Below, one piece after another: positions 1 to 41,263 of a stretch of 41,263 nt of DNA (position 1 is its first letter; the number at the start of each line of letters is the position of its first letter). The notes below the pieces were generated by a model. The model did not search any database. It was given only the letters and a program-made list of their open reading frames with translations, and was not told where the DNA came from. The position numbers and the translations under genes are program-made. Source of the stretch: Lachnospiraceae bacterium (lineage in GTDB: Bacteria; Bacillota; Clostridia; Lachnospirales; Lachnospiraceae); contig JAFTVH010000117.1 of NCBI GenBank assembly GCA_017465845.1, positions 1 through 41,263 on the forward strand. Reading direction: 5' to 3'.

Positions 1-261
1 GATACTTTGATGCCGGAAGTAAAGGAGCATGAGCCTTTTGGGGCGCTGGACGGTAAAGAGGACGGACTTTATTTTTATGATAAAATCATTAAAGAGTGCC
101 GCAGCTTCTTACAGCGTGGAGGTATGCTGTTTTTTGAAATCGGCTATGATCAGGCAGCTGACGTCAGCCGTATGATGGAGGAAGTCGGTTTTCAGGAGAT
201 AAATGTGGTGCAGGACTATGCAGGACTGGACCGTGTTGTATATGGTACTTATTTAGGTTAA
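1..261 (+). CDS. prmC: PrmC (HemK) release-factor glutamine methyltransferase, 3' end only
   Basis: This is the C-terminal part of an open frame that enters from before base 1, so the N-terminus and the catalytic NPPY motif are outside the window. The visible residues contain the family tail: a TLMPEV..HEP segment, an ALDGKEDGLYFY stretch, a GGMLFFEIGYDQ strand and a final DRVVYG strand. PrmC methylates the GGQ glutamine of peptide release factors using S-adenosylmethionine. The next gene, 12 nt downstream, is prfA, its own substrate, which is the usual pairing and strongly supports the call. The apparent TTG/ATG starts at 7-12 are internal codons, not real starts. Confidence 0.9.
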   Translation, partial: DTLMPEVKEHEPFGALDGKEDGLYFYDKIIKECRSFLQRGGMLFFEIGYDQAADVSRMMEEVGFQEINVVQDYAGLDRVVYGTYLG

Positions 262-273
262 TCGGAGGGAAAT

Positions 274-1350
274 ATGTTTGATAAGTTGGAGGATCTGCTG
301 ATCCGTTTTGAAGAAATTATGGGAGAACTGCATGAGCCTACAGTTACTGAGAATCAGGAAAGATTCCGTAAGTTGATGAAGGAACAGAGCGATCTGACTC
401 CCATTGTAGAAGCCTATACAGAATATAAGAAATGTAAGCAGGATATTGAGGATTCTCTTATGATGTTGGATGAGGAATCCGATGAAGAGATGCGCGATAT
501 GATTAAAGAGACGCTTTCCGACAGCAGGAAGCGTGTGGAAGAGTTGGAGCAGGAACTGAAGATTCTGCTTTTGCCCAAAGACCCCAATGATGATAAGAAC
601 GTTATCGTGGAAATCCGTGCCGGTGCAGGCGGAGACGAGGCGGCGCTGTTTGCAGCTGAGATTTTCCGTATGTATGTACATTATGCAGAATCGCAGCGCT
701 GGAGAGTGGAAACGATGAATGCGGATGAGATCGGCATCGGTGGTATGAAGGAAGTTCAGTTCATGATCACCGGTCAGGGCGCTTATTCCAAGATGAAGTA
801 TGAAAGCGGTGTGCATCGTGTACAGCGTGTGCCTGCTACCGAGAGCGGCGGCCGTATCCACACCTCTACCATCAGTGTGGCAGTAATGCCTGAGGTAGAT
901 GAGGATATCGACATTGTCATTGATGATAAAGATATCAGAATCGACGTAATGCGTGCTTCCGGAAACGGCGGACAGTGCGTCAACACTACTGACTCTGCAG
1001 TTCGTCTGACCCATTACCCCACCGGTATCGTGGTGTACAGCCAGACTGAGAAGTCTCAGATTCAGAATAAGGCAAAGGCTTTTGCCCTGTTGAAAGCTAA
1101 GCTGTATGATATCGAGCAGCAGCAGCGCCATGATGCGGAGGCAGAGCTTCGCCGCAGCCAGATCGGTACCGGCGACCGTTCTGAGAAGATCAGGACGTAT
1201 AACTTCCCGCAGGGTCGTGTTACCGATCATCGTATCGGACTGACTCTGTATAAACTGGATAAGATCATGAACGGGGATATTCAGGAAATTCTCGATGCCT
1301 GTATTGCAGCCGATCAGGCGGCGAAGTTGGCGAAGATGAATGAAAACTAG
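274..1350 (+). CDS. prfA: Peptide chain release factor 1
   Basis: 358 aa, the normal RF1 length. RF1 recognises UAA and UAG stop codons in the ribosomal A site and triggers peptidyl-tRNA hydrolysis. The stop-codon reading motif PAT lies in the [17 protein letters not shown] stretch, and this PxT motif separates RF1 from RF2 (SPF). The catalytic GGQ is seen in [17 protein letters not shown]; the family commonly has His after GGQ, here it is Cys. The start ATG follows a GGAGGG ribosome site. The gene is adjacent to prmC, whose product methylates this GGQ. A clear intrinsic terminator follows, so prmC-prfA probably forms the end of an operon. Confidence 0.97.
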
Positions 1351-1356
1351 GTAAAT

Positions 1357-1403
1357 AGTGCCTTACATTGACTTTGAGTGGTCGGTGTGGGGCACTTTTA
1401 TTA
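1357..1403 (+). terminator. Intrinsic terminator after prfA
   Basis: AGTGCCTTACA (1357-1367) pairs with TGTGGGGCACT (1386-1396) in an 11-bp stem including two G-U pairs. It is followed directly by TTTTATT. It lies just after the prfA stop codon and just before the padR promoter. Confidence 0.8.
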
Positions 1404-1410
1404 ATTTCTA

Positions 1411-1439
1411 TTGACATTTATATCGAAGTGCGATATAAT
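1411..1439 (+). promoter_or_regulatory. Sigma-A promoter of padR-DUF2812
   Basis: Consensus TTGACA (1411-1416) and TATAAT (1434-1439) are separated by 17 bp. The spacer and -10 are covered by a palindrome, so repressor binding here would block RNA polymerase. Confidence 0.85.
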
Positions 1440-1462
1440 GTTATATATCAAGGTACGATATA
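1419..1462. promoter_or_regulatory. Two tandem palindromic operators, probably for the PadR regulator
   Basis: Site 1 is TATATCG-AAGTG-CGATATA (1419-1437), overlapping the spacer and -10. Site 2 is the near-copy TATATCA-AGGTA-CGATATA (1444-1462). Their starts are 25 bp apart, so they lie on roughly the same kind of helix face and span the expected transcription start. The adjacent padR gene is the obvious candidate ligand, which suggests autorepression. The binding itself is inferred. Confidence 0.65.
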
Positions 1463-1542
1463 TCGAGCTGAAATATAAAGAGTAAATGAAATGCAGTAGC
1501 GGAGGCCGAAGGATTGCTACTGCAAACGGAAAGGAGCGAACC

Positions 1543-1869
1543 ATGGAAGAACGAATCAAGAGAATTTATATCCCGATGACAGAGACCGGTTTTTATATCC
1601 TGTACTGCCTGCAGGAAGAGATGCATGGATACAATATCGGACGAAAAGTATACGAGATGACAGATGGCGAGATATCCATCGGTGCCGGTACCATGTACGG
1701 AACACTTTCCAAGATGGAAAAGGATGGCCTGATTCATTTTGTGCGGGAAGAAGAGAAACGTAAGATTTATGGTATTACAGAACTTGGAAATGATATCCTG
1801 AAAGCAGAGCTTCGAAGGATTGAGCGGCTGTATCAGAACAGCAGAGGAGAAAAATATGTCAGAGAGTAA
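1543..1869 (+). CDS. PadR-family transcriptional regulator
   Basis: 108 aa from the ATG at 1543, chosen because GGAAAGGAGCG lies just upstream; an in-frame ATG at 1486 has no such site. The winged-helix PadR pattern is clear: a helix with YILYCLQEEMHGYNIGRKV, then GTMYGTLSKMEKDGLIHF, and a wing strand with RKIYGITELG. PadR proteins are small dimeric repressors, usually autoregulatory. A consensus promoter overlapped by two palindromes precedes the gene. The stop codon overlaps the next gene by 14 nt, so the two are translationally coupled. The effector is not predictable. Confidence 0.88.
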   Translation: MEERIKRIYIPMTETGFYILYCLQEEMHGYNIGRKVYEMTDGEISIGAGTMYGTLSKMEKDGLIHFVREEEKRKIYGITELGNDILKAELRRIERLYQNSRGEKYVRE

Positions 1870-2431
1870 TTTGAAAAGAGAAATTCATTATTTTTTACTT
1901 CATGAATATGAAAAAGAAGAAACGTACTTAAGAGAAATGCATCGTAACGGCTGGAAGCTAAAGAGCCTGACAATTCCATGCTTTTATACCTTTGAGAAAT
2001 GTGAGCCGGAGGATGTGGTATATCGCCTGGATTTCAAGCAGGTAAACAATGTGGCTGAGGAACAGGAATATCTTCAGCTGTATAGAGATTATGGCTGGGA
2101 ATATTTTCAGAAGATGAATGATTATCTGTATTTTAGGAAGAAGGCAAGTGAAGATAACAATCTTGAGATCTTCAGTGATAATGAGTCTCGTGTGGAAATG
2201 GTGGAGCGCATCATGAAGAAGAGGGTGTTTCCTATTACCTTGCTGTTGTTAGTGAGCACATTAATGATGCTTTCCTGCATCAGCCATTATGATATGTGGC
2301 ATGAGACAGCTTTTATTGTATTTTTCGTGATATGGCTCGTTTTCCTGATCTGGGATGTCTATGCAGTTGTTAAGAGCGCTGTTGGGCTGAACAGGTTGAA
2401 AGAAAAATACGGAAGTGCTGAGCGTAAGTAA
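1856..2431 (+). CDS. DUF2812-domain membrane protein
   Basis: 191 aa from the ATG at 1856, behind AGAGGAGA. The N-terminal part (E.YL.EMHRNGWKLKSLTIPCFYTFEKCEPEDVVYRLDF) matches my memory of DUF2812, a domain usually encoded beside PadR regulators. The C-terminal part has two hydrophobic helices (about residues 122-140 and 148-170), so the protein is probably anchored in the membrane with the DUF2812 domain in the cytoplasm. It overlaps the padR gene by 14 nt and should be controlled by the same promoter. The molecular function is not known; a membrane-stress or drug-response role is only suggested by the PadR context. Confidence 0.8.
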   Translation: MSESNLKREIHYFLLHEYEKEETYLREMHRNGWKLKSLTIPCFYTFEKCEPEDVVYRLDFKQVNNVAEEQEYLQLYRDYGWEYFQKMNDYLYFRKKASEDNNLEIFSDNESRVEMVERIMKKRVFPITLLLLVSTLMMLSCISHYDMWHETAFIVFFVIWLVFLIWDVYAVVKSAVGLNRLKEKYGSAERK

Positions 2432-2492
2432 TATTGCGGAAGAGAAGATAGTATTGTATAATCAAAGCAGATAAAATAGCACGGGTGATGAT

Positions 2493-3365
2493 ATGATACA
2501 GAAGGAAATAATGCAGAAGGAAATAACACACAAGCAACTGATAAGGGAAAATATGAAACGCATTTTTGAGCAATGTCCCGGGAACAGAATTTCAGAGAAA
2601 GATGCAATCTGTCCTGAAGTAATAGGAGTTGATCTGTTCGAGGCACCGCTGGTAGGATTCGGTTCGGCGTATGATAGCTTGTTTGAACAGTATAAGGATG
2701 AAAAGGTTATAGGACCATGGTTCATGACACCGATGAAATGGATGCCGGATGCTAAAACAGTGATTTCATTATTCTTCCCATTTACAGAAGTGGTAAAGAA
2801 AAGCAACAGGAATTGTGTGGACGGTCCATCTCCGGCCTGGCTCCACGGACGAGTGGAAGGACAGAATTATCTGGCTACATATATCCGCCGATTGCAGGAA
2901 TGGTTTTCGGTGCAGGGAGTGAAAAGCTGTGTACCGATTCTGGATACACGATACCAAAAAGTGGTTGCCGGAAATAATATGACAGAATATTTCTGCGTAA
3001 GCGAGACTACTTTCGGATGTAACTGGTCTGAGCGCCATGCGGCCTATGTATGCGGCTTGGGGACATTTGGGCTGTCCAAAGGGCTGATTACCGAGAAGGG
3101 GATGGCAGGGCGGTTTGTATCAATCATTATTGATACGGAAATAGAAGCTGATGCAAGACAATATTCCGGAATCTATGATTATTGTAGCCAGTGTGGTGCC
3201 TGTGTAAGGCGATGTCCTGCCGGTGCAATCTCCGCGCAGGGAAAGAATCATAACATCTGCAATGAATGGCTGAAGAAGATGGGCGAGCTGCATGCTCCCA
3301 GATATGGATGCGGTTTGTGCCAGACCAGGGTACCCTGTGAAAGCAGGATACCGGGTCGAAAGTAG
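2493..3365 (+). CDS. 4Fe-4S protein related to the epoxyqueuosine reductase C-terminal region
   Basis: 290 aa. The C-terminal half has a ferredoxin-type motif CSQCGACVRRCPAGAI (about residues 231-246), followed by further cysteines in YGCGLCQTRVPCE, enough for two iron-sulfur clusters. The N-terminal half has the WFMTPMKWMPDAKTVISLFFPF type segment seen in QueG-like proteins, but the protein is shorter than bona fide QueG (roughly 350-390 aa). I would not assign queuosine synthesis: this shorter group is common in Clostridia and its substrate is not established. The start at 2493 has only a weak ribosome site; later in-frame ATGs are possible. There is no operon partner in close range. Confidence 0.7.
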   Translation: MIQKEIMQKEITHKQLIRENMKRIFEQCPGNRISEKDAICPEVIGVDLFEAPLVGFGSAYDSLFEQYKDEKVIGPWFMTPMKWMPDAKTVISLFFPFTEVVKKSNRNCVDGPSPAWLHGRVEGQNYLATYIRRLQEWFSVQGVKSCVPILDTRYQKVVAGNNMTEYFCVSETTFGCNWSERHAAYVCGLGTFGLSKGLITEKGMAGRFVSIIIDTEIEADARQYSGIYDYCSQCGACVRRCPAGAISAQGKNHNICNEWLKKMGELHAPRYGCGLCQTRVPCESRIPGRK

Positions 3366-3394
3366 TGAGTTCCTTATATTTAAGAATTTTTGAG

Positions 3395-3423
3395 TTGCGT
3401 ATATATTCTAAAATGGGTATAAT
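3395..3423 (+). promoter_or_regulatory. Promoter of the TPR lipoprotein gene
   Basis: TTGCGT (3395-3400) and a perfect TATAAT (3418-3423) are separated by 17 bp. The hexamers lie about 100 bp before the chosen start codon. Confidence 0.65.
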
Positions 3424-3520
3424 GAAAAGTGTCACAGAAAGTCAATATGAGTGGTGATTTTGCTTATATAGAGCACTTTCAAAATGAGAAACGATGTATG
3501 TAAAGGAACAGGGAACTTTT

Positions 3521-4561
3521 ATGTCGAAGAAATGTATTCTGCCATTTATGGCTGCGGCTATCATGATAACACTGAGCGCATGTGGCGCTTCCAATGATAA
3601 TATCACCGCCGGAATGTCTGCAATTAAGTCGCTTGATTATCAGTCTGCGCTGGAAAACTTTGAGACAGCTAAAAAAAGCGGAGAAAATGAGCGTCTGATT
3701 TATCGCGGAATGGGAATCGCATATATGGGGATGACAGATTATGCCCAGGCGTCTGCCTGCTTTGAAGAAGCACTGCGCTTGAGCAAAGGCCTTGTAGAAG
3801 CGATGGACTACGATCTCAATTATTACCTTGCATCCGCATACACCAAGGAAAATCGCCTCAGTGAAGCAGAGGCTACTTATGATGCCATACTTACCATGAA
3901 GCCGGAGGAGACGGATGCTTTCTTCCTGCGTGGAAATGTCCGGCTTGGATTGGGAAAGACAGAAGAAGCAAAGGCTGATTTTGACAAAGTAGCGGCAATG
4001 GAGCCGCAGAATTACGACAGGCTGATACAGATATTTGAGGTACTGAATTATTACGGTCAGGCAGAAGAGGGAAAGAAATATCTTCAAGATGCCCTGGAAC
4101 AGGAAAACAGTAAGATGACTGCTTATGATAAGGGCAGGATGTACTATTATCTGGAAGAATATCAGCAGGCCTATGTTGCTTTGGAGGAGGCCAGAGATGG
4201 AGGAAGTGCAGAGGCTTATCTGTATCTTGGACGTGCCTATGAAGCTACGGGTGACTACAACTATGCTTCCAGCGTATACAATTCCTATCTTGCCAAAGAC
4301 ACTTCGAATGCAGAAATCTATAATCAGTTGGGATTGTGTGAGATTGCTAAGGGAGACTATGAAAAAGCCCTGTCTGCATTTCAGGCAGGCATGAATGCTG
4401 CGAACAACAACATTCAACAGACTTTAGCTTATAATGAAATTGTTGCCTATGAATATCTTGGAGATTTCCAGAAAGCGAACGTTCTGATGGAGACCTACCT
4501 GCAGAATTACCCGGATGACACCAAAGCACAAAGAGAACATGATTTCTTAAGTACGAGGTGA
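3521..4561 (+). CDS. Tetratricopeptide-repeat lipoprotein
   Basis: 346 aa from the ATG at 3521, chosen because it gives a clean lipoprotein signal peptide: Lys-rich start, hydrophobic core and the lipobox LSAC with Cys21 as the lipidated residue. GGGA lies 6 nt upstream. The upstream in-frame ATG at 3494 would add nine residues before the signal. The mature part is a series of TPR units with the usual A/G/Y/A pattern, such as IYRGMGIAYMGMTDYAQASACFEEAL, AFFLRGNVRLGLGKTEEAKADFDKV and IYNQLGLCEIAKGDYEKALSAFQAG. It should sit on the outside of the membrane as a protein-binding scaffold. The partner is unknown. Its 3' end overlaps a convergent regulator gene by 15 bp. Confidence 0.85.
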   Translation: MSKKCILPFMAAAIMITLSACGASNDNITAGMSAIKSLDYQSALENFETAKKSGENERLIYRGMGIAYMGMTDYAQASACFEEALRLSKGLVEAMDYDLNYYLASAYTKENRLSEAEATYDAILTMKPEETDAFFLRGNVRLGLGKTEEAKADFDKVAAMEPQNYDRLIQIFEVLNYYGQAEEGKKYLQDALEQENSKMTAYDKGRMYYYLEEYQQAYVALEEARDGGSAEAYLYLGRAYEATGDYNYASSVYNSYLAKDTSNAEIYNQLGLCEIAKGDYEKALSAFQAGMNAANNNIQQTLAYNEIVAYEYLGDFQKANVLMETYLQNYPDDTKAQREHDFLSTR

Positions 4562-4936
4562 TTTTTTCTTCATGATTTTCACATACTCTGTGTATTGTCT
4601 CACCTCGTCCTGCTGCTGCGGTTCGAGTGAGACAATCATATTGACCAGTTTCGCTACAGAATACCCCGGACAAATTTCCTTGTTGAACTTATTCAGATTA
4701 GAACGCAGATCTGTTCTGCACATCAGATAATCAATGGATACATCAAAGAAATCAGCCAATCTGACTAAAGTATCGGCATCCGGAAAATGTGTATTTTTCT
4801 CATAATTGCACACAGTGCCTGTGGACACCTTGAGAACAGCGGCTAATTCTTTCTGATATAGCCCCTTCTCATCACGAAGTTCTCTCATTCTGCTTCCGAA
4901 ATCCGTCCCGTGCTTCTTTACATTCCCGTTAACCAT
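4547..4936 (-). CDS. Cro/CI-type helix-turn-helix regulator
   Basis: 129 aa from the start codon at 4936-4934, preferred because AGAGGA lies 8 nt upstream on this strand; the open frame continues to 5020 without such a site. The HTH_3 domain is clear: RMRELRDEKGLYQKELAAVLKVSTGTVCNYEKNTHFPDADTLVRLADFFDVSIDYLM. The C-terminal tail is a short helical extension (about 55 residues) that may mediate dimerisation. The gene converges on the lipoprotein gene and overlaps its stop codon. Regulatory targets are unknown. Confidence 0.85.
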   Translation of the reverse strand: MVNGNVKKHGTDFGSRMRELRDEKGLYQKELAAVLKVSTGTVCNYEKNTHFPDADTLVRLADFFDVSIDYLMCRTDLRSNLNKFNKEICPGYSVAKLVNMIVSLEPQQQDEVRQYTEYVKIMKKKSPRT

Positions 4937-5218
4937 CTTTACATTCCTCTGAAGTTCCGTTATATGATCATACACATTGCACTTATGTATATTTCCATAA
5001 TTTACTGTTCCTAAACCCAATCATACACAAATTCTACAAAATGAAAATTGCAATTCAGATATCAAATAAAAGACACAAAAATAAATTATGTAAATTTATG
5101 AAAGCTAAAATATAATGACCGATACTTATGCTTTTAGATAATCATGTTACTGTTTACAACTTAGCTGCTCACAGCAACATAATCATTCCAAAAGCAGCAG
5201 TCGAATGGAAACTCACAG

Positions 5219-5248
5219 TTGACCAAGCCCCGTATCATGGTTTATAAT
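5219..5248 (+). promoter_or_regulatory. Promoter of pyrF, in the 339-bp gap 4937-5275
   Basis: TTGACC (5219-5224) and TATAAT (5243-5248) are separated by 18 bp, with the pyrF ribosome site AGGAGA right behind. Upstream in the gap, GCTGCT (5164-5169) and a later AGCAGC could form a weak hairpin. I see no RNA gene or riboswitch pattern there, and no PyrR-type attenuator. Confidence 0.65.
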
Positions 5249-5275
5249 AAATAAAAAACGTTAGGAGATACTGCA

Positions 5276-6205
5276 ATGATAAATAAGCTGATCAGCAAGA
5301 TAAAAGAAACGAATGCACCTATCGTAGTAGGTCTTGATCCCATGATGAAATTCATCCCTTCCCAGATCAAGGAAGCTGCATTTAAGGAGTTTGGAGAGAC
5401 TCTGGAAGGTGCAGCAGAAGCTATCTGGCAGTACAACAAGGGCCTGGTAGACGCTATTTATGATTTGGTTCCTGCCGTAAAGCCTCAGATTGCCATGTAT
5501 GAGCAGTTCGGTATTCCCGGAATGATTGCATTTAAGAAAACAGTAGATTATTGTAAGGAGAAAGACCTGGTAGTCATCGGTGACATCAAGCGTGGTGATA
5601 TCGGATCTACTTCTGAAGCTTACGCTGTAGGCCACCTCGGCAAAGTACAGGTGGGAAGCAAATCCTATTACGGATTTGATGAAGACTTCGCAACCGTGAA
5701 TCCTTACCTGGGCTCAGATGGTGTGAATCCTTTCATTAAAGTATGTAAGGAAGAGAAGAAAGGTCTCTTCATTCTGGTGAAGACTTCTAATCCCAGCAGC
5801 GGAGAATTCCAGGATCGTCTGATTGACGGAAGACCTCTCTACGAAATTGTTGGTGAGAAAGTTGCTCAGTGGGGAGCAGACTGCATGGGCGATGAGTACA
5901 GTTACATCGGTGCAGTCGTAGGTGCTACTTATCCGGAAATGGGTAAGGTGCTTCGTAAAGTAATGCCCAAGTCTTACATCCTGGTACCCGGTTACGGTGC
6001 ACAGGGCGGTAAGGGAGCTGATCTGGTGCATTTCTTCAACGAAGACGGACTGGGTGCAATTGTTAACTCCTCCAGAGGTATCATTGCAGCATATCAACAG
6101 GAGAAATACGCGCAGTTGGGTGAAGCAGCCTATGCAGATGCCGCTCGTGCAGCTGTGCTGGATATGAGAGAAGATATTGCTCAGGCGCTGAGTTCCAGAG
6201 CATAA
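5276..6205 (+). CDS. pyrF: Orotidine 5'-phosphate decarboxylase
   Basis: 309 aa, matching the longer type-2 OMP decarboxylase group rather than the short E. coli type. It converts OMP to UMP, the last step of de novo pyrimidine synthesis, in the cytoplasm. The N-terminal VGLDPMMKF holds the first substrate-binding aspartate; the catalytic Lys/Asp motif is seen in VVIGDIKRGDIGSTSEAY. LVKTSNPSSGEFQD and LVPGYGAQGGKGAD form the phosphate-binding side of the barrel. The ATG follows TTAGGAGATACTGCA. A pyrE-like start follows 18 nt downstream with its own ribosome site, as expected for a pyr operon, but that gene is broken. Confidence 0.96.
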   Translation: MINKLISKIKETNAPIVVGLDPMMKFIPSQIKEAAFKEFGETLEGAAEAIWQYNKGLVDAIYDLVPAVKPQIAMYEQFGIPGMIAFKKTVDYCKEKDLVVIGDIKRGDIGSTSEAYAVGHLGKVQVGSKSYYGFDEDFATVNPYLGSDGVNPFIKVCKEEKKGLFILVKTSNPSSGEFQDRLIDGRPLYEIVGEKVAQWGADCMGDEYSYIGAVVGATYPEMGKVLRKVMPKSYILVPGYGAQGGKGADLVHFFNEDGLGAIVNSSRGIIAAYQQEKYAQLGEAAYADAARAAVLDMREDIAQALSSRA

Positions 6206-6223
6206 GAAAAAGGAGAAGATAAA

Positions 6224-6337
6224 ATGGAAAGCTACAAGCAGGAATTTATTGATTTCTTGCTTGACTGTTTTCTGAGACCTCAAGAAAAGCCAGAATTCCT
6301 TGATTTTACGGCATTTTCCGATGTTGAGCATTTTTGA
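6224..6337 (+). pseudogene. pyrE: pyrE (orotate phosphoribosyltransferase) start, interrupted after about 15 codons
   Basis: The ATG at 6224 has an AAGGAG ribosome site 8 nt upstream and follows pyrF by 18 nt. The first residues (MESYKQEFIDFLLDC) fit the N-terminus of clostridial PyrE proteins as I remember them (M.xYKxxFIDFML.). After that the frame continues for 22 residues that do not resemble PyrE (the expected FGxFxLKSGRxSPFF segment is absent) and stops at 6337. Everything downstream is accessory DNA. I infer that a mobile element inserted near codon 15, around 6265-6270, and that the rest of pyrE lies beyond the right end of the window. The alternative is an old deletion. The N-terminal match is short, so confidence is moderate. 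Confidence 0.6.
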
Positions 6338-6359
6338 AAAGTTACCGTAATTTATCGCA

Positions 6360-6404
6360 AAATGGTGTAGTTTGACGTAAAAATGGTGTAGTAAATGGTG
6401 TAGT
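6360..6404. repeat. Three exact copies of a 12-bp direct repeat near the left junction
   Basis: AAATGGTGTAGT occurs at 6360-6371, 6381-6392 and 6393-6404; the last two abut. They lie about 100 bp inside the presumed left junction. Short direct repeats in such a place are typical of arm-type binding sites for a tyrosine recombinase, but that function is an inference because the integrase is not in the window. Confidence 0.7.
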
Positions 6405-6481
6405 AGAAATGGCCGAGGAATTTCAAATACATAGTCTTTAAGAATGTTTAAAATGTAAGAGAATACATTTATTTTAGTTTT

Positions 6482-6567
6482 AAAAGACCAAGTTCACGTG
6501 ATATGTACCCTCCCTTACTGGTTGGTCCAGTAAAGAAGGTATATGTCAATATGCACTTGGTCTTTTT
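6482..6567. repeat. Long imperfect hairpin in the 580-bp gap 6338-6917
   Basis: AAAAGACCAAGT (6482-6493) is the reverse complement of the sequence beginning ACTTGGTCTTTT at 6555. Inside are a second matching pair (ATATGTACC with GGTATATG, with wobble pairs) and an inner TTACTGG/CCAGTAA hairpin. The whole 86-bp segment can therefore fold on itself. The 3' arm ends in TTTTT, so it can act as a terminator on the plus strand. The rest of the gap (6568-6917) is AT-rich with no gene I can support; a ribosome site for the next gene is at its end. Confidence 0.65.
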
Positions 6568-6917
6568 ATAAAACGGCAAGTTATAATTTTTTGAAAAAAT
6601 CCTTGTTTTCAGCGGTTTAACTTGGTTTTATGAGAAATTTTATCCCAGATTTACCCCATAATCAAACAACAATCCATAAACAAAGATATGAGACGATTTG
6701 AAAGGATTTTTTAGACGAAAAGTTATATCGTTGGGGTACAATTAAAACAAATGAATAGTAAATTTTTACAAGGGTAAATATAGTAACCTAAGTTAAAATT
6801 TAAACGGCAATCACATAGAGATATTAATGAGTTTTTTGAATTGTTGCAGATTCCCGGAGTGGCGGAAATTCAGGAGATACATACACAATAAATAAAACGT
6901 TACAGGAGGAATAGGGT

Positions 6918-8315
6918 ATGCCGGAAAAAGCGGCTTGTATATATTGTGGTATTGAAGCAGATTTATCAGAGTCAGATATTATTCCAGATGCACTTACAAA
7001 TGCAAGAATAACTAATAAAAATGTATGCAAAACTGAGCATAATAATAAATTTAGTGACTTATTTGAAAGTAAAGTTATAAAAGCACTTGCGTTTATAACG
7101 AATGAATTGGATGTGAAGTCAAAAAAGGGTAAGAATTATGCTTCATATCCTGCAAAGGTTGAGATCGCAGGGGTTGAATATGAGGTTTCAAAGACATCTG
7201 ATAGGAGTATATTTGATGGTCGAGTATTGAAGTCAACAGATAAAAAATATATGATGAGTTCTTTGGATAATTTAAAAAGGATTGTAAAAAATCCAGAAGA
7301 AGTAGAATTTCTTGATGTAAACAGCCTTATGATAGAGCAAAAAATTAGTATTAACTTAGACATATATTTTTGTGAAGAAATGTTTAGGATGGTGTCCAAA
7401 GTTGCATTTGAATGGTATTGTGCTAAAAATGGTGTAAGTGGTTATCATCAAGAATTTGAAAATATTGTTTCATATATAACTACTGGACAAGGTAAAAATC
7501 CGGTTACAATTATACAAAATGCGGAATTATATAAATTTTATGAAAAGCATGTAGATTTGGGCAGTCATTCTTTATTTGTATTTCAGGGAAAGGACAATAA
7601 AGTTAATGTTGTGTTTTCGTTGTTCGGTATAGCTATGTATCGTGTTATCGTAGCTGATAAAATTCCGGCATTTTGTAGAAATAATTTTATGCATTTGGAG
7701 CTGAGAACAGATTCGTCTAGAAAAGAAATCATTAAGGAGAGTTACGAACAGGCAAAAAGTTTTTTTGAAAGTGAATTGGCCAATAAAGATAATTTTGTTG
7801 AAGGGCCTATTGTAAATGGGGTAACGCTTATGCTTGGAAAACAGACAATGAACGCAGATGTAATAAGGTATCCATTTGTACTTGATATGATAAAATGTTT
7901 AGCAGGAATACATGATGATACAGTAGTATTTAATAAAGAAATTAAGGACATATTGTTGCATAATATAAATAATATTACGCAGGCTTCGCTACTTCATAAA
8001 AAGGCTATTAAGCGTTTTGTAAAAGAATACTTTTACGAAGGTCATGAACCTCTTAAGCTTAATCCGTTTTCGACCAATAAAAAAACCACGTTTTTCTTAT
8101 ATATTCTGTTTGCAATTGGTGTGTCTGGCATAGAAACAATAGATGATAGTGGATTACAAGAAATTGCAAAGAGTGCATTGTGCTTAGGTGCTGATACAGA
8201 GTTTGTAATAAATAATGAAGTTGAGAAAAACATGAGAGAAATAATTGTAAATACAGATAATTATTCTGAAATTCTAGAAAAGGGCGCAGATGTTATAAAA
8301 GAATGGAAAGAGTAG
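6918..8315 (+). CDS. Orphan HNH-like protein (accessory, possibly defence related)
   Basis: 465 aa; the ATG has a strong AGGAGGAATAGGGT site. The first 50 residues look like the start of an HNH_5-type module: CIYCG at residues 8-12, then LSESDIIPDALTN and NVCKTEHNNKFSD. In HNH_5 proteins I expect EHIIP with a catalytic histidine; here the same place reads SDIIP, with Asp. The nuclease may therefore be altered, inactive or a variant. The remaining 400 residues are not recognised; they are charged, mostly helical-looking, without a signal peptide or clear membrane segment. The gene is AT-rich compared with the transfer genes and ends at a very strong terminator, so it looks like an independently acquired cargo gene. 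No methylase or toxin partner is adjacent. Confidence 0.6.
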   Translation: MPEKAACIYCGIEADLSESDIIPDALTNARITNKNVCKTEHNNKFSDLFESKVIKALAFITNELDVKSKKGKNYASYPAKVEIAGVEYEVSKTSDRSIFDGRVLKSTDKKYMMSSLDNLKRIVKNPEEVEFLDVNSLMIEQKISINLDIYFCEEMFRMVSKVAFEWYCAKNGVSGYHQEFENIVSYITTGQGKNPVTIIQNAELYKFYEKHVDLGSHSLFVFQGKDNKVNVVFSLFGIAMYRVIVADKIPAFCRNNFMHLELRTDSSRKEIIKESYEQAKSFFESELANKDNFVEGPIVNGVTLMLGKQTMNADVIRYPFVLDMIKCLAGIHDDTVVFNKEIKDILLHNINNITQASLLHKKAIKRFVKEYFYEGHEPLKLNPFSTNKKTTFFLYILFAIGVSGIETIDDSGLQEIAKSALCLGADTEFVINNEVEKNMREIIVNTDNYSEILEKGADVIKEWKE

Positions 8316-8338
8316 TACGATTATACATAACAGTGTTA

Positions 8339-8378
8339 GGGCAGTTATAGACCGTAAAGGTTTGTAGCTGCCCTTTTT
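8339..8378 (+). terminator. Strong intrinsic terminator after the HNH-like gene
   Basis: GGGCAGTTATAGACC (8339-8353) pairs with GGTTTGTAGCTGCCC (8359-8373), 15 bp with three G-U pairs and a GTAAA loop. TTTTT follows at 8374-8378. Confidence 0.88.
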
Positions 8379-8384
8379 GTGTTT

Positions 8385-8573
8385 ATGGAAACTTCTGGTC
8401 ACAGTGTTCAAAAGTGGATTTTATCTTTATTGGGATTTCATAAAAATGACATTGAAACGGATGATCATGTCAAAGTTATTAAACTTACTAATGAAAAATA
8501 CAAATTGCTAGATATAGCCTCATATGAAGCATGTCAAGCTTTGTTGGATGAGTTATGCGATGCATCATCCTGA
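8385..8573 (+). CDS. Doubtful small ORF, 62 aa
   Basis: An open frame from the ATG at 8385 begins only 7 nt after the terminator T-tract and has no ribosome site, so expression is doubtful. The product is a soluble peptide with no domain I recognise. A second tiny frame starts at 8598 (MAEEEYFPFSDYELP, then stop) after a TATAAT at 8581-8586; it may be the stump of a larger gene. The interval 8316-8696 otherwise holds the terminator before it and a second hairpin after it. Confidence 0.25.
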   Translation: METSGHSVQKWILSLLGFHKNDIETDDHVKVIKLTNEKYKLLDIASYEACQALLDELCDASS

Positions 8574-8684
8574 TTTTGTATATAATGAAAGTTGTTTATG
8601 GCAGAGGAAGAGTATTTCCCATTTAGCGATTATGAGTTACCATAGAAATTTAGGTGTTTAACAGTTCACCATTCTTCTAGAAGG

Positions 8685-8715
8685 AAGACCCAACTCCTAG
8701 GAACATGGTCTTTTT
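8685..8715 (+). terminator. Possible terminator overlapping the 3' end of the xre gene
   Basis: AAGACC (8685-8690) and GGTCTT (8707-8712) form a 6-bp stem followed by TTT on the plus strand. The 13-mer GGTCTTTTTATAA at 8707-8719 is identical to that at 6559-6571 in the long hairpin. Confidence 0.4.
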
Positions 8716-9182
8716 ATAATGGTATCAGATGTAATTAAATTAGTGATCTGATTTTCTATATCTATTTGAACATATTCCCTGCTTGAAAATTTGGTACTTT
8801 CTTTATAAACAAGATATTGGGCTAAAGCCTTATTTATATTATCATCATCGAAAGAGAAGTGAATTGATTCCGGAATATAATTCCCTATTTCGTCTTTGTC
8901 TCCAGAAATATTCAGAGCCGTCTGCTCATCAAGCTTCATCAGTAATGTTATCACATCACTAACCGTATTGATTTTGTGAGAATAGAGCGCATTGATACTT
9001 ATACCTAAAGCATTTGCTATTTTTAATAACTGCTCTGGTTTGGGATTTCTGAGTCCACACTCATATTTTTTTATCATGGATACATTAATTCCCGATGCAT
9101 TCGCAAGCATTTCCTGAGACATATTTTTTACTTTTCTGTATTTCTTTATTTCTTCAGCAATAATATTGACATTATTCGACAT
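8697..9182 (-). CDS. Xre-family repressor of the accessory region
   Basis: 161 aa. On the minus strand AAGGAG lies 7-8 nt before the ATG. An HTH_3 domain fills the first 70 residues (EEIKKYRKVKNMSQEMLANASGINVSMIKKYECGLRNPKPEQLLKIANALGISINALY). The C-terminal 90 residues are an unrecognised dimerisation or sensing part. The gene faces a small plus-strand gene across three near-identical palindromes, one of which lies between the -35 and -10 of the plus promoter. Another lies just upstream of a TATGAT -10 candidate for this gene (9216-9211). This is the layout of a repressor that controls itself and a divergent partner, like phage or ICE switches. There is no peptidase motif for self-cleavage. 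Confidence 0.88.
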   Translation of the reverse strand: MSNNVNIIAEEIKKYRKVKNMSQEMLANASGINVSMIKKYECGLRNPKPEQLLKIANALGISINALYSHKINTVSDVITLLMKLDEQTALNISGDKDEIGNYIPESIHFSFDDDNINKALAQYLVYKESTKFSSREYVQIDIENQITNLITSDTIIKRPCS

Positions 9183-9224
9183 AGTGGACTCCTTGTAACT
9201 TGTTTTCTATATCATACCATAAAT

Positions 9225-9314
9225 GTTCTCATATGGGAACAAAAACTTGAAAAATATCTTGACGTTCTCAAAAGGGTACTTTATAATGTAAATAAAGGTT
9301 CTCATATGAGAACC
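9225..9314. promoter_or_regulatory. Three operators of the Xre repressor
   Basis: Op1 GTTCTCATATGGGAAC (9225-9240), Op2 GTTCTCAAAAGGGTAC (9264-9279) and Op3 GGTTCTCATATGAGAACC (9297-9314, a perfect 18-bp palindrome) share the half-site GTTCTC. Their centres are 39 and 34 bp apart. Op2 fills the spacer of the plus-strand promoter; Op1 covers the upstream part of the minus-strand promoter. The repressor is presumably the adjacent Xre protein. Confidence 0.8.
9259..9287 (+). promoter_or_regulatory. Promoter of the small gene at 9356, repressed through Op2
   Basis: TTGACG (9259-9264) and TATAAT (9282-9287) are separated by 17 bp. Op2 lies wholly between them, and Op3 lies just downstream of the expected start site. 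Confidence 0.8.
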
Positions 9315-9355
9315 TTTGAAAGAGGAGTTTGAATAAAAGGGAGGTGTGGAAGATT

Positions 9356-9628
9356 ATGTTAATCAAGCAGATTTTGGATTGTGATATAGCTAGTTGTTAT
9401 GATGCATTGCAAAATGATGTGAAATTAAAAGCTACCGATGACAGATTTTATTCTTTCTTGGAAAAATTCCCAGAAGATATAAAATTTGAAATGGAGCAAA
9501 CAGTTAGCGAATATATGGCGAGAGTGACAAGAATAGCCTATCTGCAGGGAATTGTTGATTTTACAAGGCTATATGTAGTTCTGAGAGATAATCCTGAGTC
9601 CATATTGCAAAAATATGTCGATACTTAA
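9356..9628 (+). CDS. Small protein controlled by the Xre switch
   Basis: 90 aa from the ATG at 9356, behind AGGGAGGTG about 11 nt upstream. Upstream in-frame TTG (9329) and GTG (9344) starts are possible but worse. The product is acidic and helical (TDDRFYSFLEKFPEDIKFEMEQTVSEYMARVTRIAYLQGIVDFTRLYVVL), soluble, with no domain I recognise. Its position opposite the repressor and under a promoter with an operator in its spacer suggests it acts when the repressor is lifted, for example in induction of the element. That role is an inference. Confidence 0.65.
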   Translation: MLIKQILDCDIASCYDALQNDVKLKATDDRFYSFLEKFPEDIKFEMEQTVSEYMARVTRIAYLQGIVDFTRLYVVLRDNPESILQKYVDT

Positions 9629-9638
9629 TGTAATGTCA

Positions 9639-9741
9639 CTATTTTTGCGGAATAATCGTGGATAGATAGCATAAACACCATAAAATGGTGGAATTTTGAA
9701 AAAATACACCAGCTGAGTCACTTCCGCAAAAATCGAAATAG
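9639..9741. repeat. Inverted-repeat segment upstream of the RNA and parM
   Basis: ATTTTTGCGGAA (9641-9652) is exactly complementary to TTCCGCAAAAAT (9722-9733). CTAT and AATAG flank the two arms, the latter offset by CGA. Within the 69-nt interior, CACCAT-AAA-ATGGTG (9676-9690) forms a second perfect hairpin. It may be a DNA site (origin or centromere) or a folded RNA; the sequence alone does not decide. Confidence 0.6.
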
Positions 9742-9800
9742 GTTTAGGATTATTACATACCAGAAAAATACAGGTATTGACAACTGAATAACACTTACAG

Positions 9801-10152
9801 GATCGAGAGCATATGCACTATATGTACTCGGCATGTGGATGAAGAATCTGCATGGAGCAAAAACTCAGGACGCTTTGAGTATGAGACTACTGCTATCATA
9901 TTAGTAGCTTGGAGATCGAGAGATAAAGAGCGAGAAGCGGAGAAGATATTCTAAATAAGGTCGTGAGTGGATAATAACCCATAGAGGGCAGGAAGACTGT
10001 CCTTATCCTCAAAATGGCACTAGAGGAGATAGTACTGTCAATGGCAGTGCGTCGTGAACGCAACAGCGGCTCATCTGTAAGTCCCGGGGATGAGAGATTA
10101 TACATTCCCAGGTGTACGGGGCAATGAGGGACTTGAGAGAGTAGACGTACAC
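9801..10152 (+). ncRNA. Candidate large structured RNA upstream of the ParM gene
   Basis: The 618-bp gap 9629-10246 has no convincing ORF, but it is full of local complementarity. Helices seen: CGAG/CTCG with CATAT/ATATG (9804-9830). CATGTGGAT/ATCTGCATG (9832-9854, loop GAAGA). ACTCA/TGAGT (9863-9880). CTACT/AGTAG (9887-9907). GGATAA/TTATCC enclosing GGGCAG/CTGTCC (9969-10008, loop GAAGA again). GCACT/AGTGC (10017-10050). GCGT/ACGC (10049-10061). CTCATC/GATGAG (10070-10094). GTGTAC/GTACAC (10112-10152). The loop sequence AAGTCCC (10079-10085) is complementary to GGGACTT (10128-10134), which would make a pseudoknot. Purine-rich loops favour the plus strand. I do not recognise it as a known family; it lacks group II intron signatures. 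Ends are approximate. Confidence 0.6.
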
Positions 10153-10246
10153 ATACATAAGCTCTATTTTGAAAGTGGCTGCATGTAGTAGGTTATCATG
10201 ATATTGACACGAGAAATCATACTGTAAATTATAGGGGTAATGTCAT

Positions 10247-11212
10247 ATGAAAAAAATAAGCAAATTAGAACAGAGAAAGGTGATGAAGAAAATGTTAAAC
10301 AATGTTGAAGTAATCGGTGTCGACCATGGTTGGTCTATGATCAAAACAGCATACTGTGTGTTTGCAACAGGAGTAAAGGAAATCCCCAATGAGCCACCCA
10401 TGCGGAATGACATACTGGAGTATGAGGGACGCTTCTATTCAATCGGAGAAAGACGTTTGGAAGTAAGGTCAGAAAAAACAGAGAATGAAAACTTTTATCT
10501 GCTGACACTGGCTGCCATGGCAAGGGAATTAAAAAAGAGAGGCAAATATGAGGCAAATGTGTATCTTGCGGCAGGTCTTCCGATTTCCAGATTCAGTGAT
10601 GAAAAGAAAGGATTCATTGAGTATCTGGGAAAGAAAAAGGAAGTGGTATTCCGATTTGAGGATGATGTGTTCCATGTACGCATTGTACATGTAGCGGTAT
10701 TTCCACAGTGTTATGGGGCTGTGGTAGACAGAATCACAGAATATACCCAAAGAGTTGTGGTGGTGGATGCCGGCTCCTGGACCATTGATATCATGCCTAT
10801 TGAGAACAAGAAGCCTGTAAACGGTGAATGTATCTCACTACAGAACGGATTGATTCCTTGTATGCGTAAGATCAACGAGAGATGCTATCGCTCCTATAAT
10901 ACAGAACTGGATGAAAGTACTATCCAGCGATATATGATGACCATGAATGCAGATGTGGATGATGAATATCTGGAGCTGATGAAGGAAGAGCTGCAGCATT
11001 ATGCAGATGGTGTGTACAATTCTTTGAGAGAGTATAAGATCAGTCTGAAAACCACGAAAATCGTGTTTGTTGGCGGTGGTGCAGTGGTGATTAAAAACTT
11101 CGGGAATCTGCAACAGAGAAATATCTCATATGTGGTGGATGTTAAGGCAAATGCAAAAGGGTTTGAGTACCTTGGCAAATTATCTCTGCAGAAAAAGCAG
11201 AGGGAGGGATAA
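10247..11212 (+). CDS. parM: ParM/StbA-like actin-type segregation ATPase
   Basis: 321 aa. Actin-fold signatures are in order: phosphate-1 VIGVDHGWSMIKT (Asp26), phosphate-2 VVVVDAGSWTIDI (Asp174) and the adenosine motif VFVGGGAVVI near the C-terminus. Proteins of this type polymerise with ATP and push DNA copies apart. The next gene, 3 nt downstream, encodes a small DNA-binding-like partner, so the two form a ParMR-type cassette. The start ATG is preceded by AGGGG about 9 nt upstream; in-frame ATGs at codons 13 and 16 are alternatives. A TTGACA at 10204-10209 with only a weak -10 lies just before. In an ICE this suggests a replicating or segregating circular stage. The centromere site is not identified; the folded region upstream is a candidate. 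Confidence 0.85.
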   Translation: MKKISKLEQRKVMKKMLNNVEVIGVDHGWSMIKTAYCVFATGVKEIPNEPPMRNDILEYEGRFYSIGERRLEVRSEKTENENFYLLTLAAMARELKKRGKYEANVYLAAGLPISRFSDEKKGFIEYLGKKKEVVFRFEDDVFHVRIVHVAVFPQCYGAVVDRITEYTQRVVVVDAGSWTIDIMPIENKKPVNGECISLQNGLIPCMRKINERCYRSYNTELDESTIQRYMMTMNADVDDEYLELMKEELQHYADGVYNSLREYKISLKTTKIVFVGGGAVVIKNFGNLQQRNISYVVDVKANAKGFEYLGKLSLQKKQREG

Positions 11213-11215
11213 GGC

Positions 11216-11599
11216 ATGGCACGTTCAGATGAAAATACGGTATTCTGTAGTTTTCGAATGTATCTTAGTAATCCGCAGCATCTGAGGATAGCCAAAGCCC
11301 TGAAGCAGCTTGAAAGGGACAAGACGAAAAGTAAGAATCAGTTTATCGCCGATGCAGTGGAATACTATCTGGATCACCAGGATGCTACCAAGAATGACCA
11401 GGATTATATAACCCGTAGTGAGTTGGAAAGGATGAAACTTGAGTTAAGGGAAGAGATTCTTACCACTTTGAGGCTTGAATTCATGCGGACATATCATCCG
11501 TATGCGATGGCACCTTTGCCGGAGCAGCCAATGCGGGAGCAGACGAAGGAAGAAAAACCCGACGATACGTTAATGGATCTGGTATCAGACTGGGATTAG
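11216..11599 (+). CDS. ParR-like adaptor protein
   Basis: 127 aa, starting 3 nt after the ParM stop codon. The N-terminal 60 residues (FRMYLSNPQHLRIAKALKQLERDKTKSKNQFIADAVEYYLDH) have the strand-helix-helix look of ribbon-helix-helix proteins, with the strand FCSFRMYL. The middle is a charged coiled helix and the C-terminal tail is acidic and Pro-rich, with a DLVSDWD end. In ParMR systems the N-terminal part binds centromere repeats and the C-terminus contacts the filament tip. The role is inferred mainly from the position behind parM. Confidence 0.7.
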   Translation: MARSDENTVFCSFRMYLSNPQHLRIAKALKQLERDKTKSKNQFIADAVEYYLDHQDATKNDQDYITRSELERMKLELREEILTTLRLEFMRTYHPYAMAPLPEQPMREQTKEEKPDDTLMDLVSDWD

Positions 11600-11615
11600 T
11601 ACGGAGGAAACTAAC

Positions 11616-11786
11616 ATGGAATTTATGAGAAAAATAGGGCATGGATGCGCATTGTGTTTTAAGGCAGTGTTATGGTTACTGCTTGGAATGCTGAAAATAA
11701 TGGTGGAAGTTGTAAAGGTGGTATTGCTGGTATTCAGTTTAATATTACGGTTATTTACCTGTTTTGTCAGAGCAGGTACGCCATAG
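11616..11786 (+). CDS. Small hydrophobic membrane peptide, 56 aa
   Basis: ATG at 11616 behind ACGGAGGAAACTAAC, a good ribosome site. The product is a Cys-containing start followed by one long hydrophobic stretch (KAVLWLLLGMLKIMVEVVKV then LLVFSLILRLFTCFV), enough for one or two membrane segments. It lies in a tight row of plus-strand ICE genes. The function is not known. Confidence 0.6.
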   Translation: MEFMRKIGHGCALCFKAVLWLLLGMLKIMVEVVKVVLLVFSLILRLFTCFVRAGTP

Positions 11787-11802
11787 AAGGGAGGTGATGG
11801 AG

Positions 11803-11895
11803 ATGGTAGAAACAACCGTAAACGGAAAGATGAAGGAACGGCTTACAGCATATATGGAGATGCTGAAGAAGCTTCATAAGAAGGAGGAAAAGTAA
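11803..11895 (+). CDS. Small charged peptide, 30 aa
   Basis: The ATG at 11803 has GGGAGGTG 8 nt upstream (an in-frame ATG at 11797 is an alternative). The product (METTVNGKMKERLTAYMEML-like, Lys/Glu-rich) should form one amphipathic helix. It is 16 nt after the hydrophobic peptide gene. No family is recognised. Confidence 0.5.
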   Translation: MVETTVNGKMKERLTAYMEMLKKLHKKEEK

Positions 11896-11930
11896 AATTG
11901 AAAAGGATTCGGGATGGACCCGGCAAAAGG

Positions 11931-11957
11931 AAGGTGGCTGTAGAAGCTGCCTTTTTT
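11931..11957 (+). terminator. Terminator-like hairpin just before the gene at 11976
   Basis: AAGGTGGCT (11931-11939) pairs with AGCTGCCTT (11945-11953), loop GTAGA, in a stem that runs into T6 (11952-11957). The T-run could also pair with AAAAAAA a few bases downstream, an alternative fold. Confidence 0.6.
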
Positions 11958-11975
11958 GCTGGAAAAAAAGCAGGT

Positions 11976-12266
11976 ATGAAGACAAGGAAGCACCAGATTA
12001 TTTTAGTATCGGCAAAACAGGACAGATTGCAAGAAATGCGTGATAAATTGTGTCTGATGATAATGGATCCAGATGCGGAGATGTCGCAGGATGCCCGGAC
12101 AGTTCTTTATGCTCAGATTGATGAAATACTTTATGCTCCCATGTTGATATGGAAAAATGGAGTACTTTATAATAGCTGGGCGAATTGTCTGAGTAACAGA
12201 ACAAATAGTGATATTAGTAGCGGAGATACGGAAGTGTCTCCTTTTTTGATGGAGGAAAGCAGATGA
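11976..12266 (+). CDS. Hypothetical ICE protein
   Basis: 96 aa from the ATG at 11976. A TTG at 11898 with an AAGGAGG site 10 nt upstream would give 122 aa, but that extension runs through a terminator-like hairpin, so I prefer the later start with low certainty. The product is mostly helical (QDRLQEMRDKLCLMIMDPDAEMSQDARTVLYAQIDEIL) and resembles the SpoVG/Spo0E-like small helical regulators only in general look; no family is assigned. Its last codons contain a second hairpin with T6, right before the next gene, with which it overlaps by 4 nt. Confidence 0.55.
   Translation: MKTRKHQIILVSAKQDRLQEMRDKLCLMIMDPDAEMSQDARTVLYAQIDEILYAPMLIWKNGVLYNSWANCLSNRTNSDISSGDTEVSPFLMEESR
12222..12247 (+). terminator. 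Terminator-like hairpin just before the DUF5688-like gene
   Basis: GGAGATA (12222-12228) pairs with TGTCTCC (12235-12241), followed by TTTTTT (12242-12247). It lies inside the last codons of the preceding gene and 15 nt before the next ATG. Confidence 0.65.
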
Positions 12267-13261
12267 ACTATGAAGAATTTAAAACAATAGTAAAACAAGA
12301 GTTTATGAGCTATCTGCCGGAAGAATATCAACATTTAAAGATGGATATCAGACCGGTAGAAAAGGTCAATACAGTAAAGGATGGAATGAGCTTTTTGGAT
12401 ATGAGCAAGGAAAGCAATATGTCCCCAACCATTTATGTGGAAGACATGTATATAAGTTATCAGGAGACCGAGGATTATCGGAAAGTGTTTGAAGATGTTG
12501 CAGCAGTGGTGGAAAAAGTATTGAAAGAGCCGCTTGTTACCCAAGAGAAGTTGGATTTTCATAATGTAAAGGACAATATTGTATTCCAGCTGATCAACAC
12601 AGAACAAAATAAGGGATTACTTAACAGCCTGCCACACAGAGAATTCCATGATCTTTCCATTATTTACCGCTGGATTGTAGGATGTGATAAAAATGGCTTA
12701 CAGAGTGTAGTGATAAAGAATGATCTGATGGAAAAGATGGGTCTTAATGAGGAACAGATGTTTAAACTGGCAGTAGTGAATTATAAAAGGCTGCTGGCAC
12801 CGACAATCTACACCATGGATGATGTATTACGAGAAACTTTGAGGGAAGAGGGGAAGCCAGAAGAACTTGCGGAGATCATGTTGTCCGGCATGACAGCGGA
12901 TGAAATGATGTGGTTCATCAGTAACAATGTCAGGATAAACGGGGCCTGCTCTATGCTCTATGATGATGTAATGCAGGAGATAGCAGAGAAAGTGGATTCT
13001 GATCTATATATCTTGCCATCATCTGTGCATGAAACGATTGCCGTATCTGTGAATATGGGGGATCCTTACGAACTGGCTCAAATGGTAAGTGAAGTGAACA
13101 TGAGCCAGATTTCATTGGATGAACGTCTTTCTAATCAGGTATACCATTATGACAAAGAATTGCACAAGCTGACTATGGCTACCAATGCACCTATGAAACG
13201 TCTGGATGGGTTAGTGGCAGAGCCGCAGTTGATTTATGGTACCGACTCCAGAGCCAGATAA
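12263..13261 (+). CDS. DUF5688-like ICE protein
   Basis: 332 aa, ATG behind GGAGGAAAGCAG. It fits my memory of DUF5688 proteins of clostridial mobile elements: N-terminal YEEFKTIVKQEFMSYLPEEY, a central IYVEDMYISYQETEDYRKVFEDVAAVVEKV and a C-terminal half with LPSSVHETIAV, MVSEVN and ERLSNQVYHYDKELHKL. The protein is soluble and acidic. The function of the family is unknown. It sits among the RadC and TOPRIM genes, so a DNA-processing or establishment role is possible but not shown. Confidence 0.65.
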   Translation: MNYEEFKTIVKQEFMSYLPEEYQHLKMDIRPVEKVNTVKDGMSFLDMSKESNMSPTIYVEDMYISYQETEDYRKVFEDVAAVVEKVLKEPLVTQEKLDFHNVKDNIVFQLINTEQNKGLLNSLPHREFHDLSIIYRWIVGCDKNGLQSVVIKNDLMEKMGLNEEQMFKLAVVNYKRLLAPTIYTMDDVLRETLREEGKPEELAEIMLSGMTADEMMWFISNNVRINGACSMLYDDVMQEIAEKVDSDLYILPSSVHETIAVSVNMGDPYELAQMVSEVNMSQISLDERLSNQVYHYDKELHKLTMATNAPMKRLDGLVAEPQLIYGTDSRAR

Positions 13262-13276
13262 GGAGGAGGGGCTAAA

Positions 13277-13381
13277 ATGATAGATTTGACAATGCAGGAG
13301 CTGATCACATTTATGAACAGCCATGAGAATGGGGAGTTTATCATTCATGTAGAGTTTCCAGAGGAGGAGCAAGATGAGTAG
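13277..13381 (+). CDS. Small acidic ICE protein, 34 aa
   Basis: The ATG at 13277 has AGGAGGAGGGG upstream. The short acidic product (MIDLTMQELITFMNSHENGE, then a strand and EEEQDE) fills the gap between the DUF5688-like gene and radC and overlaps the radC start by 8 nt (ATGAGTAG). The good ribosome site and the tight fit suggest a real coupled gene. No function is known. Confidence 0.6.
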   Translation: MIDLTMQELITFMNSHENGEFIIHVEFPEEEQDE

Positions 13382-13916
13382 AAATGAGAATCCGTTCGCA
13401 CTGGATGTGGTTTCTATAAGGCTTGTAAAGGACGCTGAGGTTATGTCAGATAAGCCAATACACAGCGTGGAAGATGTTGTAACACTACTCGGAGAGCGTA
13501 TGTGTGAACTGGATCGGGAAGTCATCTGCGTGGTCAACCTGAAAAGTGACGGAACCCCTATCAACTGTCATTTTGCCAGTGTTGGAGCTATCAACCATGC
13601 ATTAGCACATCCCAGAGAATTGTTTAAGGCTAGCATTTTATCAAATGCATCTCAGATGTTGCTCCTGCACAACCATGTGTCGGGTTCTCTGATGCCTTCA
13701 AAGGATGACGTAATGGTTACGGATCGGATGGTTAATCTTTGCGGACATATGGGGATTCCATTAGTGGATCATATTATAGTGGGAGGCAACAATCAGGAAT
13801 ACTTTAGTTTCCTGAAACAAAAAATGTTACCAGTGGAAAAGCTTCAGTACGAAGATCATTATGAAAATATTGATTTTTCCGTGCCTGTTGCTGCAGAGAA
13901 GGGGAGGTCAAGATGA
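13374..13916 (+). CDS. radC: RadC-like JAB/MPN-domain protein
   Basis: 180 aa. The JAMM metal site is complete: HNHVSGSLMPSKDD, with His99, His101 and Asp112 in HxH-x10-D spacing. It has the RadC-type flanks EVICVVNLKSDGTPI before and VTDRMVNLCGHMGIPLVDHIIVGG after. It has only the JAB domain and lacks the N-terminal HhH region of chromosomal RadC, as usual for mobile-element versions. The biochemical activity of RadC proteins is unclear. The stop overlaps the next ATG (ATGA), so it is translationally coupled to the TOPRIM gene. Confidence 0.88.
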   Translation: MSRNENPFALDVVSIRLVKDAEVMSDKPIHSVEDVVTLLGERMCELDREVICVVNLKSDGTPINCHFASVGAINHALAHPRELFKASILSNASQMLLLHNHVSGSLMPSKDDVMVTDRMVNLCGHMGIPLVDHIIVGGNNQEYFSFLKQKMLPVEKLQYEDHYENIDFSVPVAAEKGRSR

Positions 13917-14911
13917 ATGATCGGAACCGATTTACAGAAGAGGAGCTTGCCTTGGCGAAGAGTGCAGATCTGACGGCAGTTGCTGCCGCATTGGGATATA
14001 CGGTGCGCAGGGTTGGAAGATATCATACGCTGAAAGAAATGGATTCTATTCGTATTTATGACAGGAGTCATTGGTTCCGCTGGTCAAGAAGATATGATGG
14101 GAAGGATAACGGCGGTTCACAAATTGATTTTTTGCGGGTATTTGGTGGTATGGATATAAAAGAGGCTGTGTTCTGGCTGTTGGATTTTATGGGTTATTCT
14201 AAAGGAAATATCAGCCTGAAGCAGCCTTTGCGACATCAGGTGGATGTTACAGCAAAGGAGAAAGTTAAAGAATTTATTCTGCCGGAAAGAGCCTGTAATA
14301 ACCGATATCTATATGAATATTTGCAGGAGAAACGTGGAATCGGTAAGAGGGTCATAGATTTCTTTGTTACCCGTGGTCTGATCTATGAGAGCATGCCATA
14401 TCACAACATTGTTTTTCTGGGGAATGATAAGGATGGTGTTACCAGATTTGCCAGTATGCGTGGTGTGTTTGATAAAAATGGCAAGTGCTTTAAGTGTGAT
14501 GTGGAAGGCAATGATAAGCGCTATGGGTTCAATGTGCGAAATCAGGACAGTAAAGATCTGATTGTTTTTGAGGCAGCGATTGACCTGATGAGTTATGTGG
14601 AGCTTACCGGAGACTGTACTTCCAATCTTCTGGCACTGGGGATGGTGGCAGATGCACCGCTTGAAACGTTTCTGCAGGAGAACCCACAGATCGAAATCAT
14701 TAAGTTTGGGTTGGACAACGATGTACCCGGCAGGAAGGCTTCTGAGGCACTGATTGAAAAATATTATGGATTGGGATACGAAGTAGAAGATATTGCTCCG
14801 CCACAGCAGTACAAAGATTACAATGAATGGCTGGTATACAGCAGAAAAGCTGCAGTTTATGACTTGGATTTCAGAAGGGAACAGTATCAATCACACAATC
14901 AGAAGCGATAA
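13913..14911 (+). CDS. DUF3991/TOPRIM-domain protein
   Basis: 332 aa. The N-terminal 90 residues (ADLTAVAAALGYTVRRVGRYHTLKEMDSIRIYDRSHWFRWSRRYDGKDNGGSQIDFL) are the zinc-less primase-like region often labelled DUF3991. The C-terminal part is a TOPRIM fold: VFEAAIDLMSY with Glu220 and FGLDNDVPGRKA with Asp268 and Asp270. This is the conserved E plus DxD pattern. Such proteins are thought to act as primase-like or topoisomerase-like factors in replication of the transferred strand. It overlaps the RadC gene by 4 nt. There is no helicase domain. Confidence 0.82.
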   Translation: MNDRNRFTEEELALAKSADLTAVAAALGYTVRRVGRYHTLKEMDSIRIYDRSHWFRWSRRYDGKDNGGSQIDFLRVFGGMDIKEAVFWLLDFMGYSKGNISLKQPLRHQVDVTAKEKVKEFILPERACNNRYLYEYLQEKRGIGKRVIDFFVTRGLIYESMPYHNIVFLGNDKDGVTRFASMRGVFDKNGKCFKCDVEGNDKRYGFNVRNQDSKDLIVFEAAIDLMSYVELTGDCTSNLLALGMVADAPLETFLQENPQIEIIKFGLDNDVPGRKASEALIEKYYGLGYEVEDIAPPQQYKDYNEWLVYSRKAAVYDLDFRREQYQSHNQKR

Positions 14912-14941
14912 GTGGAAAGAGAATGCATTCCCGTGCAAAAT

Positions 14942-15120
14942 GAGTGGGATTAGAGTTGAAATAGAGTGGAATATGAGTGGACTCAGAGTGGGAAATGAAT
15001 GCAGATGGTTTTCTGTCTCTTTTTTGTAATACAGACCATGAGTGGAGATTGAGTGGAAAAATGCAAAATATGAGTGGAGTGTGAGTGGGAAAATGCCCAA
15101 AAAGAGTGGAAAATGAGTGG
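14942..15120. repeat. Ten GAGTGG iterons in helical phase, in the 364-bp gap 14912-15275
   Basis: GAGTGG starts at 14942, 14964, 14975, 14986, 15040, 15051, 15072, 15083, 15104 and 15115. The steps are 22, 11, 11, 54, 11, 21, 11, 21 and 11 bp, all close to whole turns of the helix. All copies are on the same strand. A hairpin ATGG..TCTGT/ACAGA..CCAT surrounds a T6 run at 15005-15039. This is the layout of a protein-binding iteron array, upstream of the mob genes. It also explains the low-complexity minus-strand ORFs seen here. Confidence 0.8.
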
Positions 15121-15141
15121 AGTACCATAATATCAGGGGTT

Positions 15142-15180
15142 TTAGGGGGTTAGCCCCCTAACAAGATGCGTGAGAGGTGC
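15142..15180. other. Candidate oriT: perfect hairpin before the mob genes
   Basis: TTAGGGGG (15142-15149) and CCCCCTAA (15154-15161) form a perfect 8-bp stem with a TTAG loop, followed by ACAAGATGCG. In MOBP systems the nick site is a few bases from such an inverted repeat, next to the relaxosome genes. Here it is between an iteron array and the gene set ending in mobC and relaxase. The nick position cannot be read from this sequence. Confidence 0.5.
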
Positions 15181-15275
15181 CTGACGGCTCGAATGCGTAT
15201 CTTGCATTTAACCAGGTACTCCGCTGGAACAAAAGCATGGGAAATCATTCATTAGCAAAAGTAGAGAGGAGGTGC

Positions 15276-15812
15276 ATGGAGGCAATGGATAGAGAAGTGA
15301 AGCTGTTGACAGAACCGGCGGAATTACTTGCATGGGTGGCAAGTTGTGTACCGGAGTTCAGAATGAACAGGGAGGGTGCGGAAATCCTTCTGAATTATAT
15401 GGAAGGCCATGATTACCGGGTGGGTATTGATGAAAAGGGGAACATGGTACGTGTGGATATCTCAGACATACAGGAGACTTGGGAAGTGTATTCTCTGGAT
15501 GATCTGATTGATGATGTCAGTGAGTGGAATTATGAACTTCTGGCAGAAGCAGACATGAAAAGGAAGAATCCGGAGAATTTTATTGACTTTGCAAATGAAC
15601 AGGCAAGGTACGAGAAGCTGATAGAAGAGGAAGAGATGCTGGATCCTTTATTTGAGCAGACGCTGTATGGAAAACATCTGGATGAATTGGCAGTAGAGCT
15701 TGCTACAATGCTGATCGCTGGTATAGAGGAGGACGAGGAACTGGAATGTTCTGTGGGAATGGTAGCGGAGCAGATCAGAAACTGTTCAACAGATAAAGGG
15801 AAAGTCAGGTGA
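15276..15812 (+). CDS. Hypothetical protein upstream of mobC
   Basis: 178 aa from the ATG at 15276; AGGAGG lies only 3 nt before it, so the ATG at 15285 (spacing 12) is nearly as likely. The open frame reaches back to 15177 without a ribosome site and would run over the oriT candidate flank. The product is very acidic (EEEEMLDPLFEQ, GIEEDEELECSVG) with a short middle of the form GHDYRVGIDEKGNMVRVDISDIQE. No domain is recognised. The stop TGA overlaps the mobC start (GTGA), so it probably works with the relaxosome or is co-produced with it. Confidence 0.65.
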   Translation: MEAMDREVKLLTEPAELLAWVASCVPEFRMNREGAEILLNYMEGHDYRVGIDEKGNMVRVDISDIQETWEVYSLDDLIDDVSEWNYELLAEADMKRKNPENFIDFANEQARYEKLIEEEEMLDPLFEQTLYGKHLDELAVELATMLIAGIEEDEELECSVGMVAEQIRNCSTDKGKVR

Positions 15813-16144
15813 GAATAGTGAAAAAAGAGGTAGTGAAAAAGACTTTGCGGTTGGTCAAAGAGGACTCTGATCTTCTGTATGAGAAAGCCAAGCAGGCAGG
15901 TATGAATGAAAATGAGTATCTAAGAGTGCTTATCCGGGAAAAACCGGCAGATATGCCGGAAATCAGAGGCCTGATGAAATCGCTGATCAATGAAGTGAAT
16001 CATATCGGTGTAAATGTCAATCAGATTGCCAGAAACAGTAATGCCGGTTATTTTGGCAGTGCAGACAGACAGCAGCTTCTTGCATATATGCAGAAGCTGA
16101 ATGAAGCAGTAGAACAGGTGGTGGCAAAGCTTGGCAATCAGTAA
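15809..16144 (+). CDS. mobC: MobC/NikA-type relaxosome accessory protein
   Basis: 111 aa, GTG start at 15809 overlapping the previous stop; a second GTG at 15818 behind AGGTGA is an alternative. The N-terminal part (KKTLRLVKEDSDLLYEKAKQAGMNENEYLRVLI) is a ribbon-helix-helix DNA-binding unit. The C-terminal helix (GLMKSLINEVNHIGVNVNQIARNSN) is the MobC signature. MobC proteins bind oriT and help the relaxase load. It overlaps the relaxase gene by 14 nt. The likely binding site is the hairpin and array 650-850 bp upstream. Confidence 0.88.
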   Translation: MRIVKKEVVKKTLRLVKEDSDLLYEKAKQAGMNENEYLRVLIREKPADMPEIRGLMKSLINEVNHIGVNVNQIARNSNAGYFGSADRQQLLAYMQKLNEAVEQVVAKLGNQ

Positions 16145-17564
16145 GATAACACACATGAAAGACTGCGGGAGTTCCTATCACGGAAAGCATTTGAAGGCTT
16201 CTATAGGTTATATTACGAAAGACTGGAAGACTCAGGATGGAAGACTGGTCGGTGTGATCAATTGTCTTCCGGATGATGTTTTTGAGCAGATGAGACAAAC
16301 AAAGCGACAGTTTGATAAGAATAACGGAAGGCAGGGGTATCACATCGTATTATCCTTCAAACCGGGAGAAGTAGAACCTGATAAAGCTTTTGAGATAGCA
16401 GGAATTTTTGCTAAAAAGTATCTGGGATCACGGTATGAGGTGATTTATTCTGTTCACGATAATACAGATTGTATTCATGCACATATTGTATGGAACAGCG
16501 TCAGTTTTGTAGACGGACGTAAGTATCACTATAAAAAGGGAGACTGGGAACGGGACATTCTGCCGATCACGAATGAATTATGTAAAGAATATGGATTGAG
16601 TATTCTGGAAGTAGATGGTGAGAAGGCAAATGACGAACGGGATGAGTGGAATCATAAAAATGCAGGCAATTTTACCTGGAATCCAATGATCAAAAGGGAT
16701 CTGGATGCCTGTATCCTGCAGGCTGCCACATTTGCGGAGTTTCAGTCCCTGCTTATGGAAAAAGGGTATGAATGCAAGGAGGGAAAACATTTTGCAGTCA
16801 AGCCTCCCGGTATGGGGAGATTCCGCAGATGCAGTTCTTTAGGCGAGGACTATGCGGAGGAACAGATCCGCAAGCGTATCGGACTGGAGAATATCAAATC
16901 TTATGCTATAGAGGAGAAAAAAACCGCACAGATTGTGCGATGCCGTATCAAGCGATACCGCAGGGCAAAGCTGACAGGTCTTCAGAAAAAATATTATGCG
17001 AGACTGTACCGGATCGGAGTGCTAAAAAAGCATCCTTACAGTCAGGCATGGAAGTACCGGGATGAGATTCAGAAGCTGGAAAAGATCCAGAGGCAGTATC
17101 TTTTTCTGGATCGGTACGATATTCATACTATGGAAGAACTGGCTTCTGTGATCAGCTCTCTGCAGGAGAAGGATTCCCAGGCGATTTCCGAGAAAAAGAA
17201 AGTATATAGAGAAAGGCAGCGGTTTAAAGACCTTTTTGAGACAGCTGAGTGTATGGGAAAACTCCAGAATGCACATGCAGCTTATGTAAATGGGGATGCT
17301 TTCTTTGAAGAGGAAGAAAAACAGTGGAATTTATATGGTGAAAAACTTAAGTGTGCGGGTTATAACCTGGAAGAAGTGCAGTTACTGCGGGAGCACATCC
17401 GCCAGCGGATTGCAGAAGTCATTGAAAAGGAGAGTGCTGTAAAAAGGGAACTGGCTATCGGTAATTCCATATTTTATGAAAACATACCGGAAAGCAGTGA
17501 AAAATTACCGCAGGAAAAAGAAGAAAAAAATCGTAACAAAGACAGGACACAGCCAGTTCGTTAG
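16131..17564 (+). CDS. MOBP-family relaxase
   Basis: 477 aa. The TTG at 16131 is preferred to the ATG at 16155 because the family begins MAxxKIxxxK, as here (MAISKITHMKD). The relaxase domain fills about residues 1-170. The candidate catalytic tyrosine is Tyr27 in IGYITKD; QGYHIVLSF holds His71; and CIHAHIVWNSVSFVDGRKYH holds the metal ligands His116 and His118. The C-terminal half is charged and helical, with no helicase or primase domain. The enzyme nicks oriT and stays attached to the 5' end of the strand led to the coupling protein. The gene overlaps mobC by 14 nt, and its stop codon lies in the loop of a terminator-like hairpin. Confidence 0.9.
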   Translation: MAISKITHMKDCGSSYHGKHLKASIGYITKDWKTQDGRLVGVINCLPDDVFEQMRQTKRQFDKNNGRQGYHIVLSFKPGEVEPDKAFEIAGIFAKKYLGSRYEVIYSVHDNTDCIHAHIVWNSVSFVDGRKYHYKKGDWERDILPITNELCKEYGLSILEVDGEKANDERDEWNHKNAGNFTWNPMIKRDLDACILQAATFAEFQSLLMEKGYECKEGKHFAVKPPGMGRFRRCSSLGEDYAEEQIRKRIGLENIKSYAIEEKKTAQIVRCRIKRYRRAKLTGLQKKYYARLYRIGVLKKHPYSQAWKYRDEIQKLEKIQRQYLFLDRYDIHTMEELASVISSLQEKDSQAISEKKKVYRERQRFKDLFETAECMGKLQNAHAAYVNGDAFFEEEEKQWNLYGEKLKCAGYNLEEVQLLREHIRQRIAEVIEKESAVKRELAIGNSIFYENIPESSEKLPQEKEEKNRNKDRTQPVR

Positions 17565-17580
17565 GGTGTGTCTATTTTTT
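17545..17580 (+). terminator. Terminator-like hairpin after the relaxase gene
   Basis: GGACACA (17545-17551) pairs with TGTGTCT (17567-17573), followed by ATTTTTT (17574-17580). The next start codon is only 20 nt away. Confidence 0.65.
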
Positions 17581-17600
17581 ATGGAAAGTTGAGGAAGAGA

Positions 17601-18695
17601 ATGAGCATAAACAGACAGAAAGCCTTAGGAGAAGAGGCGGCAGGGTATCTGCAGTATCTTGAAACTTTACCGGGATTGAAAGCGGAAGTGGTCAATTTAG
17701 TACGGGAAGATTTGGAATGTGGATTGTCCTTGGAGCAGGTGAAGACCTATGTGGACAAAAACAGGGATATTAAGTGCATGAAACTGTATTCCAGGTGTCT
17801 TCGCAGTGGCTACGGTATGGATGAGATCAGGGTGCTTTTGGCAGAAGAGGCGGAAATTACTCGCTGCGAGCTGGCAGTGGAATTTTACAACAGGGGCATT
17901 CCTTTGGAGGCAATTAAGAAAGCCATGGATGAGACCAGAAATGCAATGGAAATGGAGATGCTTCTACAGAAGCTTTTAAAACAGAAGGAGGAGCTTGTAA
18001 GACCTGAAAGGGAGGTGCCGCCCTATGCACAGCAGTTATTGTTACAGATTCAGGAAATGGTCGAGCAGATTCACCTGCAGGAAAATATGTATGGGGAATT
18101 GAAAAGAGCCATTTCCATTCTGGAAGCTTCCAAGAAAGAAGAGGATGAAAGGGAACGTCTGCGGCAGGAGATCCAAAGCAGGGATATGCAGATCAGTTCC
18201 CAGCAGGATGAACTGAACATGGGACACAGAAAAGTAGCCCAGCAAAGGGCGGAGATCGAAAAGTTGGTTAAGGAAGTGGAGAGTCTGAAGGAAACCATAA
18301 CAGGATTGGAAGCAAAGCTTCAGGAAAAGGAGGAGATGATGAAGGAAATGAATGGAAGAGTCACAAGTAATACCGGAGTACCGGTGTATTATTCTGTACC
18401 GGTAGTGAATCAGGGCAAGGTTGTAGGCAGGGTACAGGTGGAGCATACCAAAAGACAGGGGAATGCTCCAAAAGGATTCTGGGCGAAGATGTGCGGTGCG
18501 TTGATGCCCGGTCAGGATATTGTGAAAAAGGTCATTGATGCAGGGCTGGATGAGCAGCAGCTTGCCCAGGTCAGAGCCGCCATGGAAAAGGGACTGACGG
18601 ATATTCAGCTGAACCGTATTATCAATCCGGCACTTTCTCCTCGGAAAATGAGTGAGATCATCGATCTGGCAGTGTTGGTCAACCAGAATCAGTAG
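17601..18695 (+). CDS. Coiled-coil ICE protein
   Basis: 364 aa from the ATG at 17601, behind TTGAGGAAGAGA; the frame is open back to 17568 but that part lies on the T-tract. Residues 20-140 are short helical repeats (LECGLSLEQVKTYVD, YNRGIPLEAIKKAMD) with the recurring pattern G...E.I...; residues 160-265 are a long charged coiled coil. The C-terminal part again has the helical repeat (IDAGLDEQQLAQVRAAMEKGLTDIQLNRIINPALSPRKMSEI). No catalytic motif is seen. Its place between relaxase and PcfB suggests a structural or targeting role in the relaxosome, which is an inference. Confidence 0.7.
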   Translation: MSINRQKALGEEAAGYLQYLETLPGLKAEVVNLVREDLECGLSLEQVKTYVDKNRDIKCMKLYSRCLRSGYGMDEIRVLLAEEAEITRCELAVEFYNRGIPLEAIKKAMDETRNAMEMEMLLQKLLKQKEELVRPEREVPPYAQQLLLQIQEMVEQIHLQENMYGELKRAISILEASKKEEDERERLRQEIQSRDMQISSQQDELNMGHRKVAQQRAEIEKLVKEVESLKETITGLEAKLQEKEEMMKEMNGRVTSNTGVPVYYSVPVVNQGKVVGRVQVEHTKRQGNAPKGFWAKMCGALMPGQDIVKKVIDAGLDEQQLAQVRAAMEKGLTDIQLNRIINPALSPRKMSEIIDLAVLVNQNQ

Positions 18696-18706
18696 AGGAG
18701 GATGCT

Positions 18707-19126
18707 ATGTATATCGGAAAGATTGAAGAGGCGGTAAAACTGCTGGAGCAGACTGCAGCATATTTTACGGAAATGGAAAGGCAGCAGATTGCCTGGTATG
18801 CTTTTAAAACCGGGGATGATGAGCTGACACAGAAACTGGTTGAAGAACTTTCGTCGGATAACTGTAATAGGGAAAGTATTATGCAGAAATATTTTGCTAT
18901 TGCAGACAGAGAAGTGTTCTGGATAGAGCAGATTGAAATGCTTCTGGTCTCTATAGAAATGCTCCGCTTAAAAGAGAAACAGGCACTGGAATTGCTTTCT
19001 CAAGTAGTAAAAGCCTATGGAAAGGAAATCGCGGAAAAAGAAAATGCGGAAACAGAAAGAAATGCCCGAAAGACAGAAACGGAGAAATCCGATAAAGAAA
19101 AAAGAGATCAGCAGAAAGTAATGTAA
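18707..19126 (+). CDS. Hypothetical helical ICE protein
   Basis: 139 aa, ATG behind AGAGGAGGATGCT, 11 nt after the coiled-coil gene. The product is entirely helical-looking (KIEEAVKLLEQTAAYFTEMERQQIAWYAFKTGDDELTQKLVEEL) and ends in a very charged Lys/Glu tail. No family is recognised. Position and spacing show it belongs to the relaxase-to-coupling-protein operon. Confidence 0.65.
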   Translation: MYIGKIEEAVKLLEQTAAYFTEMERQQIAWYAFKTGDDELTQKLVEELSSDNCNRESIMQKYFAIADREVFWIEQIEMLLVSIEMLRLKEKQALELLSQVVKAYGKEIAEKENAETERNARKTETEKSDKEKRDQQKVM

Positions 19127-19139
19127 AGGGGGAATTTGA

Positions 19140-20261
19140 ATGGCAGAAGAAATTCAGGAAGCAGTACAGATCATCCGGGTAGCTTACGACGGCATTGAGA
19201 TTGCCATGAAGGTAGGAAGCGGTGGTCTTGCTGCCATGCAGAAGGCAGTTGATTTTTTGAAGGGGATGTTAGACTATGAAAAGTCCATCGGCAGGACTTC
19301 CATGCGGAAGCTGCTTTTAAAAGGCGGTGATCTGCAGGTATTTCAGTTTAACACGGAGGATAGAAAGAAATTTGATAAGCTGGCAAAGAAATACGGAATC
19401 CTTTATTCGACACTCCCTGATGTGAACAAGCAGGACGGAAAATCTGAGATTTTGTTCCATTCTGAAGCGGTTCCGAGAGTGAATATCCTAATGCAGAAGC
19501 TTGGGTTTGGCCGGATCGCCAATTTTGATGACTATCTGAAAAATGGCAATGAAGAACAGCTGTGCAAGTTAATGGATTTTTTGCAGGGGCAGAAAAAGGG
19601 AAACGCCTCCGTCCACACTGAAGACAATACCAGGGCAAATATACTTATGGACGGCCTGATCGAAAAGGTCGGTTTATATGCCATGGAAAAGCAGAATATC
19701 AGTGTGGATGCAGTAAAAACAGAGTTTTCATTGGAAAAAGAGCAGGCAGAGACGGTTGTTTCACAGCTTACTACTATTGGGGTGCTGAATAAGGAGGATG
19801 CGGAGACATATAAGGTGGTCATGGACAGGGATGCTTTTGTGAGCCGCATTAAAGGTTATCAGGAACTGGCAGACCGTATTCATGCTGTTGCCAACAGCAA
19901 AAATGCAGAACTGGCTGATGTGACCATCAGCAAAACCCTGATCGAAAGGGAAAATGATCATGCCATAAAGACCAGAGTTCCGGGAACCTGGGGAGAGAAT
20001 GTACGGTACCTGTGGATCAATAAGTCCAATATCATGGAGATTCACAGTGGAAAGACATTGCTGACATTCCTGGATCGAAACAAGGATTATAAGCTCTATG
20101 ACAAGGAGAACCGGGTGGTAGATACCATGAATGGCACAAAGCTGTATGCGGATCATTATGACAAAGTAGATGCCGCTGTCAGGGAACGGTATGAGAATGT
20201 GAAGGCTTCTGTGCCGGAAGCAGTAAAGCATAGTGTACAGCAGTCCGACAGAAAGAGGTAA
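19140..20261 (+). CDS. PcfB-like (DUF3801) transfer accessory protein
   Basis: 373 aa. The N-terminal 130 residues match my memory of DUF3801/PcfB: SGGLAAMQKAVDFLKGML, then RKFDKLAKKYGILYSTLPDVN-like text and EILFHSEAVPRVNILMQKL. In the enterococcal plasmid pCF10, PcfB works with the PcfC coupling protein and relaxase in substrate docking. The C-terminal 200 residues are longer than in PcfB and contain a region TRVPGTWGENVRYLWINKSNIMEIHSGKTLLTFLD that I do not recognise. The VirD4 gene follows after 3 nt, which supports the role. Confidence 0.75.
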   Translation: MAEEIQEAVQIIRVAYDGIEIAMKVGSGGLAAMQKAVDFLKGMLDYEKSIGRTSMRKLLLKGGDLQVFQFNTEDRKKFDKLAKKYGILYSTLPDVNKQDGKSEILFHSEAVPRVNILMQKLGFGRIANFDDYLKNGNEEQLCKLMDFLQGQKKGNASVHTEDNTRANILMDGLIEKVGLYAMEKQNISVDAVKTEFSLEKEQAETVVSQLTTIGVLNKEDAETYKVVMDRDAFVSRIKGYQELADRIHAVANSKNAELADVTISKTLIERENDHAIKTRVPGTWGENVRYLWINKSNIMEIHSGKTLLTFLDRNKDYKLYDKENRVVDTMNGTKLYADHYDKVDAAVRERYENVKASVPEAVKHSVQQSDRKR

Positions 20262-20264
20262 GAT

Positions 20265-20979
20265 ATGGGGACAAGTAAAAAGAAACCATCCGTAGTCTTG
20301 TTTTTGCTTGGTTCTTTGCTTGCAGCCTATCTTGGTTATCTGGTAGGTGGTGTATGGGAGGAAGGGATGGTATTTGCCACCTTCCTTCCGGCGTTTCTCA
20401 AGGTATGGGAGAATCCTTTCGCAGCTTACTGGAGTCCCTACACTGTAAAATGTATTGTAGCAGTATGGTTTATCTATGCATTGGCGATGGTCATGTATTA
20501 TACCAGCCAGCGTAATCTTCAACCGGGAAAAGAATATGGTACTGCTAAATTTGAAAATCCCAAAAAGGTGAATAAAATCCTGGCAGATAAAGATGAGGAT
20601 TTCAATCGTATCTTAAGTAAAAATATAAAGATGTCACTCAATTTCAGAAGATTGAAACTGAATGGAAATATCCTTATCGTCGGTGGCAGTGGCTCTGGTA
20701 AGACTTTTTTTGAGGTAAAGCCCAACTTCATGGCTATGCCGAAGAAGTGCTCTATTGTTGCTACCGATCCTAAGGGGGAACTCCACCGAAGTGAAGGACA
20801 TATGTTGAAGCAACACGGGTATCAGGTAAAGGTACTCAATCTGGTGGAGATGGATAAGTCAGACTGCTATAATCCCTTTGCTTATATCCGTGAGGAAACG
20901 GATGTGGTGAAACTGATCACCAACCTGATCGCCAATACCACTCCAAAGGGTGCGACACCCTCCGATCCATTTTGGGAGA
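20265..20979 (+). CDS. virD4: VirD4/TraG-type coupling protein, exon 1 (5' part, interrupted by group II intron)
   Basis: This exon encodes the first 238 residues: two membrane helices (about 9-28 and 66-85), the Walker A GGSGSGKT (from about residue 140) and the family text ATDPKGELHR and NLVEMDKSDCYNPFAY. It breaks after DPFWE plus the first base of the next codon. Unspliced reading continues into the intron and stops at 21036-21038. Joined to 23717-25170, the total is 2,169 nt, 722 codons plus a stop, in frame, with the join reading DPFWE-KAESLFLQS. The ATPase recruits the relaxase-DNA complex to the transfer channel. The ribosome site is AGAGGTAAG. Confidence 0.92.
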
Positions 20980-21674
20980 GTGCGACTTGTTTGCAGGCGG
21001 TAAAAAGCCTACACACGAGCAACAGTTCATGTTGTTAGTGAACTGATAATTTGATAAGTGGAATGATAGGGTAACGCCTTGAAACGCTTACACTTGATGG
21101 GCATGCACTTTCTGTAATGGAAATTGTATGAAGCCCCATGACAAAGGCTGAGAGTAACCGTAATAACTTGCCAAAAGTTATCGAAAGCAATCCAGAGGTG
21201 GATTGTGTTACCTATAGGTCGAGTGTCTATAAAATATCTATGGTTAGAATGAGTATCCTGGCAGATGCTCTGACGAACTCGCGAATGTACGGGTCTATAA
21301 GAAGACTGTGTAGAAATGCACAGGTACGTTAAAGCGTAGCTAGTGTGGTTTAGTAGAAATTGTCCCTACGAACGACCATCTTATGTTACAGGCATAAGCA
21401 AGCTAGCAGGCTCATAGTGGGAACCTAAGGATATATATGCAAAGATAGAATTATCGGAACAAGGAAAGGCATTGGGTTCTATTAAGAATAATCTGACGAA
21501 GAACAATAAGCAGATGAACCAATGCTGAAAAGTAGTGTTCGAACCAATGAAGCTTTTGTAATGAAAGCAGAGGGATGGGCACAAGTCGTTGGTCTAAATG
21601 AGCATTATTCAATCGCTATAAGGATTCGAATATGACCAAAAGTGTCACTTTCAATCAAGAGGAGGTGATGCCTT

Positions 21675-23570
21675 ATGCCAAAAGGAAAGAAAAACCTATG
21701 TGTAGATAGCCTAAGGCATGCCGAGTACTACGACATGCAATCTACGTTTGACAATCTGTATCAGAAAAGCAAAGAGGGAGAAGTTTTTACGAATCTCATG
21801 GAACTTATACTTGATAGGAATAATATCCTATTAGCATACAGAAATATTAAATCGAACACAGGCAGTTACACAGCTGGTACTGACAATCTAACCATCAACG
21901 ATATTGGGTGCTTGCCACCCGAAGAGGTTATAAGGAGAGTCAGATATTATGTCACAGGAAGTCAACACGGCTATCGCCCCAAACCTGTTAGACGAAAAGA
22001 AATACCGAAACCTAATGGTAGTACGCGTCCGTTGGGCATTCCCTGTATATGGGACAGACTGATACAACAATGTATCAAGCAGATACTTGAACCCATATGT
22101 GAAGCAAAATTCAGCAATAACAGTTATGGTTTCAGACCGAATAGGTCTGTAGAACATGCAATTTCGAAAACTTATTCATTGTTGCAAAGGTCACATCTGC
22201 ATTATGTATTGGAATTCGATATTAAAGGCTTCTTCGATAATGTAAACCATAGCAAGCTGATAAAACAAATGTGGACAATGGGTATCAGAGATAAGCAACT
22301 TATTTATGTCATTAAGCAGATATTGAAAGCTCCTGTTCGCATGCAAGATGGTAGCACTATAATCCCCGACAAAGGGACACCGCAAGGGGGAATAATTTCT
22401 CCGCTGCTTGCTAACATCGTGTTAAACGAACTTGACCATTGGGTGGAAAGTCAATGGCAAGAAAATCCCATTGTATATGAAAAAGGTAAAGAGCGTATGA
22501 TACGAAATTCAGTGGTCTTTGATAGAAGCCATGGTTATACGGTCATGCGAAGGACATCATTAAAGGAGATGTATATCGTAAGATATGCAGATGACTTTCG
22601 TATATTCTGTAGAGACAGAGAAGTCGCTGAGCGGACAATGATTGCAGTTACAGACTGGATTACTACTAGACTAAAGCTGGAAGTGTCGCCAGAAAAAACT
22701 CGCATTATCAATGTCAGAAAACGATATTCGGAATTTCTTGGATTCAAAATAAAGGTTAGGACAAAGGGGAAAAAGTATGTGGTTAACTCTCATATATGTG
22801 ACAAGAAGCAGATAGCAGAAAAAGAGAAACTTGTGGAGCAAGCGAAACGAATCGCAAGACCTCGCCAAGGATACACACAACTTACAGAAATAACACTGTT
22901 TGATGAGATGGTCCTTGGTATTCAGAATTATTACAGGATAGCAACATGTATAAGCCTTGATTGCAAGGATATTCATAGAGCTGTAATGACAGTACTAACT
23001 AATCGGTTAAATACTGAAACTGGCTCACGATTGATGCGGACAGGCGGAACAATGACAGAAAGCGAAAAGGAGCTGTATGGTAGTTCAAAAATGATACGTT
23101 ATGTATCAGGAATAGAGCGACCCATCTATCCTATAGCATACGTCAAATACAAAGTCGCTATTGGTATTAGTTCTTCGGTTTGCTGTTATACCAAAGAAGG
23201 ACGCACCAAGCTACACGAAAACCTCAAAATCAATCATCGCATTATGTCAGAACTGATAAGTCAGAAAATGATAAATCATAGTCTGGAATATATGGATTGT
23301 AGACAATCATTATTTTCAGCACAAAAGGGCAAATGTAGTGTGAGTGGAGAGGAATTTGTAAGTGCAGATGAGGTTGGGTGTTGCCTAAAGAAACCTAAGG
23401 AATTAGATGGAAGAGAGCAATACCATAACATGGTTCTTGTAAAAAAGAAATATCTTCCGCTGATTTTAGAGGAAGATGAGCAGAAACTACAAGAATATAT
23501 CAATGCTATCAAACCAGAGAAAAAACATCTAACAAAGATAAACAAACTTAGGGAACTAAGAAAACTTTGA
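21675..23570 (+). CDS. ltrA: Group II intron reverse transcriptase/maturase
   Basis: 631 aa, ATG behind AAGAGGAGGTGATGCCTT. Domains in order: RT fingers/palm with PKPNGSTRPLGIP and the palm block FDIKGFFDNVNH. GTPQGGIISPLLANIVLNELD and the active-site YADDFRIFC follow. Then the X/maturase region (EFLGFKIKV, IQNYYRIAT) and a C-terminal HNH-like region beginning KCSVSGEEF. In the latter, the place where intron endonucleases have His-His reads VGCCLKKPKEL, so the endonuclease may be inactive or variant. The protein helps splicing and can promote retrohoming into the same site in other coupling-protein genes. Confidence 0.95.
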   Translation: MPKGKKNLCVDSLRHAEYYDMQSTFDNLYQKSKEGEVFTNLMELILDRNNILLAYRNIKSNTGSYTAGTDNLTINDIGCLPPEEVIRRVRYYVTGSQHGYRPKPVRRKEIPKPNGSTRPLGIPCIWDRLIQQCIKQILEPICEAKFSNNSYGFRPNRSVEHAISKTYSLLQRSHLHYVLEFDIKGFFDNVNHSKLIKQMWTMGIRDKQLIYVIKQILKAPVRMQDGSTIIPDKGTPQGGIISPLLANIVLNELDHWVESQWQENPIVYEKGKERMIRNSVVFDRSHGYTVMRRTSLKEMYIVRYADDFRIFCRDREVAERTMIAVTDWITTRLKLEVSPEKTRIINVRKRYSEFLGFKIKVRTKGKKYVVNSHICDKKQIAEKEKLVEQAKRIARPRQGYTQLTEITLFDEMVLGIQNYYRIATCISLDCKDIHRAVMTVLTNRLNTETGSRLMRTGGTMTESEKELYGSSKMIRYVSGIERPIYPIAYVKYKVAIGISSSVCCYTKEGRTKLHENLKINHRIMSELISQKMINHSLEYMDCRQSLFSAQKGKCSVSGEEFVSADEVGCCLKKPKELDGREQYHNMVLVKKKYLPLILEEDEQKLQEYINAIKPEKKHLTKINKLRELRKL

Positions 23571-23633
23571 TAGATTAGGATAATTACTTTCGATTGGAGA
23601 TTTGATTAAATGCTTATGAAAACCACCGATAGA

Positions 23634-23716
23634 ACGCCGGATGCGGTGAAAGTCGCATGTCCGGTGTGGAGTGGGGGAAAAGGTGGAGATAACTTCAAAG
23701 CCCTACCTATCACTAT
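23634..23716 (+). ncRNA. Group II intron domains V and VI
   Basis: Domain V is the 34-nt hairpin at 23634-23667 (ACGCCGGATGCGG, GTGAAAG-type loop, then CGCATGTCCGGTGT), with CGC at the place of the catalytic triad. The following GGAGTGGGGG to CCCTACC segment is domain VI, where a bulged A acts as branch point. The last base of the intron is T23716. Confidence 0.85.
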
Positions 23717-25170
23717 AAGCAGAGTCGTTGTTTTTGCAGTCCATTTTTTATTATGTGTGGTTGGAATGTTCTCCGGCGGAAAGAAATTTCAGAACGGTAC
23801 TGAAGCTGATGGGCGAGGCGGAAGTCGTGCAGGAGGGAAAGAAGTCTCCACTGACAGAGCGTATGGAGAGGCTGGCAAGGGAATCCAAGCTTGGTAACAA
23901 TCACCCTGCAGTTAAGCAGTATTATAAATGTATGCGTGGTGCCGGTGATACGGTCCGTTCCATTATCATCAGTGCCAACTCCAGACTTGCTTTTTTGGAA
24001 AATCAACAGGTGCTGCGATTGCTTTCAAGAGATGATCTGAATCTGTCTCAGCTGGGGATTGGTGTCAATGGGGACGAAACGACCCGTACAGCGCTGTTTT
24101 GTGTGATACCGGATTCCGATAAGTCCTACAACTTTATCATAGGCATGCTCTATACCCAGATCTTCCAGGAGCTGTATTATCAGGCAGATTTTGTATATGG
24201 CGGCAGACTGCCCATTCATGTGACCTTTATGTTGGATGAATTTGCCAATGTGGCACTTCCCGATGACTTTTGTTCCCTGCTTTCTACCATGCGAAGCAGA
24301 GAAATCTCCAGTGTGATTATTATCCAGAACTTTGCCCAGTTAAAGGCGCTTTTTAAGGATACCTGGGAGACAATCCCCGGAAACTGTGATACTTTTATTT
24401 ATCTTGGCGGTAATGAGCAGTCAACACACAAATACGTGTCAGAGCTTCTGGGTAAGGGAACTATTGACAAGCGAAGCAGCGGAGAAACCAAAGGAAAGCA
24501 GGGAAGTTCTTCGCAAAATTATGATGTGCTTGGCAGGGAACTGTTTACCCCGGATGAAGTAAGAAAGCTGGATAATAAGAAATGTATTCTTTTTATCCGT
24601 GGTTTTGATCCGATTCTGGACGATAAGTATGTACCATTTAACCACTCCAGATTTAATCTTACGGCAGATGGCAAAGGTAAGCCTTATGTGCATAAGCCTG
24701 AGGAGAAAAAAGGTGCGGTAGGCCCTGTGGTGGAATTATTATCGCCGGAATCCGTGAAGTACTATGCACGGCTGAAGGAAAGAGGGGCAAATGTCTATAT
24801 CCAGGAAATGAAATATGAGGATTTTATGCTGCTCGGACAGGCCGGATTAAAGAAGAAATTCATGGAGGCTGATGAAGCGGATCAGAAGGCGAGAATGAAC
24901 GAGGAGCAGGGACAGGAGCTGGAGTATGCTCAGGAGCATATGCAGCCGCAAAAGGCTGTTAATGACCAACAAAAGGCCGGTCAGCAGAAACAAATCAATA
25001 TATCAGAAGAGGATTCCCTGATAGACAGAGAATTGAAAGCAGTGTATTCGGCAGAACAAAAAGAAGCACTGCGGCAGGCACTGGTAAAGAAGATTGCCAT
25101 GCGGGAACTTATGGATTACTATCACCCGGATGTGACAGCAGAGGAAATGCGCAGGGCATGGAACCTATAG
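23717..25170 (+). CDS. virD4: VirD4/TraG-type coupling protein, exon 2
   Basis: This exon starts with AAGCAGAGTCG and supplies residues from the split Lys codon to the C-terminus (about 484 residues). It begins AESLFLQSIFYYVWLE, continues with NFRTVLKLMGEAEV and RGAGDTVRSIIISANSRL, and contains the Walker B region IHVTFMLDEFANVALPDD. IIIQNFAQLKALF and LGGNEQSTHKYVSELLG follow, as in TraG/VirD4 hexamers. The last 80 residues are Gln/Glu-rich. An ATG at 23751 inside this exon is not a start. Without splicing it would have no ribosome site of its own, so transfer should depend on intron removal. Confidence 0.92.
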
Positions 25171-25215
25171 ACGAATCTATGCAATCAGATATGAGAGAGG
25201 GTATTGGATCAACAT

Positions 25216-25333
25216 GCCGGGTAAGCCCGACGTAACACTTTTACAGGAGAAATCCTGATCATATAGATGCAACAATGAACCCGGCGGGTAAGTGTGTGCT
25301 GAAAAGTCAGTGTATACTTGCCCGCTATTTTTA
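25216..25333 (+). promoter_or_regulatory. Structured leader with 19-bp terminator before the Maff2 gene
   Basis: GCCGGGT (25216-25222) is complementary to ACCCGGC (25279-25285). Between them CAGGA-GAAA-TCCTG (25244-25257) forms a GNRA-capped hairpin. Right behind, a 19-bp stem is formed by 25284-25302 and 25307-25325 (loop AAAG; six G-U pairs), followed by TATTTTT. The outer pairing overlaps the base of the terminator stem by 2 nt, and GCCGGGTAAG nearly repeats the terminator's own GGCGGGTAAG. This looks like an attenuator between the coupling-protein and channel genes. The signal is unknown. Confidence 0.6.
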
Positions 25334-25350
25334 TGAAAGGAAATGAAGAA

Positions 25351-25716
25351 ATGAGCAACAAAGAAAAATTGACAAAGGTAACTAAGGAGAAGAGAATGGG
25401 ATTTTTTAAGAATGCTAAACAGAAGATTGTGACAATCGCAGCTGCCGGTGTGGTGGCATGTAATGCTATGACCATTCCGGTATATGCCGCAGCAACAGGA
25501 GCAAATGCAATCACACAGCCGCTTAACAGTTTAAAAACACTGATGCTTGCGGTCATTGGTGCCGTGGGTGTGATCATTCTTGCAAAAAATGTGATGGAGT
25601 TTGCCCAGGCATACCAGCAACAGGATTCTTCCACCATGAACTCAGCCCTTAAGGGCATTGTGGCAGGTATCATGATGGCAGGTATTTCCACCGTGCTTAC
25701 TTTCCTTGGATTTTAA
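25351..25716 (+). CDS. Maff2/VirB2-like small membrane protein
   Basis: 121 aa from the ATG at 25351, with AAAGGA 9 nt upstream; the open frame begins at 25318 inside the terminator. The N-terminus has a positively charged segment and a hydrophobic helix ending in TIPVYAAATG, a possible signal-peptidase site. Two further hydrophobic helices follow (LKTLMLAVIGAVGVIILAKN and ALKGIVAGIMMAGISTVLTFLGF) with a short polar loop. This is the pilin-like form of VirB2/TrbC. Maff2-type proteins take this place before the VirB6 gene in clostridial ICEs. Family assignment is by layout and residue pattern. Confidence 0.75.
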   Translation: MSNKEKLTKVTKEKRMGFFKNAKQKIVTIAAAGVVACNAMTIPVYAAATGANAITQPLNSLKTLMLAVIGAVGVIILAKNVMEFAQAYQQQDSSTMNSALKGIVAGIMMAGISTVLTFLGF

Positions 25717-25784
25717 GCGTGGGTCAGAAATAGGGCGGGGAAGGGATTCCCTGCCTGAAACAGAAAGAAGAGGTGAATACGAAT

Positions 25785-26627
25785 ATGGATATATTTAACC
25801 TTGGAGAAAAGATACTTGCTTTGTTGGAAATGGTGTTTGGTTTCTGGAATAATCAGATATCTTTGGTATTTTCCATGCTGGGGCAGTCTCCGGTCAGTTT
25901 TAAAGGGGGAGGGCCGTGGGCAATCGTAGAAGCGATCAATCCGATTTTTGTGGCTGTGGGTGCTTCGCTGGTGGTCCTGTTTTTTGTGATCGGATTCTGT
26001 TCTGAAAGTGTGGATGTCAGGGAGGAAATGCGGTTTGAAGTGATCCTCAGACTGCTGATACGCCTCACGTTGGCAGAGTGGTTTGTTGTAAATAACGTTA
26101 AGATTGCCAAAGCGGTATTCCAGACCGTGGGTAATCTGGTAAATGCTTTGTCAGCCGGTGGAAGCAATACCCTGGTAATCGACGGGACCCAGGCAGATAT
26201 CATCCGGAATCTGGGATTTGGTGAAAGTCTGATCATGCTGATACTGGCAGCGTTATTGTCTATTATCATCATTATCTGTGGTTTCTTTATGATATACACG
26301 GTATACTTTCGGTTTTTGCGGTTACTTATCGTGATCCCTCTCGGGCCACTTGCTTTTTCGACCATGGGAGGAAACCGGGCTGTAAGTAATACGGTAGGTG
26401 CGTACTGTAAATATTTTTTATCTGTCTGCTTTGAAGCGGTCACTATGGCACTGGCGATCATGATGTGTAATGCATTTATCAATGCTGGTCTGCCGGCATT
26501 TACAGGCGGATATGCAGACTGGACCCAGACGCTGATCTATCTGTGTGAAATGACTTTCAGTATCGCACTGACTGTGGGATGTGTGAAGGGAGCCCAGTCA
26601 CTGACGAGCAAGGTGTTTGGATTGTAG
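25785..26627 (+). CDS. VirB6/TrbL-like channel protein
   Basis: 280 aa from the ATG at 25785 behind AAGAGGTG; GTG at 25773 is an alternative. At least five or six membrane helices are visible, e.g. PIFVAVGASLVVLFFVIGF, LIMLILAALLSIIIIICGFF and LLIVIPLGPLAFSTMGG. The conserved ESVDVREEMRFEVILRLLIRLTLAEW region comes before the central helices. In ICEs of this type the protein forms the inner-membrane channel of the type IV secretion system. The gene lies between the Maff2-like and PrgI genes, the standard order. The 56-bp hairpin-rich gap before it has no T-run. Confidence 0.82.
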   Translation: MDIFNLGEKILALLEMVFGFWNNQISLVFSMLGQSPVSFKGGGPWAIVEAINPIFVAVGASLVVLFFVIGFCSESVDVREEMRFEVILRLLIRLTLAEWFVVNNVKIAKAVFQTVGNLVNALSAGGSNTLVIDGTQADIIRNLGFGESLIMLILAALLSIIIIICGFFMIYTVYFRFLRLLIVIPLGPLAFSTMGGNRAVSNTVGAYCKYFLSVCFEAVTMALAIMMCNAFINAGLPAFTGGYADWTQTLIYLCEMTFSIALTVGCVKGAQSLTSKVFGL

Positions 26628-26645
26628 GAAGGAGTAATTGTATCA

Positions 26646-27068
26646 ATGATAATCGAGATCAATAAAGATATAGACCGTTATCAGGAATCTGTAGTCATGG
26701 GTCTGACATTGAAGCAGCTGATCTATGCTGCTTTAAGTCTGATTGCCGGGGCGGGTATTGTACTGCTATTGCAAAAGCAGATCGGGTTGACACTGGCTGC
26801 TTATGTGGCTGTGCCAGTGGTGGCACCCTTGGCGCTGCAGGGATTTTATCAGTATAACGGTATGAGTTTTATGGAAGTAATGAAAAGAAAGTTATATTTT
26901 GCTTTTCTGAACCGTCCTCTTGTATATGTATCAGAAAAAGGAGAGGCAGCCGTAAGGGCATACCATGCAGAGGTAGTACCCCAAGAAATGCGACAGAAAC
27001 GGGCAACGAAAAGGAAAGGACAAACCAACAACGGAAGGAGGGAGTCGGATGAAGCTGTTTTCAGATGA
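26646..27068 (+). CDS. PrgI-family T4SS protein
   Basis: 140 aa. Near the N-terminus the PrgI signature INKDIDRYQESVVMGLTLKQLIY is followed by two membrane helices (AALSLIAGAGIVLLL and LAAYVAVPVVAPLAL). The short hydrophilic tail has Arg/Lys-rich residues. PrgI corresponds to VirB3 in Gram-positive systems and works with VirB4. The last 20 nt overlap the VirB4 gene. The ATG follows GGAAGGAGTAATTGTATCA, a strong ribosome site with a slightly long spacing. Confidence 0.88.
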   Translation: MIIEINKDIDRYQESVVMGLTLKQLIYAALSLIAGAGIVLLLQKQIGLTLAAYVAVPVVAPLALQGFYQYNGMSFMEVMKRKLYFAFLNRPLVYVSEKGEAAVRAYHAEVVPQEMRQKRATKRKGQTNNGRRESDEAVFR

Positions 27069-29415
27069 ATTGGGACAGTTAAAGAAAGCCGGGCAGCCGC
27101 TTTGTAAGATGCCTAAATCCATACAGGAAACAATTGAACTTCTCGCTGTTTCCGAGGACGGTATTTTTGAGGTGGCAAAGGATCAGTTTACGGAAGAATT
27201 CATGTACCAGGATATCAATTACACGACTGCAAATGATGAGGAGCAGCTGGAAATATTTGAGCGGTATGTGAAGTTTTTAAATTCCATTGGATGTCGCTTT
27301 AAGATTACCCTGAATAATAAGAACAGGGATATGAAGAAACTACGGGAGCAGATTCTGATTCCATATAAAGATGATGGATATGATCATTTGCGTCAGATTT
27401 ATAACGACATTATGGAAAAAAAGATCGTGGAAGGAAGACAGGGGATCGAGCAGGAAAGATACCTGACGCTTACCATTGACCGGAAAAATTACGAAGAAGC
27501 AAAGGCACAGTTTGCCACACTGGAAGTCACACTTCGAAAGGGCTTCAATGCTTTGGGGGCAGATATCATGAAGATGAATGGTAATCAACGCCTGAAATGT
27601 CTGCATGATTATTATCATCTGGGCAGCGAGGAGGATTTCGATTTTGACATTGCAGAGGCGAAGAAGCTGGGAAAGGACTTTAAGAATGACCTGTGTAACG
27701 GAATGGTAAAGTTCTATCCGGATTATTTTGAAGACGAGAAGAAATGCTGCAGGGCAATGTTCATTAAGAGATATTCCAATAATCTGTCTGACCGTTTTTT
27801 GACTGAGATCGCTGCGTTGCCTATTCATTCTATTATCAGTATTGATGGAGTACCGGTTTCTAAAGACCTGACCACAAAAATATTACAGAAAAAGTATCTG
27901 GGAATTGAATCGGATATCTTAAAACAGCAGCGTGTAAGAAACCGTAATAATGATTTTTCTTCTGAAATTTCTTACGGAAAAAGACGGGAAAAAAGCGAGA
28001 TCGAAGGTATCTTAAATGATGTAAATGAAAATGACCAGTGTCTTTTTTACGTGGGAGTCACGATCCTGCTCATGGCAGAGAATAAAAAGGAGCTGGACAG
28101 CATAACGGAAACGGTGCAGTCCATTGGTAAGAGTCATGGATGTCTGATCGATGTGCATTATTTCAAGCAACGGGAAGCACTTAACACAGCCCTACCAATT
28201 GGGGTAAGGCAGGTGGAGACCATGCGTACCATGCTTACCCAGTCTCTGGCTACCCTGATGCCCTTTAATGTACAGGAACTGCAGGAACCCAGAGGGAACT
28301 ATTATGGTATCAATCAGGTGTCAAAAAATATTAATGTGGGCAATCGTAAGAAGCTGATCAATGGAAACGGATTTGTGTTTGGGGTACCCGGCGGTGGAAA
28401 ATCCTTTTTCTGTAAAATGGAGATGGGCAATGTATTTCTGGCAACCGATGATGATATTGTGGTAATAGACCCTACGAATGAGTATTTTGTGGTGGCATAT
28501 GCCCTTGGCGGCAGTGTGATCAATCTGTCCACCTATACAGATAATTTTGTAAATCCTCTCCATGTGGATCTGAATGACCTGGATCAATTTGATTCCAAGG
28601 GCATTATCCGGGAAAAATGCGAATTTATGCTGGGACTGTGTGAACAGTGCATGGGTAATACCTTGAATCCTCATCACAGGTCTATCATTGACAGATGTGT
28701 GCGACTTTTGTACAGGAAGATTGCCAGAAGCAGGGAAAAACATGTACCGGTAATGACAGAATTTTATGAACTGCTGCTTGTACAAAAGGAAGAGGAGGCC
28801 AGGGACATTGCACTTGCACTGGAGGTATTCGTGGATGGTTCCTTAAATATCTTTAACCACCAGACGAATGTAAACATGGATAACCGCTTCACTGTGTATG
28901 GCATCAGAGATCTGGGGACAGATCTTAGCCCTGTAAGCATGCTGGTCATGATGGAGGCGATACAGCAGAAGATCATGGAGAACAGCAAAAAGGGAAAGGC
29001 AACATGGCTGTTCATTGATGAATTCCATGTGCTGTTAAATTCAGAGTTTTCTGCTAAATATTTACAGCAGCTCTGGAAGAAGGTCAGAAAGCAGGGTGGT
29101 ATCTGTACCGGTATTACCCAGAATGTAACCGACCTTCTGCAGAACTATGTGGCATCCACCATGCTGTCCAATTCGGAGTTTGTGGTGCTGTTAAAACAGG
29201 CAAATATTGACAGTGCAAAGTTATCAGAGGTAATCGGAGTGTCGGAAGCACAGTTAAAGTTTGTATCAAATTCCCCTGCCGGAATGGGACTTATCAAATG
29301 TGGGAATACGGTGGTTTCTTTTGATAACCAGATCAGCAAGAAGTCTGAGTTGTATCAGCTATTTAACACAAATTTGCACGAAAAAGCAGAGTTAGGACAG
29401 TTGACAGGCGGGTGA
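27049..29415 (+). CDS. virB4: VirB4/TrsE-type conjugation ATPase
   Basis: 788 aa. The C-terminal ATPase part has Walker A GVPGGGKSFF (from about residue 445) and Walker B WLFIDEFHVLL (from about residue 653). The family text MGNVFLATDDDIVVIDPTNEY lies between, and GICTGITQNVTDLL follows Walker B. The N-terminal half is the usual VirB4 regulatory region, with LPIGVRQVETMRTMLTQSLATLMPF before the motor. The protein powers channel assembly and substrate movement from the cytoplasmic side. The ATG follows GGAAGGAGGGAGTCGG and overlaps the PrgI gene by 20 nt. Confidence 0.95.
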   Translation: MKLFSDELGQLKKAGQPLCKMPKSIQETIELLAVSEDGIFEVAKDQFTEEFMYQDINYTTANDEEQLEIFERYVKFLNSIGCRFKITLNNKNRDMKKLREQILIPYKDDGYDHLRQIYNDIMEKKIVEGRQGIEQERYLTLTIDRKNYEEAKAQFATLEVTLRKGFNALGADIMKMNGNQRLKCLHDYYHLGSEEDFDFDIAEAKKLGKDFKNDLCNGMVKFYPDYFEDEKKCCRAMFIKRYSNNLSDRFLTEIAALPIHSIISIDGVPVSKDLTTKILQKKYLGIESDILKQQRVRNRNNDFSSEISYGKRREKSEIEGILNDVNENDQCLFYVGVTILLMAENKKELDSITETVQSIGKSHGCLIDVHYFKQREALNTALPIGVRQVETMRTMLTQSLATLMPFNVQELQEPRGNYYGINQVSKNINVGNRKKLINGNGFVFGVPGGGKSFFCKMEMGNVFLATDDDIVVIDPTNEYFVVAYALGGSVINLSTYTDNFVNPLHVDLNDLDQFDSKGIIREKCEFMLGLCEQCMGNTLNPHHRSIIDRCVRLLYRKIARSREKHVPVMTEFYELLLVQKEEEARDIALALEVFVDGSLNIFNHQTNVNMDNRFTVYGIRDLGTDLSPVSMLVMMEAIQQKIMENSKKGKATWLFIDEFHVLLNSEFSAKYLQQLWKKVRKQGGICTGITQNVTDLLQNYVASTMLSNSEFVVLLKQANIDSAKLSEVIGVSEAQLKFVSNSPAGMGLIKCGNTVVSFDNQISKKSELYQLFNTNLHEKAELGQLTGG

Positions 29416-30806
29416 AGCAATTGAATATAAGAAAAGTGGATGATAAACCTATGGACATTCATACCAAAAAGGGAATGCGGATCCATAAGTATAGGCGTGT
29501 GAAGCCCGAAGCAGGAAGTGATCATCGTAATACTTCAGCGGAGGAAAAGGTAAAACACCGTCGAACCGGTTCCAAAATAGCCAAATTGGAGCAAAAGAAG
29601 AAATCCCGGAGCAATACCAAAAGGCTTATAAAAGCTGCGGAAGTGGAGACTACGAAAGCAGCTTCGGAGAAGCTGGAAGGCGGAGAAGAAGTGCACCAGG
29701 CATCCATGCTGGCATATGAAGCTTTAAGGCCGGTATCGGCTGCGACTGGGAAGGGTGCGAGTCTTTTAAAAGAATCCATGCTGGAACAGAAACGCAAAAA
29801 ATATAAAATCGTAACGCCAATGGCTGAGAACGGTATAATATCGAAGCAGTCCATTGTGAATAAAGCATCTAAAACTGCAATCAATAAAGTCACATCTAAC
29901 ACTGCAAAGCATGCTGTGAAGGCTGGAGCCGAAAAAAAAGCGGAAACGACGGCGAAAAGAGCTGCAAAAGAAACTGCAAAGACTGTGACCAAAGTGACGA
30001 CTAAAGCAGTGGTATCAACTGCCGGGACGGTAGCCGGAACTGCAGCTACGGGAGTTGGAGGAGTTTTGATCGGTCAGGCTACCGTGGCGGGACTTGCCAT
30101 TGATCACAAGGATATGAGACAGACAGTAAGAAACCGTAAGATCAAGTTTTTTCTGGATAAGATGAAAGCAGAGCAGAAGCAGACTGACAGTGTGGCAAAA
30201 ATGATACGGGATACCATAGGCAGTAAAGCAAAGTTTTATGTGGGGAAAGCGGCAGTGGCAATACTTGGAGTCCTTGGTGGTATTGCAAGTATCATTGCAT
30301 TGGTAGCAATCCCTATCGTTCTCATTATCACACTACTTTATAATTCTCCGCTTGCGTTGTTCCTTCCGCCGCTTACTTCGGGGGACACCGTGCAGACAGT
30401 GACAAATACCTATGTGACAGAATTCGTTTCTGAGGTGGAAACACTTGCAAGGGATCATACCAGATATGATGAAGGAGAAGTAATTTACCGGGATCCGGAT
30501 GGTAATGTGATCACACCAATGCCCCAGCAGGATATCATGAGTGTATATATGGTGGAGTATGGTGTGGGTGACACGGCGAGCATTATGAGTGACAGGGCAA
30601 AGAAGCGTCTGAAGAATGTAGTAGAAGATATGTGTCAATATACCACGTCCGACAGAACAGAAGAGCGAAAGGACGATAAAAATAAAAAATATGATGTAAC
30701 GATTCTGGAAGTCAATGTTGTGATCAAAGATTATCAGGACATGGTAGCAGAATACCGCTTCAGTCAGGAACAGATAACATTGATAGAACAGATGATGAAT
30801 TATTAG
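29412..30806 (+). CDS. CD1108-like T4SS membrane protein, without hydrolase domain
   Basis: 464 aa, GTG start overlapping the VirB4 stop (a TTG at 29421 is an alternative). It begins with KVDDKPMDIHTKKGMRIHKY, the start typical of the CD1108 group. Residues 15-270 are a basic, Ala/Lys-rich cytoplasmic tail (TKRAAKETAKTVTKVTTKAV). A membrane stretch is at about 280-312 (VAILGVLGGIASIIALVAIPIVLIITLL), followed by an outside part that resembles the CD1108 family. The frame ends with FSQEQITLIEQMMNY and no NlpC/P60 or lysozyme-like domain is present, although relatives often carry one. No peptidoglycan hydrolase appears elsewhere in the window. Confidence 0.68.
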   Translation: MKQLNIRKVDDKPMDIHTKKGMRIHKYRRVKPEAGSDHRNTSAEEKVKHRRTGSKIAKLEQKKKSRSNTKRLIKAAEVETTKAASEKLEGGEEVHQASMLAYEALRPVSAATGKGASLLKESMLEQKRKKYKIVTPMAENGIISKQSIVNKASKTAINKVTSNTAKHAVKAGAEKKAETTAKRAAKETAKTVTKVTTKAVVSTAGTVAGTAATGVGGVLIGQATVAGLAIDHKDMRQTVRNRKIKFFLDKMKAEQKQTDSVAKMIRDTIGSKAKFYVGKAAVAILGVLGGIASIIALVAIPIVLIITLLYNSPLALFLPPLTSGDTVQTVTNTYVTEFVSEVETLARDHTRYDEGEVIYRDPDGNVITPMPQQDIMSVYMVEYGVGDTASIMSDRAKKRLKNVVEDMCQYTTSDRTEERKDDKNKKYDVTILEVNVVIKDYQDMVAEYRFSQEQITLIEQMMNY

Positions 30807-30809
30807 TAT

Positions 30810-30840
30810 AGGCAGGGCCGGGTGCTCTGCCTGTTTATTT
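30810..30840 (+). terminator. Terminator-like hairpin after the CD1108-like gene
   Basis: AGGCAGGGC (30810-30818) pairs with GCTCTGCCT (30824-30832), followed by GTTTATTT. The next ATG is 10 nt further on. Confidence 0.6.
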
Positions 30841-30850
30841 GGAGGAAGAT

Positions 30851-31762
30851 ATGAAGATAAGTGACATGATCATGGTAATTGAAAACAGAAAAGGAACAGA
30901 GAGTAACAGCTTATGCAGCTTTGAAGATTATTTGTCAGAGTTTGTTTTTAAAACTACGGAGGACCAAAAGGTACGGGCAGAACTGATAGGGGAGATCATG
31001 CAGAGTAAGTATGAAAAGAACGGGTGGAGTGAGATCTACACAGCTGCTAACCATACCATACACGCAAGATACTGTAAAGACTTAAATGACCTGCAGGCAT
31101 TTGTTTTAGGGTGTTATAACGATACCAGGCCGGAACTGAACCTGAATGTGTTCCACAGCAGTATAGAATGCCTTGGCGTGGTAGAGAGCATGGGCATTCC
31201 TTACAACGGAAGTAAGGGAGATCTGCGTGCTTTGCATTATGAGAAAGTGAAGCGAGAATTTGTAGAGGGAGAAGTGTTAAGTAACTTTAATGGCAGACAG
31301 TACAGAGTATTGGAAAAATACTCGGATGATAATCTTCTTTTACAGGATGTAGAGAGTGGTTCATTTGTAGTGGGAGAAGGTACGGCTTTTTATGCCAAAT
31401 ATCCGAAAGCAGAAGGAATTGGCTCTGAAAACTGTGTGTATGGGATCGAATGGCAAAGTGGCATTTATCCTGGCGGTGCCAAGCCATCAGAAATCAATTT
31501 CAAGCAGATCCGTCAGGAGTATGGTGCAGTGAAAGAGGCGGAGAAAAATAAGTCATACCGAGAGGAACTGACAGAGAAATTTGATGAGCTGTACAGAATA
31601 TCCCGGGATGTAAAACTGACAGAGACCGTATGTGAAGCAGCGAAAGAGGCATTATACGATGAGTTTGGAACTGCCCGTAGAAACATATTTATGGATAAAT
31701 TGGAAAAAGGTCAGTATGACCGTCCGGGTATTACGCTGAATCCAGAAGGTTATGTCAGATAA
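30851..31762 (+). CDS. Hypothetical ICE protein
   Basis: 303 aa from the ATG at 30851, behind TTGGAGGAAGAT. The first half contains NHTIHARYCKDLNDLQAFVLGCYNDTRPELNLNVFHSSIECLGVVESMGI, the second half a small strand-rich part (FNGRQYRVLEKYSDDNLLLQDVESGSFVVGEGTAFY) that looks like a beta domain, then a helical tail. I recognise no catalytic motif. The same kind of protein is usually seen near the ArdC/SNF2 gene in clostridial ICEs, but that is memory rather than evidence here. Confidence 0.65.
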   Translation: MKISDMIMVIENRKGTESNSLCSFEDYLSEFVFKTTEDQKVRAELIGEIMQSKYEKNGWSEIYTAANHTIHARYCKDLNDLQAFVLGCYNDTRPELNLNVFHSSIECLGVVESMGIPYNGSKGDLRALHYEKVKREFVEGEVLSNFNGRQYRVLEKYSDDNLLLQDVESGSFVVGEGTAFYAKYPKAEGIGSENCVYGIEWQSGIYPGGAKPSEINFKQIRQEYGAVKEAEKNKSYREELTEKFDELYRISRDVKLTETVCEAAKEALYDEFGTARRNIFMDKLEKGQYDRPGITLNPEGYVR

Positions 31763-31784
31763 AGGAAAGAGAGGAAGGATCAAT

Positions 31785-32177
31785 ATGGGAAGAAATAAGA
31801 AAAAAACAGAGATTGGTGATGTAGAATTACTAATCTGGATGCTGCAAAAAGAATGGAGCTGTTCTAAGGAACCGGTCTGGAAAGTGGAGGTGCCTGCATG
31901 CATTTTGAAGGCATGTAATAAAGAAGTTGGTAAAATGTCCCGCTATCTTCAACATTTGTATGCGAATGGTCCGATCTGTGAGGATGGCACCAATGAGGTC
32001 AAGGACTTTCCGTTATCTCGTGCGGTAATTTCGACCAAAGACGCATATGTGCTGATCAGAGTTGCGAAGAAACTGCTGGCAGCATCTAAAGAATCCGTGA
32101 ATAGAAAGCAGTTCATCGTAACATTGGATGACGAAGAATACAAATTGGTGACATCCAGCTTTTGGGAGTATTTATAG
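31785..32177 (+). CDS. Hypothetical ICE protein
   Basis: 130 aa from the ATG at 31785, behind AGAGGAAGGATCAAT; an upstream in-frame ATG at 31752 lies inside the previous gene. The product has a basic start and then a compact helical body (VELLIWMLQKEWSCSKEPVWKVEVPACILKACNKEVGKMSRYLQHLY), resembling a small DNA-binding or adaptor fold, but no family is assigned. The gene belongs to the same tight row as its neighbours. Confidence 0.6.
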   Translation: MGRNKKKTEIGDVELLIWMLQKEWSCSKEPVWKVEVPACILKACNKEVGKMSRYLQHLYANGPICEDGTNEVKDFPLSRAVISTKDAYVLIRVAKKLLAASKESVNRKQFIVTLDDEEYKLVTSSFWEYL

Positions 32178-32189
32178 GAGAGATTGCCT

Positions 32190-32279
32190 ATGGGAAAGTA
32201 CAAAAATGTAAGAAGAAAATATGATGGCTGGGTCTGCCTTGGAAATAGATATGATGGAAAGATATCAGGGAAACGATAA
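32190..32279 (+). CDS. Small basic protein, 29 aa
   Basis: The ATG at 32190 has ATAGGAGAG 7-8 nt upstream. The product is MGKYKNVRRKYDGWVCLGNR plus nine residues, basic with one Cys and a repeated YDG/RYDGK motif. It fills the gap exactly between the neighbouring genes, and its stop is 12 nt before the giant gene start. The good ribosome site and position suggest it is translated; function unknown. Confidence 0.55.
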   Translation: MGKYKNVRRKYDGWVCLGNRYDGKISGKR

Positions 32280-32291
32280 TGGAGGTATGAG

Positions 32292-35200
32292 ATGTACAAT
32301 AAGTATATGGTACAGGCAATCTATGATGATGCCATAAAACAAGCTACTTCCTCGGAACGGAAGTGGAAAGAAATACTTCGGCTTGCGGGTAACAGTTACC
32401 GCTTTGAATTTGACAATATCCTGATGATCTATGAGCAGCGTCCTCATGCAACTCTGGTTACAGATTATGATACCTGGACAGATGTGGGGCGGTATGTAAA
32501 GAGGGGAAGCAAGGGGATTGCCATCTTCCCCTCCCGTGCATTAAAACCCTATCTGAAATATGTATTCGACATTGCAGATACCGGTGGAAGTAACAGGCAG
32601 CTAACCTGGAGTCTTAATCAGAATAATCTTTCTGATTATCTGAAGCTTCTGGTAGCAAATGGGGAACTGGCGGAATACCCCACGGGTGAGGAAAAAGAAC
32701 AAAAAAATTCTCTTAAATTATTTACAGGAACAAATGTTTGGGGTATAATAAGAACTGACTTCGAGGATCGAATGTCAGAATTAAAGCAGATTACAGGTAG
32801 TGTGATCAAGGATTTCAGCGAAAAACGTGAGGGCTTGGAGCAGCGTGATACGATAGAGGACTTTGTCCATAAAAGTATTATGTATGTTGTAGGTACGAGA
32901 TGTGGATTTGAGTTGTCTGGCGAAGAACAGGACTTTCATCAAATCGTGGATATTACGGATGAAGAAGTAATATACCGGCTCGGTTCCCTCATATGCGATG
33001 TCTCCTGTAATGTTCTTGGAGAATTCAGTAAGAATTTAAAGACCATTGAAAGCGAAAGGAGAATTGCATATGGCAGTAGCATTAACGTACCACGAAGTGG
33101 ACGGTCTGCAGTATCCGGATATCGAGATGCCGGAAGAGCAGGAGAAGAAATTAACCAATCTGGGCAAATACGGAATGATGGCGATGAAATATCTGCAGGA
33201 GAACGAGAAGCAGAGGTACAGAACCCTGCAGAGGTTCGGGACATTGGCGGAAAAGATGCATCAGGTGGACGAGGAAGCGAACGAACTTCTGGAGAAGCTG
33301 ATGAACCAATATCTGCAGCAGAACAAGCCGGAGAATCCGGGATCCACCATGGAGATGTGGAAACTGAGAGAGCAGGCGAAGATGCAGGCAGAGGAAGTGG
33401 TGCTGCATCAGGTAGTGATGAAGTTTCACTAATAAAGGAAGTTCCACCAACAGTGGATGAGGTGGAAGATGAAGAACTGAATAGAGAGCTTGATGAGATC
33501 AACTCATTAGGAAACAGGGAAGCCGGTGAATATCATCAGGCTTCTTTTTTTGATGCTGAATATGGCTTCAACATGGGAAATACTCCTGCAGAAAAGACTT
33601 CTGCAAAAAAGACTAATAAGTTAAAACTTACCAACGAAAGTACAATACAAACAGAAGGCAAGAAATACACTTATTTGGAACCGAAGAAAGCAACGGTGGT
33701 ACCACATGAGTATGTAAGAGAGGTCCTTTTGAGGGGATCAGGGTTTTCTGGTGGGAAAGCGCGTATTTATATGTTGTACACCAATACTGTGGATCCAAAA
33801 GAAAGAGTGAAGCTGCTGAAAAAAGAGTATGGTATAGGTGGAGCAGGATGGCCGATCAAAGGCTATGGTTTGCATGGATATGACACGCATCATGGTAATG
33901 GAATCCGTTTTCAGTGGCGTGATGAAGAGGGAGAGGTTGAAGGATATCTTCCTTGGAAAGCAGTGGAACGGGAGATTGGAGCACTGATTCTGACAGGGGA
34001 ATATTATCAGCCGCCACAAGAATTGCAGCAGGAAACAATGGAGGAAGAAATCTCAGAGGAAGAAATTACGGATGAAGAAAGCTTTGCGGAAGATGCAGAA
34101 CAAGATTATAACAAAAAGCTGTCTGATGATGAGATTGAAGCCATTTTAGAGGAAGATCGTAGACATGCGGAAGAACGGTATGAGCAGGAACAGGAAGCCT
34201 TAGAACGGGAAGTGTTTGAGCAGGAGGTTTCTCAGAAAGAGGTGTCCGGTGAGGAAGCTGCGGAAGTGTCGGAGGCGGTTGATGATACAGTGAAAGAGGC
34301 AGCAACGGAGCTTTATGATTCGTCAGATACTACTCCCATAGATTATGCAAAAGTGATTCACGACATGGATGAAGATCTTCGTACCGCGTTGGAGATCCTG
34401 GTCAGTGAGTGCACCATTTATAATCCCCACAAGCCATTTTTGCAGGATATTGTATCATCAGATTTGTTCATGCCGCAAAAGCTGGATTTTCTGTCGGAGA
34501 TTGTGCTGAATGGCAGAGAAGAACGGAAGGCATATGCGAATAATGCCTATGGTCTGATTGAATATAAGCTTCATCCCTTTGACATTGAATTAAACTTTAA
34601 GAATCACAGCGGCGAACGTGTCACAGAAAGCATTGGATATCGGGAACTGTATGAAATTCTTTCTTATATGGTAAAGGTTCCTTATTATTGTGGGGAAGAC
34701 CAGCGGAAAAGGTTCGATGAACTGATATCCGGGGATCGTGAATCGCTGCAGCCTATTTATCAGGATTATCTGCATAAATGTGAGCGAAGAAAGGAACAGC
34801 TGGAAGTCCAGAAGGAAAAACAGGAGAAAGTTGCTGGATCAGAACTGGAAGAAGTCGTATCTGTCGAAAAGCATAACTTCCACTACGACTTGTGGGAGCT
34901 TCCGAAAGGGGGATCCAAAACAAGATATAAATGGAATGTGGAAGCAATCCGCTTGTTAAAGCAGATTGAAAGTGAGAACCGATTGGCTACGGAAGAGGAG
35001 CAGAAGGTCTTATCCTATTATGTTGGCTGGGGCGGTCTGGCAGAAGCCTTTGATCCGGAAAACAAAAACTGGGAAAAGGAATATGCTCAGTTAAAAGAGA
35101 TACTGTCAGAGGAAGAATATGTTGCAGCAAGAGCGACGGTTAACACTGCTTTTTACACTACGCCTGAGATTGCAAGCTGTATGCACCAGGCACTTATTCA

Positions 35201-38200
35201 ATTCGGATTTCGTGGAGGTAATGTGCTGGAGCCCAGTATGGGTGTGGGAAATTTCTTTGGCAGTATGCCTGAGGTCTTGAATAACTGCAGATTGTATGGT
35301 GTGGAGTTGGATGACATTTCCGGGCGAATTGCAAAGCAACTTTACCAGACAGCGGATATTCAGATTAAGGGCTTTGAAGAAACTACCTATCCGGACAATT
35401 TCTTTGATGTGGCAGTGGGTAATGTGCCATTTGGTGATTATAAGCTGTATGACCCTAAGTACAATAAGTATAACTTCCGTATCCATGATTATTTTCTTGC
35501 AAAAGCGGTAGATCAGGTCAGACCGGGAGGTATAGTGGCATTTATTACTACCAAAGGTACTATGGATAAGGCAAATCCCACGGTCAGAAAGTATCTGGCA
35601 GAACGGGCGGAGCTGATCGGTGCCATACGACTTCCCAACACAGCCTTCAAGGAGAATGCAGGGACGGAAGTGACTGCAGATATCCTGTTTTTACAGAAAA
35701 GAGAGCGTAAGATAGACATTGAACCGGATTGGGTACACCTGGGATATACCGATAATGGTATTGCTGTCAATTCCTATTTCGCAGAGCATCCGGAAATGAT
35801 GCTGGGAAGCATTGAGTACGATACAGGAATGTATGGGCCGGACAGCAGAACTACCACCTGTATTAATCGTGATCCGGATTTCAATCTGTATGAAGCAATC
35901 AACCAAGCTATTCAGAATCTGAAAGCACAGATGCCGGAATTTGAACAGATTGCAGAGGAAGGAGAGGTCAGTGAGGATGTGATTCCGGCTGATCCCGATG
36001 TACGGAACTACACCTATGCATTTCGGGATGGAAAGCTGTATTACCGGCAGGACTCTCTGATGTTTCGTAAAGAATTATCGATGCAGATGGAAGATCGGGT
36101 CAAGCTGCTGGATGAGATCAGAACAGTGACAAGACATCTGATTGATATTCAGACAGAAGGCTGCAGCGAAGAGGAGCTAATTGCCAGTCAAAAGATTTTG
36201 AATGAAAAGTATGATCGTTTTGTAGCAAAGTATGGTGCAATCAATTCCCAGATGAACAGCAGGGCATTCCGTGATGACAGCGACTATCCATTGCTTTGCT
36301 CTCTGGAAGATGTAAATGAGGATGGTCAGGTTAAGAAAGCGGATATGTTCTATAAACAGACCATTAAAGCGAAAGTACACATTGAAAGAGTGGAGTCTGC
36401 AGTGGAAGCATTGAATATCTCCATGAATGAATTTGGATATGTGAATATTCCCTATATGCTCAGCCTTTATGAGCCTGACATCAGTGGAGATATCCGTGAA
36501 ATGGAGGAAAAAACCGGGGAAGAGGTTCAGTTGTCGGAAGATGCAGCGGCAGAGTTAAGCAGGGGTAAATTGATCACAGAGCTGCAGGGGCTTATCTATC
36601 CAAATCCTGTAGTATATAATGAAGAAAATCCGAATGAAGGATGGGAGACTGCAGATGAATATCTTTCAGGGAATGTAAGGGATAAGCTTCGTGTGGCAAG
36701 AGCCTTTGCCAGAGAAAATCCGGAACAATTTGCCCAGAATGTATCGGCACTGGAGCAGGTACAGCCGGCAGATATCGAAGCAGGAGATATTGATGTGAGG
36801 ATTGGTACCACCTGGATTGAGCGAGAGGATTATGAGCAGTTTATTTATGAACTTCTGAATACGCCAAGAAAATATAGGGCAATCCGCACCCAGTGGTATC
36901 AGTCCGGTATTCAGCTACACCTGAATAAGGCAAATATGGAATGGTTCATAGAAAATAAATCCATGGATAAGCGTTCCGTGGCAGCAACCAAGACCTATGG
37001 TACCGGCCGCATAGATGCGTATTCGATTTTTGAAACCACCCTGAATCTGAGGACAGTTACAGTAAGAGACCGCATTGATGATGGGGACGGTAAGTATCAT
37101 TATGAGATTAACAAAAACGAGACCATGCTTGCCAGAGAAAAACAGAACCAGATGAAGGAAGCCTTTAAGGAATGGTTGTTCAAGGATCCTGACCGCAGGC
37201 AGAAGTACGTGACCTACTATAACGAAACCTTTAACAATGTACGCCTTAGAGAATATGATGGGTCTCATCTGACATTTCCTGGGATGAATCCGGTAATTGA
37301 GTTAAAACCTCATCAGAAGAATGCGGTGGCAAGGATTTTGATGGGTGGAAATACCCTTCTGGCACACTGTGTAGGAGCAGGCAAGTCTTTTGAAATGATG
37401 GCAGCCTGTATGGAACTGAAAAGACTTGGACTTGCCAATAAGACCATGATGGTGGTACCCAAGCCATTGATCGGCCAGACTGCCAGTGAGTTCCTTCGTC
37501 TTTATCCGTCTGCAAATATTCTGGTGGCTACGGAAAGAGATTTTGAGAAAAGCAGGAGGAGGCAGTTTATCAGCAGGATCGCTACAGGGGATTATGACTG
37601 TATTATTATGAGCCATTCGCAGTTTGAAAAAGTGCCTATCTCTCCGGAGAGACGAGAACGAATGCTGCAGAGTCAGATCGATGAGATTAGTTATGCCATT
37701 GACGAAATGAAGGCAAATAACGGTGAGCGGTGGACAATCAAGCAGATGGAAGCGCAAAAGAAACGGCTGACGGAGCAGATCAAAAGCCTGGCAGATGAGA
37801 GCAGGAAGGATGACCTGATCCATTTTGAAGCTCTTGGGGTGGACTGTATCATGGTAGATGAGGCTCATGCGTTTAAGAATTGTGCCATCTTTTCTAAGAT
37901 GAATAATGTGGCGGGTATCAGTTCTTCAGGCTCCAAGAAAGCCATGGATATGCTTTTGAAGTGTCAGTATCTGTCAGAAATAAATCCTGGCAGGGGCATT
38001 GTATTTGCAACAGGAACCCCAATCTCCAATACTATGGGAGAGATGTATGTGATGCAGCTATATCTGCAGAAGCAGACGCTTGAGGAAATGGGAATTCACC
38101 ATTTCGATTCCTGGGCAGCCAACTTCGGTGAAGTTACGACTGCGTTAGAATTAAATGTGGAAGGCAGCGGCTTCCGCTTCAAGAGCCGGTTCAATAAGTT

Positions 38201-39800
38201 TACCAATCTGCCAGAGCTGATGAATATTTTCCGGGAAGTGGCAGATGTGCAGACAGCAGATATGTTAAAACTGGATGTGCCGGAACTTCGGGATGGAAAA
38301 TATAATATCGTCGAATCGGAGCCGGATTGGTATGTGAAGACCGTCATGGAGGATTTTGTGCGACGTGCGGAAGCAATCCGAAGCGGTAGCGTAGACCCCA
38401 GTCAGGATAATTTCCTAAAGATTACTCATGAAGCAAGGCTTCTTGGTACAGATGCAAGACTGTTGGAGAAAGATGCACCCAATAATGTAGATGGTAAGCT
38501 GAATAAGGTAGTGGATAATGTAATTTATGAATATGAGAAGGCGAAAGCTGATGGCAAGATAGGCTGTCAGCTTATTTTTTCGGATATCGGTACTCCCGGA
38601 GACAAAGATTTTGATGTATACAGTTATATCAAAGAGCAGTTGGTTGAGCGGGGGATTCCGACAGAGGAGATCGCCTTTATTCATGATGCAAAATCTGATG
38701 CCCAGAGAGATGTATTGTTCAAGGAAATGCGGACCGGTAAAAAGAAAGTGTTGATTGGTTCCACCGAAAAGTGTGGTACCGGTGTCAATGTGCAGACGCA
38801 CTTGGTAGCTATGCACCATGTAGACTGCCCGTGGAAACCTTCCAGTATTGAGCAGAGAGAGGGGCGTGGCATCCGTCAGGGGAATGAAAATGATGAGATT
38901 GCGGTATACCGCTATGTGACGAAAGGGACTTTTGATGCCTATAGCTGGAGTCTGGTGGAGAATAAGCAGCGGTTTATTTCTCAGGTTATGACCAGTAAGA
39001 CTGTATCCAGAAGCTGTGAAGACATCGACGAGGCAACACTTTCCTATGCGGAGATCAAGGCGGTAGCTACAGGTAATCCTCTGATCAAAGAGAAAATGGA
39101 GCTGGATAATGAGGTACAGCGTCTGAAGCTGCTAAAGGCATCCTATGACAGTCAGCACTATGCTCTGCAGGATAACTTTATGATTCGGTATCCTAAGCTG
39201 ATTGCTGCAGCTAAGGCAAAGTTGGGGGCTGTCCGGGCAGATATGACAGTTAGGGATGAAGAACTGTTAAAGAGCGAAGAATTTGCTATTACCATCGGAA
39301 AAACCACGTTTACTGAACGTGTGGATGGGGGAACGGTCATGCTGGAGGCAATCAGTAAGTGTAAGACCGGGGAAAGCACTGCACTGGGACAATACAAAGG
39401 ATTTATTCTTTCCGTGGAAAAGAAGTTTCTGGATGTCAGTTATCTGGTATTACAGGGGAGAACAGAGTATAAAGCGGAACTTTCCAATAGCCCGGTAGGT
39501 AACATGGTCAAGATTGAGAATCTGTTTAACAACATTCAGAGCAATGAGGAATTTTTGCTTCAAAAGATAGAACAGTATGAAAACGATATGGAAGCATCCC
39601 GTATCCAGTATGAAAAGCCTTTTGAATATGAACAGGAGCTGAAAACAAAGCTGGCCAGACAGTATGAACTGAACACAGAGTTGGATCTGGAGAATAAAAA
39701 GGTGGCAGATATGGACCTTGGCGGCATGGAGGATGATCGCAGCGGATGTGTGGCAGAACCGGAATATGTCTATGGTTCAGAACGATCCCATGGCAGATAA
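32292..39800 (+). CDS. Giant ArdC-like / N6-adenine methylase / SNF2 helicase protein, 2,502 aa
   Basis: Domains in order. Residues 1-130 resemble the ArdC N-terminal ssDNA-binding domain ([36 protein letters not shown]). Residues 250-385 are a Gly/Glu/Ala/Ser linker. Residues 580-720 are a Glu-rich stretch. The methylase part carries motif [14 protein letters not shown] (from 978) and the catalytic NVPF (1044-1047, the NPPY place). The SNF2 motor has Walker A GAGKS (1695-1699), DEAH (1856-1859), [14 protein letters not shown], and the motif VI text [17 protein letters not shown]. Such proteins are thought to protect or process incoming DNA and may counter restriction. The ATG follows AATGGAGGTATGAG. 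A second gene is embedded in the linker in another frame. Confidence 0.88.
33070..33432 (+). CDS. tnpV: TnpV-family protein overprinted inside the SNF2 gene (other frame)
   Basis: A 120-aa frame in a different reading frame from the giant gene. AAAGGAGA (33055-33062) lies exactly 7 nt before its ATG, a near-ideal ribosome site. The product matches my memory of Tnp[60 protein letters not shown] and a C-terminal [20 protein letters not shown]. The giant protein in the same place (about 260-380) is a low-complexity Gly/Glu/Ala/Ser linker, so the second frame can vary freely there. TnpV proteins are small, soluble, and of unknown function in transposons and ICEs. The overlap looks real, because random frames do not give a full family match plus a ribosome site. 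Confidence 0.82.
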
Positions 39801-39832
39801 CAGATAACAAGCGGGAAGGGGGTGAGATGTAT

Positions 39833-40210
39833 ATGAACAAACAATGCAGTATGTCAGAGGTGGAATCTGTTATTGAAGAAATGGAACTTTCTGAGATTTC
39901 GGAGGATGTGGCAGAGCTGGAGGAAGGATACCAGCTTGTACTTAGTGGCTGGTATGTGCGTATCCCGAAGCTGCATCTAAGGCTCCATGAAGGTGTGGTC
40001 GGGTACGGGGATGAAGAAATGAAGGAATATATGCCGGACTTTTGTGTGACGGTCATTTACCCGGAAGAACCGGCGGAAACAGAGTATTTATATTATGAGC
40101 AGGACGGAATGTTTACCACAATGGTTAACTGGCTTCATGGTCAGATGTCCATGGAAGAAATCGAACATCTTGAATGTGAAATCCTAATCCCACAGGAGAG
40201 TAGCATATAG
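39833..40210 (+). CDS. Hypothetical acidic ICE protein
   Basis: 125 aa from the ATG at 39833, chosen because AAGGGGGTG is 8 nt upstream; the ATG at 39827 is too near. The first 35 residues are Glu/Ser-rich (SEVESVIEEMELSEISEDVAELEEG). The rest has a strand-rich middle (LVLSGWYVRIPKLHLRLHEGVVGYG, FCVTVIYPEE) and the end MVNWLHGQMSMEEIEHLECE. No known family is recognised. It sits 32 nt after the giant gene. Confidence 0.6.
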   Translation: MNKQCSMSEVESVIEEMELSEISEDVAELEEGYQLVLSGWYVRIPKLHLRLHEGVVGYGDEEMKEYMPDFCVTVIYPEEPAETEYLYYEQDGMFTTMVNWLHGQMSMEEIEHLECEILIPQESSI

Positions 40211-40271
40211 GCTGTTTTTATTTGTAACTTATAAAAAAGATAAGCCATAATGGCAGAAAGTGAGTGTAATT

Positions 40272-40961
40272 ATGAAGTATTCAATCAGAGTAAATGAAGT
40301 AAAAAATATGGAAGGCAATATCAGAGGATTTGCCACGGTGGTATTTAGTGATTCCTTTAAGGTAACGAATATCGCAATCTTGGAAAATCAGGAAAAAGGG
40401 CAGTTGTTTGTATCCATGCCCAGATATCGAACCAATGAACGGGATGAAAATGGAAATGTCTATAAGGATATCTGCAATCCTATCACGAAGGAATTCCGAG
40501 AGGAATTGTATGGAAACATACTGGAGGCATTTGAAAATCTGCAGAAGCAGGATCGTGAACAGGAAAAGGGACAGGAGCGTGATGAGTTCCGCACTGCACC
40601 GGATTTTACAGTATCCGTCACTCCTTATGAAAGAGAAGGCAGTAACATCAAAGGCCTTGCAAGAATCTATTTTGAAGACAGCTTTATCGTCAACAATGTG
40701 AATATTCTGCAGGGAAAGGAGAGTCTGTTTGTTGCCATGCCTTCCTACAAAACTAAGCAGAACGATGAAAACGGAAAACCAAAGTATCAAGAGGTATGTT
40801 ATCCGGTAACAAAGGCGTTTCGAGATAAGCTGTATAAGGAGATCATTTCCTCTTATGAGTGGGAAGTACAACAGCAAAAGAAGAATAATAATAACCAGCT
40901 TGGCGGACAGAAGCAGACTGGGAGACAGAATGATTATGATAGGAGAAGTTCCTTGCGTTGA
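40272..40961 (+). CDS. Tandem SpoVG-domain protein
   Basis: 229 aa from the ATG at 40272. Two SpoVG units are present: residues about 1-95 (SIRVNEVKNMEGNIRGFATVVFSDSFKVTNIAILEN, GQLFVSMPRYRT, DICNPITKEFREELYGNILEAFE) and about 110-205 (FTVSVTPYEREGSNIKGLARIYFEDSFIVNNVNILQG, ESLFVAMPSYKT, VCYPVTKAFRDKLYKEIISSYE). SpoVG binds nucleic acid as a dimer of single domains; this fusion may be a covalent dimer. The tail is Asn/Gln/Arg-rich. The start is supported by its alignment with the usual MKYSIRVNEV opening; the ribosome site is weak. Confidence 0.85.
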   Translation: MKYSIRVNEVKNMEGNIRGFATVVFSDSFKVTNIAILENQEKGQLFVSMPRYRTNERDENGNVYKDICNPITKEFREELYGNILEAFENLQKQDREQEKGQERDEFRTAPDFTVSVTPYEREGSNIKGLARIYFEDSFIVNNVNILQGKESLFVAMPSYKTKQNDENGKPKYQEVCYPVTKAFRDKLYKEIISSYEWEVQQQKKNNNNQLGGQKQTGRQNDYDRRSSLR

Positions 40962-41013
40962 TGAATAAAACGATTCTTTCTAAATAGACAAAAGATTGTG
41001 AAGAATTCCTGCA

Positions 41014-41181
41014 GTAACAAAAATCAAAAGCGAATTCCCAAGTGACAGTTCTTTAGAAAAAATGCTTTACCTATCCAGCGAAAATGTAGTGAAGAAATGG
41101 ACGCAGCGTTATCGTGGGTGGGATTAGGTGCTCAATCAGTTAATCGTACTGTATCCTGAACGCCTGACACCATATCTGTAA
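41014..41181 (+). pseudogene. C-terminal remnant of an IS256-family transposase, with a nonsense codon
   Basis: In one frame the sequence reads VTKIKSEFPSDSSLEKMLYL, then SSENVVKKWTQRYRGWD, a TAG stop at 41125-41127, then VLNQLIVLYPERLTPYL and TAA. IS256-family transposases end KMLYLA..NVVKKWTQRYRNWDQVLNQL, so the TAG replaces a CAG (Gln) codon by one base change. Upstream of 41014 the frame and similarity are lost. This is a decayed transposase tail of 56 codons, not a functional gene. Confidence 0.75.
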
Positions 41182-41187
41182 GAAAAA

Positions 41188-41232
41188 AAGGCTGGAACGG
41201 CTACCATCTAAAGCGTACGCCGTTTCAACCTT
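41188..41232 (-). terminator. Terminator on the minus strand at the window end
   Basis: AAGGCTGGAACGGC (41188-41201) and GCCGTTTCAACCTT (41219-41232) form a 14-bp imperfect stem. On the minus strand it is followed by TTTTTT (complement of the A-run at 41183-41189), so it would terminate a gene coming from beyond the right edge. The gap 40962-41263 otherwise has only the transposase remnant. Confidence 0.6.
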
Positions 41233-41263
41233 ATTCCGTCTGCATTAGTATTATAACCAGAAA

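Follow-up and report, generated by a model that had tools for sequence, protein, structure and literature searches.

Small genes nested on the same strand inside larger ones, in another frame and with a start of their own, are a known kind of gene arrangement, as in lambda Rz/Rz1 and Bacillus srfA/comS; annotation pipelines tend to leave such genes out, and in bacteria, phages aside, long same-strand nests that persist across wide evolutionary distances are considered rare. Free-standing tnpV genes are carried by mobile elements of the Tn4451/Tn6104 type, and for the TnpV of Tn4451 an excision role was postulated from its likeness to lambda Xis, according to the available part of PMC3158075. 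Polyvalent proteins of the DarB-like type, which occur in phages and on conjugative elements, are treated in the available part of PMC5512222. Here we describe a tnpV gene that lies within a giant DarB-like gene in a 41,263-nt stretch of Lachnospiraceae DNA (the window, meaning the whole stretch that was analysed). Its product belongs by profile to the same family as TnpV of the Tn4451/Tn6104-type elements, is of similar length and likewise sits on a mobile element; unlike those free-standing genes, it is nested in the other frame of a giant, and in three annotated plasmid records with the same nest it is unannotated. Compared with Rz/Rz1 and srfA/comS, the inner frame here seems to be the older of the two, the residues of the outer part are unconstrained, and the inner family also occurs free on many elements. 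No earlier report of a nested TnpV was found in the literature searched, outside which most subscription papers and preprints lay, and none appears in the available parts of PMC3158075, PMC9815147, PMC11913394, PMC5512222 and PMC2542354; PMC5512222, which covers polyvalent proteins including DarB-like giants, uses neither the word 'TnpV' nor 'overlap'.

A tnpV frame within a giant DarB-like gene

The preliminary description of this DNA, made from its letters, had pointed to an outer gene open through 2,502 codons, to an inner frame matching TnpV along its length behind a ribosome site, and to low complexity of the outer protein exactly at the overlap, and all of these observations held (Table 1). 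The outer ORF is continuous, and the tnpV frame lies entirely within it. The PF14198 search gave 92.4 bits for the inner ORF (cut-off 27; E 2e-26) and covered profile positions 1-111 of 111, and in alignment A2, which comprises the window and 47 nested relatives, 48 of 48 sequences matched PF14198 at E 0.001. The AlphaFold2 model of TnpV (pLDDT 88.6) predicts a beta hairpin and five helices, and its composition is that of a folded protein, in contrast to the outer linker encoded by the same bases, which is rich in G, E, D, R, S, A and P. The ribosome site, noted earlier as AAAGGAGA with a spacing of 7 nt, is the same site as the AAGGAG listed here, and in the outer frame it falls within the codons GAA AGG AGA (Glu-Arg-Arg).

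Table 1. Positions in the window of the nested gene pair and its parts.
Feature	Position	Strand	Basis
Outer gene, giant DarB-like polyvalent protein (methylase + SNF2-type helicase), 2,502 aa	32292..39800	+	ORF; Pfam; phrog_10089
N-terminal domain of outer protein, residues 1-257, weakly ArdC-N-like; bait for relatives	32292..33062	+	PF08401, alignment A1
Shine-Dalgarno AAGGAG of inner gene, 8 nt before ATG	33056..33061	+	conserved in relatives
Low-complexity outer linker, residues 260-380, same bases as tnpV; residues unconstrained, frame kept open	33069..33431	+	composition; dN/dS; open-frame counts
Inner gene tnpV, 120 aa + TAA, +1 frame of outer gene	33070..33432	+	PF14198; conservation; dN/dS; AlphaFold2
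DarB-like methylase-helicase core, residues 859-2470, common to phages	34866..39701	+	phrog_10089; tblastn of phage records

In the outer protein, Helicase_C and ResIII scored above the Pfam cut-offs and SNF2-rel_dom and Eco57I slightly under them, and phrog_10089 ('DarB-like antirestriction') matched with 1566 bits, its best stretch being the core of ~1,600 residues; both searches place an adenine methylase fused to an SNF2-type helicase in one chain, and the core is common with the DarB-like polyvalent proteins. At the N-terminal end, PF08401 gave E 5e-3 against the whole outer protein and 20.5 bits against its first 380 residues, under the 22.6 cut-off. In the 30 phage records listed by tblastn, the alignment of named phages to the outer protein was limited to the core, while in four faecal contigs among these records (H18, H19, H29 and H45) the N-terminal end aligned too. 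By these likenesses the outer giant is of the anti-restriction type; such giants are widespread on conjugative elements, and the nest would place a conserved, overlooked small protein inside them.

Relaxase, coupling protein (T4CP) and TraG P-loop genes are all present in the window, and because they surround the giant gene we call the element conjugative; the inner TnpV is accordingly one carried on a mobile element. The T4CP gene seems to be in two parts (20265-21038 and 23728-25170), with a reverse-transcriptase ORF (21675-23570) between them, split as by a group II intron. The window also holds an actin-like gene (10247-11212) and, downstream of the giant gene, a gene of the SpoVG family (40260-40961).

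Conservation of the nest among relatives

Relatives were gathered with the outer N-terminal domain alone (257 residues; alignment A1, 37 sequences), blind to TnpV, from 200 genomes of the family together with further regions, from 398 genomes of the phylum (30 loci fetched), from viral contigs (69 loci, of which the 11 best, L167-L177, were used) and from named genomes (the best 80 of 561 loci). Removal of identical copies reduced 193 loci with the domain to 175, of which 159 had it in full; in 154 of the 159 the sequence went on for more than 700 nt past the domain. Three plasmid loci (L102, L103 and L106) had been found via TnpV; only L103 passed these limits, and its exclusion left 153 loci, the window included. 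Fourteen stand-alone tnpV genes supplied the TnpV profile with which all frames of the loci were scanned. In 145 of the 153 loci, a set drawn in part from the best 80 of 561 loci of named genomes, TnpV occupied the same position within the outer ORF, again in its +1 frame. With L103 there are 146 nested matches, each in one unbroken ORF and covering at least 100 profile positions in 144. The only other sense-strand matches in the 154 loci were one in the +2 frame inside the ORF and three outside it, all distant from the linker, and the scan of all frames with the stand-alone profile gave no antisense match in these loci. Near copies remain in the counts; the nested copies comprise 91 representatives more than 12% apart from each other.

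Among the 64 nested copies from named genomes (drawn from the best 80 of 561 loci), 58 were from Clostridia and one each from Erysipelotrichia and Bacteroidia, the latter in a metagenome bin that bears the label Bacteroidales; the remaining four had no class. Plasmids of Enterococcus faecalis and Virgibacillus carry the same +1 nest under a CDS named 'SNF2-related protein', with no TnpV listed, and in the three annotated plasmid records, whose gene table is incomplete, 'SNF2-related protein' alone stands beneath the TnpV match. As judged from sequence comparison, the nested arrangement is old and common to conjugative elements of Bacillota, many of them of gut bacteria.

The eight exceptions among the 153 loci comprise four diverged +1 ORFs, three short ORFs (L158, L161 and L169; 259-304 aa) and one giant from which tnpV has been lost. 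The four diverged loci (L097, L098, L099 and L151) have a +1-frame ORF of 135-144 codons at the same place, with a Shine-Dalgarno sequence; against PF14198 (cut-off 27), L151 reached 26.2 bits, L097 18.7 and L098 17.9, all under the cut-off, and hhalign of the four together against TnpV gave Prob 74 and E 2.7e-5, a likeness that we rate as moderate. For comparison, L164, a partial giant outside the 153, scored 29.8 bits. L070, with stops in the +1 frame, is the sole giant of the 153 loci without an inner ORF, and because it is placed on starred branches of the N-terminal tree among giants with TnpV, it is read as a loss of tnpV. Its next conserved block starts 60 residues after the N-terminal domain, compared with 298 in L291, and the domain is still in frame with that block.

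The outer ORF was shorter than 1,800 aa in 14 of the 62 nested loci with the outer stop in view, and in the two of these 14 that were inspected, L048 (2731 onward) and L057 (2746 onward, reverse complement), the giant ORF ends soon behind the overlap with tnpV and other sequence follows, which in L048 looks by eye like a transposase frame.

Selection on both frames and conservation of the inner start

The preliminary description had proposed that both frames of this same-strand pair are used, and had suggested following the inner frame through relatives and comparing synonymous rates in both frames; the first comparison is the survey above, in which the inner frame was kept unbroken at 145 loci, and the second gave the same answer. 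In 56 pairs, each sequence being used once and substitutions being classed by their effect in both frames, dN/dS in the overlap was 0.25 (0.23-0.28) for the inner frame and 1.27 (1.12-1.45) for the outer. Beyond the overlap, the dN/dS of the outer gene was 0.23 for the N-terminal domain and, over at most 300 codons downstream of the overlap, 0.33 (51 pairs). Stand-alone tnpV genes served as a control (18 pairs), in which the inner frame gave 0.17 and the outer-equivalent frame, meaningless there, 1.03 (0.83-1.30). Since the outer ratio is about 1.3 in the overlap and 1.03 in this control, the linker residues are free.

The outer frame is nevertheless held open. Of the full-length TnpV copies, 152 of 152 with the N-terminal domain at most 1,500 nt upstream had it open, compared with 0 of 65 without the domain; three further full-length copies, too near the contig start to judge, had it closed, and the third frame was closed in all full-length copies. 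TnpV fragments behaved similarly: 9 of 9 behind the domain had an open outer frame, as did 1 of the 10 lacking it, and in one that was unjudgeable it was closed. By chance the outer frame is expected to be open in 9.6% on average when the synonymous codons of tnpV are shuffled, and in 0.4% when codons are drawn at the giant's usage. These counts bear on the proposal that tnpV alone is real, the outer frame being open by composition and the giant being two proteins with a downstream restart. The high dN/dS of the outer linker, at least 1, and its codon usage unlike that of the giant would agree with this, but the strict dependence of the open frame on the upstream domain, set against the chance expectation, does not, nor does L070, where the domain stays in frame with the next conserved block although tnpV is lost; we regard the two-protein proposal as very improbable.

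Reciprocally, the inner frame is open beyond what chance would give: when the synonymous codons of the outer linker were shuffled in the 146 nested copies, it was open in 7.5% on average (median 3%). With stops masked, these shuffles scored a mean of 17.6 bits and at most 79.0 against the stand-alone TnpV profile, compared with a mean of 90.5 and a lowest score of 56.4 for the 146 real copies. Because 690 of 2,920 shuffles still reached 27 bits, part of the likeness to TnpV comes from the outer residues by themselves. This speaks in favour of a giant that alone is real, its TnpV match being a frame-shifted fossil of a tnpV insertion that is no longer made, as does the annotation of the outer gene alone by gene finders in the three plasmid records. 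Against such a fossil stand the low inner dN/dS, the unbroken and nearly complete match in the nested copies, and a start and ribosome site that are conserved and low in structure (below), so that it can hardly be credited. Taken over both frames, the substitutions and open-frame counts indicate that selection acts on both, the inner frame being under purifying selection independently of the outer and the outer frame being maintained through the overlap. With a built-in control, the inner gene where the outer frame is lacking, and with ~90 representatives that differ by more than 12%, rates and constraints of dual coding become directly measurable.

Start sites were analysed in 149 nested copies, one of which had no candidate start; where several existed, the one with the best Shine-Dalgarno match was chosen. 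The chosen start was ATG in 141 of 148, and a match of at least 6 nt preceded it in 125 of 148, compared with 0.9% of 12,673 control start codons located downstream in that frame; when the start nearest the profile start was taken instead, such matches were found in 90 of 148 and none of the listed motifs in 41 of 148. In the outer-protein alignment, a column at the Shine-Dalgarno site has Arg in 88 of 149 sequences, encoded by AGG in 83 of the 88; the share of AGG is 14.3% elsewhere in the gene, and no other Arg column exceeds 23 of 99. Since this alignment was trimmed at 30 nt past the start that had been chosen, it is codon-blind, yet not fully start-blind. The mean folding energy of 50-nt windows was -3.9 at the inner start, -4.4 at -25 and -7.2 at +25, compared with -8.5 to -10.3 at 50-150 nt away, and folding at the start was weaker than the mean of same-gene GC-matched windows in 94% of 141 copies. 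The inner ribosome site and ATG are therefore conserved across the nested copies, and the predicted RNA structure at the start is low.

Collectively, two genes very probably share the bases of the overlap, an internally initiated tnpV and the linker of the giant. TnpV would be started within the mRNA of the giant at its own ribosome site and ATG and be made as a separate helical protein of 120 residues, while ribosomes from the giant's start would continue across these bases in the frame one position back, and their reading would yield a flexible, sequence-tolerant linker joining the N-terminal domain to the rest of the giant.

Origin of the overlap and possible role of TnpV

Two origins had been offered in the preliminary description, a linker that arose from tnpV and a tnpV that came to lie in a tolerant linker, and the evidence now favours the first over the second. 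In relative codon usage (RSCU), the inner frame correlated at 0.67 with the remainder of the giant and the outer frame, within the overlap, at -0.16 (bootstrap of the difference 0.68-0.95); this polarity test takes a poorer fit as the mark of the younger frame. Because codon usage fits the inner frame and TnpV looks like a fold in comparison with the composition of the linker, we favour tnpV as the older frame, with the giant's linker printed over it. A tnpV that arose or landed in a pre-existing tolerant linker would be in keeping with the readiness of giant-protein linkers to accept insertions and with the existence of free-standing tnpV genes that could have inserted. Its codon usage, however, fits the giant gene where the outer frame's does not, and L070, the sole giant without tnpV, has a far shorter linker, so that this origin seems unlikely.

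For a linker derived from tnpV, the likeliest route is a fusion of the flanking genes by reading across a live tnpV, in which the gene upstream and the darB-like gene downstream would have been joined and the bases between them would have become linker. No elements were found in which the gene of the N-terminal domain, tnpV and a darB-like gene are still separate, and for this reason the fusion route is one that we infer. The later history was followed through distances and trees. Outer and inner distances were correlated over the 91 representatives (Mantel r 0.873; 0 of 999 permutations as high). A tree of TnpV, with 71 nested and 43 stand-alone copies among its 114 rows, is unrooted and poorly resolved, with 41 of 111 inner branches open; in it, stand-alone clades lie among nested ones, and there are no fewer than 9 changes of label, of which starred branches force at least 3. 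Because all 151 nested copies occupy one place in one frame, one origin followed by escapes fits better than repeated capture, and the free-standing tnpV genes on other mobile elements are probably escapes from the nest. The complete sequence of events, in which the genes of the N-terminal domain and the darB-like part were fused across an intact tnpV, the double-coded state spread and free tnpV escaped several times, is put forward tentatively, as an account with something short of an even chance. If it is true, the fusion swallowed a working gene, the giant's linker being tnpV read one frame back, and the double-coded nest is a reservoir for free tnpV across the conjugative elements of Bacillota; it also suggests a way of making a protein linker out of a neighbouring gene.

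The possible role of TnpV was approached through the gene neighbourhoods of 18 of the stand-alone tnpV loci, in which ten neighbours were scanned with Pfam. A large serine recombinase gene lies upstream of tnpV at L327 and L345 (Pfam). ParB-like genes lie upstream at L014 and L022, and a ParM/actin-like gene directly follows tnpV at L022 and L002 (Pfam) and at L014 (by eye); by the likeness of these genes, this is a partition neighbourhood. Other neighbours were relaxases (L331 and L136), a tyrosine integrase (L002) and an AAA ATPase (L015). That TnpV acts as the recombination directionality factor (Xis) of the element agrees with the role postulated for Tn4451 TnpV in the available part of PMC3158075 and with the two loci that have a serine recombinase upstream, but other stand-alone copies adjoin ParB/ParM-like or relaxase genes, and we consider an Xis role doubtful. 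Fold searches with TnpV returned weak best matches, with no winged-helix Xis among the matches listed. With low confidence, TnpV may instead be a small accessory protein of the element's DNA transactions, be it recombination, partition or establishment, that would be made from the same mRNA as the giant.

Further tnpV copies were seen beside nested ones. In L258 (17339-17686) and L308 (18466-18807), a second, free-standing tnpV lies several kb behind the giant with its nested tnpV, and the genome of the window holds five more PF14198 matches (contigs C30, C40, C141 and C161) beyond the nested copy, two of the five being fragments.
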